Of a DNA stretch of 64,000 nucleotides, positions 1 to 64,000 are shown one piece after another. A program made the translations under genes and the position numbers. The first letter of the stretch is position 1. Every line of letters starts with the position of its first letter. The notes under the pieces are model-generated. The model was not told where the DNA came from and searched no databases. It saw nothing but the letters and a program-made list of their open reading frames with translations. Source of the stretch: Aggregicoccus sp. 17bor-14 (GTDB lineage Bacteria > Myxococcota > Myxococcia > Myxococcales > Myxococcaceae); contig NZ_VJZZ01000007.1 in assembly GCF_009659535.1 (NCBI RefSeq), forward strand, positions 248,001 to 312,000, read 5' to 3'.

Positions 1-24
1 CAACACCCACCCGATCTGCTTCAT
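1..24 (-). CDS. Partial CDS, N-terminal fragment only (runs off the left edge)
   Basis: An ATG on the minus strand at position 24 opens a frame reading MKQIGWVL before the window ends. It is preceded at about 6 bases by a purine-rich GAGAGGAGAGGGA stretch that fits a strong ribosome binding site. The start therefore looks real and would make this gene divergent from the aldo/keto reductase. Eight residues are too few to name a product; a signal peptide is possible but cannot be judged. Confidence 0.45.
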
Positions 25-315
25 CGTCCCTCTCCTCTCTCCCGGTGACGCGCCGCACGGGCGCTCCTGGGAGGGCAGAAAGGTGTGGCGACGCGGGAGC
101 GGGGCAATCCGGACTGCGCGCTGGCGGACGGCGTGGCAGCGAAGTGGCGGTTTCAGCGCAGCCGCTCTGCGCGGACCCGGACGCAGGCGCTGTACCCGGG
201 TGCAACCCCACGCGGGAGCAGGAGGGCGTGGCGCTCGCCTGCACTCTCGGTGGCGGGGACGGGCGCCATCGTTAGCTTGCCCCGTGCGTCCCCCTCCTCT
301 CTGCGAGGCACCCCC

Positions 316-1269
316 ATGGAGTACAGGCGAGTCGGCAGCAGCGGTCTCAAGGTCTCGGCCCTCAGCCTCGGCGGCTGGACCACCTTCGGCGGCAGCGTCC
401 AGGACGACCAGGTCGTGCGGCGCATCATTCACACCGCCTTCGAGGGCGGGGTGAACTTCTTCGACCAGGCGGACGTGTACGCCAACGGCAAGAGCGAGCA
501 GATGATGGGCGCGGTGCTCAAGGAGCTCCCGCGCCACCGGCTCGTCGTCTCCAGCAAGCTGTTCTGGCCGATGAGCGACGACGTGAACGACCGCGGCCTG
601 CACCGCAAGCACGTGCGCCACAGCATCGAGGGGAGCCTCAAGCGCCTCGGCACCGACTACCTCGACCTCTACTTCTGCCACCGCTACGACCCGGAGACCC
701 CGCTCGAGGAGACCTTGAGCGCGCTGAGCCAGCTCGTGGACCAGGGGAAGATCCTCTACTGGGGCACCAGCGAGTGGAGCGCCGAGCAGATCACCGAGGC
801 CGTGGAGCTCGCGCGCGCGAGCGGCCTGCACGCCCCCGTCGTGGAGCAGCCGCAGTACTCCATGCTCTGGCGCGAGCGCGTGGAGCAGGAGATCCTTCCG
901 GTCACCGAGCCCCTGGGCATGGGCCTCGTCGTCTGGAGCCCGTTGGGCATGGGCGCGCTCACCGGCAAGTACGACGCGGGGCGCCCCGCCGACGCCCGGC
1001 TCTCGCGCGAGGACACCTTCGCCAAGCGCCTGCTCTCCGAGGAGAACCTGCAGAAGGTGCGCCGCCTCAAGCCCATCGCGGACGGGCTCGGCGTGAGCCG
1101 CGGCACGCTCGCGCTCGCGTGGGCGCTGCGCCAGAAGGGCGTGAGCAGCACCATCGTGGGGGCGACACGGCCGGAGCAGATGAAGGAGAACCTCCAGGCC
1201 GCGGACTTCCGCCTCACCCCGGACGCCGTCGCGCAGGTGGACCGCGTGCTGGCGGGCGCGGGGAGCTAG
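316..1269 (+). CDS. Aldo/keto reductase, Kv-beta-like family
   Basis: A 317-residue NADPH-dependent oxidoreductase of the aldo/keto reductase superfamily, cytosolic, probably reducing an aldehyde or ketone. The family catalytic tetrad is readable: Asp50 and Tyr55 (FFDQADVY), Lys81 (SSKLFWP) and His122 (YFCHRYD). The C-terminal cofactor-binding part, with IVGATRPEQMKEN, is also typical of the potassium-channel beta subunit/YghZ subgroup. ATG at 316 was chosen because similarity to the family begins exactly there (MEYRRVGSSGLKVS). The frame stays open upstream but gives low-complexity sequence. It is followed after 11 bases by a DJ-1/PfpI gene, so the two are probably co-transcribed. The substrate cannot be told from sequence. 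Confidence 0.9.
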   Translation: MEYRRVGSSGLKVSALSLGGWTTFGGSVQDDQVVRRIIHTAFEGGVNFFDQADVYANGKSEQMMGAVLKELPRHRLVVSSKLFWPMSDDVNDRGLHRKHVRHSIEGSLKRLGTDYLDLYFCHRYDPETPLEETLSALSQLVDQGKILYWGTSEWSAEQITEAVELARASGLHAPVVEQPQYSMLWRERVEQEILPVTEPLGMGLVVWSPLGMGALTGKYDAGRPADARLSREDTFAKRLLSEENLQKVRRLKPIADGLGVSRGTLALAWALRQKGVSSTIVGATRPEQMKENLQAADFRLTPDAVAQVDRVLAGAGS

Positions 1270-1280
1270 GAGACCCATCC

Positions 1281-1949
1281 ATGGCGAAGACACTGAGGGG
1301 CCTGCGGGTGGCGGTGCTCGCCGCCGACGGCTTCGAGCAGGTGGAGCTCACCGTGCCGCTGAAGGCCCTGCGCAACGCGGGCGCGCACGTGGAGGTGGTG
1401 AGCGTGCACGCGGGCTCGCTGCGCGGGATGAACGGGCTCGAGCCCGGCAAGGAGGTGAGGGTGGACCGGCGCGTGAGCGCGGTCGGCGTGCAGGACTACG
1501 ACGCGCTCTTCATCCCGGGCGGCTTCGTCAGCCCGGACCTGCTGCGCCAGAGCGACGCCGTGCGGGAGCTGGTGCGCGCCTTCGACGAGGCGGGCCTGCC
1601 CATCGGCACGCTGTGCCACGGCCCCTGGGTGCTCGCCTCCGCGGGCCTCACGCGCGGCCGGCACCTCACCTCCTGGCCCGGCATCCGCGACGACCTGACG
1701 AACGCCGGCGCCCGCTGGGAGGACCTCTCGGTGGTGCGAGACGGCAACTGGGTGTCCAGCCGCGGCCCGCAGGACCTCACCCACTTCGTGCCCGCGCTGC
1801 TCTCGCTCTACGCCGAGAGCGAGGCCGCGGCGCGCGCCCGGGCCCGGGTGCGTGCGCGCTGGGCGCGCAGGGCCGCGGGGCTCGCCGCGCTGGGGCTCGC
1901 GGGGCTCGCGCTGCGGCAGCGCCGCGCCGGCGCGCTCGCGTGGGGGTAG
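1281..1949 (+). CDS. DJ-1/PfpI family protein with a C-terminal hydrophobic tail
   Basis: A 222-residue protein of the DJ-1/PfpI glutamine-amidotransferase-like fold (deglycase, chaperone or general stress protein). The nucleophile elbow GTLCHGPWVLA holds Cys112 and His113, and Glu19 in DGFEQVE is the usual acidic partner, so the active site looks intact. The core ends near residue 185. It is followed by an Arg/Ala-rich stretch and a hydrophobic segment (AAGLAALGLAGLAL) ending in basic residues, which could be a short membrane anchor and is not usual for the family. ATG 1281 follows the aldo/keto reductase by 11 bases, suggesting a two-gene operon for carbonyl stress. Assignment of the core is firm; the exact reaction is not. 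Confidence 0.85.
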   Translation: MAKTLRGLRVAVLAADGFEQVELTVPLKALRNAGAHVEVVSVHAGSLRGMNGLEPGKEVRVDRRVSAVGVQDYDALFIPGGFVSPDLLRQSDAVRELVRAFDEAGLPIGTLCHGPWVLASAGLTRGRHLTSWPGIRDDLTNAGARWEDLSVVRDGNWVSSRGPQDLTHFVPALLSLYAESEAAARARARVRARWARRAAGLAALGLAGLALRQRRAGALAWG

Positions 1950-1959
1950 GGGCGCGCGC

Positions 1960-3030
1960 TCAGGGCGCCGCGCGCGGCGCGGCGTCCGCAGGAGGGCCGA
2001 AGGCGCCGTAGCGGCGAAACCAGTCCACCGCCGCCTGCACCCACTCGCGCCGGTGCAGCGCGAGCTGGTGCTCGTCGCGCGGGTACACGACCAGGGCATG
2101 CGGAGTGCCCGCGGCCTGGAGCGCCTCGGCGAAGCGCTGCGACTGCGCGAGGCGCACGCGCCAGTCCTGCTCGGCGTGCAGCAGGAGGAGGGGGACGTGT
2201 AGCTCGCCCGCCCACTGCCGGGCGCTGCGGCGCGCAATGGCTGCGGCGCGGTCGCGGCTCCACTCGGGGATGCGCTTCGCGTAGACCTCGGCCTCGAGGT
2301 CGGGGCGGTCGGCGAGCGACATCTCGAAGTCGTATTGACCGCTGCGCATGGCGGCGGCGCGCACCGGCAGGCCCGCGCGGATGGCCATCAGCCCCTCCAT
2401 CCCGCCGCGCGAGCCGCCCAGCAGGTAGAGGCGGGACACGTCCGCGCCGGGCACCGCGCGAGCCAGTGGCACCAGCGCGCGCACGTCCGCGAGGTCCGCG
2501 CCGCCCACTTCGTCGGCCCCGTCGCCTCCATCCGCTCCGCGGTACTGCGTGGCGACGACCACGAAGCCCGCGTCCGTGAAGTCCTGCATCTGCACGAGCC
2601 CGAAGGTGCCGATGCGGCCGTAGTCCGCGTTGCCGCCGCGCAGCCACAGCAGCACCGGGTGGGGCCCCTGCGAGGCTTGGGGCGGCCGCAGCACGAAGCC
2701 TCTGACCCGCAGCGCGCCCACCCGGTAGAGCACGCGCTCGCAGCGCCCCTCGCGGGCCGCGGCCTGCAGGCGCGTGAAGTCCGCGGGTGGGAAGAGGCTC
2801 TCCACCGGGCGCGCGGCGAGCTCCGCCTGGAGGCCGGCCTGCTCCAGGTCCTCCTGCAGGTAGTCCCGCATCTCCGCATCGAAGGCAGCGCGGTCCTGCG
2901 GGACGGGGCAGGGCTCGCGGGCGACCACGTCCCCGTCGGAGGCCTCCTTCGGAGCGGAAGGAGCTGCCGGCGTGGAGGCGCAGCCGCAGAGCACGAGGAG
3001 CAGGGTCACCGCAGGCAGGGCAGAACGCAT
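1960..3030 (-). CDS. Alpha/beta hydrolase lipoprotein, prolyl-oligopeptidase-like
   Basis: A 356-residue predicted lipoprotein. The N-terminus MRSALPAVTLLLVLCGC carries a signal peptide with lipobox Cys17. The body is an alpha/beta hydrolase of the S9/dipeptidyl-peptidase-like type: nucleophile Ser207 in GGSRGG, likely acid Asp289 (HAEQDWRV) and His321 (PRDEHQL). This would be a cell-envelope esterase or peptidase with unknown substrate. ATG 3030 was chosen because the signal peptide starts there; the longer open frame upstream adds low-quality sequence. The gene lies 95 bases downstream of a radical SAM gene on the same strand and may be the last gene of that group. It is convergent with the PfpI gene, separated by only 10 bases. 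Confidence 0.85.
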   Translation of the reverse strand: MRSALPAVTLLLVLCGCASTPAAPSAPKEASDGDVVAREPCPVPQDRAAFDAEMRDYLQEDLEQAGLQAELAARPVESLFPPADFTRLQAAAREGRCERVLYRVGALRVRGFVLRPPQASQGPHPVLLWLRGGNADYGRIGTFGLVQMQDFTDAGFVVVATQYRGADGGDGADEVGGADLADVRALVPLARAVPGADVSRLYLLGGSRGGMEGLMAIRAGLPVRAAAMRSGQYDFEMSLADRPDLEAEVYAKRIPEWSRDRAAAIARRSARQWAGELHVPLLLLHAEQDWRVRLAQSQRFAEALQAAGTPHALVVYPRDEHQLALHRREWVQAAVDWFRRYGAFGPPADAAPRAAP

Positions 3031-3125
3031 GCGCCGAAGGTAGCAGCGCCTGTGCGCCGCCCGAGCTGCCCCGCGGTCCGAGCGGGGGGACGTATGCTCC
3101 GGGGACCACGGTCCGAGCTGCGCGC

Positions 3126-4685
3126 TCAGAAGGAGTTGCGCAGCTCGCCCGCGCGCAGGCGCCGCACCAGCTGGTGGTAGTGGAAGTGGCAGGCGCACTT
3201 GACCACGAAGAGCAGGAGCAGCTCGGGCTCGGGGCGCTGCGCCCAGGCGCGGGAGAGCCTGCGCGTGTACTCACGCCGCAGCGCGGGGTCCGGCAGCCGC
3301 GCGAGCAGGCGCGCCGCGAGCACCAGCGCCGTCGCGAGATCCCGGGCCTGGCTCGCGCGCCGCCGCCACGGGTGCGTCTGCCAGTAGCGTGCGCGCCCGC
3401 GTCCGTAGTCCAGTCTTCCCTCGAGGAACAGCGCCTCCACCCGCTCGAAGTAGGCCTCGGGCTGGTAGAGCGCCTCCATCAGCCCGATGTAGCCGTCGCG
3501 CAGCGCCTCGCGGCTCATGCGCAGCGGGATGACGTTGGTGCCGTAGGCGGGCCGCTCCGCCAGGTCCAGCCTCCCTTCGCGCGCGAGCCGCGCGTGCAGC
3601 GGCGTCTTGGGGATGGCGGAGAGCATGCCCGCCATCACGTGCGCGATGCGCGCCTCGCGGGCGAACGCGACCTGGCGGGCGAAGACCTCGGGCGTGTCCG
3701 CGTCGAAGCCCACGATCATCCCCGCCCACACCTCGAGCCCCGCGTCCTGGATGGCCCGCACGCGCGAGAGCAGGGTGCCTGCGCGCGGGCGCACGTTCTG
3801 CAGCTTCTTCGCCTCGAGCAGCGCCGCCTCGTCCGGGCTCTCCACGCCCACGAAGACGCTCACCACGTTGGCCTCCACCATGCGGGCCATCAGGTCCGCG
3901 TCCTCGGCGAGGTCCAGCGAGGCCTCGGTGAAGAGGACGAGCGGGTAGCCGCGCTCGCGCTGCCACGCGGCGACCGCGTCCAGCAGCGGGCGCACCGCAC
4001 GCTTGTTGCCCACGAGGTTGTCGTCCACCACGAACACGTGGCGCACCCCGCGCGCGCGCAGGGCCTCGAGCTCCGCCACCACCTGCCCGGGCAGCTTGAG
4101 GCGGGGCTTGCGGCCGAAGGTCACGATGATGTCGCAGAACTCGCACTGGAAGGGGCAGCCGCGCGTGAACTGCAGCGAGCCGAAGAGGTAGGGGCGAAGG
4201 TCCAGCAGGTCGTAGCGTGGGGTGGGCAGGCGGGTGAGGTCCGTGCGCTCGAGCTGCTGGTAGCGCGCGGAGTGGCGCCCCTCGGCCCACTCCGCGAGGA
4301 AGCGCGGCCAGGTCCCCTCCGCCTCGCCCACGAAGACCACGTCCGCGAGGCCCTGGAAGTCCTCCTCGTGCACCGAGGCCCAGGGCCCGCCCACCACCGT
4401 GAACGCACCGCGCGCCTTGAGCGCCGCGAGCAGCTCGCGCATCCGCTCGCGCTGCACCACCATCCCCGTCAGGCCCACGATGTCCGCGCGCGCCAGCGCG
4501 TCCAGATCCAGCGGAGTGACGTTCTCGTCCAGGATGCGCACCCGGTGGGGGGCGGGGGTGAGCGCAGCGAGCAGCGGCAGCGCGGCCACCGGCATGCTCG
4601 CGCGCTTGCCCAGCAGCGGCAGCACGTGCTCCATGCCCCAGAAGGACGGCTCGAAGCGCGGGTTGACCAGGACGATGTCGGCCAT
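3126..4685 (-). CDS. Radical SAM protein with N-terminal B12-binding-like domain
   Basis: A 519-residue class B-type radical SAM protein. Residues 1-130 form a Rossmann-like B12-binding domain (MADIVLVNPRFEPS, VVGGPWASVHEE), but the canonical DxHxxG cobalamin-ligand motif is not visible. The radical SAM core begins with Cys177, Cys181 and Cys184 in TRGCPFQCEFCD, which bind the 4Fe-4S cluster that cleaves S-adenosylmethionine. The C-terminal 150 residues resemble the extension seen in hopanoid methylase-like and related uncharacterised proteins. Members of this class often methylate or rearrange lipids, cofactors or antibiotics; the substrate here is unknown. A homologous gene of the same design lies 94 bases upstream, so the two probably arose by duplication and are co-expressed. 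Confidence 0.88.
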   Translation of the reverse strand: MADIVLVNPRFEPSFWGMEHVLPLLGKRASMPVAALPLLAALTPAPHRVRILDENVTPLDLDALARADIVGLTGMVVQRERMRELLAALKARGAFTVVGGPWASVHEEDFQGLADVVFVGEAEGTWPRFLAEWAEGRHSARYQQLERTDLTRLPTPRYDLLDLRPYLFGSLQFTRGCPFQCEFCDIIVTFGRKPRLKLPGQVVAELEALRARGVRHVFVVDDNLVGNKRAVRPLLDAVAAWQRERGYPLVLFTEASLDLAEDADLMARMVEANVVSVFVGVESPDEAALLEAKKLQNVRPRAGTLLSRVRAIQDAGLEVWAGMIVGFDADTPEVFARQVAFAREARIAHVMAGMLSAIPKTPLHARLAREGRLDLAERPAYGTNVIPLRMSREALRDGYIGLMEALYQPEAYFERVEALFLEGRLDYGRGRARYWQTHPWRRRASQARDLATALVLAARLLARLPDPALRREYTRRLSRAWAQRPEPELLLLFVVKCACHFHYHQLVRRLRAGELRNSF

Positions 4686-4779
4686 GGCAGGCCTCCTGCC
4701 CGGAGCGTGGGTGCGCCCCTGGCCCGCGCGCCATTGCCCTGCGCGGCGGGCCCCGCCCGCTCGCCCTGCGGCCCGCCAG

Positions 4780-6198
4780 TCAGCGCGCTGCGCTCGTGGG
4801 GACGGGGACCGTGAGCTTCACCGGCGCGGGCCTCGCGTCGATGCGGACGTGCTCGGGCAGCGCAGCGTCGCGGTAGGCCGTGCGCGTCGCCATGTCCACG
4901 GGCTCGTTTCCGCGCAGCGCCTTGAGCGCGTAGAAGCCGTTCATGCAGGCGCTCATCAGCTGTGCGCCGGCGCGCAGCCTCCCCAGCCGCTTCGCGACCC
5001 GCGCTGCGGAGGCGCGCAGGGAGAACGCCCTGCGCCAGAGCTGGCGGTGCGAGTTGAGCAGCTCTCCGGGCGTCATCGCGCGCGGGCGGAAGGCCACGTT
5101 GTAGCCGTTGAAGAACTCCCAGCCGCGGTCCTCGAGCAGCCGGCCCTCGCTGAGCAGCTCGTCGTAGAGCGGCGTGCCCTGGAAGGGGGTGAGGATGGAG
5201 AGGAAGGGCACGTCCACGCCGATCTCGTCGAGGTTCTCGGCCATCTGCAGGATGCTCTCGGGCGTGTCGCCGTCGAAGCCGGAGATGAAGCCCGCCATCA
5301 CGCAGATGCCGCGCTCGTGCAGCCGCTCGACGGAGGCGCGGTAGGTGGCAATCTTGTTCTGGCGCTTGTTGGCCTGCTTCAGGCTCTCCGCGCCGAAGCT
5401 CTCGATGCCGAAGAAGATGCCGATGCAGCCGGAGGCCTCGAGGTCGTCGAGCAGCGCGCGATCATTCGCGATGTCGAGGCTGGCCTGGGTGAGCCACCAC
5501 TTCTTCTCGGGCACCATGGCGCGCAGCAGGGCGTGGGCGTAGGGCCGGTGGATGGTGAGGTTGTCGTCCCAGAACCACACCACCTTGCGCTGCCAGGCGT
5601 GCTCGAAGTCGTCGTAGCGGATGTCGCGCAGCACCTCCTCCACGGGCCGCATCCGGAAGCCCGGGTTGAGCGTGGGCACGGTGCAGAACGAGCAGCGGTA
5701 GGGGCAGCCGCGCGTCGCCTGCACCACGCGCGGCACGAAGAAGCGGTCGCCGAGCAGGTCGTAGCGCGGCGTGGGCAGGCCGCGCATGGAGTGTGGGCCG
5801 CCCTGGTAGCGGCGCTGCAGGGCGCCACGCTCCGCGTCCGCGAGCAGCGTCGGCCATACGGCATCGGCCTCGCCCAGCACCACGGCGTCCACGTGCCGCA
5901 GCGCCTCCTGCGCCGCGTACGTCACGTGCGGCCCGCCCGCGACCACCTTCTTGCCGCGGCTGCGGAAGGCATCGGCGAGCCGGTACGCCTCGGGGGCGAA
6001 GCCGGAGAAGAAGGACAGCGCCACGAGGTCCGCATCCGTGTCGAGGTCCACCGGCTGCACCTGCTGGTGGATGACCCGGACCTCGTGGCCCGGCGGCGTG
6101 AGCGCAGCGAGGTGGATGCCGGTGATGGGCGGCACGAAGTCCAGCTCGTGCCCCTGCCGGTAGCGCTGCACGTAGACGACGACGATGTCGATCTTCAT
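4780..6198 (-). CDS. Radical SAM protein with N-terminal B12-binding-like domain (paralogue)
   Basis: A 472-residue protein with the same layout as its downstream neighbour: a B12-binding-like domain in residues 1-120 ([26 protein letters not shown]) and a radical SAM core with Cys165, Cys169 and Cys172 in [12 protein letters not shown]. Several landmarks recur in both proteins (LPTPRYDLL before the cluster motif, a VGE/LGEA stretch near 110-120, and MxxGFISGFD/MIVGFDADTP). ATG 6198 is preferred; a GTG 18 bases upstream is possible. The gene is divergent from the FKBP gene and is probably first in a minus-strand unit of two radical SAM genes and a lipoprotein hydrolase. The reaction is not predictable. 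Confidence 0.87.
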
Positions 6199-6400
6199 GC
6201 GCACGAAGGTAGCCACCGGCAGCAGGGCGAAGGGCGTCGCGCCGCACGAGCGGCCGGCGGAGGCCCGCGAGCGGCTGCCCCGCGAACCCGAGTGGTCGGA
6301 GCGCGAGGGGCCCGGATGCCGGACACCTCGGGTCCCTGTACGCCGGAGGGGCCGCGCGATGGGGTAGCGTCACGAGATACCCCCGAGCAGCGGAGCCCCC

Positions 6401-7078
6401 ATGCGAACGATGTTGCTGGCGCTGGTGACGAGCAGCGTCCTGATGTCCACCGCCCACGCCCAAGGCACGGCGAAGCCCGCCGCCTCCGCGCAGCCGAAGA
6501 CCGAGGACGAGAAGGCCTTCTACGCGCTGGGCTTCCGCTTCGGCGAGTCGCTCGCGGTGCTGCAGCTGAGCCCCTCGGAGCTCGAGGTGCTCAAGCGCGG
6601 CCTCGGTGATGCGCGCGCGGGCGCCCCCGCGGCGGTGGACCTCGCGCAGTACGAGCCCAAGCTGCAGGACATCGCCCGCGGGCGCCAGGGCAAGGCGAAC
6701 GAGGCGACGCTCGCGCGGGCGGCGCAGGAGAAGGGCGCGCAGAAGCTGCCCTCGGGCGTGGTCTACCGCGAGCTGCAGGCGGGCTCTGGCCGCGCTCCAG
6801 CCGCGAGCGACACCGTGAAGGTCAACTACCGCGGCACGCTCATCACCGGGGAGGAGTTCGACAGCTCGTACAAGCGCGGCGAGCCCGCGGAGTTCCCGCT
6901 CAACGGCGTCATCTCTTGCTGGACCGAGGGGCTGCAGCGGATGAAGGTGGGCGGCAAGGCGAAACTCACGTGCCCTGCGAGCAAGGCTTACGGCTCACAG
7001 CCTCCTCCCGGCTCGCGCATCCCGCCGGATGCCGTGCTCCAGTTCGACGTGGAGCTGGTGGGCATCAGCGGGAAGTAG
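6401..7078 (+). CDS. Secreted FKBP-type peptidyl-prolyl cis-trans isomerase
   Basis: A 225-residue periplasmic protein-folding catalyst of the FkpA/Mip type. It has a signal peptide (cleavage likely after AHA, residue 20), an N-terminal FKBP_N-like helical segment (DEKAFYALGFRFGESL, roughly 34-110) that in the family mediates dimer formation, and a C-terminal FKBP domain (about 118-225). The domain shows VKVNYRGTLITGEEFDSSY, GWxxGL-like CWTEGLQRMKVGGKAKLTCP and IPPDAVLQFDVELV. The usual first residues of the WxxGL motif read SCWTEGL. It is divergent from the radical SAM gene and followed after 68 bases by a WYL regulator, which has its own start and may be independent. Confidence 0.92.
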   Translation: MRTMLLALVTSSVLMSTAHAQGTAKPAASAQPKTEDEKAFYALGFRFGESLAVLQLSPSELEVLKRGLGDARAGAPAAVDLAQYEPKLQDIARGRQGKANEATLARAAQEKGAQKLPSGVVYRELQAGSGRAPAASDTVKVNYRGTLITGEEFDSSYKRGEPAEFPLNGVISCWTEGLQRMKVGGKAKLTCPASKAYGSQPPPGSRIPPDAVLQFDVELVGISGK

Positions 7079-7146
7079 CGCCCGTCCGCTACCGGGGCCG
7101 CTCGCGCGAGCGCCCCGCCCGGGCCCGTGTGGCACAGTGGGGCGCC

Positions 7147-7851
7147 ATGGCCCGCGCCGACCGCCTCCTCCGCCTCATCCAGGTGCTGCGCCGCCACCGC
7201 GCGCCGGTGAGCGCCGCGGCACTCGCCGAGGAGCTCGAGGTTTCCGTGCGCTCGGTGTACCGCGACGTGCAGACGCTGCGCGCGCAGGGGGCCAGCATCG
7301 AGGGTGAGGCGGGCGTGGGCTACCTCCTTCGCCCCGGCTTCCTGCTGCCGCCGCTCATGTTCAGCGACGAGGAGCTGGAGGCGCTGGTGCTGGGCCTGCG
7401 GCTCACGGCGGAGCACGGGGACGCGGCGCTGGGCCGGGCCTCCGCGGAGGTGGTGGCGAAGCTGCGCGCAGTGCTGCCGCGCGACCTGCGCCAGCTCGTG
7501 GACGAGACGGCCCTGCTCGCGGGCCCCGCGCGCGAGCGCCCGCCCGAGACGGTGGACCTCGCGGAGGTGCGCGCGGCCATCCGCACCCAGCACAAGGCGC
7601 GGCTCGCCTATGTGAACGAGCGGGGGGACGCGAGCGAGCGCACCGTGTGGCCGCTGGGCCTGGGCTATTTCGAGCGCTCGCGGGTGCTCATCGCCTGGTG
7701 CGAGGCGAAGGGGGACTTCCGCTCCTTCCGCGCGGACCGCATCACGCGCTGGGCCACGCTGCAGGAGCGCCTGCCGCGCTCGCGGATGGCCCTGTTGCGG
7801 GAGTGGCGCGAGCGCGAGCACATCCCCGCGCAGCTGCCGGGCGGTACCTAG
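7147..7851 (+). CDS. HTH and WYL domain transcriptional regulator (YafY-like)
   Basis: A 234-residue DNA-binding regulator. Residues 1-60 form a DeoR-like winged helix-turn-helix (LIQVLRRHRAPVSAAALAEE, VSVRSVYRDVQTLRAQG). Residues 140-215 form a WYL domain (ARLAYVNERGDASERTVWPLG, SFRADRITRWATL), which senses a ligand or nucleic acid in this family. YafY-type proteins commonly repress or activate a neighbouring gene or respond to DNA damage or stress. The ATG at 7147 fits where homology starts. Downstream lies a 650-base gene-free region with several dyads, one of which could be its own operator; this is inference. Confidence 0.9.
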   Translation: MARADRLLRLIQVLRRHRAPVSAAALAEELEVSVRSVYRDVQTLRAQGASIEGEAGVGYLLRPGFLLPPLMFSDEELEALVLGLRLTAEHGDAALGRASAEVVAKLRAVLPRDLRQLVDETALLAGPARERPPETVDLAEVRAAIRTQHKARLAYVNERGDASERTVWPLGLGYFERSRVLIAWCEAKGDFRSFRADRITRWATLQERLPRSRMALLREWREREHIPAQLPGGT

Positions 7852-8221
7852 ACCCATCGGGTGGGCCGACGACGGAGCATGTCGGCACCAAGGGTAGCCG
7901 CGCCGTGGAGGCGGCGCAGGACGCGGTTCCTTGGGCCGCGTCCTCGCTGCAGATGGGGCGTCAGGGCTGGAAGGGTGACGGAACGCTGCGGCCGCTCGCG
8001 GTGGGGCGTCGCCGACTCCGCGTCGCTCAGGGGTGACCCATTTGCGCTGCGCGCATGAGGGCGGCCCTCGCGGCGCACCGCCAGGGCTGAAGCTTCCCTC
8101 CACGTCCGCCCACGCAGCCTCCCGCGTGGAGCGAAACGTCCGTTCCACGCACCAACGCTCCGGCCCCGAGTGCAGCTTCACTCTGCGTGCGGGCCCCCTC
8201 GGGAGCCGAAGGCTGCGTCGC

Positions 8222-8254
8222 GCAAAATCGTAAAATAGGATTTTACGTTTTTGC
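8222..8254. promoter_or_regulatory. AT-rich palindrome, 15-bp arms
   Basis: Two 15-base arms, 8222-8236 and 8240-8254, are complementary at 14 of 15 positions around a 3-base centre (AGG). The inner part is CGTAAAAT-AGG-ATTTTACG, perfect over 8 bases per arm. It stands out because the surroundings are about 70% GC. It could be an operator for a dimeric regulator or a transcribed hairpin; there is no adjacent gene start within 240 bases. Confidence 0.55.
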
Positions 8255-8303
8255 ATCGCGCGCCCGTCCGCGCCCGGGAGGGGCGTCTCCTTTCGGGACA
8301 GGA

Positions 8304-8320
8304 GTCCACGCGTCGTGGAC
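8304..8320. promoter_or_regulatory. Inverted repeat GTCCACG-N3-CGTGGAC
   Basis: A perfect 7-base dyad around CGT in the gene-free region upstream of the SRPBCC gene. It is a candidate protein-binding site or short RNA hairpin. No function can be assigned. Confidence 0.3.
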
Positions 8321-8435
8321 GGCTTCTGCCACCCGGAGAAGCCTCGTCCCCTACCCGGCCTCTCCTTCTCGAGGCCGTCCCCCTCGCGCCACTCTCGCGT
8401 GTCCGGAGAGGACGGAAGCGCTGCATGCGCACTGC

Positions 8436-8450
8436 TGACAGAATCTGTCA
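8436..8450. promoter_or_regulatory. Operator-like dyad TGACAGA-A-TCTGTCA upstream of the SRPBCC gene
   Basis: A perfect 7-base inverted repeat with a single central base, 50 bases before the SRPBCC start codon at 8500. Size and position fit a binding site for a dimeric repressor or activator controlling the SRPBCC-EVE pair. The regulator is unknown; the WYL protein upstream is one candidate. Confidence 0.45.
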
Positions 8451-8499
8451 CCAGGGCCCCGTAGCTTGCCCTGCGTACCCACCGCAGAGGAGAAGCCGC

Positions 8500-8919
8500 A
8501 TGCGCCGCTACGTCCACGAGACCGTCGTCCCCACCCCGGCCGGGAAGCTCTACCGCGCCCTCACCGACATCGCCCGCTGGCCGCAATGGGATGCGGAGCT
8601 CGCCTCCACCGAGGCCCCGGCGTCCCTCACCCGCGGGGCCGCCTTCAGCCTCACGCCCCGCGGTGGCCCCCGGGTGCGCATGACGGTGGAGGAGGCGAGC
8701 GCGCCGGCCTCGTTCACGGATGTGGCCCACCTGCCGCTCGCCCGCATGCGCACGCGGCACGACCTGCTCCCCTGCGCGGAGGGCACGCGGGTGCGCGTGA
8801 CCATCGAGGTGGCGGGCCCGCTCTCGCTCCTCTGGGACCGCGCGGTGGCGCGCAAGCAGGCGGCGGGGAGCGAGGCCAATACGCACGCGCTCGCGCGCTT
8901 CGCGGAGGCGCAGCCGTGA
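8500..8919 (+). CDS. SRPBCC (START-like) family protein
   Basis: A 139-residue single-domain protein of the helix-grip SRPBCC/polyketide-cyclase-like fold, which binds hydrophobic ligands. The N-terminal signature VHETVVPTPAGKLYRALTDIARWPQWD is typical, including the Trp-Pro-x-Trp-Asp step, and the family's C-terminal long helix follows (LSLLWDRAVARKQAAGSEAN). The start at 8500 is supported by AGAGGAG about 6 bases upstream. Its stop overlaps the start of the EVE-domain gene (GTGA at 8916-8919), so the two are translationally coupled. The ligand is unknown. Confidence 0.82.
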   Translation: MRRYVHETVVPTPAGKLYRALTDIARWPQWDAELASTEAPASLTRGAAFSLTPRGGPRVRMTVEEASAPASFTDVAHLPLARMRTRHDLLPCAEGTRVRVTIEVAGPLSLLWDRAVARKQAAGSEANTHALARFAEAQP

Positions 8920-9341
8920 GGGCCTGGGTGGGCGTCGTCTCGCGCTCGCACGTGCAGCGCGGGGTGGCGGGGGGCTTCGCGCAGCTGTGCCATGGCCGCG
9001 CGGAAGCGCTGCGGCGGATGAGCGTGGGCGACTGGCTCGTCTACTACTCGCCGCGCACGGACATGCAGGAGGGCGAGCCCCTCAAGGCCTTCACCGCGCT
9101 GGGGCGGGTGGAGGGGGAGGGGGTGGAGCAGGTGGACCTGGGCGGAGACTTCCGGCCCTACCGCCGCCGCATCGCCTACCTTCCCGTGCGCCGGGAGGCG
9201 AAGGTGGACGCGCTCGCCGCGCGCCTCGCCTTCATCCGCGAGCATCCCAACTGGGGGATGCTCGCGCGGCGCGGGCACTTCGAGATCCCGCTCGAGGACC
9301 TCGCGCTCATCGCCGGGGCGCTCGGGGTGCAGGCGCCCTGA
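8916..9341 (+). CDS. EVE domain protein (UPF0310-like)
   Basis: A 141-residue protein that consists of one EVE/PUA-like domain. Recognisable features are the opening WVGVVSRSHVQRGVAGGFAQ, the segment GDWLVYYSPRTDMQEGEPLKAFTALGRV and PYRRRIAYLPVRREA, followed by a late NWGMLARRGHFEI. EVE domains bind modified bases or RNA and are often found near restriction or RNA-modification systems. None is present here. The start is the GTG at 8916, which overlaps the SRPBCC stop by four bases, so the pair is co-translated. Confidence 0.82.
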   Translation: MRAWVGVVSRSHVQRGVAGGFAQLCHGRAEALRRMSVGDWLVYYSPRTDMQEGEPLKAFTALGRVEGEGVEQVDLGGDFRPYRRRIAYLPVRREAKVDALAARLAFIREHPNWGMLARRGHFEIPLEDLALIAGALGVQAP

Positions 9342-9350
9342 GTGCTGCGG

Positions 9351-9384
9351 CGCGCTGCGCGAGCCCGCGGGCCCGCGCAGCGCG
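9351..9384. terminator. Hairpin between convergent EVE and OPT genes
   Basis: Arms CGCGCTGCGCG (9351-9361) and CGCGCAGCGCG (9374-9384) form a perfect 11-bp stem, and the loop itself contains the palindrome GCCCGCGGGC. It sits between two convergent stops. There is no U-tract, so it may act as a bidirectional transcript end or RNA-stability element rather than a classical intrinsic terminator. Confidence 0.55.
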
Positions 9385-9392
9385 AGAGAGGC

Positions 9393-11375
9393 TCACACCT
9401 CGATGCTGCGCGCGGTGCGCGAGGTCCAGCGGTACAGCCCCGCGACCACGAGGATGCCCACCACCAGCGCGACGAGCATGGTGGTCACCTCGCTGAAGTT
9501 GACGTTGAGCGCCAGCGGCTCGCCCTTGCCGGTGGAGACGATGAGGCCGGCGAGCGCGACGTTGAAGAGGCTCTCGCCCACGATGAAGCCGGACATCACC
9601 AGCACGGCGAGGCGCTTGGCCGTCTCGCCCCAGGGGTGCTTCTCCACGCCGCGCTCGAAGAAGTAGCCGGCGAAGGCGCCCACGACCACGGGCGCGGTCA
9701 CGGCGCTGGGCAGGTAGATGGCGAGGCCCACTCCGAGCGGCGGCAGGCTGTAGCGGCCCTTGGTCGCGGCCTTGAGGCCGAAGTTGATGACCACGAGCAG
9801 CAGGCCCAGCGCCGCGCCCCACAGCACCAGGTCCCAGCGCAGGTCACCGCCGATGACGCCCTTGGCCAGGGTGGAGATGAGCGTGGCCTGGGGCGCGGCG
9901 AGCGGCTGGTTGGAGATGGCGTTCGCGTTGGGCGCGCCCGCGAAGCCGTAGGCCTTGTTCAGCAGCTCGAGCACCGGCGGCACCACCACCGAGCCCGCGA
10001 CCACGCCGATGAGCAGCGCCACCTGCTGCTTCCAGGGGGTCGCATCCACGAGCTGTCCGGTCTTGAGGTCCTGCAGGTTGTCGTTGCCGATGACCGCCAC
10101 CGCGAGCACCACGGTGGTGACGAAGAGCGCGTAGGCGACCAGCGCGTGGGAGACCTCGGGGCCGGTGAGGCTGCGGCCCACCACGCCCACGCTCAGCGCG
10201 GCGCCGAGGATGGTAAGGATGGCGATGCCCGAGACGGGCGAGTTCGAGGAGCCGATGAGGCCGGCCATGTAGCCGCACACCGCCGCGGCGCACACGCCCG
10301 CGAGCAGCACGTAGGCGATGCCCACCGCGACCAGGGGCATGCTCACGCTCGCCAGCGCGGTGCCGCTCAGGAAGCTGCCCAGCAGCCACCCGGCGGGCAC
10401 GAGCGCGAGCAGCGTCACGATGCCCACCGTGGCGATGGGCATGTCCTGCTCGGTGCGCGGGGGGGCGCTGCCCTGGGTCTTCGCCTTGCGCGCGGCATCC
10501 AGCGCGCTCTTGAGGCCGCCGATGACCGGCTTGGCCAGGCCCGCCAGCGTCACGATGGCCGCCGCGCCGATGGCGCCGGCGCCGATCATGCGCACCTGCG
10601 TGCTCCACACGCGCAGCGCGTGGCCCGCGGCCTCCATGTCCGGCATGGGGTTCATGGAGGTGAGCATCGGCACGAGCAGGGCCCAGGCGATGATCAGACC
10701 CACGAGCATCGCGATGCCCACGGTGATGCCCATCAGGTGCCCGGCGCCGATGAGCGCGAGCGAGCTCGCGGCGCCGATGCCCGTGGCCCCGCGGCCGACG
10801 CGGAAGTACACGCTCACCTCGCCGGCCATGACCTTGATGGCGGCGCCGGCGGCGAAGAGCGCGGAGGCGACGCTGCCCCAGATGACGGCCATGAGGCCCG
10901 CGCGGCCCTCCTCGGCGCCGCTGCGCGAGGAGGTGCCCACCTTGAGCACCTCGGCGGCCGCCACGCCCTCGGGGTAGGGCAGGTCGGACTGGGACACGAG
11001 CGCGCGGCGCAGGGGCACCGTGTACATCACGCCCAGCACGCCGCCGATCGCGCACGCGCCGAAGGTGGGCCAGAAGGGCACGTGCGTCCACCAGCCGATC
11101 ATCAGCAGGCCGGGCAGCACGAAGATGACCGAGGCCAGGGTGCCGGCCGCCGAGGCCAGCGTCTGCACGATGTTGTTCTCCTGGATGGACGCGTCCTTGA
11201 AGGCGCTCAGCAGCGCCATCGAGATGACGGCCGCCGGGATGGACGTCGCGAAGGTGAGGCCCACGCGCAGCCCGAGGTAGACCTGCGCCGCGGTGAACAC
11301 CAGGGTGATGAGCACGCCGAGGACGACTCCTCGCAGCGTGATTTCCTTCGGTGTGGACTGGGTGTCGGCCTTCAT
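9393..11375 (-). CDS. OPT family oligopeptide/metal-chelate transporter
   Basis: A 660-residue inner-membrane protein of the oligopeptide transporter (OPT) superfamily. It has about 15 hydrophobic segments, starting with LRGVVLGVLITLVFTAAQVY and the family signature LGLRVGLTFATSIPAAVISM. NNIVQTLASAAGTLASVIFV and GLPYPEG-type SDLPYPEGVAAAEVLKVG are also characteristic. Members carry peptides or siderophore/metal complexes by secondary transport. ATG 11375 is chosen because the first family residues follow it directly; the frame continues upstream without homology. It is divergent from a small lipoprotein gene, and the 206-base spacer is locally AT-richer and probably holds both promoters. Confidence 0.92.
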   Translation of the reverse strand: MKADTQSTPKEITLRGVVLGVLITLVFTAAQVYLGLRVGLTFATSIPAAVISMALLSAFKDASIQENNIVQTLASAAGTLASVIFVLPGLLMIGWWTHVPFWPTFGACAIGGVLGVMYTVPLRRALVSQSDLPYPEGVAAAEVLKVGTSSRSGAEEGRAGLMAVIWGSVASALFAAGAAIKVMAGEVSVYFRVGRGATGIGAASSLALIGAGHLMGITVGIAMLVGLIIAWALLVPMLTSMNPMPDMEAAGHALRVWSTQVRMIGAGAIGAAAIVTLAGLAKPVIGGLKSALDAARKAKTQGSAPPRTEQDMPIATVGIVTLLALVPAGWLLGSFLSGTALASVSMPLVAVGIAYVLLAGVCAAAVCGYMAGLIGSSNSPVSGIAILTILGAALSVGVVGRSLTGPEVSHALVAYALFVTTVVLAVAVIGNDNLQDLKTGQLVDATPWKQQVALLIGVVAGSVVVPPVLELLNKAYGFAGAPNANAISNQPLAAPQATLISTLAKGVIGGDLRWDLVLWGAALGLLLVVINFGLKAATKGRYSLPPLGVGLAIYLPSAVTAPVVVGAFAGYFFERGVEKHPWGETAKRLAVLVMSGFIVGESLFNVALAGLIVSTGKGEPLALNVNFSEVTTMLVALVVGILVVAGLYRWTSRTARSIEV

Positions 11376-11581
11376 CCTGAGGACTCCGTAAGGGGGACGG
11401 CGGGGGAACGGGTACTGCGGGGCGCGGATGATACAGGCGTCCTTCAAAGAAATGGATTTACCGGACGCTCGGGACGCCAGAGCCGCCTGCGGCGCCGCGG
11501 CGCACCGCGCCGTCATTGTCCGGAGCACCGCGGCTGTGCATAGCTGCGCGCCACCTTCCTCCCGCACGAGACACGCCCCGC

Positions 11582-12013
11582 ATGAGCCCCTGCGCGACTC
11601 CCGCTCTGTCCCGCCTCCTTCCCCTGGCCACCTGCGTGCTGCTCGCGTGCGGCGGCGGATCCGGTGACACGGGCGATGCCTCGACCCTGAAGGGCACGTG
11701 GCGCGGGACGGTGAGCGGGCTCGTCGTCGAGGCGCGCATCGACAGCGAGCAGGGCTCGAGCTTCGGCGGCATCCTCACCCTCAGCGACCCGCGCTGCTTC
11801 AACAGCGGACGGCTGCTGGGTGGGCTCGCGGATACCTCGGTGACGATGACTGCGTCGGGGTCCGGGTCGACCTCGGAGATGACGGTGGTGGCGATCACCG
11901 GTCAGGTGAGCGGGGACGTGCTCGCGGGCTATTTCTCCGCCACGCCCCAGGCCACGGGCGCAGCGAGCCCCTGCAAGATCGACCGCGCGCCGCTCACGAT
12001 GACCCGCCAGTAG
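11582..12013 (+). CDS. Hypothetical lipoprotein
   Basis: A 143-residue predicted lipoprotein of unknown function. The N-terminus has a hydrophobic segment ending in a lipobox (ATCVLLACGGG). The mature part begins with a Gly/Ser/Asp linker and continues as alternating polar and hydrophobic beta-strand-like sequence (LKGTWRGTVSGLVVEARIDS, FGGILTLSDPRCF). This suggests a small beta-barrel or lipocalin-like fold. Two further cysteines (in DPRCFNSG and ASPCKIDR) could form a disulfide. ATG 11582 starts the signal peptide. It converges with the small WYL-like gene, separated by 8 bases. Confidence 0.7.
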   Translation: MSPCATPALSRLLPLATCVLLACGGGSGDTGDASTLKGTWRGTVSGLVVEARIDSEQGSSFGGILTLSDPRCFNSGRLLGGLADTSVTMTASGSGSTSEMTVVAITGQVSGDVLAGYFSATPQATGAASPCKIDRAPLTMTRQ

Positions 12014-12021
12014 CCGCGGGC

Positions 12022-12345
12022 TCAGGGCCCGGTCAGGAGCCCCTCCTCCTCGGGCACCATCGCCAGCACCGTGGCGAGCAGCGGGTGCTGCGGGTTGAAG
12101 CCGGGGCGCCGTCCCGCGAAGGTGTACGGCGTCACCGCGAGGGACTGCATCCGGTCCAGGCGGTACAGGCGCCAGCCCGGCTGCTCGCTGGAGTGCGAGA
12201 AGCCCGCCGTCTGGTACCCGCTGAGCAGGGTGTCCCCGGCGCTGCTCAGCCCCAGCGCGTGCGGCTCCACCGTGCGCAGGAGCCCGTCGTACATGAACAC
12301 CACGACCCGGCGGCCGCGCACGGCCCGGGAGAGCGCCTCGACCAC
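12022..12345 (-). CDS. Small stand-alone WYL-domain-like protein
   Basis: A 107-residue protein that looks like a WYL domain without a DNA-binding part. RRVVVFMYDGLLRTVEPHAL, then LLSGYQTAGFS and WRLYRLDRMQSLAVTPYTFA follow the beta-strand order and the R-x-[YF]-R-x-D-R-[MI] signature of WYL. The start is a GTG at 12345 preceded by GGAGGAGG at about 6 bases. In full regulators this domain senses ligands or nucleic acids; alone it could be a ligand-binding partner of a separate regulator. The family call rests on motif similarity by eye. Confidence 0.6.
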   Translation of the reverse strand: MVEALSRAVRGRRVVVFMYDGLLRTVEPHALGLSSAGDTLLSGYQTAGFSHSSEQPGWRLYRLDRMQSLAVTPYTFAGRRPGFNPQHPLLATVLAMVPEEEGLLTGP

Positions 12346-12405
12346 GCTGCACCTCCTCCAACCTGGAAGATGGGGGCGGGGGAGCGCCGGGGGAAGTGCG
12401 GGGCG

Positions 12406-13455
12406 CTAGTCGCGGCGCAGCCGGTAGCCGAGCACGCGCCCGTCGCGCCCCAGCACCAGCGCCGTGTCGCCCAGCACGGCGGGCGCGCTCAAGAGCCGCG
12501 TGTCCAGGCGCTGCTCGAAGACCGGGTCCTCACCGGGCTGCTGCAGGCCGAGCAGCAGCCCCTCCGGGCCCTGCAGCGGCACGAGCACCGTGTCGCCCAG
12601 CACCGCGACTCCACCGGAGAGCGGCGCGGGCAGGTGGCTCTTCCACGCGAGGCTGCCGTCCTCGAGCTTCACCCCCACGAGCTCCGAAGGGGGCGCGCCC
12701 ATCCACACTCGTCCGCCCGCGAGCGAGGGCGCGCTGGTGGCGCCCACCGCGGGGCTCACCTCCCACACCGTGCTCCCGTCCGCGGGGCGCAGGCGCAGGA
12801 GCCCTCCGGTGCGCGTGCTGAGGAACACCGACTGGCCATCCCCCGTGAGCCCCACCACCTCGCCCTTCGCCTCGCGCCAGCGCTCCGCGCCATCCTGCGC
12901 CGAGAGGCCGAGCACCTTGTTTCCCTGCACGAGCACCAGCGTGCCGGCTCCGAGCACCGGGGTCAGCGGCGGAGGCAAGCGGGCCGCGACTTGCGGGGGA
13001 AGCCCCGGGCGGCGCCAGCGCAGGGCGCCGGTGTCCACCGCGTGCGCGCGCACGCTGCCGTCCGGCGCCATCACGTACACCGCGCCCTCGTCCGCCGCGA
13101 GGTCCGCGAGCACCGGGGGCTGCCCGGTGAGGCGCCAGCGCTCGGCGCCCGTCTGCAGGTCCACGCACACCAGGTCTCCGCCCACCGTGCCCGCGAGCAC
13201 GTGGCCGCCCGAGACGGCGGGGCGGGCGGCCACCTCGCGCCCGAGCATCGCGCGCCACAGCACGGTGCCGTCCGCGCGCAGCCGCAGCAGTGCCCCTGCT
13301 TCGTTGCCCAGCAGCACCCCGTCCGCGAGCGGCAGCAGGCCGGTGCGGCTCGAGGCATCCGAGCTGTACGCCACCACCTGCTCCACGGGGCGCTTGCAGC
13401 CGGCGAGCGCGAGCAGCATCAGCAGCAGCGGGAGGGAGCGCAGGGAAGGGGGCAT
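12406..13455 (-). CDS. PQQ-like beta-propeller lipoprotein (BamB-like)
   Basis: A 349-residue lipoprotein: signal peptide MPPSLRSLPLLLMLLALAGC with a lipobox, then repeated propeller blades. The blades carry the W-[RE]-x-x-[LS] end motif (GTVLWRAMLG, GAERWRLTG, GALRWRRPG, GAERWREAKG, GSTVWEVSP, GSLAWKSHL). The layout matches BamB and related PQQ-like repeat proteins, which bind partner proteins in the outer-membrane assembly machinery or act as envelope scaffolds. No BAM gene is adjacent, so a true BamB role is not shown. ATG 13455 was chosen for the signal peptide. It is divergent from adenosine deaminase; a WYL-like gene lies downstream after about 60 bases. Confidence 0.85.
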   Translation of the reverse strand: MPPSLRSLPLLLMLLALAGCKRPVEQVVAYSSDASSRTGLLPLADGVLLGNEAGALLRLRADGTVLWRAMLGREVAARPAVSGGHVLAGTVGGDLVCVDLQTGAERWRLTGQPPVLADLAADEGAVYVMAPDGSVRAHAVDTGALRWRRPGLPPQVAARLPPPLTPVLGAGTLVLVQGNKVLGLSAQDGAERWREAKGEVVGLTGDGQSVFLSTRTGGLLRLRPADGSTVWEVSPAVGATSAPSLAGGRVWMGAPPSELVGVKLEDGSLAWKSHLPAPLSGGVAVLGDTVLVPLQGPEGLLLGLQQPGEDPVFEQRLDTRLLSAPAVLGDTALVLGRDGRVLGYRLRRD

Positions 13456-13526
13456 CGGCACAGGCGCGGGTGGCAGGGAGCGGGGGCGCTCCCTAGGATG
13501 CACGGGAACCAGAGGAAATCCACACC

Positions 13527-14669
13527 ATGGCTCCCATCCGCGACGACGAACTGCCCAGCGCCACCGGGATTCCTTCCACCGCCCGCCGGGGCGACTTCAG
13601 CCCTCCGCCCACGCTCAGCGTGACGGAGGAGCTCCTGCGCGCCCTGCCCAAGACCGACCTGCACTGCCACCTGGACGGCTCGATGCGGCTCAAGACCATC
13701 CTCGAGCTCGCCGAGAAGCAGGGGGTGAAGCTGCCGGCGGACACCGAGGACGGGCTCGCGCGCGCCATCCACATGGGCCAGGTGTGCGAGAGCCTCGAGG
13801 ACTACCTCGTCGCCTTCGACGTGACGCTCAGCGTGCTGCAGACGGAGGAGGGGCTGTACCGCGCGGCGTACGAGCTCGCGCTGGATGCGGCGGCCGAGAA
13901 CGTGCGCTACCTGGAGGTGCGCTACAGCCCCGCGCTGCACCTGAAGGGCGGCCTGCGCGAGACGGTGGTGGTGGACGCGGTGCTCGAGGGCCTGCGCGCC
14001 GCCAAGCGCGAGGTGGGCATCAAGTACGGGGTGCTGCTGTGCGGCATCCGGCACATGAGCCCGCGCACCAGCGTGCGGCTCGCCGAGCTGTGCGTCGCGT
14101 ACAAGAACCGCGGCGTGGTGGGCTTCGACCTCGCAGGCGCCGAGATGAACTTCCCGGCCAAGGACCACAAGGACGCCTTCCAGCTCATCCTCAAGAACAA
14201 CGTGAACTGCACCGCGCACGCGGGCGAGGCCTACGGGCCCGAGTCGATCGCGCAGGCCATCCACTTCCTCGGCGCGCACCGCATCGGCCACGGCACGCGC
14301 CTGCGCGAGGACGGCGACCTGCTCAACTACGTGAACGACCACCGCATCCCGCTGGAGATCTGCCCGACCTCCAACGTGCAGACCCGCGCGGTGGACGCGC
14401 TCGAGAGCCACCCGCTCAAGTTCTACCTGGACTACGGCCTGCGGGTGACCATCAACACGGACAACCGGCTCATCACCGACACCACCGTGACGAAGGAGCT
14501 GTGGACGAGCCACCGGCACCTGGGCCTCACGCTCGAGGACCTCACCACCTGCATCGTCGCGGGCTTCAAGAGCGCCTTCCTCCCGCAGCGCGAGAAGCAG
14601 GACCTGCTCAAGCACGTCAACGCGGAGATCGGCAAGACGCTCGAGGCCTTCGGGCAGAAGCCGATCTAG
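13527..14669 (+). CDS. add: Adenosine deaminase family protein
   Basis: A 380-residue purine-salvage amidohydrolase that deaminates adenosine (and deoxyadenosine) to inosine. The zinc site and catalytic residues are in place: His46 and His48 (LHCHLDGS), His231 and Glu234 (HAGEAYG), His255 (RIGHGTRL) and Asp312. The motif that is usually Asp-Asp reads INTDNRL, so the second acidic residue, which contacts the purine N7 in characterised enzymes, is Asn313. I recall the same TDN form in some other bacterial enzymes, so activity is plausible. A 40-residue N-terminal extension precedes the domain. It is divergent from the beta-propeller lipoprotein and followed by a small membrane protein gene. Confidence 0.9.
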   Translation: MAPIRDDELPSATGIPSTARRGDFSPPPTLSVTEELLRALPKTDLHCHLDGSMRLKTILELAEKQGVKLPADTEDGLARAIHMGQVCESLEDYLVAFDVTLSVLQTEEGLYRAAYELALDAAAENVRYLEVRYSPALHLKGGLRETVVVDAVLEGLRAAKREVGIKYGVLLCGIRHMSPRTSVRLAELCVAYKNRGVVGFDLAGAEMNFPAKDHKDAFQLILKNNVNCTAHAGEAYGPESIAQAIHFLGAHRIGHGTRLREDGDLLNYVNDHRIPLEICPTSNVQTRAVDALESHPLKFYLDYGLRVTINTDNRLITDTTVTKELWTSHRHLGLTLEDLTTCIVAGFKSAFLPQREKQDLLKHVNAEIGKTLEAFGQKPI

Positions 14670-14708
14670 AGTGCCCTCCCACACCCCGTCTCAATGCAGG
14701 GAGAGTTC

Positions 14709-15158
14709 ATGGAAGGCACCCCGATTCCTCCGCCCACCCCCGGGCCCGACCCGATCGCCGCGCAGAAGCAGGTGCAGGTCCCGGCCATCCTGCTCATCGT
14801 GCTCGGCGCCCTCGGGCTGATCTTCGGCCTCATCGGCGTCGCGAGCCACAGCGTCAACCAGTACGGCCCGCTGCTGGACAACCCGGAGCTGCCCGAGCAG
14901 GCGCGCTCCGTCGTCCAGGGCTTCGCGAACCACGGCCGCTGGCTCAACCTGCCGGGCATCGTGCTCTCGGGCCTGATGCTCCTGGGCGGCCTGAAGATGA
15001 AGGGCCTGCAGAGCTACGCGCTCGCGCTCACCGGCGCGATCGTGGCCGTGATCCCCTGCATGGGCGTCAACGGCTGCTGCTGCATCGGGATGCCGGTGGG
15101 CATCTGGGCGCTCGTGGTGCTGATGCGGCCCGAGGTGAAGGGCGCCTTCCGCGGCTAG
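14709..15158 (+). CDS. Hypothetical membrane protein
   Basis: A 149-residue protein with a Pro-rich cytosolic N-terminus (EGTPIPPPTPGPDP) and three or four hydrophobic segments: ILLIVLGALGLIFGLIGVA, GIVLSGLMLLGGL, YALALTGAIVAVIPCMG and GIWALVVLMR. A run of cysteines (NGCCCIGMP) lies in the third loop. Similar Pro-rich N-termini followed by short membrane domains are frequent in myxobacterial proteins of unknown role. ATG 14709 is preferred over the ATG at 14694 because AGGGAGAG lies four bases before it. The gene follows adenosine deaminase by 39 bases and ends at a strong hairpin. Confidence 0.65.
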   Translation: MEGTPIPPPTPGPDPIAAQKQVQVPAILLIVLGALGLIFGLIGVASHSVNQYGPLLDNPELPEQARSVVQGFANHGRWLNLPGIVLSGLMLLGGLKMKGLQSYALALTGAIVAVIPCMGVNGCCCIGMPVGIWALVVLMRPEVKGAFRG

Positions 15159-15170
15159 CCGCAGAAGGCG

Positions 15171-15198
15171 GGGTGGGGGACCCCTGCGTCCCCCACCC
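15171..15198. terminator. Hairpin between convergent genes
   Basis: GGGTGGGGGAC (15171-15181) and GTCCCCCACCC (15188-15198) form an 11-bp perfect stem with a 6-base loop. It lies between the convergent stops of the membrane protein gene and glgC. No U-tract follows on either strand. Confidence 0.6.
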
Positions 15199-15208
15199 GG
15201 ACCGCGCG

Positions 15209-16438
15209 CTAGGTGACCTTCATCCCCTTGGGGATGACCACCACGCCGTCCGCCGTCACGTGGAAGCGGCGCCGGTCCTCCTCGACGTTGAAGCCGATGG
15301 TGGTGCCCGGGGGGATCTCCACGTTCTTGTCGATGATGGCGCGGCGGATGCGGCAGCGCCGCCCGATGGTGACGTTCTCGAAGAGGATGCTGTCCTCCAC
15401 CTCCGAGAAGCTGTTCACCCGCACCTTGGGGCTGAGCACCGAGCGGTGCACGTGGCCGCCCGAGATGATGCAGCCCTCGCTCACCAGCGCGTCCGTGGCG
15501 TGGCCCACCCGCTTGTTCTCCCGGTCCGCGAAGACGAACTTCGCGGGCGGGTGGTTGTTGGGCTGGGTGTAGATGGGCCACTTGTCGTTGTAGAGGTTGA
15601 AGATGGGGTCCACCTCCACCAGGTCCATGTTGGACTGGTAGTAGACGTCGATGTTCCCCACGTCGCGCCAGAAGCCGCGCTCCTTCGCCTCCTGCCCGGG
15701 CACCTGGTTCTGGGCGAAGTCGTAAACGAAGACGCGGCTCTTCTTGTACATCTCGCTGATGATGCTCTTGCCGAAGTCGTGGGCGCTCGCGTCGTTCGCG
15801 GCGTCGCGCACGATCTCCTGCACCAGGGGCTCGGTGCTGAAGAGGTAGTTGCCCATGGAGGCCAGGCACATCTTCGGGTTGCCGGGCATGGGCGGCGGGT
15901 TCTTCGGCTTCTCGAGGAAGTTGAGCATCTCCCCGTTGGGCCCCACGTCGATGATGCCGAACTCCTTGCCCTGCTCGATGGGCACGGGGATGGCGGCCAC
16001 GGTGCAGTCGGCGCGGTTCTTCACGTGGAAGTCCAGCATCTGCCGGCAGTCCATCCGGTAGATGTTGTCCGCGCCGAACACGAAGATGTGGTCCGGCTCC
16101 TCGTCCGTGATGAGGTTGAGGTTCTGGTAGATGGCGTCCGCGCTGCCCTTGTACCAGTCCAGCCCGGTGCGCATCTGCGCGGGCACGATGTCGACGTAGT
16201 GGCCGAGGAAGTTGCTCATGCGCCACGCGCGCGACAGGTGGTTGTTGAGCGAGTCGCTCTTGTACTGGGTGAGCACCTTCATCCGGTAGATGCCGGAGTT
16301 GGCGAAGTTGGAGAGAACGAAATCGATGATGCGGTAGCGCCCGCCGAAGGGGACCGCCGGCTTCGCGCGCTCGCGCGTGAGCGGCTCGAGTCGGGTGCCG
16401 GCACCACCGGCGAGGATCATTGCCATCGTCTTGGCCAT
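15209..16438 (-). CDS. glgC: Glucose-1-phosphate adenylyltransferase
   Basis: A 409-residue enzyme making ADP-glucose from glucose-1-phosphate and ATP, the first committed step of bacterial glycogen synthesis. The nucleotidyltransferase signature [16 protein letters not shown] with [15 protein letters not shown] opens the protein. Later landmarks are [27 protein letters not shown], a family [19 protein letters not shown] motif, and a C-terminal left-handed beta-helix of hexapeptide repeats ([33 protein letters not shown]). ATG 16438 starts the conserved part; the upstream extension of three residues is unnecessary. Glycogen and trehalose genes 15 kb downstream (TreY, GlgX) suggest linked storage metabolism, though not in the same operon. 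Confidence 0.95.
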
Positions 16439-16538
16439 GCGGGCCACAGTACTTGCGGAGGCTCAGCCCTCAAGCCCTCTGGTCCGCGGACGGGGGTAAG
16501 CGTTCGATAGCCGATGCGCTGTGCTAAGCCTCGTCCGC

Positions 16539-17471
16539 ATGGCCGCTGAGCAGACGCGCGTGACGAGCATGGCGCCCCGCCCCGGTGCAGGGAACGAAGG
16601 CGCTGCCCCCGGGGGCTGGCTGGTGCAGATCCACGGGCCGCAGCTGGGGCGCAAGGTGGCGCTGGGGGGAGGCGCGCTGGGTGGCGGCGCCCCCGGTGAC
16701 GGCGCACCCGGCGCTCAAGCGGTCGGCATCGGGCGCGACCCGGACAACGCGGTGGCGGTGGAGCTGGACACGGTGAGCCGGCACCACGCCCGGCTGTGGT
16801 GCGAGGGCGCGGACGTGTGGGTGGAGGACCTGGGCAGCACCAACGGCACCTGGCTCAACCACGCCCCGCTGCCGGGCCCCGCGCGGCTCGAGAGCGGGGA
16901 CCTGCTCAAGGTGGGCGGCGCCCTCTTCAAGTTCCTCTCGGGCGGCGACGTGGAGGTGCAGTACCACGAGACCCTCTACCAGCTGGCCATCTCGGACGGG
17001 CTCACCGGGGCGAGCAACAAGCGCTTCCTGCTCGAGTACCTGGAGCGGGAGCTGGGGCGCTGCCACCGCTACGGGCGCGCGCTCTCGCTGCTGCTCTTCG
17101 ACCTGGACCACTTCAAGCGCATCAACGACATGCACGGCCACGTGGCCGGGGACCAGGTGCTGCGCGAGCTCGCGCAGGGGGTGCTGCCGCTGGTGCGCCG
17201 CGAGCAGTGCTTCGCGCGCTACGGCGGCGAGGAGTTCGCGCTGGTGCTGCCCGAGGACGGGCCGGACAAGGCGCGCCACTTCGCCGAGAAGCTGCGCCGC
17301 CAGGTGGCCGAGCGCGCCTTCCGCTTCGAGGGCGTGCGCATCCCGGTGACGGTGTCCATCGGGGTGGCGGACCTCACGGCGCAGATGACCGAGCCCCAGC
17401 AGCTGCTGCAGGCGGCCGACGCGCAGCTCTACGAGGCCAAGCGCGGCGGGCGCAACCGGGTGGCGGGGTAG
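16539..17471 (+). CDS. FHA-GGDEF protein, probable diguanylate cyclase
   Basis: A 310-residue cytosolic signalling protein. An N-terminal forkhead-associated domain (about 25-130), which binds phosphothreonine, shows GRDPDNAVAV, VSRHHARLW and DLGSTNGTWLN. It is interrupted after the first strand by a Gly/Ala/Pro-rich insert (ALGGGALGGGAPGDGAPGAQ). A C-terminal GGDEF domain (about 145-305) carries DGLTGASNKR, FDLDHFKRIND and the active-site motif RYGGEEF, so synthesis of c-di-GMP is expected. The usual inhibitory I-site (RxxD five residues before GGEEF) reads RREQ and is probably lost. The start is uncertain: ATG 16539, with GTG 16521 or ATG 16569 possible. Confidence 0.9.
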   Translation: MAAEQTRVTSMAPRPGAGNEGAAPGGWLVQIHGPQLGRKVALGGGALGGGAPGDGAPGAQAVGIGRDPDNAVAVELDTVSRHHARLWCEGADVWVEDLGSTNGTWLNHAPLPGPARLESGDLLKVGGALFKFLSGGDVEVQYHETLYQLAISDGLTGASNKRFLLEYLERELGRCHRYGRALSLLLFDLDHFKRINDMHGHVAGDQVLRELAQGVLPLVRREQCFARYGGEEFALVLPEDGPDKARHFAEKLRRQVAERAFRFEGVRIPVTVSIGVADLTAQMTEPQQLLQAADAQLYEAKRGGRNRVAG

Positions 17472-17571
17472 GGCGGGTGCACGGCGCAGGGATGCAAGCG
17501 CGGGCCCTGCGGAGCGTTATCCTCCGCGAGGCCGCCCGCCCTCTCGCGGGCACGGCAGCAGGGAGGCAGGC

Positions 17572-18348
17572 GTGGCGCGGGGTGTGAAGACGGGAAGGTC
17601 ACTGGCGGGGGCGCTGGCGCGCGCCGTGCTCATCCTCGGCGGGGTGGCGCTGCTGCTGGCCGCGGCGCTGGTGAGTCAGCTGCCGCGCGCCGGAGACGCT
17701 CGCATCGAGGCGGCGCCCGAGGTGGTGGGCGTGTACGACGGGCAGTCGTACGCGTGGATCCTGCGCACGAAGAACGGCGCCGCCCTCATCGACACCGGCA
17801 TGGAGCCGGACGGGGAGCACCTGCTGCGCGAGCTGGCGGCCGAGGGCCTGGGCCTGCGCGACGTGCACACCGTGCTGCTCACCCACGGGCACCGCGACCA
17901 CTGGGGCGCGGCGCACCTCTTCCCGGACGCGCGCGTGCTGGTGGGGCCCGGCGAGGAGGACGTCATCGCGGGCGTGGTGAAGCTGCACGCCCCGCTCGTG
18001 CGGCTCTTCGACCAGCTCACGCCCGCGCCGCAGCCGCCCGCGCGCATGGAGACCCTGTTCGACGGGCAGGTGCTGGAGCTGGACGGAGAGCGGCTTCGCG
18101 TCCTGCACCTGCCGGGGCACACCCCGGGCAGCGTGGCCTTCCTCTGGCACGACCTGCTCTTCACCGGCGATGCGCTGATGGCCCGCCGCGGGGGCGTGGG
18201 GCCTCCGCCCTTCTTCCTCTGTGAGGACGCGGCGCAGGCGCGCGAGAGCCTGCGCGTGCTGCTGGAGCTGCCCTTCACCCGCATCGCGGACGGGCACACC
18301 GGCCTCACCGAGAACGCGAAGGCGAAGCTGCGCGAGGCGCTCGAGTAG
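17572..18348 (+). CDS. Metallo-beta-lactamase fold hydrolase, membrane-anchored
   Basis: A 258-residue MBL-fold protein with an N-terminal hydrophobic helix (ALARAVLILGGVALLLAAAL, about 13-35), so probably anchored with the domain outside the cytoplasm. The metal site is complete: His105, His107, Asp109 and His110 (THGHRDHWG), then LPGHTPGS, FTGDAL and ADGHTG. Glyoxalase II-like and other thioester or phosphodiester hydrolases share it, so the substrate is open. The start is a GTG at 17572 preceded by AGGGAGGCAG. It lies 100 bases after the GGDEF gene and could be in the same transcript. Confidence 0.85.
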   Translation: MARGVKTGRSLAGALARAVLILGGVALLLAAALVSQLPRAGDARIEAAPEVVGVYDGQSYAWILRTKNGAALIDTGMEPDGEHLLRELAAEGLGLRDVHTVLLTHGHRDHWGAAHLFPDARVLVGPGEEDVIAGVVKLHAPLVRLFDQLTPAPQPPARMETLFDGQVLELDGERLRVLHLPGHTPGSVAFLWHDLLFTGDALMARRGGVGPPPFFLCEDAAQARESLRVLLELPFTRIADGHTGLTENAKAKLREALE

Positions 18349-18510
18349 CTGCGCTCCGTGAAGCGCCGCGGGCGTTCGAGCCAACCTCCCGCAACTGCTG
18401 GAGGTGTAGGCAACTTCGCCCCTCGCTGGAGTTGTCGCACACGGCCGCGCGCGTAAGCCGCCGTAATGCCACTGCCACCCTCTCTGGAGAGCGAGGCGGC
18501 AGGCAGCGCC

Positions 18511-18533
18511 TGATTTGTGTTCAAAGCAAATCA
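18511..18533. promoter_or_regulatory. Dyad TGATTTG-N9-CAAATCA upstream of the beta-helix lipoprotein
   Basis: Two perfect 7-base arms separated by 9 bases lie 73 bases before the lipoprotein start. They are AT-rich against a GC-rich background. This fits a binding site for a dimeric regulator near the promoter. No factor can be named. Confidence 0.4.
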
Positions 18534-18605
18534 CCGGGACAAGGGGTGCCGACGCTCAACGCCGAGGCGGCCGTCTCCCCACCGCCTCCCCCACCCGGAG
18601 TACGG

Positions 18606-20261
18606 ATGTTCCGACCCAAGTCGCTCCTCTCCCTGTGCGCCACCGCCCTCACCCTCACGGCCGGCTGCGCGGCGCAGGACCCCGCTTCCGAGCAGGCCCC
18701 CGACAACCTCGCCGCCGACCCGGCCGCTCCCGCCGCCGAGGCTCCCAAGGCGCCCAAGACCCCCGCTCCGGACGCCGGCACCCCGGTGACCGGGACCAGC
18801 CCGGGCACGACCCTCACGGCCACGCAGGGCCCCGTGGCCTCCACGCTCAGCGCCTCGAGCTTCAGCCGCGTGCTCTGGGTCTCGCCCACCGGCAGTGACA
18901 CGGCGGCGGGCACCGAGACCCAGCCCTTCCGCACCTTCGGCAAGGCGCTGAGCCTGGTGCAGCCGGGTGAGGCGGTGTTCGCCAAGGGCGGCACCTACGC
19001 GGAGCGGCTCAGCGTCACGGGCCGCGACGGCACCGCGGACAAGTGGATCACCGTGGCGGCGGCCCCCGGCGCCACCGTGGTGCTCAAGGGCGGCACCGGC
19101 AGCACCGCGGCGCTGCTGGACGTGCGCCGCGCCTACTGGCGCTTCGAGGGCCTCACCCTGGACGTGGGCGGCGACAAGGCCTTCGCGGCCATCTGGCGCT
19201 CGGCCGCGGCGCACCACGGGCTGCTGCGCAACTGCGTCGCGAAGAACGGCTCGGCGGGCGCCGGCGTGAACATCGCCGAGTACGCGAGCAACGTGACGGT
19301 GGAGAACTGCGAGATCTCCAACTTCCAGAAGGTGCCGCTCGACGACAGCCACGGCGTCATCGTGCAGACCACCACGAAGAACGTGGTCGTGCGCAACTCG
19401 AAGATCCACCACAACTCGGGTGACGCCGTGCAGTGCATCGGGCCCGAGGGCGCGGCCACCATCGCCGGCACCCCGCACGACAACCTGCTGGTGGAGAACA
19501 ACACGCTGCACGACAACGTGGAGAACGGCGTGGACGTGAAGACCTGCACGCACGTCACGCTGCGCGGCAACACCATCTACGGCCACCACACCTCGAGCAG
19601 CTCGAAGGGCGAGGGCATCGTCATCCACATGTCCGCGAAGGACGTGGTGGTGGAGGACAACGTGCTGCGCGACAACGGGCGCGGCGTCAGCGTGGGCGGC
19701 AACCGCGAGGGCGACCCGCCGACCAACATCACCCTGCGCCGCAACCAGCTGACGGACGGCTCCACGGTGAACGGCGACGAGGGCACCGCGCTGCGCATCA
19801 ACACCGCGTGGAACGTGCAGATCTACAACAACACCGTGTACGGGATGCCGGCCAACTGCCTCGGCTTCGGCAGCGGCGACAGCGGCAACACGGACAAGCT
19901 GGACGTGCGCAACAACGTCTTCGCCGGCTGCACCTACGCGGTGAAGGCGGGCCCCTTGCGCTCCAACGTCTCGATCGAGGCGAACCTCTACTGGCGCCCG
20001 AACGCCAGCGCGCAGCTGCTGCTGGACGGCAGCGTGAAGAGCCTGGACGCGTGGAAGCGCGCGACCGGCTGGGACTCGGCCTCCAGCGAGCGCGACCCGG
20101 CATTCACCAACGTGGCCTCGCGCGACCTGAGCCTCGCCGCGAGCTCGCCCGCGCGCGAGGCCGGGGTGAGCGTGGGGCTGCCCTACTGCGGCCCTGCGCC
20201 GGACCAGGGGGCGCTCGAGACCGGCTGCACGGGCCCGGTGGCCACCGTCGGCACGCCGTAG
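18606..20261 (+). CDS. Right-handed parallel beta-helix lipoprotein
   Basis: A 551-residue predicted outer-surface lipoprotein. It has a signal peptide with lipobox (LCATALTLTAGCAAQ), a Pro/Ala-rich linker of about 70 residues, then a DUF1565-like entry (WVSPTGSDTAAGTETQPFRT). That entry is followed by many stacked beta-helix coils marked by N-[NTS]-x-[IV] turns (VTVENCEISN, VVVRNSKIHHNSGDAV, LLVENNTLHDN, VTLRGNTIYGH, VVVEDNVLRDN, ITLRRNQLTDG). Such folds occur in polysaccharide lyases, epimerases and adhesins. Fruiting-body or matrix polysaccharide is a possible target, but no catalytic residues are certain. ATG 18606 begins the signal peptide and has GGAG upstream. Confidence 0.85.
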   Translation: MFRPKSLLSLCATALTLTAGCAAQDPASEQAPDNLAADPAAPAAEAPKAPKTPAPDAGTPVTGTSPGTTLTATQGPVASTLSASSFSRVLWVSPTGSDTAAGTETQPFRTFGKALSLVQPGEAVFAKGGTYAERLSVTGRDGTADKWITVAAAPGATVVLKGGTGSTAALLDVRRAYWRFEGLTLDVGGDKAFAAIWRSAAAHHGLLRNCVAKNGSAGAGVNIAEYASNVTVENCEISNFQKVPLDDSHGVIVQTTTKNVVVRNSKIHHNSGDAVQCIGPEGAATIAGTPHDNLLVENNTLHDNVENGVDVKTCTHVTLRGNTIYGHHTSSSSKGEGIVIHMSAKDVVVEDNVLRDNGRGVSVGGNREGDPPTNITLRRNQLTDGSTVNGDEGTALRINTAWNVQIYNNTVYGMPANCLGFGSGDSGNTDKLDVRNNVFAGCTYAVKAGPLRSNVSIEANLYWRPNASAQLLLDGSVKSLDAWKRATGWDSASSERDPAFTNVASRDLSLAASSPAREAGVSVGLPYCGPAPDQGALETGCTGPVATVGTP

Positions 20262-20276
20262 CCGCGCTGCGAGCGA

Positions 20277-20304
20277 GCGGCCTCCCTGCCAGCAGGGAGG
20301 CCGC
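20277..20304. terminator. Perfect hairpin after the beta-helix lipoprotein gene
   Basis: GCGGCCTCCCTGC (20277-20289) and GCAGGGAGGCCGC (20292-20304) are perfect 13-base complements around CA. It begins 15 bases after the stop codon. A U-rich tail is absent, but strength and position fit a transcription end. Confidence 0.65.
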
Positions 20305-20348
20305 ATCGCGCTTGCTCTCGGGGAGAAGGCGCGCTAGCGCACGGGGCC

Positions 20349-21554
20349 GTGCGGCGCTCGCCCCTGCTTCCCATCTTCCTCATCGTGCTGGTCGACGTGC
20401 TCGGCCTCACGATCGTCCTGCCCCTGCTGCCCTTCTACGCGGAGCGGCTCGGGGCCTCGCCCTTCGTGGCCTCGCTGCTGGTGTCGGTGTACGCGGCCTG
20501 CCAGCTCGTCTCGGGGCCGCTGCTAGGCCGGATGAGCGACCGCGCGGGCCGAAAGCCCCTGCTGCTGGTGAGCCAGGTGGGCACGCTCGCGGGCTTCCTC
20601 GTGCTCGCCAACGCCGAGGTGCTCTGGCTCGTCTTCCTCGCGCGCATCCTGGACGGGCTCACGGCGGGCAACCTCTCGCTCGCGCAGGCGTACATCGCGG
20701 ACGTGACCACGCCGGAGAACCGCTCCAGCAGCTTCGCGATCATCGGCATCGCGTTCGGCCTGGGCTTTCTGGTGGGGCCCGCGGCGTCCGGCTTCCTGTC
20801 CGTCTACGGGCTGCACGTGCCCTTCTATGCGGCCTCGGGGCTGAGCCTCGTCAGCATCCTCGCCACCGCGCTGCTGCTCCCGGCGAACCCGCCGCGCCCG
20901 GAAGGGGCCGCGGCCGAAGAGGAGGGCCCCGCGGGGCCGGGCGGCAAGCGCCTCTCGCTGCTCGCGTGGGGCACGTACGCGCAGTACTTCCAGCGGCCGG
21001 ACCTGGCGCGGCTGCTCTCGCAGTTCTTCTGCTTCACGCTCGCCTTCGCCGTCTTCACCGGCGGCTTCGCGCTGTGGGCCGAGCGGCGGCTCGGGTTCGA
21101 CGCGCGGCATACCGGGTACCTCTTCGCGTACTCGGGCTTTCTCGGCATCATCCTGCAGGGCGGCCTCATCAAGCGGCTGGTGCGGCGCTTCGGCGACAAG
21201 GCGCTCTCGAGCGCGGGCTTCGTGGGCTTCGCGGTGGGCTACGCGCTGCTCGCCGGGACCTTCGGGATTCCGCTGCTGCTCGTGGCTGCGACCTTCGCGG
21301 CCTTCGGCCAAGGCGTGCTGCGACCCACGCTCACCAGCCTCATCACCCAGCAGGTGGGGCGGCGCGAGCAGGGCACGGTGCTGGGGCTGAATCAGTCGCT
21401 GCTCAGCGTGGCGCAGATTCTCGGTCCGCTGCTCGGTGGTGCGCTCATCGAGCGCGGGTGGCTCAGCGCGTGGCCGCTGCTGATGGCAGCCGTGGCCGTG
21501 CTGGGATTTGCCATCCGGCGCCGCGGCGCGGTGGTGAGGCAGGGCGCGCAGTAG
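20349..21554 (+). CDS. MFS transporter, TetA-like drug:proton antiporter family
   Basis: A 401-residue inner-membrane protein with 12 predicted helices. The first (LLPIFLIVLVDVLGLTIVLPLLPFYAERLG) and the loop motif GRMSDRAGRKPLLL (family motif A) are close to the TCR/Tet group of 12-helix exporters. AQAYIADVTTPENRSS and GIAFGLGFLVGPAASG are further family marks. A drug or metabolite exporter is likely; specificity is unknown. The start is a GTG at 20349, the first codon before the helix. It converges with the epimerase gene across a dispersed palindromic repeat. Confidence 0.88.
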   Translation: MRRSPLLPIFLIVLVDVLGLTIVLPLLPFYAERLGASPFVASLLVSVYAACQLVSGPLLGRMSDRAGRKPLLLVSQVGTLAGFLVLANAEVLWLVFLARILDGLTAGNLSLAQAYIADVTTPENRSSSFAIIGIAFGLGFLVGPAASGFLSVYGLHVPFYAASGLSLVSILATALLLPANPPRPEGAAAEEEGPAGPGGKRLSLLAWGTYAQYFQRPDLARLLSQFFCFTLAFAVFTGGFALWAERRLGFDARHTGYLFAYSGFLGIILQGGLIKRLVRRFGDKALSSAGFVGFAVGYALLAGTFGIPLLLVAATFAAFGQGVLRPTLTSLITQQVGRREQGTVLGLNQSLLSVAQILGPLLGGALIERGWLSAWPLLMAAVAVLGFAIRRRGAVVRQGAQ

Positions 21555-21564
21555 GGGCGAGCTT

Positions 21565-21602
21565 CCCTCACCCTGACCCTCTCCCAGGGGGAGAGGGGAC
21601 AC
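21565..21602. repeat. Dispersed palindromic repeat, copy 1 (convergent junction)
   Basis: A roughly 38-base element with hairpin arms CCCTCTCCC (21577-21585) and GGGAGAGGG (21589-21597), flanked by CCCTCACCCTGA on one side and GACAC on the other. Near-identical elements occur at 45052-45090 (opposite orientation) and 47503-47540. All three lie between convergent gene ends, so a bidirectional terminator or REP-like role is likely. Confidence 0.7.
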
Positions 21603-21639
21603 TGTCGATCTCTTTCCTTCGAGCAGTGCTTCGAAGGAG

Positions 21640-22662
21640 CTACGTGCCTTCGCGCAGGTCCGCGAGGCGGCCCTTGGTGCCGGGCAGGTTCTTGGGCGGC
21701 ATGCGCGTGTACACGTACTGCACGGTGTCGTGCAGCGTGGTCATCGGGTCGCGCGCGTGGAAGCCCAGCTCGGCCTCGGCCTTGGAGGCGTCGAGGTAGA
21801 AGAAGTGCTCGCCGATCTCCACCTCCTGCGGATCCAGGGCAGGGGAGGTGCCGCGCATCTCGGCCCACTTCTCCAGCAGCTTCGCGCCCAGGATGTTGCC
21901 CTGCTTGGGCAGGCGCAGCCGGGGCAGCGGCACGCCGGTGAGGCGCGAGAGCCGCCCGAAGAAGTCGGACATGCTCATGTTCACGCCCATCAGGTGGCGC
22001 CCGTACACCTCGCCCCGGGTGAGCGCCGCCACGAAGGCGTCCGCCGCGTCGCGCGCGTCCACGAAGGACATGCCGCCGGTGGGCAGCGACGGAATCTCCC
22101 CGTTGAGGAACTTCACCACCGTCCAGGTGCTCGAGAGCCGGTCGTCCCCGGGGCCCATCAGCAGGCTCGGGTTGAGCACCACCAGGGGAATCTCGTGCTT
22201 CTTGCAGTACTCGAGGGCGAGCTTCTCCTCGTAGATCTTGGAGAGGTAGTAGGGCCAGCGGCCCACCACCGTGATGGGGTAGTCGTCCGTCTCGCGCCCC
22301 ACGCGCTCCTTCTCGCTCACCGCGATGGTGCCCGAGGTGCTCGCGAGCACCACCCGCTTCACGCCCGCCTCGCGCACGTCGCGCACGAGCTCGCGCGTGG
22401 CGTCCACGTGCAGCGCGAACATGCGGCGCGCGTCCTTCGGCTGGAAGGAGACGAGCCCCGCCAGGTGGTACACGCCCTCCACGCCCTGCAGCGCGCGGCG
22501 CACGGCGTCGCGGTCCTGCAGGTCGCCCTGCACGAACTCGGCGGCGTCCATGCCCTTGGGCTTGCTGCGCCCGATGAGGCGCACCTGGTGGCCTTGCGCG
22601 AGCAGCTTGGGGACCAGGTGCGTGCCGAGGAAGCCGGTGCCTCCGGTGACCAGCAGCTTCAT
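21640..22662 (-). CDS. NAD-dependent epimerase/dehydratase (last gene of the ether-lipid type operon)
   Basis: A 340-residue extended SDR protein. The Rossmann motif TGGTGFLGTHL opens the sequence, and the catalytic YYLSK (YxxxK) follows ASTSGTIAVS. This is the 3-beta-HSD/dihydroflavonol-reductase-like subgroup, which reduces or oxidises a sugar, sterol or lipid hydroxyl. Its ATG overlaps the stop of the megaenzyme gene by four bases (22659-22662), so translation is coupled and a role in the same pathway is probable. By position it corresponds to the fifth gene of the Myxococcus elbABCDE ether-lipid cluster (ElbE), which is inference from gene order. The reaction itself is not known to me. 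Confidence 0.88.
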   Translation of the reverse strand: MKLLVTGGTGFLGTHLVPKLLAQGHQVRLIGRSKPKGMDAAEFVQGDLQDRDAVRRALQGVEGVYHLAGLVSFQPKDARRMFALHVDATRELVRDVREAGVKRVVLASTSGTIAVSEKERVGRETDDYPITVVGRWPYYLSKIYEEKLALEYCKKHEIPLVVLNPSLLMGPGDDRLSSTWTVVKFLNGEIPSLPTGGMSFVDARDAADAFVAALTRGEVYGRHLMGVNMSMSDFFGRLSRLTGVPLPRLRLPKQGNILGAKLLEKWAEMRGTSPALDPQEVEIGEHFFYLDASKAEAELGFHARDPMTTLHDTVQYVYTRMPPKNLPGTKGRLADLREGT

Positions 22663-25600
22663 GACTCACTCCCGGTGCTGCTGTGGGCGCGGCGCTCGCG
22701 GCGCGGCTCGGGCGCGGGCACGTCGCGCAAGGTGAGGGTGCGGCCCTGGCTCAGCGCGCGCACCGCCTCCTCCGCGGCGCGGGTGGCGTAGCGGTAGCCC
22801 TCGGAGCGCGCCATGCCGTGCACGCGCCCGCGCAGCTCTTCCACGCTCAGGGCCGGGCCGATGTGCACGCCCAGCTTCTTGCTCTTGGGGAACAGCCGCC
22901 CCTTGGGCAGCGCCGCGTAGGTGCCCTCCAGGTAGATGGGCAGCACGTCCACGCCGTAGGTCAGCGCGAGGTAGCCCAGGGTGGGCTTGAACTCGAGCAG
23001 CTCGCCGGAGGTGGAGCGCGTGCCCTCCGGGAAGATGAGCAGGTTGAAGCCCTGGCGCAGCGCCTCGCCCGCGAGCCGCAAGGACTCGCGCAGCGAGCCG
23101 TGGCGGTCCATGGGGATGAGGTCGGTGAAGTTCTCGAAGTACGCGCGCTTGAGCGGGGTGTCGAAGAAGTAGTCGCGCGCGGCGAGCGCGGTGAGCTTCT
23201 GGCCCTGCTCGCCCAGCACCGTGCGGATGAGGCCCGCGTCCAGGTGGCTCGCGTGGTTCGCGATGACCAGGAAGTTGCGGTTCTGGGGCACGAAGGGGCG
23301 GCCCGTCACCTTCACGTCGAACACGCCGCCGTAAAGCGCCCGCTGACCCAGCGAGAGCAGCCCACGCCCCAGCGCCGCGACGCTGTCGGGCACCGGGATC
23401 TCCACCTCGTCGCTGCTCTTCTTCGGCTCCTCCGCCTGCTCCTCGCGAGCCTCCACGTTCGCGCGCTTGCCGCTCGAGGCGATGAGCTTGCGCAGGTCGT
23501 CCACCGTCTGCACCTGGGTGAGGTCGTTCACCGCGGGCAGGGGCACGCCGGCCTGCTCGAGCGCCACCGAGAGCTCGGTGAGCATGAGCGAGTCGAAGCC
23601 CAGGTCTCCGGCGAGCTGCGCCTCGGGGCGCACGTCGGAGACGGGGCGGCTGACGACTTCGGCGATGAGCGGGTAGAGCCACTCGGCGATGCCGCCGGTG
23701 CCGGCCGCCTGCACCTTCTCGCGGGCCTTCTCGCCGGAGTGGCTCGCGCGCTCGAGCCGCTGCAGCTCCTCCACCACCAGCTTGCGCTTCACCTTGCGGG
23801 TGCTGGTGCGGGCGAGCTCGCCGTCCCACAGCCGGAGCACCTTCACGCGGCGGTAGAAGGGCATCTCGGCGCCCACCAGGCGGAAGTGCTCCTCCAGCTC
23901 GCGGCGCACCTCCTCGCGGGGGCGGTCCTTGTAGTCGGGCACGCAGAGGCAGGCGACCTTCTCGCCGCCGGCCTCGTCCGGCAGCCCCACGATGGACAGC
24001 TCCTTCACGTGGGGGTGGTTGCCGTAGAGATCCTCGAGCTCGTCCGGGTACACGTTCTTCCCGTTGGCATCGATGATCACGTCCTTCTGGCGGCCCATGA
24101 GGTAGAGCCGCCCCTGGTCGTCCAGGCGCCCCAGGTCCCCGGTGTAGAGCCAGCCGTCCTTGAGCACGGCGTCGGTGGCCTCGCGGTCCCCGTAGTAGCC
24201 CGCCATGATGTTGGGGCCCTTGGCGAGCACCTCGCCCACGCCCTCCGCATCCGGCTCGCGGATGCGCAGCTCGATGCCCGGCAGCGCCTTGCCCACCTGG
24301 CCCGGCACGCGCTTGTTGCTCGTGCTGTCGCTCACCGCGAGCACCGGTGCGGCCTCGGTGAGGCCGTAGCCCTCGGTGATGTTGAAGCCCAGCTGGTGGA
24401 AGGCCTTGTGCACCTCCTCGGGCAGCGCGCTGCCGCCGGAGACGAGGAACTTCACGCGGCCCCCGAACTTGCGGTGCACCGGCCAGAAGAGCAGCTTGCC
24501 CAGGTTCAGCTCGCTGCGGTTGCGCAGCTCGCCGTGGGTGGCCATCAGCGCCTTCATCGCCTGCTCGATGAGCGGCGGCTTCGTGGCCATCTCTTGCGTA
24601 ATCTTGCGGTGCAGCAGCTGCCAGAGCGCCGGCACGCCGATCATCGCCGTCACGCGGCCCGTCTCGAACACGTCCCCCAGCCGGTCGCTGGTGAGCTCGT
24701 CGATGTAGGTGATCTCCGCGCCGCGGCTGAAGGGCGTGAGGAAGCCCGCGCTGAACTCGAAGGTGTGGTGCAGCGGCAGCACGCTGAGCAGCCCGTCACC
24801 CACGCCGATGTTGAAGGCGCCCGCGATCTTCGCGACGAGGCTCGCGAAGTTGCGGTGGGTGAGCATCACGCCCTTGGGGTTGCCCGTGGTGCCCGAGGTG
24901 AAGATGAGGCTCGCCACGTCGTCCGCGGCGGCCGCCTTGCGCACGTGGCCGATGCGGTCCGGGAAGGCGGGGTCGCCCTCCATGGCCTGCGCGAGGCTGT
25001 GCACCTGGGTCTGCAGCCCCGCCTGGGCGAGCAGCGCGTGCAGGCCCGCGAAGTCGCGCGCGGCGTCGTCCGAGACGAGCAGCACGCGGGGCTCGGCGCG
25101 CTTGGCGATGTTGAAGACCTCGGCCTCGGTGAGGCCCGGGTCCACCGGCACGCAGGTGCCACCCGCCTTGAGGATGCCGAAGAAGGCGGTGCCCCACTCG
25201 GGGCGGTTCTCGCTGAGCAGCATCACGCGGTCGCCGCGCTGCAGCCCCTGCTTGAGCAGGAAGGAGCCGATGCGGCTCGCGTAGCGGTGCACCTCGCCGT
25301 AGGTGAAGCGCTCCTCCTTCTCGCCCGCGGCGAACCGGAACGCCACGCGGTGGCGGAAGGCGTGCACGCTCGCCTCGAGCAGCTCGAGCAGGTCGCGGTG
25401 CGCGGGGATGACGGTGCGCCGCTTCGTCTCCTCCTCGAGGCCCGGGAACACCCACTTCTCGAGGCCCGGCAGGTGCACGTCCAGGAAGTACTCGCGCCAG
25501 TTGAGCGTGTCCGGGTCCCACGGAATCTTCGCCCGGTCCGCCGCCGCCATGCGCGCGTAGATGCTGCGCGTGTTGTCGCAGCGGAACACGTAGCGGTTGT

Positions 25601-27113
25601 CCCAGAGGAAGGGGAGGAAGATCTCGATGAGCATGTTCAGGCTCGCCGCCTGCTGCTCCACGTCGTCGAGCTTCGTCTTGGCGCGCTCCACCAGCGCCTG
25701 CACCACGGGGGCGCCCCACGCGGGCTTCACCTCGTCCAGCGTGGCCTTGAGCCAGCGCGCGCCCTTCATGAAGGCGGGCGCGCTGCGCGTCTCGAAGGCG
25801 CGGCGGGTGACGGGCTGCGGCTCGAGCCGGCTCTTGATCTCGTTGAGCAGCGAGTTGCCGCCCTCCTTGCGGCGGTAGAAGCGGCGGCGGTACAGGCCCA
25901 CCAGCTCCACCGAGCGGCTCGCATAGAAGGGGTTCACGTCGCCGGAGGCGAGGTGGTACACGCGCCGCTCGAGTACCCCGCGCGCCTGCGCGTCCAGCGC
26001 CTGCGCGGTGGCGGCGATGGTGGCCGCGGCCACCTGGTCCACCGGGATGATGTCCAGGATGGTGCGCTCACCCGCCGGGATGCCGCGGTGGCCCTTGATG
26101 CCCGCGAAGGCGAGCGGGGCGCTCGTGGTGAAGCCCTCGTTCCAGCCGGGGAAGGGGAAGCGCCAGGCGCTCTCCACGATGGAGGGCCGCACGATGGCGT
26201 AGCGCAGGCCGGGGGTCGCGGCCATCACCTGCTCGCCGAGGCTCTTGGTGTACGTGTACGTGTTGGGCCAGCCCCAGTGCTGGGCGCGCTCCATGCCCAC
26301 CCGGGTGAGCTCGGTGGTGAGCCACAGCTTGCGCTCGCGCCCCACCGCGAGCCGCAGCGTCTTCTCGTCGTTGACGTCGCGGCCCTCCTCCTCGAGGCGC
26401 TGCAGGGCCTTCTTGCGGAAGAGGCTGGTCAGGGCCTTGTCGTCCGCCTGCTCGCGCAGGCGGGCGACGATCTTCTCCGCGTCCGCGAGCTCCTGCTCGA
26501 GGCTGAAGTCGCGCCCGTCCAGCTCGTCCTGCTTGGGGAAGTAGCCGACCACGTCCTCCGCCTCGTCCTCGAACACGAGGCCGGAGCGGTTGCCCGCGAC
26601 GAAGGCGGTGGACATGTGGATGAGCGGGCAGTCCCACGCGAGCGCGAGGTCCACCGAGTGCTTCACGCCGTAGGTGTTGACGTTGAGGCCCACCTCGAGG
26701 CTCGGGTTGAAGGACACCAGGCCCGCGCAGTTGACGATGCCCTGCACCTTGCCGGTGAGCTCCTTCGCCTGCTCCTCGGTGAGCCCCATGCGCGGGTCGG
26801 TGATGTCACCGTCGAGGATGACGCACTTCTTGCGCAGGAACTCGAGCGAGCCGGCCTCGCCGCCGTGCAGGTCGCGCAGGGGCTGGAAGGGCTCGCTGAC
26901 GGCGACCTTGTCGTAGAAGCGGCGCTCGGCGCTCGCGGCGTTGCCCTTGCGCACGATGATGTAGAGCGTCTCCAGCTGCTCGCCGTAGCGCGCGAGCAGC
27001 ATGGAGAGGGTCACCTTGCCCACGAAGCCGGTGGAGCCCGCGAAGAGCAGGCGCTTGCCCGTGAAGAGCTGGGTGACGTTCAGTTCGGGGAGCTGTTCGG
27101 GCAGCGGGCTCAT
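22659..27113 (-). CDS. elbD: ElbD-like megaenzyme: fatty acyl reductase, AMP-ligase, ACP, acyltransferase
   Basis: A 1484-residue four-part enzyme. Residues 1-400 form a NAD(P)-dependent acyl reductase domain (FAGSTGFVGK at about 24-33, YTYTK at about 286-290). Residues 570-1110 are an AMP-dependent acyl-CoA/ACP synthetase (FTSGTTGNPKG near 738, EGYGLTEAAP, YTGDLGRLD). Residues 1140-1215 are an acyl carrier protein with phosphopantetheine Ser near 1175 (DLGFDSLM). Residues 1265-1440 are a PlsC-type acyltransferase (NHASHLD, FPEGTRS). This order matches the published Myxococcus xanthus ElbD, which makes ether lipids by activating a fatty acid, reducing it to the alcohol level and acylating. 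It lies 18 bases after the LarA-like gene and overlaps the epimerase downstream. Confidence 0.9.
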   Translation of the reverse strand: MSPLPEQLPELNVTQLFTGKRLLFAGSTGFVGKVTLSMLLARYGEQLETLYIIVRKGNAASAERRFYDKVAVSEPFQPLRDLHGGEAGSLEFLRKKCVILDGDITDPRMGLTEEQAKELTGKVQGIVNCAGLVSFNPSLEVGLNVNTYGVKHSVDLALAWDCPLIHMSTAFVAGNRSGLVFEDEAEDVVGYFPKQDELDGRDFSLEQELADAEKIVARLREQADDKALTSLFRKKALQRLEEEGRDVNDEKTLRLAVGRERKLWLTTELTRVGMERAQHWGWPNTYTYTKSLGEQVMAATPGLRYAIVRPSIVESAWRFPFPGWNEGFTTSAPLAFAGIKGHRGIPAGERTILDIIPVDQVAAATIAATAQALDAQARGVLERRVYHLASGDVNPFYASRSVELVGLYRRRFYRRKEGGNSLLNEIKSRLEPQPVTRRAFETRSAPAFMKGARWLKATLDEVKPAWGAPVVQALVERAKTKLDDVEQQAASLNMLIEIFLPFLWDNRYVFRCDNTRSIYARMAAADRAKIPWDPDTLNWREYFLDVHLPGLEKWVFPGLEEETKRRTVIPAHRDLLELLEASVHAFRHRVAFRFAAGEKEERFTYGEVHRYASRIGSFLLKQGLQRGDRVMLLSENRPEWGTAFFGILKAGGTCVPVDPGLTEAEVFNIAKRAEPRVLLVSDDAARDFAGLHALLAQAGLQTQVHSLAQAMEGDPAFPDRIGHVRKAAAADDVASLIFTSGTTGNPKGVMLTHRNFASLVAKIAGAFNIGVGDGLLSVLPLHHTFEFSAGFLTPFSRGAEITYIDELTSDRLGDVFETGRVTAMIGVPALWQLLHRKITQEMATKPPLIEQAMKALMATHGELRNRSELNLGKLLFWPVHRKFGGRVKFLVSGGSALPEEVHKAFHQLGFNITEGYGLTEAAPVLAVSDSTSNKRVPGQVGKALPGIELRIREPDAEGVGEVLAKGPNIMAGYYGDREATDAVLKDGWLYTGDLGRLDDQGRLYLMGRQKDVIIDANGKNVYPDELEDLYGNHPHVKELSIVGLPDEAGGEKVACLCVPDYKDRPREEVRRELEEHFRLVGAEMPFYRRVKVLRLWDGELARTSTRKVKRKLVVEELQRLERASHSGEKAREKVQAAGTGGIAEWLYPLIAEVVSRPVSDVRPEAQLAGDLGFDSLMLTELSVALEQAGVPLPAVNDLTQVQTVDDLRKLIASSGKRANVEAREEQAEEPKKSSDEVEIPVPDSVAALGRGLLSLGQRALYGGVFDVKVTGRPFVPQNRNFLVIANHASHLDAGLIRTVLGEQGQKLTALAARDYFFDTPLKRAYFENFTDLIPMDRHGSLRESLRLAGEALRQGFNLLIFPEGTRSTSGELLEFKPTLGYLALTYGVDVLPIYLEGTYAALPKGRLFPKSKKLGVHIGPALSVEELRGRVHGMARSEGYRYATRAAEEAVRALSQGRTLTLRDVPAPEPRRERRAHSSTGSES

Positions 27114-27131
27114 GTAGGGACCGGGGACTCT

Positions 27132-28745
27132 CTAGGGCTTCACGTCCACCATGACGGTGGGGGCGATGCGCAGCAGGCTGATGGAGGCGTTGCGGCCCAT
27201 GAAGCCGCGCGCCTCCTCGATCGCCTCGGTGAGCGTGTCGGTGCGCTCCCAGCCGAGCAGCGCAGGCACGTGGTTGTTCTCCGCGCCGGCGCAGATGACC
27301 TTGCCCACGTGCTGGCGGCCGTTCTCGCCCCAGTACCACATGTAGAAGGGGTGCACGCCGTGGTAGGCGTTGCCCTTCCTGTACAGGTGCACGTAGCTGG
27401 GGTTCTCCGCGAACTCGCGCTCGTACTTGTGCTCGAGCTTCATCGAGTCGCGCGTCTCGGGCAGCAGGCGGTGGAAGAACTCGATGTAGCTGGGGTGCTG
27501 CACCGGGTCGAACTCGTCGTAGGCCGGGTGCAGCAGGATGAGGCAGCCGCCCTTCTTGAGCAGGGGCGTGCCGCGGTTCAGGTTGTGGAAGTAGCCCAGC
27601 CCCATCACCTGCACGAGCAGGGGGTTGAGGATGGAGTTCACCGAGTAGGGGCTGATGAAGGGGATGGGGAAGATGACGATGTCGCTCTGCCCCTGCACCG
27701 GCACCGAGTACTGCCGGTAGCTCATCTCCAGCGTCTTCGCGTGCGCAGGCTCGGTCTTGCCCGCGAACACGCCCGTCACTTCATACGGCGCGGGGATGTT
27801 GTTGAGCACGGTGCGCGCCATGGCGCGCGGCATCTTGCCGAGGGCGAAGCGCAGCGCCTGGAACTTGAGCCGGTCCGTCTCCGAGTAGTCCTCTTCTTTT
27901 TTAGCGAGGAACTCGGTGGGCGCGCCGAACATGCGGTTGTTCAGCGTGGTCTCGATGTGGAAGACCTTGAGGTTCTTGTCCACCACCTCGCCGATGCGCG
28001 CGTTCTTGCGGTACAGCTCGCTCGCCTTCGGCTCCATGTAGCTGTCCGACTCGCGGATGGTCTTGGGGTTGTGGTGCGCGCGCAGGGACGCGTAGTTCGT
28101 CACGCCGGTGGCCATGGACTTGTGCCCGCCGTTCATGGGCACGAAGTTCACGTTCACGTAGACCACCAGGTCGCTCTCGGCGACGCGGCGGTTGAGCGCC
28201 ACCACCTCGCCCTTCGCGGTGCGCTCGAACTCCACGATGCCGTCCGGGTCCTCGGCGTCGTGGTTGTAGTAGCGCTCGGGGTAGTAGGCGTCGAAGATCT
28301 TCTGGCCCACCATGCGCTTCATCTCGCCCTCGGTCATGCGGCGGTGAAGGGCGTTGGCGATGACCAGGTGCACGTCGTCCACGCCGCTGTCCGCGGCGAG
28401 CTCCAGCACCACCTCGAGGATGCTCTGGCGCACGTCCGGCGTGACCATGGGCGGCAAGGGCACCGAGATGTCGTCGATGACGCAGGTGAGCTTCATGCCC
28501 GGCTTGAGCAGCGCGTGCAGGGGCTCCATCTCCTCCGGGTGGTTGATCGCCCAGCGGATGGCGGCCTTCACGTTGGGCACGCCCGCGAGCGGGGGCCGGG
28601 GGAAGATCACGCGGGTGCCGACCGGCAGGTCCTCGAGGAGGAAGTTCTCGCCGGAGAAGAGGGCGCGCGGGGGGCTGCCCTTCTCGGTGATGACGATGTG
28701 GCTTTCCTCGTCGTAGAGCTTCTGGAGCGTCTTGAGCGGGCGCAT
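27132..28745 (-). CDS. LarA-like protein (DUF2088, lactate racemase family)
   Basis: A 537-residue protein of the LarA superfamily. Characterised members use a covalently bound nickel-pincer nucleotide to racemise or epimerise 2-hydroxyacids or sugars. The family N-terminal half is visible (VIDDISVPLPPMVTPDVRQS, LVIANALHRRMTEGEM, NFVPMNGGHKSMATGVTNYA), including the HRRMTEGE stretch and a Lys in GGHKSM that correspond to the pincer-binding region. The usual LarB/LarC/LarE maturation genes are not in this window. The gene is the third of five minus-strand genes and by order matches elbC. A role on a glycerol, sugar or hydroxyacid step of ether-lipid formation is inference. ATG 28745 is the only start before homology. 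Confidence 0.85.
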   Translation of the reverse strand: MRPLKTLQKLYDEESHIVITEKGSPPRALFSGENFLLEDLPVGTRVIFPRPPLAGVPNVKAAIRWAINHPEEMEPLHALLKPGMKLTCVIDDISVPLPPMVTPDVRQSILEVVLELAADSGVDDVHLVIANALHRRMTEGEMKRMVGQKIFDAYYPERYYNHDAEDPDGIVEFERTAKGEVVALNRRVAESDLVVYVNVNFVPMNGGHKSMATGVTNYASLRAHHNPKTIRESDSYMEPKASELYRKNARIGEVVDKNLKVFHIETTLNNRMFGAPTEFLAKKEEDYSETDRLKFQALRFALGKMPRAMARTVLNNIPAPYEVTGVFAGKTEPAHAKTLEMSYRQYSVPVQGQSDIVIFPIPFISPYSVNSILNPLLVQVMGLGYFHNLNRGTPLLKKGGCLILLHPAYDEFDPVQHPSYIEFFHRLLPETRDSMKLEHKYEREFAENPSYVHLYRKGNAYHGVHPFYMWYWGENGRQHVGKVICAGAENNHVPALLGWERTDTLTEAIEEARGFMGRNASISLLRIAPTVMVDVKP

Positions 28746-28789
28746 AGGGGCCTGTGGAGGCCCCGTCTGGGGGGCCTCGGGGAGGAGGG

Positions 28790-29455
28790 CTACTTCAGGT
28801 CGAGGATGGGCCAGTTGTAGGCGCGCGCGAGCGAGCGCAGGCGGATGTCCGGGTTCACGGCGGTGGGGCGGCCGACCACGGCGAGCATCGGGTAGTCCGA
28901 GGCGCTGTCGCTGTAGCCGTGGCTCTGGTCCAGCGAGAGCCCGTGCTTCACGCAGTACTGGCGGATGGCGTGGGCCTTGTTCGCCCCCTCGATGATGGGG
29001 GGGATGACCTTGCCGGTGGCCACCCCGCCCACGTACTGCATCTTGTTGGCGATGAGGTCGTCCGCGCCGAGGTAGCGGGCCAGCGGGCGCATGGTGAAGT
29101 CGAGCGCGCCGGTGACGAGCACGATGCGGCAGCCGGAGCGGCGCGCCTCGTCGATGAGGTCCTGGGTCTGCTCGAAGAGGGCGGGCTTGAGCACGTCCTC
29201 GAACATGTCCTCGGCGACCTCGATGAGCCGGTCCTCGGACAGGCCCGCGTAGTAGCGGTAGAAGAACTCGTTGAACACCTTGCGGTTGAAGGTATCCAGC
29301 GCGCCGAAGAGCGGCAGGCTCGCGCCCACCGCGAGGCTGCGCCCGGCCATGCCCAGCAGCGAGCCGCGGTTCATGGCGTAGTAGGAGTAGACGTGCACGA
29401 CGTTCGTGCGGACCAGCGTCCCGTCGACGTCGTAGAAGGCGGCTTTGGCGGTCAT
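28790..29455 (-). CDS. HAD-superfamily IB phosphatase
   Basis: A 221-residue phosphatase-like protein of the HAD-IB group (SerB/CicA-like). The nucleophile motif DVDGTLVR, the second motif in IVLVTGALDF, a Lys in IEGANKAHAI and the final acidic motif YSDSASDYPML are all in order, so phosphate-ester hydrolysis is expected. A helical cap (MNRGSLLGMAGRSLAVGASL, EFFYRYYAGLSEDRLIEVAE) resembles proteins acting on lipid or small phosphates. It is the second gene of the ether-lipid type operon (elbB by position), 44 bases before the LarA-like gene. Removing phosphate from a glycerol-phosphate intermediate would fit the pathway but is not shown. Confidence 0.87.
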   Translation of the reverse strand: MTAKAAFYDVDGTLVRTNVVHVYSYYAMNRGSLLGMAGRSLAVGASLPLFGALDTFNRKVFNEFFYRYYAGLSEDRLIEVAEDMFEDVLKPALFEQTQDLIDEARRSGCRIVLVTGALDFTMRPLARYLGADDLIANKMQYVGGVATGKVIPPIIEGANKAHAIRQYCVKHGLSLDQSHGYSDSASDYPMLAVVGRPTAVNPDIRLRSLARAYNWPILDLK

Positions 29456-29553
29456 GGGGACTGCGGGCTTCCTGACACTGCCGGAGTGTGTGTGTCAACG
29501 ACGCCGGTGGGCCGGACAATCCCCAGCGGCGCCGCGCGTTTAGCACGGGGGCG

Positions 29554-30576
29554 CTAGAGCCAGCCCTGCTCCCGGTACCACAATGCGCTGCGGCGGACGG
29601 AGTCCACCACGCCGCGCCGCGGCGTGAAGCCCAGCAGCCGCTCGGCCTTGGCCGCGGAGCAGGTCCACGCCGGGGCGAGCAGCTGGCGCGCGAGCTTGCG
29701 GTTCAGGGGCAGGCGCCGGCCGCTCACCCGGGTGGCCACGTCACAGGCGCTGGCGAGCCACGTGAGGGTGCGGGGCCCCAGGGTGAGCGTGCGGGGCCGG
29801 AGCCCCAGCGCCTCGGCGCCCAGGTCCTCGAGCTGCTCGAGCGTGAGCGTGGTGTCCCCGGCCACGAAGAAGGCCTCGCCCAGCGCGCGCGGGTGCTCGG
29901 CGAGCACCAGCAGGAGATCCGCCACGTCCTCCACGTCCACGAGCGAGAGGGGGCGGGGGCCGCCGGCGAGGTGCAGCTTGAGGCCGCGCGTGACGAGCTT
30001 GAAGAACACGAGGTTCTCGCGGTCCCCGGGTCCCACGATGCGCGGCGGGCGCACCACGGTGACCGGGAGGCGCGGCGCGTACGAGAGCGCGATGCGCTCG
30101 CCCTCTGCCTTGCTCTCGCCGTACCACTCGCGCGGCTCGAGCGGGTCCTCCTCCACGCGGGGGCGCCCGGAACTGGAGGGGCCGCTCGCGGCGAGGCTGC
30201 CGCAGAAGACGAGGCGCGCGCGCTGCCCCTCGGGCGCCGCGGCCACCAGCGCCTCGCACAGGAGGCGGGTGCCCTCGGCGTTCACGTGCAGGAACTCCTC
30301 GCGCACCGCGGCGCGGCGGATGCCCGCGAGGTGGAACACCACCTGCTGACCGGCCACCGCGCGGGCGAGCGAGCCGGCATCCGTGATGTCCCCGTCCGCG
30401 CGGGAATAGGCCATTCCCGAGAGGGCGCTCACGTCGCTCGTGGGGCGCAGGAGGCAGGTGACCTGCACGCCGCGCGCGACGAGCCGGCGGACGAGATGGG
30501 CGCCGAGAAAGCCGTTCGCGCCGGTCACCAGGGCGCGTGAAAAGGGCAGCGGTGGGAGCTCCTCAGAGGGGGGCAT
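29554..30576 (-). CDS. NAD-dependent epimerase/dehydratase (first gene of the ether-lipid type operon)
   Basis: A 340-residue extended SDR enzyme with the Rossmann motif ALVTGANGFLGAHLVRRL and the catalytic pair Ser (FCGSLAASG) and YGESK. It is related to, but clearly distinct from, the epimerase at the other end of the cluster. By order it would be ElbA. It probably oxidises or reduces a hydroxyl on a sugar, sterol or lipid precursor. The region before it is divergent with the SWIB gene, so the operon promoter is likely within 30577-30727, which includes an AT-rich dyad (GAAAAAC at 30616, GTTTTTC ending 30642). About 98 bases separate it from the HAD gene, with an imperfect TGACAC/GTGTCA dyad at 29473-29497. 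Confidence 0.87.
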   Translation of the reverse strand: MPPSEELPPLPFSRALVTGANGFLGAHLVRRLVARGVQVTCLLRPTSDVSALSGMAYSRADGDITDAGSLARAVAGQQVVFHLAGIRRAAVREEFLHVNAEGTRLLCEALVAAAPEGQRARLVFCGSLAASGPSSSGRPRVEEDPLEPREWYGESKAEGERIALSYAPRLPVTVVRPPRIVGPGDRENLVFFKLVTRGLKLHLAGGPRPLSLVDVEDVADLLLVLAEHPRALGEAFFVAGDTTLTLEQLEDLGAEALGLRPRTLTLGPRTLTWLASACDVATRVSGRRLPLNRKLARQLLAPAWTCSAAKAERLLGFTPRRGVVDSVRRSALWYREQGWL

Positions 30577-30699
30577 GCGTCTTCAATGCAGCGTTCTCCC
30601 ACTGAACTCCAGAGGGAAAAACGCATCCAGAGGCTGTTTTTCGGCTCCGGGCGTGCTACCAACACACCTGGCTTCGTCTTGATTACGAGCCGCGAACGC

Positions 30700-30711
30700 C
30701 CCCACGTGGGG
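30700..30711. promoter_or_regulatory. Palindrome CCCCACGTGGGG adjoining the SWIB ribosome binding site
   Basis: A perfect 12-base palindrome whose last G residues run into the Shine-Dalgarno stretch GGGGAGGAG before the SWIB start at 30728. In RNA it could form a stem that hides part of the ribosome binding site; as DNA it could bind a dimeric regulator. Either use is inference. Confidence 0.35.
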
Positions 30712-30727
30712 AGGAGACTCGAACAGA

Positions 30728-31048
30728 ATGGCCGCCAAGAAGACCACCACTGCTGCTGCGAAGAAGCCTGCCGCCAAGAAGTCTGCCGCCGGGGGCCGCA
30801 AGCCGAACGCCTCCTTCATGAAGGAGATGACCCCCTCTGCAGTGCTCGCGGAGGTCGTGGGCAACAAGCCGCTGCCTCGCACCGAGGTGGTGAAGAAGCT
30901 CTGGGCGTACATCAAGAAGAACAACCTGCAGGACGCCAAGAACAAGCGTCAGATCAACGCGGACGACAAGCTCAAGCCGATCTTCGGCGGCAAGAAGAAC
31001 GTCACCATGTTCGAGATGACCGCGCTGGTGAACAAGCAGCTGAGCTAG
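30728..31048 (+). CDS. SWIB/MDM2 domain protein with histone-H1-like basic tail
   Basis: A 106-residue protein. The first 25 residues are a lysine/alanine tail (MAAKKTTTAAAKKPAAKK) like those of histone H1 and bacterial H1-like proteins. Residues 33-105 form a SWIB domain (LAEVVGNKPLPRTEVVKKLW, AYIKKNNLQDAKNKRQINAD, KNVTMFEMTALVNKQLS), an alpha-helical fold found in chromatin-remodelling subunits and in some bacterial DNA-binding or topoisomerase-linked proteins. A nucleoid-associated role is likely but not shown. The gene is single, divergent from the ether-lipid operon, starts after a strong GGAGGAG site and ends at an intrinsic terminator. Codon use is less extreme in GC than in its neighbours, consistent with high expression. 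Confidence 0.9.
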   Translation: MAAKKTTTAAAKKPAAKKSAAGGRKPNASFMKEMTPSAVLAEVVGNKPLPRTEVVKKLWAYIKKNNLQDAKNKRQINADDKLKPIFGGKKNVTMFEMTALVNKQLS

Positions 31049-31108
31049 TGCCGCAAGCCGCACCGGCCGCGGCGCGCCCCTCGCGGGGCACCGGGGCCTG
31101 AGGTGCCG

Positions 31109-31149
31109 GAGGGGCTCGCCACCGTGCAGGTGGCGGGCCCCTCGCTTTT
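31109..31149 (+). terminator. Intrinsic terminator after the SWIB gene
   Basis: GAGGGGCTCGCCACC (31109-31123) and GGTGGCGGGCCCCTC (31129-31143) form a 15-bp stem with one G-U pair and the loop GTGCA, followed by GCTTTT. It lies 60 bases after the SWIB stop. This is the clearest intrinsic terminator in the window. Confidence 0.85.
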
Positions 31150-31240
31150 GGGCGATGTGAGCTGGGGAACGTTCTTTTTGCGGCGCTGCGCCACGCGCCG
31201 GGGTGGTCAACCGCCCCCCGCCGACCTACCTGTGCCTCAC

Positions 31241-34200
31241 ATGGCACGCGAGGAGCTGGACGAGGTGAGCCCCGAGACCCATTTCACGGCCCCGGAGGGG
31301 CCGCAGGCCGTGCACGCGCAGCAGGGGCCGGCCGAGGCTCCGGCCGACGCCGGGGCCGAGGCGCTCTACGCCCGCGCGCGCGAGGACCTGCTCGCCCGGC
31401 GCTCGACGCCCCTGTCCACCTACCGGCTGCAGTTCCACGCGGGCTTCCGCTTCGAGGACGCGCTCGCGCAGGTGCCCTATCTGAAGGCGCTCGGGGTGAG
31501 CCACCTGTACGCGAGCCCCTACCTCAAGGCGGCGCCCGGCAGCACGCACGGCTACGACGTGGTGGACCACACCCAGCTCAACCCCGAGGTGGGCACGCCC
31601 GAGCAGCACGCGCGCCTGTGCGCCGCGCTGCAGGAGGCGGGGCTGGGGCAGGTGCTGGACGTGGTGCCCAACCACATGGGCATCGAGCGCTTCAACCCGC
31701 TCTGGTTCGACGTGCTGGAGAACGGCCCCTCCAGCGTCTACGCGGCCTTCTTCGATGTGGACTGGGACCCGGTGAAGGCGGAGCTCAAGGACAAGGTCCT
31801 GCTGCCCATCCTCGGAGACCAGTACGGCGTGGTGCTGGAGAAGGGGGAGCTGAAGCTCTCCTTCCAGGACGGCGCCTTCAGCGTGAACTATTACGATCAC
31901 CGCTTCCCGGTGGCGCCGCGCCAGTACGCGCGGGTGCTGGAGCTGGGGCTCGAGCGGCTCGAGGCGCAGCTGGGCGAGAGCGACCCGCACTTCGTGGAGC
32001 TGCAGTCCATCCTCACCGCGCTGCACCACCTGCCGCCGCGCACCGAGACCGAGCGCGCCCGGGTGCGCGAGCGGGCGCGCGAGAAGGAGGTCATCAAGCG
32101 GCGGCTCGCGGCGGTGGCTGCGGCGAGCCCCCCGGTCGCCGCGTACATCGCGGAGAACGTGCGGACCTTCAACGGCACGCCCGGCGATGCGCGCTCCTTC
32201 GACCGGCTGGACGCGCTGCTGCAGGGCTGCAGCTACCGGCTCGCGCACTGGCGGGTGGCAGGCGAGGAGATCAACTACCGGCGCTTCTTCGACATCAACG
32301 GCCTCGCCGCGCTGCGCGTGGAGGACCCCGAGGTGTTCGAGGAGGCGCACGCGCTCGTCTTCAAGTGGCTGTGCGAGGCCAAGGTGACGGGCCTGCGCAT
32401 CGACCACCCGGACGGCCTCTTCGACCCGACGGCCTACTTCCTCAACCTGCAGGAGCGCTACTTCCTCGAGCACGCGCGCGCGCTGCACACCCGCAGTGGC
32501 AACGCCCGTGACGGGGCGCCCTTCGAGTCGCTGGTGCCTGCGCTCAAGGCGCGCTGGCGCCGCGAGGTGGAGCAGGACCCGGCGTCCCCGCTGCGCAAGG
32601 CGCTGTACGTGGTGGTGGAGAAGATCCAGGGCGGCAAGGAGCGCATCCCCGAGGACTGGGCGGTGCACGGCACCACGGGCTACCGCTACGCGAACGCGGT
32701 GGGCGGCGTGTTCGTGGACCCCTCGGCCGAGCGCGCCCTCACCGAGACCTACGAGCGCTACGCGGACCGGGCGGCGGGGACGGAGGACTTCGAGGAGCTG
32801 GTCTACACGAAGAAGCAGCTCATCATGCGGGTGAGCATGGCCTCCGAGATCAACGTGCTCGCGCGCGAGCTCAACCGCATCTCGGAGATGAACCGGCGCA
32901 GCCGCGACTTCACGCTCAATGCGCTGCGCCGCGCGCTGGTGGAGTTCATCGCGCTGTTCCCCGTGTACCGCACCTACGTGGACGGCTGGCGCCCCGAGCT
33001 GGACGCGCGCGACGTGCAGTACGTGGAGTGGACCATCGCGCGGGCCAAGGCGCGCAACACCACGACCAACGCCTCCATCTACGACTTCCTGCGCGACATC
33101 CTCCTGCGCCGCTACCCCGAGCACCTGGACGAGCGCGAGAAGAGCGTGATGCTGCGCTTCGCGATGAAGCTGCAGCAGGTGACGGGCCCGGTGATGGCCA
33201 AGGGGCTCGAGGACACCGCCTTCTACGTCTACAACCGCTTCGTCGCGCTCAACGAGGTCGGCGGCGAGCCGGAGCACTTCGGCACCTCTCCCGAGACCTT
33301 CCACCAGCGCAACGTGGAGCGCGCGGAGAACTGGCCCGCGAGCATGCTCAGCAGCAGCACGCACGACACCAAGCGCAGCGAGGACGTGCGCGCGCGGCTC
33401 TTCGTGCTCAGCGAGCTGCCGGACGCGTGGCGCCACCAGGTGCGGCGCTGGGCGCGCCAGACGCAGAAGCACGTGACGGACCTGCAGGGGCGCGAGGCCC
33501 CCAGCCCCAACGACACCTACCTCTTCTTCCAGACGGTGGTGGGGGCCTGGCCGATGGGAGACGCGCTCGAGAGCCTCTCCGGCGAGGCCTTCGAGGACTT
33601 CCGCCGCCGCATGCGCGAGTACATGGCCAAGGCGGTGAAGGAGGCGAAGGAGAACAGCTCCTGGACCAACCCGGACGAGGCCTACGACGCGGCGGTGGCC
33701 CGGTTCGTGGACGCCTGCCTCGACCCGAAGAAGAGCCCCGTCTTCCTGCGCGACGTGCAGGCCTTCAAGCGGCGCATCGAGCGCGCGGGGCAGCACAACG
33801 CGCTGGGGCAGCTCTTGCTCAAGCTCGCGAGCCCCGGCGCGGTGGACACCTACCAGGGCTGCGAGCTGTGGGACCTCTCGCTCGTGGACCCGGACAACCG
33901 CCGGCCGGTGGACTTCGCCCTGCGCGCGCGCCTGCTGGAGGCGCTGGACCAGGAGGCGAAGCAGGATGCGGCGGGGCTCGCGCAGGCGCTCGCCGCGGAC
34001 ATGACGGACGGCCGCGCGAAGCTCTACCTCCTGGCCGCGGGGCTGCGGCTGCGCCAGCGCCACCCGCAGCTCTTCCGCGAGGGCAACTACGTGGCCCTCG
34101 CGGCCGAGGGCCCGCGCGCGAGCGCCCAGGTCTCCTTCGTGCGCGAGGGCGGCGGGGCCTGCCTGCTCGCGTCCGCGCCGCGCTTCACGCTCTCGGCGCT

Positions 34201-34396
34201 GGAGGAGCAGGGGCTCGCGCGCGCCTCCGAGGGCACGCGCCTGCGGCTGCCCGCGAGCTGGGCGGGGCGCACCCTGCGCTGCACGCTCACGGGGCGTGAG
34301 GTGCAGGTGCCTGCGGACGGCGCGCTCGAGCTCGCGCCGCTGCTCGAGCGCTTCCCGGTGGTGCTGCTGGAGGGCGCGGGAGGGGGCGGCGGATGA
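31241..34396 (+). CDS. treY: Malto-oligosyltrehalose synthase
   Basis: A 1051-residue GH13 enzyme that converts the reducing end of malto-oligosaccharides or glycogen-derived glucans into an alpha,alpha-1,1-linked trehalose unit. The TreY signatures are clear: STYRLQFHAGFRFEDALAQV, SHLYASPYLKAAPGSTHGYD, DVVPNHMGI, VTGLRIDHPDGLFDP with the nucleophile Asp, KGLEDTAFYVYNRF and SSSTHDTKRSEDVRARL. It is longer than most TreY proteins, partly because of a 50-residue acidic N-terminal extension. The start is ATG 31241, where family similarity follows after that extension; GTG codons further upstream cannot be excluded. It overlaps the debranching enzyme gene by four bases, so the two are co-translated. 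The partner hydrolase TreZ is not in this window. Confidence 0.95.
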   Translation: MAREELDEVSPETHFTAPEGPQAVHAQQGPAEAPADAGAEALYARAREDLLARRSTPLSTYRLQFHAGFRFEDALAQVPYLKALGVSHLYASPYLKAAPGSTHGYDVVDHTQLNPEVGTPEQHARLCAALQEAGLGQVLDVVPNHMGIERFNPLWFDVLENGPSSVYAAFFDVDWDPVKAELKDKVLLPILGDQYGVVLEKGELKLSFQDGAFSVNYYDHRFPVAPRQYARVLELGLERLEAQLGESDPHFVELQSILTALHHLPPRTETERARVRERAREKEVIKRRLAAVAAASPPVAAYIAENVRTFNGTPGDARSFDRLDALLQGCSYRLAHWRVAGEEINYRRFFDINGLAALRVEDPEVFEEAHALVFKWLCEAKVTGLRIDHPDGLFDPTAYFLNLQERYFLEHARALHTRSGNARDGAPFESLVPALKARWRREVEQDPASPLRKALYVVVEKIQGGKERIPEDWAVHGTTGYRYANAVGGVFVDPSAERALTETYERYADRAAGTEDFEELVYTKKQLIMRVSMASEINVLARELNRISEMNRRSRDFTLNALRRALVEFIALFPVYRTYVDGWRPELDARDVQYVEWTIARAKARNTTTNASIYDFLRDILLRRYPEHLDEREKSVMLRFAMKLQQVTGPVMAKGLEDTAFYVYNRFVALNEVGGEPEHFGTSPETFHQRNVERAENWPASMLSSSTHDTKRSEDVRARLFVLSELPDAWRHQVRRWARQTQKHVTDLQGREAPSPNDTYLFFQTVVGAWPMGDALESLSGEAFEDFRRRMREYMAKAVKEAKENSSWTNPDEAYDAAVARFVDACLDPKKSPVFLRDVQAFKRRIERAGQHNALGQLLLKLASPGAVDTYQGCELWDLSLVDPDNRRPVDFALRARLLEALDQEAKQDAAGLAQALAADMTDGRAKLYLLAAGLRLRQRHPQLFREGNYVALAAEGPRASAQVSFVREGGGACLLASAPRFTLSALEEQGLARASEGTRLRLPASWAGRTLRCTLTGREVQVPADGALELAPLLERFPVVLLEGAGGGGG

Positions 34397-36567
34397 GGCG
34401 CGTGGAGGTGCTGCCGGGGCGCCCCCATCCGCTGGGGGCCACCTTCGACGGGCAGGGCGTGAACTTCGCGGTGTACAGCGAGGGGGCGCGCCGGATGGAG
34501 GTGTGCCTCTTCGACCCCGCCGAGCCCTCGCGCGAGCTGCGCCGCCTCCCGCTGCTCGAGCAGACGGGGCACGTGTGGCACGGGTACGTGCCGGGCGTGA
34601 AGCCCGGCGCGCTCTACGGCCTGCGCGCGCACGGCCCCTACGAGCCGAAGAAGGGGCTGCGCTACAACCCGGCGAAGCTGCTGGTGGACCCGTACGCGCG
34701 CGCGCTCGCCGGGCAGGTGGACTTCTCCGCCCCCATCTACGGCTACCGCCCCCAGAAGCCCGCCGCCGCGAGCCCTGCGGCCACGCCCGCGGCGGACGCG
34801 GAGCTGGACCTGCTGGCGGACCCGCGCGACAGCGCCGCGGGCGTGCCCAAGGGCGTGGTGCTCACGGACGCCTTCGACTGGGGCGAGGACCGCGCCCCCC
34901 GCACGCCCTGGAACCGCAGCCTGCTCTACGAGCTGCACGTGAAGGGCTTCACGAAGCTGCACCCGGGGATCCCGGAGCCCCTGCGCGGCACCTATGCGGG
35001 GCTCGCGCACCCCGCCTCCCTCGAGCACCTCAAGCGCCTGGGGGTGACGGCGGTGGAGCTCTTGCCCATCCACGCCTTCATCAGCGAGCCCTTCCTCAGC
35101 GAGAAGGGGCTGACGAACTACTGGGGCTACAACACGCTGAGCTACTTCGCGCCGCACGCCGCCTACGCGAGCGCGAAGGACCCGGCCGGGGTGCTCGCCG
35201 AGTTCAAGGGGATGGTGAAGCTGCTGCACGCGGCCGGCATCGAGGTGCTGCTGGACGTGGTCTACAACCACACCTGCGAGGGCAACCACCTGGGGCCCAC
35301 GCTCAGCTTCAAGGGCCTGGACAACGCGGCGTACTACCGGCTCACCGAGAAGGACCCGCGCTACTACATGGACTTCACCGGGTGCGGCAACTCGTGGAAC
35401 GCCACGCACCCGCAGGCGCTGAAGCTGGTGGCGGACTCGCTTCGCTACTGGGTGCAGGAGATGCACGTGGACGGGTTCCGCTTCGACCTGGCCACCACCC
35501 TGGGCCGCGACCGCATGGGCTACGACACGCGCGCGGCCTTCTTCCAGATCCTCCACCAGGACCCGGTCTTGAGCCAGGTGAAGCTCATCGCGGAGCCCTG
35601 GGACGTGGGGGACTTCGGCTACCAGGTGGGCAACTTCCCGGTGCTCTGGAGCGAGTGGAACGGCAAGTACCGCGACACCATCCGCAAGTACTGGAAGGGC
35701 GATGACCGGCAGGCCGCGGAGATCGGCTACCGGCTCACCGGCTCCTCGGACCTGTACGCGCTCTCCGGCCGCCGGCCCACCGCGAGCGTGAACTTCATCA
35801 CCGCGCACGACGGCTTCACCCTGCACGACCTGGTCACCTACTCGCAGAAGCACAACGAGGCGAACCAGGAGGACAACCGCGACGGCGCGAACGACAACCA
35901 CGCCTGGAACTGCGGCGTGGAGGGCGAGACCGAGGACCCGAAGATCCGCGCGCTGCGCGAGCAGCAGAAGCGCAACTTCCTCGCCACGCTCTTCCTCAGC
36001 CAGGGCGTGCCCATGCTCGTGGCGGGCGACGAGATGGGCCGCACGCAGAAGGGCAACAACAACGCGTACTGCCAGGACAACCCGCTCTCGTGGGTGAGCT
36101 GGGAGCCGGACGAGGCGGGTCGGGCGCTGCTCGAGTTCACCGCGACCATGAGCCGCATCCGGCGCGAGCAGCCGGTGCTCAGCAAGCGCCGCTTCTTCCG
36201 CGGCGCGTACATCTGGGACAGCGAGCTGAAGGACCTCGCCTGGTTCCGGCCGGACGGGCGCGAGATGCGCAAGGAGGACTGGGAGAAGCCCTACGTGCGC
36301 TCGCTGGGCTTCCTGCTCGGCGGCGATGCGCTGCCCACCCCGGACGACGAGGGCAACCGCATCGTGGGGGACACGCTGCTGGTGCTGCTGAACGCGCACT
36401 ACGAGCCCATTACGTTCAGCCTGCCGGCGATCGAGTGGGGCGCGGACTGGGAGCAGGTGGTGGACACGGCGAGCGGCGAGGTGCTGCGGGGGCACACGCC
36501 GGCGGGCGGCAAGCTGCAGGTGGCGGCGCGGGGGCTGGTGGTGCTGCGCCGTCCGGCGACCGAATAG
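34393..36567 (+). CDS. glgX: Glycogen debranching enzyme (isoamylase, GlgX/TreX)
   Basis: A 724-residue GH13 isoamylase-type debranching enzyme. A CBM48 module (about 8-95, VLPGRPHPLGATFDGQGVNF, FAVYSEGARRMEVCLF) precedes the catalytic barrel, which has ELLPIHAF, DVVYNHTCEGN, GFRFDLATTL (nucleophile Asp), LIAEPWDVG (acid Glu) and TAHDGFTLHDLV. It cuts alpha-1,6 branches. In trehalose pathways this activity (TreX) supplies linear chains to TreY. Here its ATG overlaps the TreY stop (ATGA, 34393-34396), so it probably serves trehalose synthesis as much as glycogen breakdown. Length and motif order are normal. Confidence 0.95.
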   Translation: MRRVEVLPGRPHPLGATFDGQGVNFAVYSEGARRMEVCLFDPAEPSRELRRLPLLEQTGHVWHGYVPGVKPGALYGLRAHGPYEPKKGLRYNPAKLLVDPYARALAGQVDFSAPIYGYRPQKPAAASPAATPAADAELDLLADPRDSAAGVPKGVVLTDAFDWGEDRAPRTPWNRSLLYELHVKGFTKLHPGIPEPLRGTYAGLAHPASLEHLKRLGVTAVELLPIHAFISEPFLSEKGLTNYWGYNTLSYFAPHAAYASAKDPAGVLAEFKGMVKLLHAAGIEVLLDVVYNHTCEGNHLGPTLSFKGLDNAAYYRLTEKDPRYYMDFTGCGNSWNATHPQALKLVADSLRYWVQEMHVDGFRFDLATTLGRDRMGYDTRAAFFQILHQDPVLSQVKLIAEPWDVGDFGYQVGNFPVLWSEWNGKYRDTIRKYWKGDDRQAAEIGYRLTGSSDLYALSGRRPTASVNFITAHDGFTLHDLVTYSQKHNEANQEDNRDGANDNHAWNCGVEGETEDPKIRALREQQKRNFLATLFLSQGVPMLVAGDEMGRTQKGNNNAYCQDNPLSWVSWEPDEAGRALLEFTATMSRIRREQPVLSKRRFFRGAYIWDSELKDLAWFRPDGREMRKEDWEKPYVRSLGFLLGGDALPTPDDEGNRIVGDTLLVLLNAHYEPITFSLPAIEWGADWEQVVDTASGEVLRGHTPAGGKLQVAARGLVVLRRPATE

Positions 36568-36659
36568 ATCGACGCGCCCGCACCTGGCGGGTAGGGTGCT
36601 CGCCCATTTCCCGGTGCGCGGCGGTCCAGGACCGCGCCGGGGCAGGTCAGGAACCATCC

Positions 36660-37619
36660 GTGAATACGACAGCGGCCCTGTGGGTCGGGTTCAACCTCTT
36701 CGTGCTGGCGATGCTCGCGCTCGACCTGGGCGTGTTCAACCGCAAGGAGCACGTCACCACGCCGAAGGAGGCGGGGGTCTGGACGGGCGTGTGGGTGACG
36801 CTCAGCCTGATCTTCTGCGCCGGCATCTGGCACTACCGGGGCCCGGCGGTGGGCATGCAGTGGCTCACCGCGTACGTGGTCGAGTACGCGCTGTCGGTGG
36901 ACAACCTCTTCGTCTTCCTGATGGTGTTCAGCTACTTCCGGGTGGCGCCGCTGCACCAGCACCGGGTGCTGTACTGGGGCATCCTCGGCGCCTTCGTGAT
37001 GCGCGCCACGCTGATCATCGTGGGCGCGAGCCTGGTGCAGCGCTTCAACTGGCTCATCTACCTGTTCGGCGCCTTCCTCGTCTTCACCGCGGTGAAGATG
37101 TTCTTCGAGAGCGAGGAGGAGGAGGACCCGGAGCAGCAGCTGATCGTGCGCTGGAGCCGGCGGGTGCTGCCGGTGTCCAAGACCCCGCGCGAGACCTCCC
37201 ACTTCTTCGTGCGCGAGGACGGGCGGCTGAAGGTGACGCCGCTGTTCATCGTGCTGCTGGTGGTGGAGGCGACCGACCTGCTCTTCGCGCTGGACTCCAT
37301 CCCGGCGGTGCTGGGCATCAGCCAGGACAGCTTCATCGTCTACACGTCCAACGTGTGCGCCATCCTCGGCCTGCGCTCGCTCTTCTTCGTGGTGGCGAGC
37401 CTGATGGACAAGTTCCACCTGCTCAAGGTGGGGCTCAGCGCCATCCTCGCGTTCGTGGGGGTGAAGATGCTCATCACCTACTTCGACGTGCACGTGCCCA
37501 TCGGCTGGTCGCTGGGGACCATCGCCGGCATCCTGCTGCTCTCCATCGTGGCCTCGCTCATCTGGCCGCAGGCGGCCGAGGAGCCGACGCGCGAGGGGCC
37601 GCGGGACGTGGAGCAGTAG
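36660..37619 (+). CDS. TerC family integral membrane protein
   Basis: A 319-residue protein with about eight or nine membrane helices and the TerC signature: AYVVEYALSVDNLFVFLMVF, EATDLLFALDSIPAVLGI and LRSLFFVVASLMDKFHLLK. Conserved acidic residues in helices (Glu in VVEYALSVDN, Asp in LFALDS) are likely metal ligands. TerC-like proteins export manganese or support metalation of secreted proteins. The start is the GTG at 36660; family sequence begins immediately (NTTAALWVGFNLFV). It lies 92 bases after the debranching enzyme. I looked for a yybP-ykoY manganese riboswitch in that gap and did not see one. Confidence 0.92.
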   Translation: MNTTAALWVGFNLFVLAMLALDLGVFNRKEHVTTPKEAGVWTGVWVTLSLIFCAGIWHYRGPAVGMQWLTAYVVEYALSVDNLFVFLMVFSYFRVAPLHQHRVLYWGILGAFVMRATLIIVGASLVQRFNWLIYLFGAFLVFTAVKMFFESEEEEDPEQQLIVRWSRRVLPVSKTPRETSHFFVREDGRLKVTPLFIVLLVVEATDLLFALDSIPAVLGISQDSFIVYTSNVCAILGLRSLFFVVASLMDKFHLLKVGLSAILAFVGVKMLITYFDVHVPIGWSLGTIAGILLLSIVASLIWPQAAEEPTREGPRDVEQ

Positions 37620-37691
37620 CAAGAGCGGGGGCGCGCGCGTCGCGTTTCGCTTGCGTGCCCGGGGGCTGCGCGCCATAGGGTGGGGCCACCT

Positions 37692-38075
37692 ATGTCCTCG
37701 ACCCTCACCGATGGCATTCGCGTCACCGTGCGGCCCGCCTACTGGGCCGAGCGCAGCCAGCCCGAGAGCGGCCAGTTCGCGTTCATGTACACCGTCGAGC
37801 TCGTGAACGAGGGCAGCCTCCCCGCCCAGCTGCGCAGCCGGCACTGGGTGATCACGGACGGCAACGGCCACGTGGAGGAGGTGCGCGGCGAGGGCGTGGT
37901 GGGCAAGCAGCCCTCGCTCGCCCCCGGCGAGCGCTTCGAGTACACGAGCTGGGCGATGCTGCGCACCCCCTTCGGCACCATGCGCGGCGAGTACCTGATG
38001 GTGCGCCCGGACGGCGCGCGCTTCGAGGCGCGCATCGGCGAGTTCGCGCTCACCCAGCCCCACGCCCTGCACTGA
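37692..38075 (+). CDS. apaG: ApaG domain protein
   Basis: A 127-residue single-domain ApaG protein with an immunoglobulin-like beta-sandwich. The family signature is FMYTVELVNEGSLPAQLRSR, HWVITDGNGHVEEVRGEGVV, GKQPSLAPGERFEYTSW and TPFGTMRGEYLM. ApaG is linked in enterobacteria to Co/Mg resistance and diadenosine-polyphosphate metabolism; the exact reaction remains unclear. ATG 37692 is preceded by no strong ribosome binding site. The gene is 7 bases upstream of hemH, so co-transcription with it is likely. Confidence 0.93.
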   Translation: MSSTLTDGIRVTVRPAYWAERSQPESGQFAFMYTVELVNEGSLPAQLRSRHWVITDGNGHVEEVRGEGVVGKQPSLAPGERFEYTSWAMLRTPFGTMRGEYLMVRPDGARFEARIGEFALTQPHALH

Positions 38076-38082
38076 AGGCCCC

Positions 38083-39147
38083 ATGCGCGCGCCTGCTCCC
38101 GACGCTCCGAAGAAGGGCCTGCTGCTGGTGAACCTGGGCACGCCGGATGCGCCCGAGGCGGGCCCGGTGCGCCGCTACCTGCGCGAGTTCCTCGGAGACC
38201 CGCGCGTGCTGGACCTGCCGGCGGCCGGGCGCACGCTGCTGCTCGAGGGCGCCATCCTCCCGTTCCGCCCGGCCAAGAGCGCCGAGGCCTACCGGAAGAT
38301 CTGGACCCCCGAGGGCTCGCCCCTGCTCGTCTACAGCCGCGCCCTCGAGCGCGCGGTGGCCGAGCGGCTCTCGGGCGAGTACGCGGTGGAGCTGGGGATG
38401 CGCTACGGCAACCCGTCCTTGCCGGCGGCGCTCGCGCGGCTGCGCGCGCGCGGCGTGAGCGAGCTCACGGTGCTGCCGCTCTACCCGCAGGAGGCCGCCT
38501 CCTCCTCGGGTTCCACGCGCGCGCGGGTCTACGAGCTGCTCGCCGGGGGCTGGGACGCGACGCCCGTGCGCATGGTGCCCGCGTTCTTCGACGACGCCGG
38601 GTTCCTGGATGCCTTCGCCGCGGTGGCCACGCCGGAGCTCGCGCGCTTTCGCCAGGACCACGTGCTCTTCAGCTTCCACGGCCTGCCCGAGCGCCACATG
38701 CGCAAGAGCGACCCGAGTGGCGGGCACTGCCTCTCCTCTGCGGACTGCTGTGCGCAGCTCACGGCGGTGAACCGGACCTGCTATCGCGCCCAGAGCTACG
38801 CCACGGCGCGCGCGCTCGCCGCGCGGCTCGGGCTCGCGGAGGGCGCGAGCAGCGTGTCCTTCCAGAGCCGGCTCGGGCGCACGCCGTGGATCCACCCGTA
38901 CACGGACGTGGTGCTCCCGGAGCTCGCGCAGAGGGGCGTGCGCCGGCTCGCGGTGATGTGCCCGGCCTTCGTCGCGGACTGCCTCGAGACGCTCGAGGAG
39001 ATCGGCCTGCGCGCCCGCGACCAGTTCCGCGCGGCAGGCGGCGAGGACCTGCTGCTCGTGCCCAGCCTCAACGCCCACCCCGCCTGGGTGGAGGCCGTCG
39101 TGCGGCTCGTGCGTGCCACCGCTCCCGCTGGGAACGGGGTGGGGTGA
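38083..39147 (+). CDS. hemH: Ferrochelatase with [2Fe-2S]-type cysteine insert
   Basis: A 354-residue ferrochelatase, which inserts iron into protoporphyrin IX in the last step of protohaem synthesis. Family landmarks are LLLVNLGTPDAP, LPLYPQ, catalytic His199 in FSFHGLP, SFQSRLGRTPWIHPYTD and CPAFVADCLETLEEI. An internal segment holds four cysteines, Cys216, Cys222, Cys223 and Cys233 (GGHCLSSADCC and NRTCYRAQ). A class of bacterial ferrochelatases, including that of Myxococcus xanthus, binds a [2Fe-2S] cluster through internal cysteines of this kind, so the same is likely here. It follows apaG closely. An array of dyads begins 12 bases after its stop. Confidence 0.95.
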   Translation: MRAPAPDAPKKGLLLVNLGTPDAPEAGPVRRYLREFLGDPRVLDLPAAGRTLLLEGAILPFRPAKSAEAYRKIWTPEGSPLLVYSRALERAVAERLSGEYAVELGMRYGNPSLPAALARLRARGVSELTVLPLYPQEAASSSGSTRARVYELLAGGWDATPVRMVPAFFDDAGFLDAFAAVATPELARFRQDHVLFSFHGLPERHMRKSDPSGGHCLSSADCCAQLTAVNRTCYRAQSYATARALAARLGLAEGASSVSFQSRLGRTPWIHPYTDVVLPELAQRGVRRLAVMCPAFVADCLETLEEIGLRARDQFRAAGGEDLLLVPSLNAHPAWVEAVVRLVRATAPAGNGVG

Positions 39148-39158
39148 GCCGGAGGTCC

Positions 39159-39174
39159 CACCGGAATACCGGTG
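39159..39174. promoter_or_regulatory. Dyad array, site 1 (CACCGGAATACCGGTG)
   Basis: First of three 16-base inverted repeats with identical five-base arms (CACCG and CGGTG) around six variable bases; here the match extends to six bases per arm. It is centred 44 bases before site 2. The repeated format and spacing point to binding sites for one dimeric regulator, in the position expected for an upstream activating sequence of the promoter at 39294. Confidence 0.6.
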
Positions 39175-39202
39175 CGTCCTTCTCACCCGCCCGGGCGTGC
39201 TT

Positions 39203-39218
39203 CACCGCGGTATCGGTG
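39203..39218. promoter_or_regulatory. Dyad array, site 2 (CACCGCGGTATCGGTG)
   Basis: Second of the three repeats, with perfect five-base arms. It lies 24 bases (start to start) before site 3. All three share CACCG-NNN-T-NN-CGGTG. Confidence 0.6.
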
Positions 39219-39226
39219 GCGCAACG

Positions 39227-39242
39227 CACCGAAATCACGGTG
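39227..39242. promoter_or_regulatory. Dyad array, site 3 (CACCGAAATCACGGTG)
   Basis: Third repeat, perfect five-base arms, ending about 52 bases upstream of the sigma-54-like -24 element. No other function explains the conservation, since the region is between genes. Confidence 0.6.
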
Positions 39243-39293
39243 TGCGCGACGCCTTTCCCTCCCAAGCATCCGAAAGGACTGGAGAGGCGCGTC

Positions 39294-39309
39294 TGGCACG
39301 CGGCTCGCT
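39294..39309 (+). promoter_or_regulatory. Sigma-54-like promoter (-24/-12)
   Basis: TGGCACG-CGGC-TCGCT matches the RpoN consensus TGGCACG-N4-TTGCW at all but one listed base. The invariant GG (39295-39296) and GC (39307-39308) have the required 10-base spacing. It is followed by a small dyad (AGTCCG-TCTTC-CGGACT, 39310-39326), a strong ribosome binding site (GAGGAGGA) and an ATG at 39344. RpoN promoters are abundant in myxobacteria. The call is by eye and needs mapping. Confidence 0.5.
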
Positions 39310-39343
39310 AGTCCGTCTTCCGGACTTCGAGGAGGAACACGAG

Positions 39344-39391
39344 ATGAAGCAGGCAGGCAAGCAGGAGAAGGCCGCGGGGGGGCGCTCATGA
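39344..39391 (+). CDS. Candidate 15-residue micro-ORF
   Basis: ATG 39344 lies 7 bases after GAGGAGGA, one of the best ribosome binding sites in the window, and encodes the 15-residue MKQAGKQEKAAGGRS. Its TGA overlaps the ATG of the next small frame (ATGA, 39388-39391), the arrangement normally seen in coupled genes. It is highly basic and has no hydrophobic segment. It may be a leader peptide that controls translation of the second frame, or a real small protein. Homology cannot be judged at this length. Confidence 0.4.
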   Translation: MKQAGKQEKAAGGRS

Positions 39392-39540
39392 GCGCGCTGG
39401 TGCTGGTGGCAATGGCGCTGCTGCTGCTCGCGCTGCGGGCGGAGGCGCTGCGGCGCGTGCAGGTCAGGGTGCGTGGCGGAGGGCCGCGAGGGCGAGCAGT
39501 ACCCAGCCCGCGAGGAAGCCGAGCCCTCCGAGTGGCGTGA
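39388..39540 (+). CDS. Candidate 50-residue small membrane protein
   Basis: The frame starts at the ATG overlapping the micro-ORF stop and encodes a 50-residue protein: a hydrophobic helix (SALVLVAMALLLLALRAEAL) followed by an Arg-rich tail (RRVQVRVRGGGPRGRAVPSP). This is the shape of single-span small membrane proteins. Its 3' part overlaps the last 77 bases of the DUF423 gene on the opposite strand, so some of the tail may be an accident of antisense coding. Promoter, ribosome binding site and coupling argue for expression. Confidence 0.35.
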   Translation: MSALVLVAMALLLLALRAEALRRVQVRVRGGGPRGRAVPSPRGSRALRVA

Positions 39541-39850
39541 TCGCGCCCAGTCCGCGCACGCCCGTGAGCGCGAGCGCGTAGAGGCTGCCGGAGAAGAGCA
39601 GGATGCCGACGAGGAAGGCCCACCCGGCGCCATCCAGCAGGCCCGGCGGGACGCCCGCAGGCCGCACCGCCGCGAGCAGCCCCACGGCCAGCAGCGCGAG
39701 CGCGTGGTACATGTGGTAGCGGGCGCCCGTCTCGAAGACGGCGAGCAGGTCCGCGCCGAGCCGCGCCTTCAGGGCGTGGGCGCCGAACGCCCCCGCCGCC
39801 ACCGAGAGGAAGCCGTTCAGCGCACCGAGCAGGAGCCAGAGCCGCGTCAT
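39464..39850 (-). CDS. DUF423 family membrane protein (YgdD-like)
   Basis: A 128-residue inner-membrane protein of the DUF423 family with four helices. The family signature is the opening LWLLLGALNGFLSVAAGAFG followed by AHALK, and FETGARYHMYHALALLAVGL. The C-terminal helices are WAFLVGILLFSGSLYALAL and LGGLGFLAGWVLLALAAL. Function is not known; members are widespread small membrane proteins. ATG 39850 is the only start before the conserved sequence. It is divergent from a lipoprotein gene, and its 3' end overlaps a possible small ORF on the other strand. Confidence 0.88.
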   Translation of the reverse strand: MTRLWLLLGALNGFLSVAAGAFGAHALKARLGADLLAVFETGARYHMYHALALLAVGLLAAVRPAGVPPGLLDGAGWAFLVGILLFSGSLYALALTGVRGLGAITPLGGLGFLAGWVLLALAALRHAP

Positions 39851-40004
39851 GGGCCGGTTCTTAGCAGGGCGGGGCGCTCCGCTCCCCTCAGACTTTTGAG
39901 GTCTGCGAGGGCCGAGAGCCTCGGAAAACCGGACGCGGCGTGGGCGTCCCCTCGGAGGGTGCAGGCGGGTGATGCGGGCCTCTCGCTTGCAGAGCACGAC
40001 GCCC

Positions 40005-40586
40005 ATGCGCTCGAGCCCCCTTCTGTTCCTCGTCCTCCCGCTGCTCGCTGCCTGTGGTGACTCGGACACGATCCGGCTGCGCACGGCCGGGGACGACCTC
40101 CTCTTCGACCTGCCCCACGCGAGCCTGGCCTTCGCTCCGAACGGGATCACGCAGCTGCGCGTGTGCGGCCTCAGTGACCCGCTGCCCGGCGGTGAGGACG
40201 ACGAGACGACCCTCTGCGCGCTCCTCGACGTGAACAGGGCGGAGCTCGAGGCGAGGAGCCCGGGCGCGGTGACGCTGAAGCTCGAGGGCAGCGCGGTGGT
40301 GAGCAACGAGGTGCCGGGCCAGTCCCCTTCGTTCGAGCCCGGCGCGGGCCACGCGCCCCAGGTGCGCGCGGCGTGGGTGACCGAGGGCTGCTTCGGCCCT
40401 CCGAACCCGGAGCCCGCCGTGCAGCAGGTGCGCGGCGAGCTGCGGATCGAGGCGCACGATGACAACCACTGGCGGGGCCACCTCGAGCTGCACATGGAGG
40501 GGCAGCCCGGGGGCTCCGGCTGCGTCGTGGGGGCCGAGGGCGCCGACTTCGAGGTGCAGTTCGACGCGGCGTACCCGCTCTTCTAG
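40005..40586 (+). CDS. Hypothetical lipoprotein
   Basis: A 193-residue predicted lipoprotein. It has a signal peptide with lipobox (PLLFLVLPLLAACGDSD), then a beta-rich domain of unknown type (LRTAGDDLLFDLPHASLAF, AVTLKLEGSAVVSN, VRGELRIEAHDDNHWRGHLE). Two cysteine pairs (RVCGLSD/TTLCALLD and EGCFGPP/SGCVVGA) may form disulfides in the periplasm. No family is recognised. ATG 40005 begins the signal peptide. The spacer from the divergent DUF423 gene carries the dyad CAGAC-N7-GTCTG (39889-39905), a possible regulatory site. The gene ends 3 bases from the convergent DUF885 gene. Confidence 0.7.
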   Translation: MRSSPLLFLVLPLLAACGDSDTIRLRTAGDDLLFDLPHASLAFAPNGITQLRVCGLSDPLPGGEDDETTLCALLDVNRAELEARSPGAVTLKLEGSAVVSNEVPGQSPSFEPGAGHAPQVRAAWVTEGCFGPPNPEPAVQQVRGELRIEAHDDNHWRGHLELHMEGQPGGSGCVVGAEGADFEVQFDAAYPLF

Positions 40587-40589
40587 CGC

Positions 40590-42362
40590 TCAGCGCTCGA
40601 GCAGGATGCGGCGCACCAGGGGCAGCGGCAGGCTGCCCTGCGCGACGAAGGCGTCGTGGAACTGCTTCAGCGTGCCGCCCTTCTTCGCCATGTACTCGCG
40701 CGCGAGCTGCTGAATCTCGAGCTTGCCGTAGGTGTAGTAGAGGTACGTGGGGTTGTAGGCGCCGCGGCGCGCCTCCTCGTAGGCGTTGGCCGGCTGCTGG
40801 AAGCACTGCTCGTGGAAGAGCTTCGCGCCCTGCTCCACGCTCCAGCCGCCGGTGTGCAGCTGGATGCCCGCCACGTAGCGGCAGTCGCGCAGCAGCGCCT
40901 CGGAGAGCTGCGCGAGCCGCAGCTTCGGGTCGCCGTTGCCGTAGCCCTGGTCCAGCATCATCTGCTCGGCGTAGTGCGCCCAGCCCTCGGCGTTGCTCCC
41001 CACGCTCACCAGCTTGCGCACCTTGGTGGGGAACTGCTGCGCGTAGAGGAACTGCAGGTAGTGGCCCGGCCACACCTCGTGGATGTTGATGAGCGCCACG
41101 ACGTACTTGTTGTAGAGGCGCAGGTGCTCCTCGCGGTGCTTCGCGTCCCAGTCCTGCTCCACCGGGGTGACGTAGTAGAAGGCCTCGGTGGCCTTCGTCT
41201 CGTAGGGGCCCGGGTTGTCCATCGAGGCGAAGCTGCCGGAGCGCGCGTAGGGCGGCGTCTCCTCCACGGCCGGGCGCACCTCGGAGGGGATGGTCACCAG
41301 GTCCTTCTTCACCAGGAACTCGCGCACGCCCTCGAGCGAGCGGCGCACGGAGGGGATGAGGTCCTGCGCCGTGGGGTGGTCCTTCTCCAGCGTGTGCATG
41401 ACCTCGGCGGGCGTGAGGCGCGGGTTGATGCGCTTCGCCGTCGCCACGAAGTCCCGGTGGTCCTTCTCGAGGTTCGCCTGGCCGCGCGCGAGCAGCTCGG
41501 GCAGGGGCAGGTCGATCATCTCCTCGAGCTTCAGCTTCTCGAGGAAGGCCTTCTCGCCCAGCGCGTACTTGCCGGTGGAGCGCGGCAGCAGGTCCTGCTG
41601 AAGCCACTGCGCGTAGTCCTTCACCGAGGCGATTGCTGCCGCGTTGGCGGCCTCGAACTCGGCGAGGAGCGCCGCGTCCCCGCCCGCGGCCGCGCGGGCC
41701 CAGGTGCCCACCGAGCCCTCGAAGAAGCCGACCGAGCCCTTCGTCATGCGCAGCGCGAGGTCCGTGAACTCGCGCGGAGGCTCTTTCACGTTGGCCTTGC
41801 CCGCGGCGTACACCGCCGGCACCTGGCGAAGGCGCGCCACCACGCTGCGCAGCCGCTCGGCAGCGGGCGCGAAGTTGCGCTTCATCAGCACGTCCACCGC
41901 GCCGCCGGGCAGCCCCGCGTAGAGCATGGGGTTCTTCTCCCAGTTGCGCGTCTCGCTCAGCTCGAAGTGCTCCGCGTCCAGCTGCGCCTCGAGCGCCTTC
42001 AGGTCGATGGCCTCGTCGAAGGAGAGGCTGCCCCGGTCGAGGGCGCCCAGCCGCGCGCGCAGCGCCTCCAGCTCCTCGATGCGCGCCTCGATGTGCGCGC
42101 GGCTCAGGTCCTCGAGCTTCGCGTCGTAGGTGTGCACGCCCTGCGCCGTGGCAGTGGACGGGGAGAAGCGGAAGGAGGCCTCGAAGACCGCGTCCACCAC
42201 CTGATTGAAGCGCTCAGGGGCTGGAGCCGCAGGGGCTGCCGCGGCCGCCGGGGCGGGCGCCGGAGCAGGGGCGGGTGCGGCGGCGTCGGGGCGCTTCGCG
42301 CACGCGGCGCCGAGGACGCAGGCGGCGAGCAGGACGGTGCGAACGGGGGGCGTGAGGGGCAT
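40590..42362 (-). CDS. DUF885 lipoprotein, probable metal-dependent peptidase
   Basis: A 590-residue lipoprotein. The signal peptide has a lipobox (VLLAACVLGAACAK), followed by an Ala/Pro linker and a DUF885 domain. Zinc-type motifs are visible: HEVWPGHYLQF with the HExxxH pattern, and GWAHYAEQMM supplying a Glu/His pair. The length and all-helical sequence are typical of the family. DUF885 proteins resemble M32/M3-like metallopeptidases but substrates are largely unknown. ATG 42362 starts the signal peptide. It lies 21 bases downstream of the selO gene on the same strand, so the two are likely one transcript. Confidence 0.85.
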   Translation of the reverse strand: MPLTPPVRTVLLAACVLGAACAKRPDAAAPAPAPAPAPAAAAAPAAPAPERFNQVVDAVFEASFRFSPSTATAQGVHTYDAKLEDLSRAHIEARIEELEALRARLGALDRGSLSFDEAIDLKALEAQLDAEHFELSETRNWEKNPMLYAGLPGGAVDVLMKRNFAPAAERLRSVVARLRQVPAVYAAGKANVKEPPREFTDLALRMTKGSVGFFEGSVGTWARAAAGGDAALLAEFEAANAAAIASVKDYAQWLQQDLLPRSTGKYALGEKAFLEKLKLEEMIDLPLPELLARGQANLEKDHRDFVATAKRINPRLTPAEVMHTLEKDHPTAQDLIPSVRRSLEGVREFLVKKDLVTIPSEVRPAVEETPPYARSGSFASMDNPGPYETKATEAFYYVTPVEQDWDAKHREEHLRLYNKYVVALINIHEVWPGHYLQFLYAQQFPTKVRKLVSVGSNAEGWAHYAEQMMLDQGYGNGDPKLRLAQLSEALLRDCRYVAGIQLHTGGWSVEQGAKLFHEQCFQQPANAYEEARRGAYNPTYLYYTYGKLEIQQLAREYMAKKGGTLKQFHDAFVAQGSLPLPLVRRILLER

Positions 42363-42383
42363 GACCCCCCGTTCTAGCCCAGC

Positions 42384-43955
42384 TCAGGAGCTGCAGGAGA
42401 GCGCCGAGCACCCGGGCTTCGAGCGGGCCCAGTCCGGGCGCCGGCTCGCGTAGTGCTCGCGGCCCGGCTGCTCCTCGAAGGGCCGGCGCATCACGTCCAG
42501 CAGCGCGTGCACCTTCGAGTCGTCGCCCACGTGCGCCGCGTCGATCGCCTCCTGCGCGAGCCAGTTGCGCAGCACGTACTTCGGGTTCACCGCGTCCATG
42601 CGCCGCGCGAGCTCCGCGGGCGCCGCATCCTCTGCCCGCGTGCGCTTCCACCAGGTGCGCAGCCACGCGAGCCCCGCGGCGACGTGCGCCTCCTGCACGG
42701 GCTCGTAGAGCGCCTCCTGCAGCACGGGCGGGAAGGCCTCGGGCTCGGCGGAGGTCGTCACCACCTGCGAGAGCCCGCGGAAGAAGAGCGTCATGTCGGT
42801 CTCCTCCGCGGCGAGCCAGGTGAAGAGCGACTGCAGCAGCTCGGCGTCGCCCTCGCGCGAGAGCGAGGAGAGCCCCAGCTTCGCCGCGTAGCGCCCCATC
42901 ACCTCTGCCTCGAAGACGCGCTGGTACTCCTGCAGCGCCGCGACGACGGGTGCCTCGTCCTCGTCCAGGAGCGGCAGCAGCGCCACGCCCAGGCGCTCCA
43001 CGTTCCACAGGCCGATGTTGCCCTGGTTGCCATAGCGGTAGCGGCGCATCTCCGCGTCCGTGGTGTTCGGCGTCCAGCCCGGATCGAAGTCGTCCACCCA
43101 GCCGTAGGGGCCGTAGTCGATGGTGAGCCCGAGGATGGACATGTTGTCCGTGTTCATCACCCCGTGCACGAAGCCCACCGCCTGCCAGTGCGCGATGAGG
43201 CGCGCGGTGCGGCGCGCGACCTCGAGCAGGAAGGCCGCGTACGTCTCCTTCGAGGGAGCACCGAGCTGGGGGTAGAGATGCGTGAGCGTGTAGTCCGCGA
43301 GCTGGCGCAGCAGGGCCACGTCGCCGCGGCTCGCGCACAGCTCGAAGTTGCCGAAGCGCAGGAAGCTGGGGGCGACGCGGCACACGATGGCGCCGGGCTC
43401 CGCCTCGGGGTGCCCATCGTAGAACATGTCGCGGATGACCGGCTCGCCCGTGGCCACGAGCGAGAGGGCGCGCGTGGTGGGCACGCCCAGGTGGTGCATC
43501 GCCTCGCTGCAGAGGAACTCGCGGATGCTCGAGCGCAGCACGGCGCGCCCGTCCGCGCGGCGCGAGTAGGGCGTGCGCCCTGCACCCTTGAGCTGCAGCT
43601 CGTGGTGGCGCCCGTCCGGCCCCACCAGCTCGCCGAGCACGATGGCGCGCCCGTCACCGAGCTGACCCGCCCAGTTGCCGAACTGGTGTCCGCCGTAGTT
43701 CGCCGCGTACGGGTCCATGCCCGGCCACAGCGCGTTGCCGCCGAGCACCTGTGCGCCCTCAGGAGAGCGCAGGCTCGCTTCGTCGAGGCCGAGCATCGCG
43801 ACGACCTCGGGCGAGAGGGCCACGAGCCGCGGCTGGGCCACCGGGGTGGGGGAGACCCGGGACCAGAGGGCGCCGAGCACCTGGCGCGTGCGCTTGTCGT
43901 CGCGCACGGGGTCGCCCGGGAGGGAGTCGAGGAAGCGGGTAGCGAAGCGGACCAT
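42384..43955 (-). CDS. selO: Protein adenylyltransferase SelO (YdiU family)
   Basis: A 523-residue pseudokinase-fold enzyme that transfers AMP from ATP to Ser/Thr/Tyr of target proteins in redox stress. Family marks are SLPGDP (N-terminus), YGGHQFGNWAGQLGDGRA, LKGAGRTPYSR, GRAVLRSSIREFLCSEAM, VHGVMNTDNMSILG with the metal-binding Asn/Asp, and DYGPYGWVDDFDP. The C-terminus ends in SCSS, so Cys stands where eukaryotic SelO has selenocysteine. ATG 43955 is chosen because the conserved RFATRFLDSLPGDP follows it. The gene is upstream of a DUF885 gene and divergent from the Fpg-type glycosylase gene. Confidence 0.95.
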   Translation of the reverse strand: MVRFATRFLDSLPGDPVRDDKRTRQVLGALWSRVSPTPVAQPRLVALSPEVVAMLGLDEASLRSPEGAQVLGGNALWPGMDPYAANYGGHQFGNWAGQLGDGRAIVLGELVGPDGRHHELQLKGAGRTPYSRRADGRAVLRSSIREFLCSEAMHHLGVPTTRALSLVATGEPVIRDMFYDGHPEAEPGAIVCRVAPSFLRFGNFELCASRGDVALLRQLADYTLTHLYPQLGAPSKETYAAFLLEVARRTARLIAHWQAVGFVHGVMNTDNMSILGLTIDYGPYGWVDDFDPGWTPNTTDAEMRRYRYGNQGNIGLWNVERLGVALLPLLDEDEAPVVAALQEYQRVFEAEVMGRYAAKLGLSSLSREGDAELLQSLFTWLAAEETDMTLFFRGLSQVVTTSAEPEAFPPVLQEALYEPVQEAHVAAGLAWLRTWWKRTRAEDAAPAELARRMDAVNPKYVLRNWLAQEAIDAAHVGDDSKVHALLDVMRRPFEEQPGREHYASRRPDWARSKPGCSALSCSS

Positions 43956-44122
43956 GGGGCCTTGGATGCGCGAGCTGCCGGCGCGATGCAAGCCCTGGAG
44001 TGACTTCGTGCGTCACGGCCCGGCGGCTCCGGGAAGCGTCGGCCTGGCCGCCCTCCCGGCGGGCGCGTGCGTGGGGGAGCCCGAGGCCTGCGCCGTGGCG
44101 CTCCGGGCACTACCGCTAGGGG

Positions 44123-44989
44123 ATGGCTGAGGTCCCCGAGGTAGAGATGCTCGCGCGCGGGCTGCGCGAGGCGGTGGTGGGTCGCCGGTGGACGGGCGCC
44201 GAGGTGCTGGTGCCCGAGGCCGTGCGGTTCCCCGCGGCCCCCGAGCTCGGCTCGCGGCTCGCAGGCCGGCAGGTGCTCTCGGCCACGCGCCGCGCGAAGC
44301 ACCTGCTCATGCCGCTCGACGATGGGCAGACGCTCGCGGTGCACCTGATGCTGTGGGGAGACCTCAAGCTGCGGCCCGCCGGTGCAGAGCGGAAGCCCGC
44401 CACCCTCGTGGTGTTCGGGCTGGAGGGCGACGAGGAGTTGCACTTCACCGACACGCTCGGCTACGCGCGCACCGCGCTCGCGCGGCACGCGGAGCTCGCG
44501 CAGCGGCTGAAGCTCGATGAACTGGGGCCCGAGGTGTTGGACCCGAGCTGGGGACCCGAGGTGCTCGCGCAGCGGCTCGCGCGCCGGCGCTCGCCGCTCA
44601 AGACGCTGCTGCTGGATCAGAACGTGGTCGCCGGCATGGGCAACCGCGATGCGGACGAGAGCCTGTGGGAGGCGGGCATCGACCCGCGCCGCACCGCTGC
44701 GTCACTCAGCGGCGAAGAGGTGGTGCGGCTCGCCAGGACGATGCGGCAGGTGCTCGAGGACGGGCTCGCGCTGGGCGGTACGCAGAAGGACCTGTACGGC
44801 ACGAAGGGCCGCGCGCTGCACCAGCGCAACGTGTTCGAGCGCCACGGGCAGGCGTGCCCGCGCTGCGGCGAGGAGGTGCAGCGCGTGCGGCTCGGCGGGC
44901 GCAACACGCACTACTGCGCGCGCTGTCAGCCGGCTGCAGGAGCCTCGCCCCCCGCCCCCGCGCCCGCTCAGTCCGACTGGCTGTTCTGA
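44123..44989 (+). CDS. Fpg/Nei-type DNA glycosylase, non-canonical N-terminus
   Basis: A 288-residue base-excision repair type protein. The Fpg fold is clear: the N-terminal PEVEML region, the H2TH part (LLLDQNVVAGMGNRDADESLWEAG) and a zinc finger (CPRCGEEV, then THYCARCQ). Conserved basic and Gly residues GGTQKDLYGTKGRALHQRNVF precede the finger. The mature enzyme should start with the catalytic Pro-Glu, but here the sequence reads MAEVPEVE, so Pro is Ala while Glu3 is kept. The AP-lyase/glycosylase mechanism normally needs that proline's secondary amine. Either activity is lost or changed, or the protein is a specialised member. No alternative start restores a Pro. It converges with the Sua5 gene across repeat copy 2. 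Confidence 0.85.
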   Translation: MAEVPEVEMLARGLREAVVGRRWTGAEVLVPEAVRFPAAPELGSRLAGRQVLSATRRAKHLLMPLDDGQTLAVHLMLWGDLKLRPAGAERKPATLVVFGLEGDEELHFTDTLGYARTALARHAELAQRLKLDELGPEVLDPSWGPEVLAQRLARRRSPLKTLLLDQNVVAGMGNRDADESLWEAGIDPRRTAASLSGEEVVRLARTMRQVLEDGLALGGTQKDLYGTKGRALHQRNVFERHGQACPRCGEEVQRVRLGGRNTHYCARCQPAAGASPPAPAPAQSDWLF

Positions 44990-45051
44990 GCCGTCTCCTC
45001 CCGCTCCCTCCGGGGACGGTCGACGTGAGGGTGCTGGACGAAGCTGCGTCA

Positions 45052-45090
45052 GTGTCCCCCTCTCCCTCTGGGAGAGGGACGGGGTGAGGG
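45052..45090. repeat. Dispersed palindromic repeat, copy 2 (convergent junction, inverted)
   Basis: Hairpin arms CCCTCTCCC (45058-45066) and GGGAGAGGG (45070-45078) with a 3-base loop, then GGGGTGAGGG. It is the reverse complement of the copy at 21565-21602 with few differences and again lies between convergent stops (glycosylase and Sua5 genes). Confidence 0.7.
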
Positions 45091-45107
45091 AAGGGCGCGC
45101 CACTCCG

Positions 45108-46067
45108 TTACCGCGGAGCCGCTGCGCGGGCGAGGCGATCCCTCACCGCAGTCCCCAGCCCCTCCGCTCGCGGCAAACACACCACCAGCACGTCCGCGCC
45201 CGCGGCATCCGCCTCACGCAGCCGCGCATAGAGCACCTGCGCCGCTGCCTCCGGCGCCTCGGGGACCTCGAAGCGCGGCACGCCCGCGGGCAGCGTGAGC
45301 TCGCGCGGGCCCAGCACCGCGACCCGCGAACCCTGCGCCTGCAGCGCCGCCACGCGCGCCGCCACCTCGGGGCGCTCTGCGAGCACCACGCCCGCGCGCG
45401 GCGCGTAGTGGCTCTCGAGGCTCCCCGACACGCGCACCGTGGTGGACGTGCGCACCGGCACGGGCCGGCCCAGCACGCGCTCCAGCGCCTCCGCCGCGAG
45501 CCCACCGGGCCGCAGGATGGCCGGCGCCTCCCCGGTGAGATCCACGATGGTGCTCTCCAGCCCCACTTCGCAGGGGCCCCCGTCCAGCACCAGGTCCACG
45601 TCGCCGCCCAGGTCCGCCTGGACGTGCGCCGCCGTCGTCGGGCTCACCCGTCCGAAGCGATTCGCGCTCGGCGCCGCGAGCCCTCCGCCGAGCGCGCTGA
45701 GCACCGCGCGCGCCACGGGATGGCGCGGCACGCGCAGCGCCACCGTGTCCTGGCCTCCCGTCACGGCGTCCGTCGCGCGCGGTGTGCGCTTGAGTACGAG
45801 CGTGAGCGGCCCGGGCCAGAAGGCCTCCGCGAGCCTGCGCGCCGTGTCGGGCACCTCGCGCGCCCAGAGGGGCAGGGCGGCCGCGTCCGGCAGGTGGACG
45901 ATGAGCGGGTGGGTGGCGGGGCGGCCCTTGATGGCGAAGACGCGGCGCACGGCCAGCTCGTCCTCGGCGTTGGCTGCCAGGCCGTACACGGTCTCCGTGG
46001 GCAGGGCAACGACTCCACCGTGGCGCAGCAAATCCACCGCATGTGCGATGGTTTCGGGGGTAATCAT
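45108..46067 (-). CDS. L-threonylcarbamoyladenylate synthase (Sua5/TsaC)
   Basis: A 319-residue enzyme of the Sua5/YciO/YrdC family. It makes threonylcarbamoyl-AMP from threonine, bicarbonate and ATP for the t6A base 37 of ANN-decoding tRNAs. The YrdC domain (1-200) shows GGVVALPTETVYGLAAN, VFAIKGRPATHPLIVHL, WPGPLTLVLKR, LRVPRHPVARAVL, APSANRFGRVSPTTA and ILRPG. A C-terminal Sua5 domain (about 225-315, SHYAPRAGVVLAERPE) makes it the long Sua5 form rather than short TsaC. ATG 46067 is chosen; a GTG two codons upstream is possible. It is divergent from the TIGR01777-type gene with only 32 bases between start codons. Confidence 0.92.
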   Translation of the reverse strand: MITPETIAHAVDLLRHGGVVALPTETVYGLAANAEDELAVRRVFAIKGRPATHPLIVHLPDAAALPLWAREVPDTARRLAEAFWPGPLTLVLKRTPRATDAVTGGQDTVALRVPRHPVARAVLSALGGGLAAPSANRFGRVSPTTAAHVQADLGGDVDLVLDGGPCEVGLESTIVDLTGEAPAILRPGGLAAEALERVLGRPVPVRTSTTVRVSGSLESHYAPRAGVVLAERPEVAARVAALQAQGSRVAVLGPRELTLPAGVPRFEVPEAPEAAAQVLYARLREADAAGADVLVVCLPRAEGLGTAVRDRLARAAAPR

Positions 46068-46099
46068 GGGCACCTGCCACTGTCGCCCCGGGAGAGGGA

Positions 46100-47482
46100 A
46101 TGGGCAAGCCGCAGCTGTTCACAGCCCGAAGTCCCATGCCGGTGAGCGCTCACGCACTCTTCACCTGGCATGCCCTGCCCGGGGCCTTCGAGCGGCTCAC
46201 CCCGCCCTGGGAGCCGATCGAGGTGCTGGAGCGCTCCGGCCCGCCGGGCATCGAGGTGGGCGCGCGCGTGGAGGTGCGCTTCCAGATGGGCCCCGTGCCG
46301 CGCCGCCTGGTGGCCGAGCACACGCGCTACGAGCCGGACGTGCTGTTCCAGGACGTGCAGCGCTCGGGCCCCTTCGCGAGCTGGGTGCACACGCACCGGA
46401 TGCACCCGACCGGGCCGGAGAGCTCGGAGCTCGAGGACCACATCGAGTACGCGCTGCCGGCGGGGCCGCTGGGACGCGTGGTGGGCGGGGGCCTCGCGCG
46501 CCGGCAGCTCGAGCGGATGTTCGCGTACCGGCACGCCATCACGCGCGCCGACCTGCAGCGCCACCTGGCGTTCTCCGCGCAGGGGCCGCTGTGCGTGGCG
46601 GTGAGCGGGGCCTCGGGCCTCATCGGGAGCCAGCTCACGGCCTTCCTCGGGGGCGGCGGCCACGAGGTGCGGCGCCTGGTGCGCGGGAGCGCGGGCCCGG
46701 GCGAGGTGGCCTGGGACGTGGACCGGCAGATGGTGGACGGCGAGGCGCTGGAGGGCGTGGACGCGGTGGTGCACCTCGCGGGCGCCTCCATCGCGGACGG
46801 GCGCTGGTCCGAGGAGCGTAAGGAGGCCATCCGCCGCAGCCGCGTCGTGGGAACGCGCGTGCTGTGCGAGACGCTCGCCCGGATGCGGCGCCGCCCGCGC
46901 GTGCTGGTGTGCGGCTCGGCGGTGGGGTTCTACGGCTCGCGCGGCGACGAGGTGCTCACCGAGGCGAGCGGCCCGGGCAGCGACTTCCTCGCCGAGGTGG
47001 TGCGCGAGTGGGAGGCCGCGACGGCGCCCGCGCGCGAGGCGGGCATCCGCGTGGTGCACCTGCGCACGGGCATGGTGCTCAGCCCGCGCGGCGGTGCGCT
47101 CGCGAAGCTGCTGCCGGCGTTTCGCTTCGGCGCGGGCGGGCGCGTGGGCTCGGGACAGCAGTGGGTGAGCTGGGTGTCCATCGAGGACGTGCTGGGGATG
47201 GTGCAGCACGCGCTCTACGACGAGCGGCTGCACGGGCCGCTCAATGCGGTAGCGCCCGAGCCCGTGCGCCAGGTGGAGCTCGCGCGCACGCTCGCGCACG
47301 TGCTGCACCGGCCCTCGGTGGCGCCCCTGCCGGCGCTCGCCGTGCGCGCGGCGTTCGGCGAGATGGGGAAGGGGCTGCTGCTCGCGAGCCAGCGCGCGGT
47401 GCCCGAGGTGGCACTCGCGCAGGGGTTTCAGTTCCTGCACCCGGAGCTCGAGGGGGCACTGCGGTTCCTGCTGGGACGGTGA
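46100..47482 (+). CDS. TIGR01777-type epimerase with N-terminal SRPBCC domain
   Basis: A 460-residue two-domain protein. The N-terminal 150 residues look like an SRPBCC/START ligand-binding domain (HALFTWHALPGAFERLTPPW, RSGPFASWVHTHRM). Residues 165-460 are the TIGR01777 (YfcH-like) SDR domain with VSGASGLIGSQL, VVHLAGASIADGRWSEERK, SAVGFYGSRGDEVLTEAS and a C-terminal GxQWVSWVSIED. The active-site Tyr of classical SDRs is replaced in this group, so it may bind NAD(P) without typical catalysis. The fusion occurs in several bacterial homologues. The start at 46100 is not certain; MPVSAHALFT at 46136 is an alternative. Confidence 0.88.
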   Translation: MGKPQLFTARSPMPVSAHALFTWHALPGAFERLTPPWEPIEVLERSGPPGIEVGARVEVRFQMGPVPRRLVAEHTRYEPDVLFQDVQRSGPFASWVHTHRMHPTGPESSELEDHIEYALPAGPLGRVVGGGLARRQLERMFAYRHAITRADLQRHLAFSAQGPLCVAVSGASGLIGSQLTAFLGGGGHEVRRLVRGSAGPGEVAWDVDRQMVDGEALEGVDAVVHLAGASIADGRWSEERKEAIRRSRVVGTRVLCETLARMRRRPRVLVCGSAVGFYGSRGDEVLTEASGPGSDFLAEVVREWEAATAPAREAGIRVVHLRTGMVLSPRGGALAKLLPAFRFGAGGRVGSGQQWVSWVSIEDVLGMVQHALYDERLHGPLNAVAPEPVRQVELARTLAHVLHRPSVAPLPALAVRAAFGEMGKGLLLASQRAVPEVALAQGFQFLHPELEGALRFLLGR

Positions 47483-47502
47483 GCGCGCCCTTCGCCCGGC
47501 TC

Positions 47503-47540
47503 CCCCACCCCGACCTCTCCGAGAGGGAGAGGGAGGACAC
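47503..47540. repeat. Dispersed palindromic repeat, copy 3 (convergent junction)
   Basis: Arms CCTCTCC (47514-47520) and GGAGAGG (47526-47532), preceded by CCCCACCCCGA and followed by GACAC. It has the same orientation as copy 1. It lies between the TIGR01777-type gene and the response regulator gene, which converge. Confidence 0.65.
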
Positions 47541-47557
47541 GGCGGGCGCTTTCTTCG

Positions 47558-47958
47558 TTACCGGGTGGCGCGCGCGGCGAGCTGCTTCTTCACCTCTTGC
47601 ACGAGCGCGTCCGGGAGGCAGGGCTTGGTGACGAAGGCATCGCAGCCGGCCTCGCGCGCGCCGTTGGAGTGGCCGCTCAGGGCGTGGCCCGTGAGCGCCA
47701 CCACCGGAATCGCGCGCGTGCGCTCGTCCGCCTTGAGCCTTCGCGTGGCCTCCCAGCCGTCCATCACCGGAAGCGAGAGGTCCATGAGGATGACGTCCGG
47801 CGTGAGCGCGAAGGCCTTGTCCAGCGCCTCCGCGCCGTTCTTCGCCTCCGCGACGCGGAAGCCGGAGAACTCGAGGTACTCGGCGTACATCTCGCGCGCG
47901 TCGGCGTAGTCGTCCACCACCAGCACCAGCGGCTTGTTCTGCGGGTTGGTCGCCATGG

Positions 47959-47962
<4 letters not shown>
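47558..47962 (-). CDS. Single-domain response regulator
   Basis: A 134-residue CheY-like receiver. The acidic pair (LVVDDYADAREMY), the phosphorylation Asp in DVILMDLSLPVMDG, the Thr in VVALTGHALSG and the Lys in FVTKPCLPD are all present. There is no output domain, so it may act by protein contacts, as many myxobacterial single-domain regulators do. Its ATG overlaps the stop of the upstream histidine kinase gene by four bases (47959-47962), which makes it the probable cognate partner. An internal ATG at 47956 is an alternative start. Confidence 0.92.
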
Positions 47963-49305
<1,343 letters not shown>

Positions 49306-49560
49306 GCCCGGTCTCCGGTTCCTGCCTGCTCGCTGCGCCGCACGCCGTCGCCCTCCCTGAAGCCGCCCAGGCCGGAGCCCTTCGAGCGCTCCCGGTGCTT
49401 CAGCGAGCGTTGTCGTTCCCACGGCATGGGATTCCAATATGCACGTGCGAGGGGTGTTGCCTCATTCACAGCCGGGGAGGGGTCGCGCAGCAGGCAGGCA
49501 GGCGGCATGTGCACTGCGCAGCGGTTCCGGCGCCTGCCTGCCGTCCCTACCTTCCGCTCC

Positions 49561-51129
49561 ATGCCCGGTTCCGCGCCGCCGCCCGAGGAGCGTACGCATC
49601 CCTCGCTGTGGAGCCGCACGGCGACGCTGCGCTCGTATCCCCAGCTCCCCGGAGACCTGGAGGTGGACGTGGTGGTGGTGGGCGCCGGCATCGCGGGCCT
49701 CACGCTCGCGCTGCTGCTCAAGCGCGCCGGCCGCCGCGTGTGCGTGCTCGAGATGCACGGCGTGGGCACCGGGCAGACGGGGCAGACCACGTCCCACCTC
49801 ACCGAGCTGCTGGACTCGCGCTACCACCAGCTCACGAGCGACTTCGGCCTGCGCGGGGCGCGGCTCGCGGCGAGCGGCAGCCGCGCGGCGATCGAGCAGA
49901 TGGCGCAGCTCGCCGAGGAGCTGAGGGCGGACTGCGACTTCGCGCGCGTGCCGGCCTTTCTCTGGGCAGAGGACCCGCGGGGGCTCTCGGAGCTGCAGCG
50001 CGAGGAGGGGGCGGCGCGCGACGCGGGGCTCGCCGCGCACCTCGTCTCCGGGCAGGAGGTGCCGCTGCCCTTCACCACGCAGGGCGCGCTGCGGGTGGAG
50101 GACCAGGCGCAGCTGCACCCGCGCGCCTACCTGCGCGCGCTCGCCGACGCGGTGCAGGGCGATGGCAGCCACGTGTTCGAGCGCACGCGGGTGGTGGAGG
50201 TGAAGGACGGGGCTCCAGCCCGCGTGCTCACCGACCGCGGCACCCTCGTCGCCCACGACGTGGTGGAGGCCACCACCACGCCCCTCAACCGCCTGCGCCT
50301 GCACACGCAGCTCTACCCCTACCGCAGCTACGCGATCGCGGCGCGGCTCGAAGGCGAGCTCGCACCCGGGCTCTACTACGATCTCGCGGACCCCTATCAC
50401 TACCTGCGCACCCATCCGCTGCCGGACGGCGGGGGCACGGTGGTCATCGTCGGTGGCGAGGACCACAAGGTGGGGGAGGTGAGCGACACGGACGCGTGCT
50501 TCACGCGGCTCGACGCCTGGGCGCGCTCGCGCTTCTCACTGGGGGAGGAGGTCGCGCGCTGGAGCGGGCAGGTCATCGAGCCCGCGGACGGGCTGCCCTT
50601 CATCGGGCTCAACCCGGGAGGCCGTCACGTCTGGGTGGCCACGGGCTTCTCCGGCACCGGCATGACCTTCGGCACGCTCTCCGCGATGGTGCTCGCGGAC
50701 CTGCTGCAGGGCAGGCCCAACGCGTACGCGGAGCTCTTCTCGCCCTCGCGCCTCACGCCCTCCGCGAGCGCGAAGGACTTCGTGCAGGAGAACGCGGACG
50801 TGGCGTACCGCTTCGTCGCGGACCGGCTGCGCCGCCCGGATGCGCGCGCGCTCGAGGAGGTGCCTCCGGGCGAGGGCCGCATCCTCGAGCTGGAGGGACG
50901 CAAGGTGGCGGTGTTCCGCGAGCCCGGTGGGCGCTGCCACGCGCTCAGCCCCGCGTGCACGCACCTGGGCTGCCACGTGCACTGGAACGGCGCGGAGCGC
51001 TCGTGGGACTGCCCCTGCCACGGCGCGCGCTACAGCCCCACGGGACGCGTGCTCAATGGGCCGGCGGTGAAGGACCTTGCCGCGGCGCCGCTTCCTCCCC
51101 AGATCACAGACGCACCTGATCCGAAGTGA
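49561..51129 (+). CDS. FAD-dependent oxidoreductase with C-terminal Rieske domain
   Basis: A 522-residue fusion. Residues 30-400 form a DAO-type FAD oxidoreductase (VDVVVVGAGIAGLTLALLLK, TGQTTSHLTELLDSRYHQL, DGLPFIGLNPGGRHVWVATG, FSGTGMTFGTLSAMVLADLL). Residues 430-515 form a Rieske [2Fe-2S] domain with CTHLGCHVHW and CPCHGARYSPTGRV, giving the Cys-His/Cys-His ligands. This combination is known in bacterial proteins that oxidise amine- or glycine-like substrates, often described only by domain. The start is ATG 49561; the frame is open far upstream without homology. Hemerythrin follows after 28 bases, suggesting an oxygen or redox-linked unit. Confidence 0.9.
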   Translation: MPGSAPPPEERTHPSLWSRTATLRSYPQLPGDLEVDVVVVGAGIAGLTLALLLKRAGRRVCVLEMHGVGTGQTGQTTSHLTELLDSRYHQLTSDFGLRGARLAASGSRAAIEQMAQLAEELRADCDFARVPAFLWAEDPRGLSELQREEGAARDAGLAAHLVSGQEVPLPFTTQGALRVEDQAQLHPRAYLRALADAVQGDGSHVFERTRVVEVKDGAPARVLTDRGTLVAHDVVEATTTPLNRLRLHTQLYPYRSYAIAARLEGELAPGLYYDLADPYHYLRTHPLPDGGGTVVIVGGEDHKVGEVSDTDACFTRLDAWARSRFSLGEEVARWSGQVIEPADGLPFIGLNPGGRHVWVATGFSGTGMTFGTLSAMVLADLLQGRPNAYAELFSPSRLTPSASAKDFVQENADVAYRFVADRLRRPDARALEEVPPGEGRILELEGRKVAVFREPGGRCHALSPACTHLGCHVHWNGAERSWDCPCHGARYSPTGRVLNGPAVKDLAAAPLPPQITDAPDPK

Positions 51130-51157
51130 GCCCACACGCAGAAAGGACATCGAACCG

Positions 51158-51646
51158 ATGAATGCCATCGACCTGCTCAAGGCGCAGCACGACGAGGTGG
51201 AGAAGCTCTTCGAGAAGTACGAGAAGCTGGGCGAGGACGCCGACTCCGAGAAGCGCAAGCTCTTCGCGGCCATCGCCGACCGGCTCAGCGCGCACACCGC
51301 GATCGAAGAGCAGTTCTTCTACCCTGCGGTGAAGGCGAAGCAGACGGAGGACATCCTGCGCGAGTCGCTCGAGGAGCACCTGGGCGCCAAGCGCATCATC
51401 GCGGACCTGCTCGAGATGCAGCCCTCGGACGAGAACTACGACGCGAAGATGAAGGTGCTCAAGGAGCAGGTGGAGCACCACGTGAAGGAGGAGGAGAAGG
51501 ACATGTTCCCCAAGGTGAAGAAGATCTTCGCCAAGGAGGACCTCGACGCGCTCGGCGAGCAGATGAAGCCGGTGTTCGACGAGATGGTCGCCGCGGACGC
51601 GCGCGAGGAGATCCCGAGCCAGACCGACGAGGCGGCGCCGCTGTAG
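51158..51646 (+). CDS. Hemerythrin domain protein
   Basis: A 162-residue helical protein with a hemerythrin-like HHE domain. Likely iron ligands are in QHDEVEKLFEKY, SAHTAIEEQFFYP, EEHLGAKRII and EHHVKEEEKDMFPKV. In bacteria such domains bind di-iron and sense or store O2, NO or protect against stress. The C-terminal 20 residues are acidic and disordered-looking. ATG 51158 is preceded by GAAAGGA. It follows the FAD-Rieske gene by 28 bases and ends at a strong hairpin before the alcohol dehydrogenase gene. Confidence 0.92.
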   Translation: MNAIDLLKAQHDEVEKLFEKYEKLGEDADSEKRKLFAAIADRLSAHTAIEEQFFYPAVKAKQTEDILRESLEEHLGAKRIIADLLEMQPSDENYDAKMKVLKEQVEHHVKEEEKDMFPKVKKIFAKEDLDALGEQMKPVFDEMVAADAREEIPSQTDEAAPL

Positions 51647-51665
51647 GGCCGGGCTCCGCAGGGCT

Positions 51666-51699
51666 CCCCTGCCCGACTGCCCTGCGCAGCGGGCAGGGG
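51666..51699 (+). terminator. Hairpin after the hemerythrin gene
   Basis: CCCCTGCCCG (51666-51675) pairs with CGGGCAGGGG (51690-51699), giving a 10-bp stem with a 14-base loop, followed by AAAG. It begins 20 bases after the stop. There is no U-tract, so it is a probable rather than certain terminator. Confidence 0.5.
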
Positions 51700-51784
51700 A
51701 AAGTCCCGAGCGGACAGCCGGCCAGCGCCTTGCCGGAGGGGCGCTGGGTCCTCACCTCTATTGAACAAAAGGAGAGGACGCCGA

Positions 51785-52930
51785 ATGCGCGCACTGAGCT
51801 ACCAGGGACCCTCAAACGTCAGAGTCGAGAACAAGCCGGACCCCCGCATCGAGCACCCGCAGGACGCGGTGCTGCGGGTCACGAAGACCGCCATCTGCGG
51901 TTCGGACCTGCACCTGCTGCACGGGCTCATCCCCGACACCCGCGTGGGCTGCACCTTCGGCCACGAGTTCGCCGGCGTGGTGGAGGAGGTGGGCCGCGGG
52001 GTGACGAACCTCAAGGTGGGCGACCGGATCATCGTCCCCTTCAACATCAGCTGCGGCGCCTGCTTCTACTGCCAGCGCGGCCTCACCGCCTGCTGTGAGA
52101 ACACCAACCCCAACAGCGACGTCGCCGCGGGCGTGTTCGGCTACTCGCACACCACCGGCGGCTACGACGGCGGCCAGGCCGAGTACGTGCGCGTGCCCTT
52201 CGCCAACGTCGGCCCGATGAAGATCCCGGACGACATGAGCGAGGAGGAGGTGCTCTTCCTCACCGACATCTTCCCCACCGGCTACCAGGGCGCGGAGATG
52301 GGCGAGATCCACCCGGGCGACACGGTGGTCGTCTTCGGCGCCGGGCCCGTGGGCCTCTTCGCCATGAAGAGCGCCTGGCTCATGGGCGCCGGCCGCGTCA
52401 TCGCGGTGGACCAGGAGGACTACCGGCTCGCCTTCGCGGAGAAGTACGCGCAGGTGGAGACGCTGAACTTCGAGAAGGTGGACATCATCACCGCCATCAA
52501 GGAGGCCACCGAGGGGCGCGGCGCGGACGTGACCATCGACGCGGTGGGCTGCGAGGCCGCCGGCAGCGCGCTGCAGCGCGTGGTGGGCCTCGGGATGATG
52601 ATGGAGGCGGGCGCCGCCACCGCCCTCAACTGGTGCTTCCACGCCACGCGCAAGGGCGGGACCATCAGCGTGGTGGGCGTGTACGGGCCGCCCTGGAACC
52701 TGGTCGACATCGGCACCGCGATGAACAAGAACCAGACCATCCGGCTCGGCCAGTGCAACGTGAAGCGCTACATGCCGCACCTGCTGGAGCACATCCGCAG
52801 TGGCCGCGTGGACGCGAAGGGCATCATCACGCACCGCTTCAGCCTCGAGGATGCGCCGAAGGCGTACCACACGTTCGCGCAGAAGCGTGACGGCTGCATC
52901 AAGTGCGTGCTCACCCCCGGCAAGGCCTAG
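51785..52930 (+). CDS. Zinc-dependent alcohol dehydrogenase (MDR family, glutathione-independent formaldehyde dehydrogenase-like)
   Basis: A 381-residue medium-chain dehydrogenase. Catalytic zinc ligands lie in ICGSDLHLLHG and TFGHEFAGVVEEVG. The structural-zinc lobe has CGACFYCQRGLTACC, and the NAD-binding motif is VVVFGAGPVGLFAMKSA. The long MGEIHPGDTV loop and the late ALNWCFHATRKGG point to the subgroup with glutathione-independent formaldehyde or threonine dehydrogenase-like enzymes. ATG 51785 follows AAAGGAGAGGA at six bases. It is 11 bases upstream of a small membrane protein, so both are probably co-transcribed. The substrate is open. Confidence 0.92.
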   Translation: MRALSYQGPSNVRVENKPDPRIEHPQDAVLRVTKTAICGSDLHLLHGLIPDTRVGCTFGHEFAGVVEEVGRGVTNLKVGDRIIVPFNISCGACFYCQRGLTACCENTNPNSDVAAGVFGYSHTTGGYDGGQAEYVRVPFANVGPMKIPDDMSEEEVLFLTDIFPTGYQGAEMGEIHPGDTVVVFGAGPVGLFAMKSAWLMGAGRVIAVDQEDYRLAFAEKYAQVETLNFEKVDIITAIKEATEGRGADVTIDAVGCEAAGSALQRVVGLGMMMEAGAATALNWCFHATRKGGTISVVGVYGPPWNLVDIGTAMNKNQTIRLGQCNVKRYMPHLLEHIRSGRVDAKGIITHRFSLEDAPKAYHTFAQKRDGCIKCVLTPGKA

Positions 52931-52941
52931 GAGATTCGAAC

Positions 52942-53349
52942 ATGCTCAACCCCAACCGAGACCCCCGAAGCATCCCCGGCTACGGCGCGGATGCGGACCC
53001 GGGCAAGCGCCCCGGCCACCCGCGCGAGCTGCGCCCGCACCTCATCGGTGATGCGAAGGGCCCGCCCGAGCGCATGCACTCGGACGTGAAGGTGTTCAAG
53101 CACGGCCAGCCCGCGCGCGAGTTCCCGCCCGTGTTCGGCACCGCCCAGCCCCCCAAGGGGCTCTCGGGCGCGCTGCGCGCCTTCGCCTACAAGTACCCGG
53201 ACCACTGGACGCGCCACTGGATGATGCTGCTCATGGCCGACCGCGTGGACGTGCTGGAGAGCAAGCTTCGGAGGGGTCTTCCAGCCCTTGCCGCGGTGGC
53301 CGCGGTCCTCGTCGTCGGAGGAGTCGCGGTGAGGCGCCTCAACCGCTGA
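52942..53349 (+). CDS. Hypothetical protein with C-terminal membrane helix
   Basis: A 135-residue protein without recognised family. The N-terminal half is polar, Pro/Arg/Gly-rich (NRDPRSIPGYGADADPGK, HPRELRPHLIG). A compact middle segment (ALRAFAYKYPDHWTRHWMML, LMADRVDVLESKLR) looks helical. A hydrophobic anchor follows (ALAAVAAVLVVGGVAV) ending RRLNR. This tail-anchored shape suggests a membrane-associated partner of the upstream alcohol dehydrogenase. The start ATG 52942 follows AGGAGA closely. Its last 11 bases overlap the 3' end of the convergent MFS gene. Confidence 0.65.
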   Translation: MLNPNRDPRSIPGYGADADPGKRPGHPRELRPHLIGDAKGPPERMHSDVKVFKHGQPAREFPPVFGTAQPPKGLSGALRAFAYKYPDHWTRHWMMLLMADRVDVLESKLRRGLPALAAVAAVLVVGGVAVRRLNR

Positions 53350-54619
53350 GCGGCGCAGGTGCGGCTCCCCGCTGCGGCTCGGTTCGCCGCAGCGGCGGGA
53401 GCAGCGCGAGCACTGCGACACAGATGAGCGTGCCCAGCGCGAAGATGGCCGAGTAGCTCCAGCCGCTCGCGCGCAAGAGCCCCGCGACGGGGCCGCCCGG
53501 CATCTTGCCCACCAGCTCCACCGTGGCGAGCACCGTGTAGTGGCTCGCCCCCACGCGCACGTCCACGCGCGACATCATCAGCGCGAACACCGCCGTGGTG
53601 AGCGCGCCGCCGACGAGGTTCTCCGCGAGCGTCACCGCGAGCACCCGCTCGGGCGTGGGGCCCACGTGCGTGAGCGCCCACTCCGCCGCCACCGGCAGCA
53701 CCCGCAGCACCGCCGTGAGGCTCACCGCGCGCCAGGGGCCCAGCCGCGTGACCAGCAGCCCGCCCGCGAGCGAGCCCAGCACCGAGACGCCGTTGCCCAG
53801 CGTGCCCACCCACAGGCCGATGTCCGTGGTGCGCACCCCCGCCTCCTTGAGGAAGGCGCGGAAGTACACGTCCAGCATGTACTCGCCGAACTTGTAGCTG
53901 CCGATGAAGGCGAGCAGCCAGCCCGCGCCGGGGACGCGCAGTGCACGGCCCAGCAGCGCGAGCACCTCGCCCATGCGGGTGCGCCACGGGGTCTTGCCGG
54001 GCACGGGCTCCTCGAGCGCCGCGCGCGGCGGCGGCTCGCGGAAGAGGAGCACGGCGGGGAAGGCGAGCAGGGCGAAGAGGGCCATCGCGCGGAACAGCCC
54101 GGGCCAGCCGCCCACCCGGTCCAGCTGCCACACCAGCAGCCCGCCCACCATCCAGCTGCCCAGCTTGTAGCCCGCCACCTGCGCCGCGTTGCCGCCGCCC
54201 AGCTCCTGCGGGCCCAGCAGGTCCACCGCGAGCCCGTCCACTGCCACGTCCTGCGCAGCCGCCCACAGGTTCATCAGGAGCACCAGCCCGAGCACCACGC
54301 CGAGGCTCGCGCCGCGCGCGGCGAAGGAGGCGCCGAAGCAGGTGAGGCAGAGCAGCAGCTGCAGCGGCAGCAGCCACGTGCGACGCCGCCCGAGGCGCGC
54401 GCTGCCGTAGCGGTCCACCAGCGGCGCCCACAGGGCCTTGAGGTAGTAGGGGGCGAAGAGCGCGCCGAGGAAGCCCAGCGCCTTCGCGTCCACCTTGCGC
54501 TCGAGCAGGTAGAGCGAGAGCGCGCCGGTGACGAAGCCGAAGGGCATGCCCTGCACGAAGTAGAGCGCCGAGAGCAGCGCGAGCGTGTGCGGCGCGCGGC
54601 GGGGCGAGGCAGATGTCAT
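53339..54619 (-). CDS. MFS transporter, AmpG-like
   Basis: A 426-residue inner-membrane permease with 12 helices, close to the AmpG/PAT group. AmpG carries muropeptides (GlcNAc-anhydroMurNAc-peptides) into the cytoplasm for recycling. Marks are LLSALYFVQGMPFGFVTGAL, FAPYYLKALWAPLVDRYGS, LGRRRTWLLPLQLLL and NLWAAAQDVAVDGLAVDLL. The substrate is inferred from family only. ATG 54619 overlaps the stop of the other MFS gene (54616-54619), so both are co-translated. Its stop lies 11 bases inside the end of the convergent small protein gene, a tight overlap. Confidence 0.87.
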   Translation of the reverse strand: MTSASPRRAPHTLALLSALYFVQGMPFGFVTGALSLYLLERKVDAKALGFLGALFAPYYLKALWAPLVDRYGSARLGRRRTWLLPLQLLLCLTCFGASFAARGASLGVVLGLVLLMNLWAAAQDVAVDGLAVDLLGPQELGGGNAAQVAGYKLGSWMVGGLLVWQLDRVGGWPGLFRAMALFALLAFPAVLLFREPPPRAALEEPVPGKTPWRTRMGEVLALLGRALRVPGAGWLLAFIGSYKFGEYMLDVYFRAFLKEAGVRTTDIGLWVGTLGNGVSVLGSLAGGLLVTRLGPWRAVSLTAVLRVLPVAAEWALTHVGPTPERVLAVTLAENLVGGALTTAVFALMMSRVDVRVGASHYTVLATVELVGKMPGGPVAGLLRASGWSYSAIFALGTLICVAVLALLPPLRRTEPQRGAAPAPLSG

Positions 54620-55818
54620 GGGGTGGGGCTCCGGGCGGGCAGGGCCTGCTGCCGCGTGGCGAGCAGCGCGCCGAGCACGAGCGCGCCGCAGGAGAAGACG
54701 AGCCCGCGCTCGAGACCCCCGGCGCGGTCGGCGATCCACCCCACCGCCGTGGGCCCGGCAATCTGGCCGAACGCGAAGATGGTGGTGAAGGCGCTGATGC
54801 CCGCGCTCCAGGCGGACTGCGGCAGGTTGTGGCGCACCCAGGCCGTGGTGCTGGCCACCACCGAGAGGAACACCGCGCCGAACAGCAACCCCGAGAGGAA
54901 GACGAGGGGCGCCGCGCGGCTGAGCACCGGGAGCAGGGTGGCCAGGGCGAGCAGCCCGTCGAGGATCGCGAGCGACTGGCCCTCGCGGAAGTGGTCCAGC
55001 ATCCGCGCCCAGATGCGCGAGGAGGCCATCACCGCGAGCCCCAGCAGCGCGTAGAAGAGCGAGATGCGCGCGGGTGCCATGCCCTGCTCGCGCAGGAGCG
55101 CCACCACGAAGGTCATGTAGCCGATGTAGCCCACGCCGAAGAGGAAGTAGCTGCCCAGCACGGGCAGCGCGTGCGCGGCGCGGAAGTGCTCGTGGGCCGC
55201 GGGTGCGGCAGAGCGGCCGTCCACGTGGCGCACCGGCAGCGCCATCGCGCAGGTCGCGAGCAGGCAGGTGCCCGCGAGCACGAGCCAGGCCGCCTGCCAC
55301 GGGTGGGCGACGCCGCGCGCGAGCGCCCACGGCACGAGCAGCGCGGAGAGCGCGATGCCCAGCCCCGTGCCCCCGTAGTACAGGCCGATGAGCAGCCCTG
55401 CGCGCTGGGGGTGCAGCGCCCCGAGCCGCGCGGCGAGCAGGCCTCCGGAGATGAAGATGAACGCGCTCGCCACGCCCGCGAGCACGCGCTGCACGAGCAG
55501 CAGGGAGGTCGCCGTCACGAAGCCCGAGAGCGCCATGAAGAGCGCCGTGAGCAGCGCACCGCCCAGCAGCAGCGGCTGGGCGCCCAGGCGCCGCATCAGC
55601 CGCGGCGTCGCGAGCGCACCGAGCAGGTAGCCCAGCGCGTTGCCGGTGTTCATCCCGCCGGCGACGAGGTAGCTCCAGCCCAGGTCCGCGCGCATCGGCG
55701 GGAGCAGCAGGCCGTAGGCGAAGCGCGAGATGCCCAGCGACACCGCCGCGCCCAGCGAGAGCGCGAGCGCCGTCGCGACCGGGCGCTGTCTCGCGAGCTC
55801 TCCGTGGCCCGGGCCCAT
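54616..55818 (-). CDS. MFS transporter, YbfB/YjiJ-like
   Basis: A 400-residue protein with 12 predicted helices of the YbfB/YjiJ group. The start helix ALSLGAAVSLGISRFAYGLL and LGWSYLVAGGMNTGNALGYL are characteristic. Further helices include IGLYYGGTGLGIALSALLVP and GVGYIGYMTFVVALLREQG. Function in this group is poorly known (possible drug or aromatic transport). ATG 55818 is chosen since the residues before it are low-complexity. It is 4 bases after the GST gene and overlaps the AmpG-like gene downstream, so all three genes form a tight unit. Confidence 0.88.
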   Translation of the reverse strand: MGPGHGELARQRPVATALALSLGAAVSLGISRFAYGLLLPPMRADLGWSYLVAGGMNTGNALGYLLGALATPRLMRRLGAQPLLLGGALLTALFMALSGFVTATSLLLVQRVLAGVASAFIFISGGLLAARLGALHPQRAGLLIGLYYGGTGLGIALSALLVPWALARGVAHPWQAAWLVLAGTCLLATCAMALPVRHVDGRSAAPAAHEHFRAAHALPVLGSYFLFGVGYIGYMTFVVALLREQGMAPARISLFYALLGLAVMASSRIWARMLDHFREGQSLAILDGLLALATLLPVLSRAAPLVFLSGLLFGAVFLSVVASTTAWVRHNLPQSAWSAGISAFTTIFAFGQIAGPTAVGWIADRAGGLERGLVFSCGALVLGALLATRQQALPARSPTP

Positions 55819-55822
55819 GGCG

Positions 55823-56518
55823 CTAGACGGCGAAGCCCTTCGCGCGCCGTGCGAGCCCGCCGTAGGCATCCAGCATGCGCTCGCGCCAGGCGTAGACGGG
55901 GTCCTCGGGGAGCAGCAGCTGGAAGGGACTCACGCAGCGCGCCCACTGGAAGGTGCCGAAGAGGATGTGATCCGCGTAGAGCGGGGACGTGCCCCCGAGG
56001 TAGGGCGCGTGCTCGAGGGCGGTGCGCACTGGGGCGAGCAGCGCGCGAATTTCCGGCAGGCGCTGCTCGCGGCCCGCGGCCACCTGCTCCAGCGTGCCGC
56101 CGTAGCGCGCTTCGCGCGTGGAGCGGTAGTAGGCGCGGTCCTGCTCCTGCAGGCAGGCGACGATGTCCGTCACGAGGCAGCGGCCCAGCGCAGGGGTGAA
56201 GACGCGGTCCGCCCACTCGTTGATGAAGTGCGCGGTGGCGAGGGGCGCGGCGGGGCCGAAGAGGCTCGGGGCGTCCGGGTAGGTCTCCTCGAGGTACAGG
56301 GCGATCTTCCAGGAGTCGCTCACCGTACGCTCGCCGTCCACGAGCACGGGGACCGCGCCCTGGCCCGAGAAGGCGATCGCCGCCTTGTCGGAGAAGTGCC
56401 AGGGGATGGTGTCGAAGGAGAGGCCCTTGTGCGCGAGCGCGAGCTTCGCGCGCCAGCAGTAGGGGCTGAAGCGGCGGTCGGACTCGGCGCCGGCGAGATC
56501 GTAGAGGACGCGGCTCAT
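55823..56518 (-). CDS. Glutathione S-transferase family protein
   Basis: A 231-residue GST. The thioredoxin-like N-terminal domain (1-80) has FSPYCWRAKLALAHKGL with the active-site Ser/Cys region, QGAVPVLVDGE and VSDSWKIALYLEETYPD. A helical C-terminal domain follows (FINEWADRVFTPALGRCLV, GGTSPLYADHILFGTFQWAR). It probably conjugates or isomerises electrophiles. Myxobacteria make little glutathione, so the thiol cofactor is not certain. It lies 4 bases upstream of the YbfB-like MFS gene, and about 67 bases after the ArsS gene, as part of a long minus-strand run. Confidence 0.88.
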   Translation of the reverse strand: MSRVLYDLAGAESDRRFSPYCWRAKLALAHKGLSFDTIPWHFSDKAAIAFSGQGAVPVLVDGERTVSDSWKIALYLEETYPDAPSLFGPAAPLATAHFINEWADRVFTPALGRCLVTDIVACLQEQDRAYYRSTREARYGGTLEQVAAGREQRLPEIRALLAPVRTALEHAPYLGGTSPLYADHILFGTFQWARCVSPFQLLLPEDPVYAWRERMLDAYGGLARRAKGFAV

Positions 56519-56585
56519 GTGGGCGGAGCCTAAGCCCGCGGACCTGGATGTTGTCTACTCGCAGAGAGCGCGGGGACAGCTTCGC

Positions 56586-57635
56586 TTATGTCGTCGCGCC
56601 GCCGCAGCTGCTGCCCGCGCCCGCCGTGCAGCCGAAGCAGTGCCGGTCCGTGGCGATGCGCCGCTCGGCGAGCCGCTTCAGGTCGAAGTCGCGGATGTGC
56701 CGCGGCGCCTCGCCCGTGAGGGGCATCTCCAGCATCTGGTTGAAGTCGCAGTCGTAGAGCTGCCCATCCCAGCCCACGCTCAGCGTGTTGCGGCACATCA
56801 CTCCGGACACGGCTGCCGGGTTGAACGCCGTCACGAGCCGCCCCAGGTACGCCTCCAGGTTGCCGCTGTTCTGCAACCACTCGAGGTAGCGGCTGATGGG
56901 CATGTTGGTGATGCAGAAGAGCGCATCGAAGCGGATCCCGTGGTTCTTGAGCAGCTCGCGCTTCCACTCCGCCTCCAGCGAGCGCTGGTTCGCGGGGAGG
57001 AAGGCCCCCACGGGGTTCGTCACCAGCACCAGCCGCAGGCCGCTCGTGCCGTCCCCGTAGCCCAGCGCGTTGAGCCGCTGCAGCGCGCGGATGGACTGCG
57101 CGTACACGCCCTCGCCGCGCTGCGCGTCCGTGTTGAGCGCGCGGTAGTGCGGCAGGCTGCACACCACCTCCACCCGGTGCTCGGCGAGGAAGTGGGGCAG
57201 CTCGGAGTGCGGCTTCGTCTCCAGGATGGTCAGGTTGCAGCGGTCCATCACGTGCCGCCCCTGCGCCCGCAGTTGCTCGACGAGCCAGCGAAAGTGCGGG
57301 TTCATCTCCGGCGCGCCGCCCGTCAGGTCCACCGTGGGGATGTCCGTCGTGCGCAGCGCCTCGAGGCACGCCTCCATCGTCTCGCGGCTCATCACCTCGC
57401 GCCGGTCCGGCCCCGCGTCCACGTGGCAGTGGCGGCAGGTCTGGTTGCACATCTTCCCCAGGTTCATCTGGAAGATGTCCAGGCGCGCGGGGGCGAGCGG
57501 CGGCAGCCCCGCCTGCGCGAGCGCCTCGTCGAACTCGCGCGGAAGGGGCAGGGTGTGCAGCGTCTCGCGCTGCGCCGCGGCCGAGGCCAGCGGCGAGTGG
57601 CGGTAGAGCAGCGAGGGTGGGGTGCTCGAGGCCAT
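56586..57635 (-). CDS. arsS: Arsenosugar biosynthesis radical SAM protein ArsS
   Basis: A 349-residue radical SAM enzyme. The cluster motif is CNQTCRHCH in MNLGKMCNQTCRHCHVDAG, with PTVDLTGGAPEMNPHF following. The C-terminal part carries GVMCRNTLSVGWDGQLYDCD and ends with RHCFGCTAGAGSSCGG, the extra cysteines seen in this group. ArsS joins a 5'-deoxyadenosyl group to dimethylarsinic acid to start arsenosugar synthesis. The usual partner methyltransferase ArsM is not here. ATG 57635 begins the conserved part. The CMD-family gene is immediately upstream (8 bases), the known companion. Confidence 0.92.
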   Translation of the reverse strand: MASSTPPSLLYRHSPLASAAAQRETLHTLPLPREFDEALAQAGLPPLAPARLDIFQMNLGKMCNQTCRHCHVDAGPDRREVMSRETMEACLEALRTTDIPTVDLTGGAPEMNPHFRWLVEQLRAQGRHVMDRCNLTILETKPHSELPHFLAEHRVEVVCSLPHYRALNTDAQRGEGVYAQSIRALQRLNALGYGDGTSGLRLVLVTNPVGAFLPANQRSLEAEWKRELLKNHGIRFDALFCITNMPISRYLEWLQNSGNLEAYLGRLVTAFNPAAVSGVMCRNTLSVGWDGQLYDCDFNQMLEMPLTGEAPRHIRDFDLKRLAERRIATDRHCFGCTAGAGSSCGGATT

Positions 57636-57643
57636 GCGGCGCT

Positions 57644-57988
57644 CTACATCCCGACCTTGGTCGCGTGGTTGCGCATCTGCACGCCGTGCACGAGGCTCGC
57701 GCCGCCGCGGATGGCCGCCGCCACGTGCACCGCCTCGGTCATCTGGTCCAGGTCCGAGCCCTTCTCGAGCGCGTCCTTGCTGTACGCGTCGATGCAGTAG
57801 GGGCACTGCACCGCGTGCGCCACCGCGAGCGCGATGAGGCTCTTCTCGCGCGCGCTCAGGGCTCCGTCCGCGAACACCGCGCCGTACCAGGCGAAGAACT
57901 TCTCGGCGAGCTCGGGGCGGCTCTTGCCGATGTCCGGGAAGCGGGCGAGGTCAGCGGAGTGGTAGTAGTGGTCGTGCGCGTCCGACAT
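57644..57988 (-). CDS. Arsenosugar-associated carboxymuconolactone-decarboxylase family protein
   Basis: A 114-residue AhpD/CMD-like protein. The family core is SLIALAVAHAVQCPYCIDAY with redox pair CPYC and SKDALEKGSDLDQMTEAVHV, and the helical REKS part before it. The N-terminal MSDAHDHYYHSADLARFPDI and a terminal NHATKVGM match the peroxidase-like form found next to arsS. The reaction is thought to be peroxide or thiol redox; direct role in arsenic chemistry is not settled. ATG 57988 is preceded by AAGGAGCC. It is 8 bases before arsS, so both are one unit, behind the aminotransferase gene. Confidence 0.88.
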   Translation of the reverse strand: MSDAHDHYYHSADLARFPDIGKSRPELAEKFFAWYGAVFADGALSAREKSLIALAVAHAVQCPYCIDAYSKDALEKGSDLDQMTEAVHVAAAIRGGASLVHGVQMRNHATKVGM

Positions 57989-58028
57989 GCGGGCTGGCTC
58001 CTTGGGACAGCAGGTGTGTCCCCGGACC

Positions 58029-59309
58029 CTAACGTGAAGGCGCCCCGCTCGCCCCCAGGATGAGGGCCTCCAGGCGGCCCAGCGCACGCTCCAGGCTCTC
58101 CATCGAGGGGCCGAACGAGAGGCGCACGTAGGAGCGGAAGCGGCTCGCGCGCCGGCTGCGGCGCTTGCCGGGGTTCACGTCGAAGAACTCGCCCGGCACG
58201 CAGATGACCTTCTGCTCGAGGCAGGCCTGGAAGAAGCGCATGCCGTCGTTCAGCGGCGCGGGCAGCTGCGAGAGGTTGCCCCACACGTAGAAGGTGCCGT
58301 CCGGGGCGCGGTCCGCGCGGATGCCGAGTCGCTCGAGCCGGCTGACGAAGCGGTCGCGCTTCTCGCGGAAGGCCGCGTGGATGGCCTGCGTCTCGGCGAC
58401 CACGCTCTTCTCCTCGAGCAGCGGGATGGCCGCGCGCTGCAGCGGGGCGCTGCCGCCGCCGTCCAGGAAGCTGCCGGCGCTCGCCGCGGCGTCGATGACC
58501 TGGCGCGGCCCCACCGTCCAGGTCACGCGCCAGCCCGGGTAGCGCCAGTTCTTGGTGAGCCCGTCGAAGAGCACCACCGGGTCGCGGTTCACGTCCTCCA
58601 CGTAGCGTGCGGCGCTCTCCACTGGGAGCTGCCCGGGGCGGCCCGTCCACACGTAGTGGCTGTAGAACTCGTCGATGAGCAGCGAGCACTCCAGCTCCCG
58701 CGCGATGCCTACCCAGCGCGCGAGCTCGTCGCCGTGCACCAGCTTCCCCGTGGGGTTGCAGGGGTTGCTGAAGAGCAGCGCGGAGAGGCCGCGACCTTGA
58801 ATCTCCCGGCGCAGGTCCTCGGGGGTGAAGGCGTAGCCGCGCTCGCCCTCGAGCAGGATGGGGATGGAGGTGAAGGCCTTGAAGACGTCCAGCAGCTCCT
58901 CGTACGCGGTGTAGTCCGGCAGGAAGTGGCCCAGGTTCACCTGTCCGAGGCTCGCGGCCGCGCGCGTGAGGGCCGCGCGCCCGCCGCCCGAGATGCTCAC
59001 GTTCTCGGCCGTGTACTGGCTCGGCATCCCGCGCCGGTAGAGCCTGTTGTAGAGGCTCGCGATCGTCTCTCGCAGCTCCCAGAGCCCCGCCACCGGCGCG
59101 TACTCGAGGTCGTTCACGGCGACCTGCACGCTGCCCACGCGCGGCGGGGCACCCGGCAGCTCCCCCGTCTCCGGCATGCCCTGCCCGAGGTTGCACCAGG
59201 CGGGGTCTCCCTGGCGGTAGCCACGGCGCGTGGCCTCGGTGGTGACGTAGATGACGCCGGTGCGCGGCACCTGGCGGAAGGCGGGGATGTTCGGCAGTTC
59301 GTCGCTCAC
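58029..59309 (-). CDS. Class I/II PLP-dependent aminotransferase
   Basis: A 426-residue fold-type I aminotransferase. It has a substrate loop (NLGQGMPETGELPG), an Asn in NPCNPTGKLV, an Asp-x-x-Tyr pair in LLIDEFYSHYVW and the Schiff-base Lys in GLTKNWRYPGWRVTW. The last Arg (VRLSFGPS) binds substrate carboxylate. It is in the family of aspartate/aromatic-type transaminases, but the substrate is not predictable. The neighbours downstream (CMD protein, arsS) are only 40 bases away, and the ADOP permease ends 46 bases upstream, so a shared transcript is possible. Start ATG 59309 fits homology. Confidence 0.9.
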   Translation of the reverse strand: MSDELPNIPAFRQVPRTGVIYVTTEATRRGYRQGDPAWCNLGQGMPETGELPGAPPRVGSVQVAVNDLEYAPVAGLWELRETIASLYNRLYRRGMPSQYTAENVSISGGGRAALTRAAASLGQVNLGHFLPDYTAYEELLDVFKAFTSIPILLEGERGYAFTPEDLRREIQGRGLSALLFSNPCNPTGKLVHGDELARWVGIARELECSLLIDEFYSHYVWTGRPGQLPVESAARYVEDVNRDPVVLFDGLTKNWRYPGWRVTWTVGPRQVIDAAASAGSFLDGGGSAPLQRAAIPLLEEKSVVAETQAIHAAFREKRDRFVSRLERLGIRADRAPDGTFYVWGNLSQLPAPLNDGMRFFQACLEQKVICVPGEFFDVNPGKRRSRRASRFRSYVRLSFGPSMESLERALGRLEALILGASGAPSR

Positions 59310-59355
59310 GGTGCGGGCGACGTTAGACCAGGCGCGCGCACCGTGGGGGGACGGT

Positions 59356-62025
59356 TCAGCCCTCGCCGAGCACGCGCGCCGGGTCCACGCGCAGGGCGCG
59401 GCGCGCAGGCGTGAGCGTGGCGAGCAGCGCGACGAGCGCGAGCAGCAGCAGCGCGGCCGCGAGCGCCCACGGGTCCGCCGGGCTCACCCCGCGCAAGGAG
59501 GCCTGCAGGAGGCGCGTGGTCCACACCGCCGCGAAGCCGCCCAGCACCAGCCCCGCGAGCACCGGGCGCATGCCCTGCCACGCGAGCATGCGCATCACGT
59601 CCACGGGCCTCGCGCCCAGGGCCATGCGCACGCCGATCTCCCGCGTGCGCAAGCCCACGAAGTAGGCCACCACGCCGTAGATGCCGACTGCTGCGAGCAC
59701 CAGCCCCACGAGCCCCAGCAGCCCGAGCAGCAGGGTGTGGAAGCGGGCCTGCGCCGTGGAGGCCCGCAGCGCCTCCTCGAGCGTGGTCACCCCGTACAGG
59801 GGCAGGCCCGGGTCCACCTCGCGCACGGCGGCGCGCATCGCCGCCACCGCGTCCGTGATGCTGCCTGCGCGGCGCACCACCAGGGTCAGCGTGCGCCCCT
59901 CCCACTCCCAGGCCTCCGGCGGCACCTGGTTCAGGGGCAGGTAGAACTCGGGAGCCGGATCCTCCATCGGCCCCGCGGTGCGCACGTCGCCCACGATGCC
60001 GGCCACCTCGCGCCAGCGCCCCTGCGGGTCCGGCGTGCAGCACGCGAGCTTGCGGCCCAGCGCCGGCGTGCTCCCGAAGGCCGTGCGCGCAAGCTGCCCG
60101 CTCACCAGCATGACGGGCGGTGCACCGGTGACGTCCTGCGCCCCGAAGCGCCGCCCCTCCTTCACCGGGATGCCCAGGGTCTCGAAGAAGCCCGGGGACA
60201 CGATGCGCCGGTTGGCGATCACCATCTGGTCCTGCGTGTCCGGGCGCCCCTCGGGGAGCATGAAGTTGTTGCCACCCCCGCCCATCAGCGGAACCTGCGA
60301 GGAGAGCGCCGCGGACTTCACCGCGGGCGAGCCCTCGAGGTTCGCGAGGATGCGCTCGAAGGCGCGCACCACCTGCGCGCCCTCGGGATAGGCGTCGCGC
60401 GGGAGCGTCACCTGGCCCACCACCACGCCGCGCGGCTCGAAGCCCGGCGCCACCTGGCTCAGGTGCAGCGCGGTGCGCACCAGCAGCCCTGCCCCCACGA
60501 GCAGGGTGAAGGCGAGCGCGACCTCCGCTGCGATGAGCCCGCCGCGCAGCGCGTCGCGCCCGTGGCTCAAACCGCGGGCCCCCTGGCGCAGCACGCTCTC
60601 CAGGTCCGAGCGTGCGGCGCGCACCGCCGGGGCGAGGCCGCAGGCGAGGCTGCTGAGGAGGGCCGCGCCCAGCGCGAACAGCAGCACGCTGCCGTCGATG
60701 CGCGTCTCGTCCAGGCGCGGGATGCCCTCGGGCGCACTCGCGAGCAGCACCTGGATGCCGGCCCACGCGAGCGCGAGGCCCACGAGCCCGCCCAGCACCG
60801 CGAGCACGAGGCTCTCGGTGAGCAGCTGGCGCAGGATGCGGCCGCGCCCCGCGCCCAGCGCCGCGCGCACCGCGAGCTCGCGGGCCCGCGAGGCGCCGCG
60901 CGCGAGGAGGAGGTTCGCCACGTTGGAGCAGGCGATGAGCAGCACCAGCGCGACTGCGCCCAGCGTGACCATCAGCTGCGTGCTCCAGTCGCCGATGACG
61001 ATGCCCGCCAGCGGCTCCACCTTCGCGCCGCGCCCGCTGTCCGCCTCGGGGTAGCGCCGCGCGAGCTCCTCCAGGGTCGTGGCGAGCTGGGCCTGTACCT
61101 GCTCGGGGTGCGCGCCCTTCGCGAGCCGGCCCACCGCGAGCAGCGAGCGGCCGTCATGGGAGGCGCGCTGCTCGGGGGTGAAGACGAGCGGCACCCAGAG
61201 CTGCTCGCCGCTCACCGTGGGGTCGAACCCGCGCGGCATCACCCCGACCACCGTGTACGAGGCGCCGTCCATGCGGATGGCGCGGCCCACGATGCCGGGG
61301 TCCGCGCCGAAGCGCGTGCGCCACAGCGAGTGGCCGAGCACCACCACGCCCGCGCGCCCCGCCGCGTCCTCCTCCGGCAGGAAGGTGCGGCCGAGCTCCG
61401 GGCGCACCCCGAACACGTCGAAGAACTCGTGCGTCACCTTGCCGGCGAGCACGCGCTCCGGGCTCTCGCCCTCCTGCAGGCCGAAGCTGTCGAACCCTTC
61501 CGCCGCCATGTGCTCGAGGCCGGTGGCCGCGGCGCGCAGGTCCACGAAGTTGCCCGCGGACATGCTGGTGCGCTGGCCCTGGTAGCTCTCCGAGACCATC
61601 ATCACCCGCTCGGGTTCGCTCCAGGCGAAGGGGCGCAGCACCACGCTGCGCACGGCGCTGAAGATGGCCGTGGTGGCGCCGATGCCCAGCGCCAGCGTGA
61701 GCACCGCGGTGAGCGTGAAGCCGGGGAAGCGCCGCAGCTGGCGCAGGGCATAGCGCGCATCCTGCAGCAGCTCCGACGCCCACGCGGCCCGGGCCTCCGC
61801 GCGCACGCCGGACTGACCGAGCTGCTCGCACTCCTTGCGCACCTCGCCCACGTCCCCGAAGCGCCGCAGCGCCTCCGCGCGCGCGGCCTCGGGCGCCATG
61901 CCGCCCGCCACCAGCTCCTTCGTCACCATCTCCAGGTGGAACTTGAGCTCGGCCTCCACCTCCTCGGGCACCGAGCTGCGCCAGATGAGCCCCTTGAGCT
62001 GCTGGCTGAAGCGCTTCTTGGACAT
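59356..62025 (-). CDS. ABC-type permease, MacB/FtsX-like ADOP family
   Basis: An 889-residue permease with two FtsX-like halves. The N-terminus has the ADOP prefix (VPEEVEAELKFHLEMVTKEL, AEALRRFGDVGEVRKECEQL). Eight hydrophobic stretches follow, with a large MacB_PCD periplasmic domain after the first (FTLTAVLTLALGIGATTAIF). FtsX blocks show VLLIACSNVANLLLARGASR, AALGAGRGRILRQLL near 380-430 and GIYGVVAYFVGLRTREIG, VRMALGARPVDVMRMLAWQG near 790. No ATPase gene is adjacent, as in other ADOP genes. Two operator-like dyads lie 18 to 68 bases before the start codon. Substrate unknown. Confidence 0.92.
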   Translation of the reverse strand: MSKKRFSQQLKGLIWRSSVPEEVEAELKFHLEMVTKELVAGGMAPEAARAEALRRFGDVGEVRKECEQLGQSGVRAEARAAWASELLQDARYALRQLRRFPGFTLTAVLTLALGIGATTAIFSAVRSVVLRPFAWSEPERVMMVSESYQGQRTSMSAGNFVDLRAAATGLEHMAAEGFDSFGLQEGESPERVLAGKVTHEFFDVFGVRPELGRTFLPEEDAAGRAGVVVLGHSLWRTRFGADPGIVGRAIRMDGASYTVVGVMPRGFDPTVSGEQLWVPLVFTPEQRASHDGRSLLAVGRLAKGAHPEQVQAQLATTLEELARRYPEADSGRGAKVEPLAGIVIGDWSTQLMVTLGAVALVLLIACSNVANLLLARGASRARELAVRAALGAGRGRILRQLLTESLVLAVLGGLVGLALAWAGIQVLLASAPEGIPRLDETRIDGSVLLFALGAALLSSLACGLAPAVRAARSDLESVLRQGARGLSHGRDALRGGLIAAEVALAFTLLVGAGLLVRTALHLSQVAPGFEPRGVVVGQVTLPRDAYPEGAQVVRAFERILANLEGSPAVKSAALSSQVPLMGGGGNNFMLPEGRPDTQDQMVIANRRIVSPGFFETLGIPVKEGRRFGAQDVTGAPPVMLVSGQLARTAFGSTPALGRKLACCTPDPQGRWREVAGIVGDVRTAGPMEDPAPEFYLPLNQVPPEAWEWEGRTLTLVVRRAGSITDAVAAMRAAVREVDPGLPLYGVTTLEEALRASTAQARFHTLLLGLLGLVGLVLAAVGIYGVVAYFVGLRTREIGVRMALGARPVDVMRMLAWQGMRPVLAGLVLGGFAAVWTTRLLQASLRGVSPADPWALAAALLLLALVALLATLTPARRALRVDPARVLGEG

Positions 62026-62042
62026 GGCGGACCTCCGACTTC

Positions 62043-62056
62043 CCTAGATGTCTAGG
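62043..62056. promoter_or_regulatory. Operator-like dyad 1 upstream of the ADOP permease
   Basis: CCTAGA-TG-TCTAGG, perfect six-base arms, 18 bases upstream of the permease start. It matches site 2 at 12 of 14 bases (CCTAGAyGTCwAGG). ADOP genes are often controlled by PadR regulators, which bind such dyads; no PadR gene is in the window. Confidence 0.6.
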
Positions 62057-62073
62057 CAAGAGTGCGCCCGCGC

Positions 62074-62093
62074 ATACCTAGACGTCAAGGTAT
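62074..62093. promoter_or_regulatory. Operator-like dyad 2 upstream of the ADOP permease
   Basis: ATACCTAGACGTCAAGGTAT is a 20-base palindrome with one mismatched pair. Its core repeats site 1. The two sites are about three helix turns apart (31 bases), so two dimers could bind the same DNA face. It also lies 148 bases from the divergent secreted-protein gene. Confidence 0.6.
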
Positions 62094-62241
62094 TGCGCGA
62101 TCCGGCGAAAAAGCGGCCGGCCCCCGTCTCGGGGCGGGGGGCATGGGCTGGGTGCAGTTTGACTCATTGTGAACGCATGTGCTTCAACCCCGCCGGTGTC
62201 GGATCGCAGAGCACATCCGGCGCAGGGAGCTGGGAGGGGAC

Positions 62242-64000
62242 ATGCCTGGAGTTGGACGTCGCGTGGGAAGCGTGCTGCGCCTGAGCGCAGTGCTGCTGGG
62301 GGTGCTGGCGTCGTTGGGAGCTTCAGCGGTCCGGGCCGAGGAGCCGGCGCTCGGCGCGGGGCTCGCCTGGCTTGCCTCGCAGCAGGCGGCAGACGGCAGC
62401 TACGGGCAATCCCCTGGCGCGCTGGCCACGCCGGTGCAGTCCACCTGCGAGGTGCTGCGCGCCCGGCTGCTGCTGGGCGAGCGCGGGGCGGTGGGCTTCA
62501 ACGAGGCGCTCGGCTACCTCGACTCGCACGGCGACGCCGACACTGAGGTGCTCGCGCGCCGCATCGCGCTCGACGCGCAGCTGGGCCTGCCCGTGCCGCC
62601 CGCCGCGCTGCAGCGGCTCTCGCAGCTGCGCGCGAACCAGCGCCCGAACGGCGGCTTCGGCGCGCGCGCAGGCTGGGACCCCAGCGCGTTCGACACGTCG
62701 GTGGCGCTGGATGCGCTCTCGCTCGCGGCGTCGGCCGGAGATGCGACGGCGGCGCGCGCGGTGGGCTTCCAGCTCGGGCGCCAGCAGTCCAGCGGCGCGT
62801 GGGTGAGCCCGGGCAACCCGGCGTCCGTGTACGTCACGGCGCTCGGCATGCGCTCGCTCGTGGGCTACCGGGACACCTCCGTGGGCGTGAAGGATGCACT
62901 GGGCCGGGCCCAGGCTTTCCTCCTCTCCGCACGGGGGCCGGACGGGCTGTGGGGCGAGGACTACAAGAGCGCCACCGTGCTGCTCGCGCTGCTGCCCTTC
63001 GTGAGCGACCTCTCGCTGGTGGAGGCGAGCGCGGGCGCGCTGCAGGCGCGCCAGCTCGCGGACGGCAGCTGGGCGGAGGACCCCTTCACCACGGCGCTCG
63101 CGCTGCAGGCGCTCAAGGCGTACGCGGCGCGCAAGGCAGGCCCCGGCCCCGCGGCCTCGGGCTCGGTGAGCGGCTACGTGGTGCGCGCGGGCAGCACCGA
63201 GCCAGTGGTGGGCGCCACGGTGACGGTGGACCAGGTGCCGGGCGTGGCGGTGCTAACCAACGGTGACGGCTACTACGTGGTGGGCGGGCTGCCCGAGGGC
63301 AGCTACACGGTGACGGCCCAGAAGGCGGGCCTCAGCTCCGCGAGCGCGGTGGTCAGCACCCGGTCGGGCCAGGTGAGCGTGGCGCCGGCGCTGGTGCTGC
63401 AGCTGCTGGACGGCTCGGGGCTCGTGTCCGGGCTCGTCTTCGACGCGGAGACGCACCAGCCGCTGCAGGCGGTGCAGGTCTCGCTCGCGGGGGCCACCGG
63501 CTACTCGGTGCTGACCAACGCGGCGGGCGCCTTCGACTTCGGCCCGGTGGCTCCGGGGGCGTACACGCTGCGCTTCGAGAAGCAGGGCTACCTCGCGATG
63601 AGCGGCGCGGTGACGGTGGTGGCCGGCCAGCCGCTCAGCGCGCAGCTGGGCCTCACCCGCGCGGGCGGCGCCGTGGATGGCTCGCCCGGCGTTGTGAGCG
63701 GCAGGGTGGTGGACGGCAAGACGGGCCTCGCGCTCGCCGGAGCCCTCTTCGACCTGGGCGGCGGGCTGAGCGGCACGTCGGCCGCGGATGGCACCGTGCG
63801 CCTCGCCTCCGTGCCGCGCGGGACCTACGCGGGCACGCTGAGCGCGGCGGGCTACCAGTCCGTCACCTTCAGCCTCGTGTTCGCGCCGGGGGCGAGCGGG
63901 GACGTGGGCACGCTCACGCTGTACCCGGCCACGGCCACCACGCCGCCCACCTCGCTCACCCTGCGCGGGCTGGTGGCGGACGGGGTGAGCGGCGCGCCGG
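62242..64000 (+). CDS. Secreted prenyltransferase/squalene-oxidase-like repeat protein with carboxypeptidase-regulatory-like domains (partial)
   Basis: The frame opens at ATG 62242 after GGGAGGGGA and has no stop before the window edge: 586 residues, incomplete. A signal peptide (residues 1-32, cleavage after SAVRA) precedes five alpha-toroid repeats of the terpenoid-cyclase/alpha-macroglobulin type (GLAWLASQQAADGSYGQ, ANQRPNGGFGARAGWDP, LGRQQSSGAWVSPG, ARGPDGLWGEDYKS, ARQLADGSWAEDPF, to about residue 295). After that come at least three beta-sandwich CarboxypepD_reg-like modules (VSGYVVRAGSTEPVVGATVT, VSGLVFDAETHQPLQAVQVS, VSGRVVDGKTGLALAGALFD), with a fourth beginning (LRGLVADGVSG). It is divergent from the ADOP permease. 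A cell-surface or matrix role is likely; catalysis is not. Confidence 0.85.
   Translation, partial: MPGVGRRVGSVLRLSAVLLGVLASLGASAVRAEEPALGAGLAWLASQQAADGSYGQSPGALATPVQSTCEVLRARLLLGERGAVGFNEALGYLDSHGDADTEVLARRIALDAQLGLPVPPAALQRLSQLRANQRPNGGFGARAGWDPSAFDTSVALDALSLAASAGDATAARAVGFQLGRQQSSGAWVSPGNPASVYVTALGMRSLVGYRDTSVGVKDALGRAQAFLLSARGPDGLWGEDYKSATVLLALLPFVSDLSLVEASAGALQARQLADGSWAEDPFTTALALQALKAYAARKAGPGPAASGSVSGYVVRAGSTEPVVGATVTVDQVPGVAVLTNGDGYYVVGGLPEGSYTVTAQKAGLSSASAVVSTRSGQVSVAPALVLQLLDGSGLVSGLVFDAETHQPLQAVQVSLAGATGYSVLTNAAGAFDFGPVAPGAYTLRFEKQGYLAMSGAVTVVAGQPLSAQLGLTRAGGAVDGSPGVVSGRVVDGKTGLALAGALFDLGGGLSGTSAADGTVRLASVPRGTYAGTLSAAGYQSVTFSLVFAPGASGDVGTLTLYPATATTPPTSLTLRGLVADGVSGAP

Follow-up and report, generated by a model that had tools for sequence, protein, structure and literature searches.

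The window analyzed here, a stretch of 64,000 nucleotides of Aggregicoccus sp. 17bor-14 DNA, carries a gene for a protein of the Fpg family whose features are collected in Table 1. The protein opens with MAEVPEVEMLARG and reads MAEVPEVE at its N terminus, with alanine instead of the catalytic proline. A previous sequence-only reading of the window had made this claim, and it holds. The in-frame TAG excludes a longer protein with another N terminus, and in the alignment that the reading had proposed to see whether alanine is fixed, codon 2 specifies alanine in all 47 distinct orthologs with a readable N terminus (39 of 96 Myxococcaceae genomes and 8 Chloroflexota). These orthologs write the residue with four different codons (GCC in 23, GCG in 15, GCA in 6, and GCT in 3). 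Together with the TAG, this rules out both a wrong start and a sequencing error at codon 2, the latter being one circumstance under which the earlier claim was expected to fall. In most Myxococcaceae orthologs, a GGAGG-like ribosome site lies approximately 6 to 12 bases before the GTG or ATG that precedes the alanine codon, which supports the same start in those genes. A good ribosome site was not found at the start of the window gene itself.

Table 1. Coordinates of the Fpg-family gene and of its domains and key residues in the window
Feature	Position	Strand	Basis
Fpg-family protein with N-terminal Ala, 288 aa, ATG start	44123..44989	+	ORF; Pfam and NCBIfam matches
In-frame TAG that fixes the start codon	44117..44119	+	Two codons before ATG
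Codon 2, GCT (Ala), where Fpg has its catalytic proline	44126..44128	+	Ala in 47/47 orthologs; Pro in 54/54 distinct Pro-type sequences
Glu3, conserved catalytic acid	44129..44131	+	Glu in 47/47
Fpg N-terminal domain, PF01149	44123..44455	+	Pfam, residues 1-111
Lys59 (Bst Lys60), retained phosphate-binding lysine	44297..44299	+	Lys in 47/47
Leu77, replacing void-filler Met77	44351..44353	+	Leu in 47/47; Pro-type: Leu 5/54, Val 1/54
Leu112, replacing void-filler and opposite-base reader Arg112	44456..44458	+	Leu in 44/47, Lys in 3/47; Pro-type: Arg 51/54
Tyr114, replacing wedge Phe114	44462..44464	+	Tyr in 44/47, Phe in 3/47; Pro-type: Phe 48/54, Leu 6/54
H2TH DNA-binding domain, PF06831	44522..44785	+	Pfam, residues 134-221
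Asn174-Arg175-Asp176 (GN-RD for GN-IY of Fpg)	44642..44650	+	Arg and Asp in 47/47; Pro-type: Ile/Met then Tyr/His in 54/54
Fpg/IleRS zinc finger, PF06827, with Cys245, Cys248, Cys265, Cys268, and Arg260	44846..44932	+	Pfam, alignment

Membership in the Fpg/Nei superfamily is evident from the three Pfam domains, which all score above their cut-offs (Fpg N-terminal domain, 85.0 bits against 25.5; H2TH, 80.3 against 34.7; zinc finger, 40.0 against 21.3), and from a match to the fold of MutM. The residues Glu3, Lys60, Asn174, and Arg264 that form the superfamily set are all present. Retention of Glu3, the H2TH region, and the zinc finger had also been noted from the sequence, as had selection on the fold. 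The latter agrees with a median pairwise dN/dS of 0.247 (range 0.066 to 0.507) among the 39 Myxococcaceae sequences, for which the dS filter kept 740 of 741 pairs.

Distribution, descent, and genomic setting

Only some myxobacteria have the Ala-type protein, and it is found in Chloroflexota as well, which extends what had been noticed from the window. An ortholog at 62 to 67% identity is present in 41 of the 96 Myxococcaceae genomes searched, of which two (G065 and G055) lack the N-terminal part of the match, and three of the 96 (G054, G062, and G076) hold remnants only. Given such frequent loss of the gene in Myxococcaceae, its job is dispensable. Copies that are truncated or internally deleted are found in five Myxococcaceae genomes (L054, L056, L057, L058, and L059); one of these, L057, retains the first ~20 codons fused to the GN-RD region.

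Among 158 genomes of the GTDB class that includes a Chloroflexales metagenome-assembled genome (MAG), nine have a match at E ≤ 1e-60. Eight of these matches carry Ala2 (six AEVPEVE and two AELPEVE), and one (L097) carries proline. A wider Chloroflexota search gave matches in 197 of 400 genomes at E ≤ 1e-40, with N termini read for a part of them. One locus labeled Candidatus Gracilibacteria (L009) belongs to a 5.8-Mb genome (G199) that GTDB assigns to the class of the Chloroflexales MAG, and it is probably mislabeled. A scan of genome contigs returned seven loci and recovered just 2 of the intact Myxococcaceae copies, which number at least 39. Its sensitivity was therefore low, and the protein might occur in other phyla.

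A second, canonical Fpg, for which the sequence-only reading had suggested a search, is encoded in the same genome, whose assembly of 38 contigs spans 6.92 Mb at 99.95% completeness. This PF01149 gene (G000:C10:86097) reads MPELPEVE, and its product is 35% identical to the window protein. Ten further Ala-type hosts were searched, and 8 of them also have a gene with this N terminus; eight further canonical Fpgs of Myxococcaceae begin in the same way. Four of five Chloroflexota hosts searched have a second PF01149 gene, and the N terminus of the one that was read (G196) is again MPELPEVE. Only the Ala-type gene, and no Pro-type Fpg, was found in a draft genome of 1080 contigs (G061) and in a MAG (G197), which may reflect assembly gaps. 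In addition, some Myxococcaceae genomes hold a third Fpg/Nei paralog (L135-L139) whose starts, where read, are MPEGHSIH or MPEGNIIH. We take this paralog to be Nei2-like, and it was not found among the PF01149 genes of the window genome.

Trees built without the first eight alignment columns unite the Ala-type sequences in one group. Support is 100/99 in a 64-row tree that includes 26 of the 47, and 100/100 in an 83-row tree that includes 18 and whose bootstrap is not fully settled. The nearest Pro-type rows are Chloroflexota paralogs, first L061 and then L070 and L078, with placement support of 99/89 and 98/94 in the 64-row tree and of 96/81 and 99/88 in the 83-row tree with its unsettled bootstrap. 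L061 has Leu for Met77 and Ala for Arg112, and L070 and L078 have Val/Ser/Leu and Leu/Ser/Leu at positions 77/112/114. All three keep Pro2, the Ile-Tyr pair, and a full-length capping loop. Because these nearest relatives have changed void-fillers yet retain Pro2 and Ile-Tyr, comparison of the sequences suggests, as the simplest order, that the void-fillers changed first and that the nucleophile and the Glu-holding pair followed. A more canonical Pro-type Fpg coexists in two of these genomes (L099 with L061 and L098 with L070). Furthermore, since all Ala-type proteins share a single origin, the coupling of Ala2 with Arg-Asp counts as one event and not as repeated evidence.

The root of the Ala clade falls at different places in the two trees, of which the 83-row one has the unsettled bootstrap, and the donor of the gene may have been on either the Chloroflexota or the Myxococcaceae side. 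Pro-type sampling was almost confined to Chloroflexota and Myxococcota, mostly picked by similarity to the query, and thus the nearest Pro-type relative may sit in an unsampled phylum. Five Chloroflexota Pro-type sequences (L061, L070, L078, L101, and L112) have altered void-fillers or very short capping loops. They apparently make up a broader group of unusual Fpgs close to the Ala clade.

Gene neighborhoods were compared over flanks of only ~1.5 kb for most loci. Inspection by eye of six loci with longer flanks revealed no neighborhood common to both phyla. Within groups, some neighbors recur: rtcA is shared by g5 and some of g19, 15 loci have a response-regulator gene, and L006 and L007 have a thioesterase-like neighbor in common. 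Every one of the 16 g5 genomes, together with 14 g19 genomes, has this rtcA homolog, presumably a gene for an RNA 3′-phosphate cyclase-like protein, close to the Ala-type gene or to what is left of it (30 loci among L003, L004, and L014-L059). In L003, an ORF that we assume to be RtcB-like precedes the gene region. From this adjacency in other Myxococcaceae one might imagine that the protein was recruited to an RNA-related or other non-repair role. However, the rtcA homolog is absent from the 64-kb window, from the Chloroflexota loci, and from the ~1.5-kb flanks of four g6 loci, and we take the neighbors in the window to be SelO-like and threonylcarbamoyl-AMP synthase-like genes. Such a recruitment therefore seems highly improbable.

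A mobile-element origin was considered and rejected. There was no close relative in 31 plasmid records (top identity 36.7% among the best 20 of 31, the rest below 60%) or in 35 phage records (36.0% among the best 20 of 35, the rest below 60%), and IMG/VR contained no match to the peptide patterns of the window protein. Separately, a dispersed REP-like palindrome, CCCTCTCCC-N4-GGAGAGGG, occurs with near forms at positions 45058-45078, 21577-21597, and 47513-47531 of the window. Genome-wide, it has 215 forward and 216 reverse matches with at most one mismatch, and the reversed control pattern has 0.

Active-site changes and candidate activities

The alanine at position 2 belongs to a set of changes, including those of the void-fillers and of GN-IY to GN-RD, that the sequence-only reading had not described. 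We recounted these in an alignment of the 47 Ala-type sequences, 54 distinct Pro-type sequences (37 plus 17 added, selected largely for their resemblance to the query rather than at random), and MutM, with Bst numbering. All 47 Ala-type sequences have Ala2, Leu77, Ala115, Arg175, and Asp176, and most have Leu112 (44, with Lys in 3) and Tyr114 (44, with Phe in 3). The Pro-type sequences have Pro2 in all 54, Met77 in 48 (Leu in 5, Val in 1), Arg112 in 51 (Ser in 2, Ala in 1), Phe114 in 48 (Leu in 6), Gly115 in 49 (Ala in 4, Thr in 1), Ile175 in 52 (Met in 2), and Tyr176 in 53 (His in 1). Hence Ala2, Arg175, and Asp176 cleanly separate the two types, and there is overlap at Leu77 and Ala115. A short capping loop was dropped as a mark of the clade: it has 12 residues in 47/47 Ala-type sequences against 16 in MutM, yet 12 or 11 in 7 of the 54 Pro-type sequences.

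Much of the remaining active site is unchanged. Glu3, Glu6, Lys60, and His74 are each present in 47/47, Asn174 in 46/47, Arg264 in 43/46, and the four zinc cysteines in 46/46, with one sequence stopping before them. The exceptions at Arg264 are three deep Chloroflexota members with Leu, Gln, or Ala, one of which (L095) also has Ile for Asn174, and thus some of the clade may be on the way to losing catalysis. Codon 175 is written with four arginine codons, which, like the four alanine codons at position 2, indicates that selection acts on the amino acids. The Ala-type protein is a genuine conserved variant of Fpg and not an artifact.

With moderate confidence, we favor the view that it is a re-tuned but catalytically competent Fpg paralog that uses the α-amine of alanine as a glycosylase, has weak or uncoupled AP lyase activity, and acts on a target other than 8-oxoG:C. 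Alanine is a good substrate for methionine aminopeptidase, and Met1 is presumably removed. The free α-amine would then attack the damaged nucleotide at C1′, with Glu3 protonating O4′. The primary amine of alanine, being less favorably positioned than that of proline, might leave base excision intact but β/δ-elimination weak or uncoupled, yielding a mostly monofunctional glycosylase. Since the side chains for filling the hole and for reading the opposite C differ here, the target is probably not duplex 8-oxoG:C, which would be left to the canonical Fpg. The substrate can be guessed from the residues as another lesion or DNA context, perhaps ring-opened or hydantoin bases, or single-stranded or branched DNA. 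The invariance of Ala2, Leu77, Arg175, and Asp176 alongside Glu3, Glu6, Lys60, and His74 speaks for this proposal, as do the purifying selection, the predicted Fpg fold, and the coexisting canonical Fpg. By analogy, the large losses reported for the engineered proteins NEIL1 P2G and MsNei2 P2C (PMC10164570, PMC11323726) speak against it, as do the possible drift in the deep Chloroflexota members, the frequent loss of the gene, and the occurrence of some of its changes among Pro-type sequences.

Several precedents are described in the literature. MsNei2 P2A loses AP lyase activity and keeps 5-hydroxyuracil glycosylase activity and in vivo function on psoralen crosslinks, P2C loses 5-hydroxyuracil glycosylase activity with complementation still seen, and the glycosylase activity of MsNei2 requires Glu3 and the lysine (PMC11323726). 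In NEIL1 P2G, the glycine amine bonds C1′, with limited residual glycosylase and lyase activity and no nicking of thymine-glycol DNA (PMC10164570). E. coli Fpg P2G and P2T, as cited in that paper, retain 10% activity on Fapy-dG. NEIL3, with valine, is the one natural non-proline exception named in the portion of PMC11323726 available. It is a mainly monofunctional glycosylase that prefers single-stranded DNA (PMC9737245, PMC5727206), and its V2P mutation restores coupled incision (PMC5727206). Among the roles that the sequence-only reading had offered, a mono-functional variant using a primary amine would best fit NEIL3 Val2, MsNei2 P2A, and NEIL1 P2G, and retention of the other residues for catalysis and phosphate binding makes a damage sensor less likely.

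Perhaps the alanine amine does all that proline does, including efficient β/δ-elimination, such that the protein is an ordinary bifunctional Fpg in which the other changes shift only the preference for lesion or opposite base. Most other catalytic residues are indeed retained, the predicted fold is that of Fpg without rearrangement, and the NCBI bifunctional-Fpg models PRK01103 and TIGR00577 are passed, if narrowly (216.8 against 212 bits and 206.0 against 203.3 bits, margins of 4.8 and 2.7). However, AP-lyase or coupled activity falls strongly when the proline of superfamily members is replaced by engineering (PMC11323726, PMC10164570), and NEIL3, which naturally has valine, is mostly monofunctional (PMC5727206). 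We thus regard this possibility as unlikely. The window protein has neither the catalytic proline nor the void-filling triad Met77/Arg112/Phe114 of bifunctional MutM/Fpg, having Ala, Leu, Leu, and Tyr at these places, and the triad also varies among some of the 54 aligned Pro-type sequences. Its automatic naming as a bifunctional Fpg is probably an over-call, and the same warning applies to Ala-type genes at large, for which this annotation is probably wrong.

The damage sensor, or a DNA-bending protein, would be a catalytically dead protein that keeps the Fpg fold and its grip on DNA. Loss of the canonical nucleophile, the changed residues around the catalytic Glu, and the losses of Arg264 in 3/46 and of Asn174 in 1/47 members are all compatible with such a role. 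In contrast, Glu3, Glu6, and Lys60 are invariant, and the glutamate (Glu3) and lysine are needed for glycosylase activity in MsNei2 (PMC11323726). A dead sensor would also be expected to retain the side chains that fill the void and bend the DNA, and these are altered here. A sensor therefore seems rather improbable.

In a further scheme, the catalytic center would have been rebuilt, with Asp176 and Arg175 beside Glu3 activating water or positioning the alanine amine to give a hydrolytic monofunctional glycosylase. In L. lactis Fpg, the backbone amides of Ile172/Tyr173 hold the catalytic Glu, and the void-filling Arg109 hydrogen-bonds the opposite C (PMC5422863). Judged by motifs, these residues would correspond to Bst Ile175/Tyr176 and Arg112, respectively. 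The joint presence of Ala2, Arg175, and Asp176 in 47/47 sequences and in none of the 54 distinct Pro-type sequences would suit such a rebuilding, but with a single origin the association may simply be inherited. Moreover, the contact in Fpg is made by backbone amides and not by side chains, and the side chains may point elsewhere. We consider this scheme very unlikely.

Relation to known Fpg/Nei enzymes

The N-terminal proline is treated as a signature of Fpg/Nei catalysis, and a natural Ala clade departs from it. A family survey (PMC3188539) recognizes nine clades, lists P2 and E3 among the first-shell residues conserved family-wide, and describes its clade BaFpg2 as a 'narrow bacterial distribution of Fpg that includes Actinomycetes'. 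No description of an Ala-type Fpg clade was found in full-text literature searches, which are weak for subscription papers because these lie mostly outside their coverage. The clade therefore appears to be a new form of Fpg, as far as BaFpg2 can be judged from its description. Together with its Pro-type sister paralogs, it offers a direct test of which residues part base excision from strand cutting.

The closest known structure is that of MutM/Fpg from Geobacillus stearothermophilus (PDB 1r2y/1l1t). An AlphaFold2 model from an eight-sequence input (pLDDT 88.2, pTM 0.83) has low confidence in the C-terminal tail (residues 279-288) and a dip near residues 231-240, just past the capping loop. 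Its best solved match is MutM with 8-oxoG DNA (1r2y; Z 32.8, rmsd 2.0 over 267 residues), in an alignment that begins at residue 2 of both model and chain. The two proteins share the fold (36% identity), the three Pfam domains, Glu3, Glu6, Lys60, Asn174, Arg264, and the zinc cysteines. Unlike MutM, the window protein has Ala for the N-terminal Pro, Leu for Met77, Leu for Arg112, Tyr for Phe114, Arg-Asp for Ile175-Tyr176, and a capping loop of 12 rather than 16 residues. The PDB matches also include the MutM mutants R112A, M77A, and F114A, and thus the positions changed here have already been studied experimentally in MutM.

The Chloroflexota paralogs L061, L070, and L078 resemble the window protein in their changed void-fillers and differ from it in the Pro2, Ile-Tyr, and loop length noted above. 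Mycobacterial Nei2 is likewise a bacterial Fpg/Nei enzyme, and its glycosylase survives the change of Pro2 to Ala (PMC11323726). However, wild-type Nei2 has proline, and the window protein scores 79.3 bits with the actinobacterial Nei2 model NF040775, far below the cut-off of 400.

Vertebrate NEIL3 shares with the window protein an N-terminal residue other than proline within the Fpg/Nei fold, and it also lacks part of the void-filling set. Perhaps this bacterial clade has arrived independently at the NEIL3 solution, with a small residue in place of Pro, altered duplex-reading side chains, and an Arg-Asp Glu-holding pair, to give an essentially monofunctional glycosylase for lesions in non-duplex or crosslinked DNA beside an ordinary Fpg. 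We hold this idea only tentatively, as a possibility that is doubtful but worth bearing in mind. The two proteins differ in that the N-terminal residue is Ala in one and Val in the other, and the window protein has no extra C-terminal zinc fingers, with only the three Fpg domains in its 288 residues. It is also far nearer in sequence to bacterial Fpg: in the same profile search, the MutM chain scores 217.6 bits and the NEIL3 chains 42 to 44 bits.
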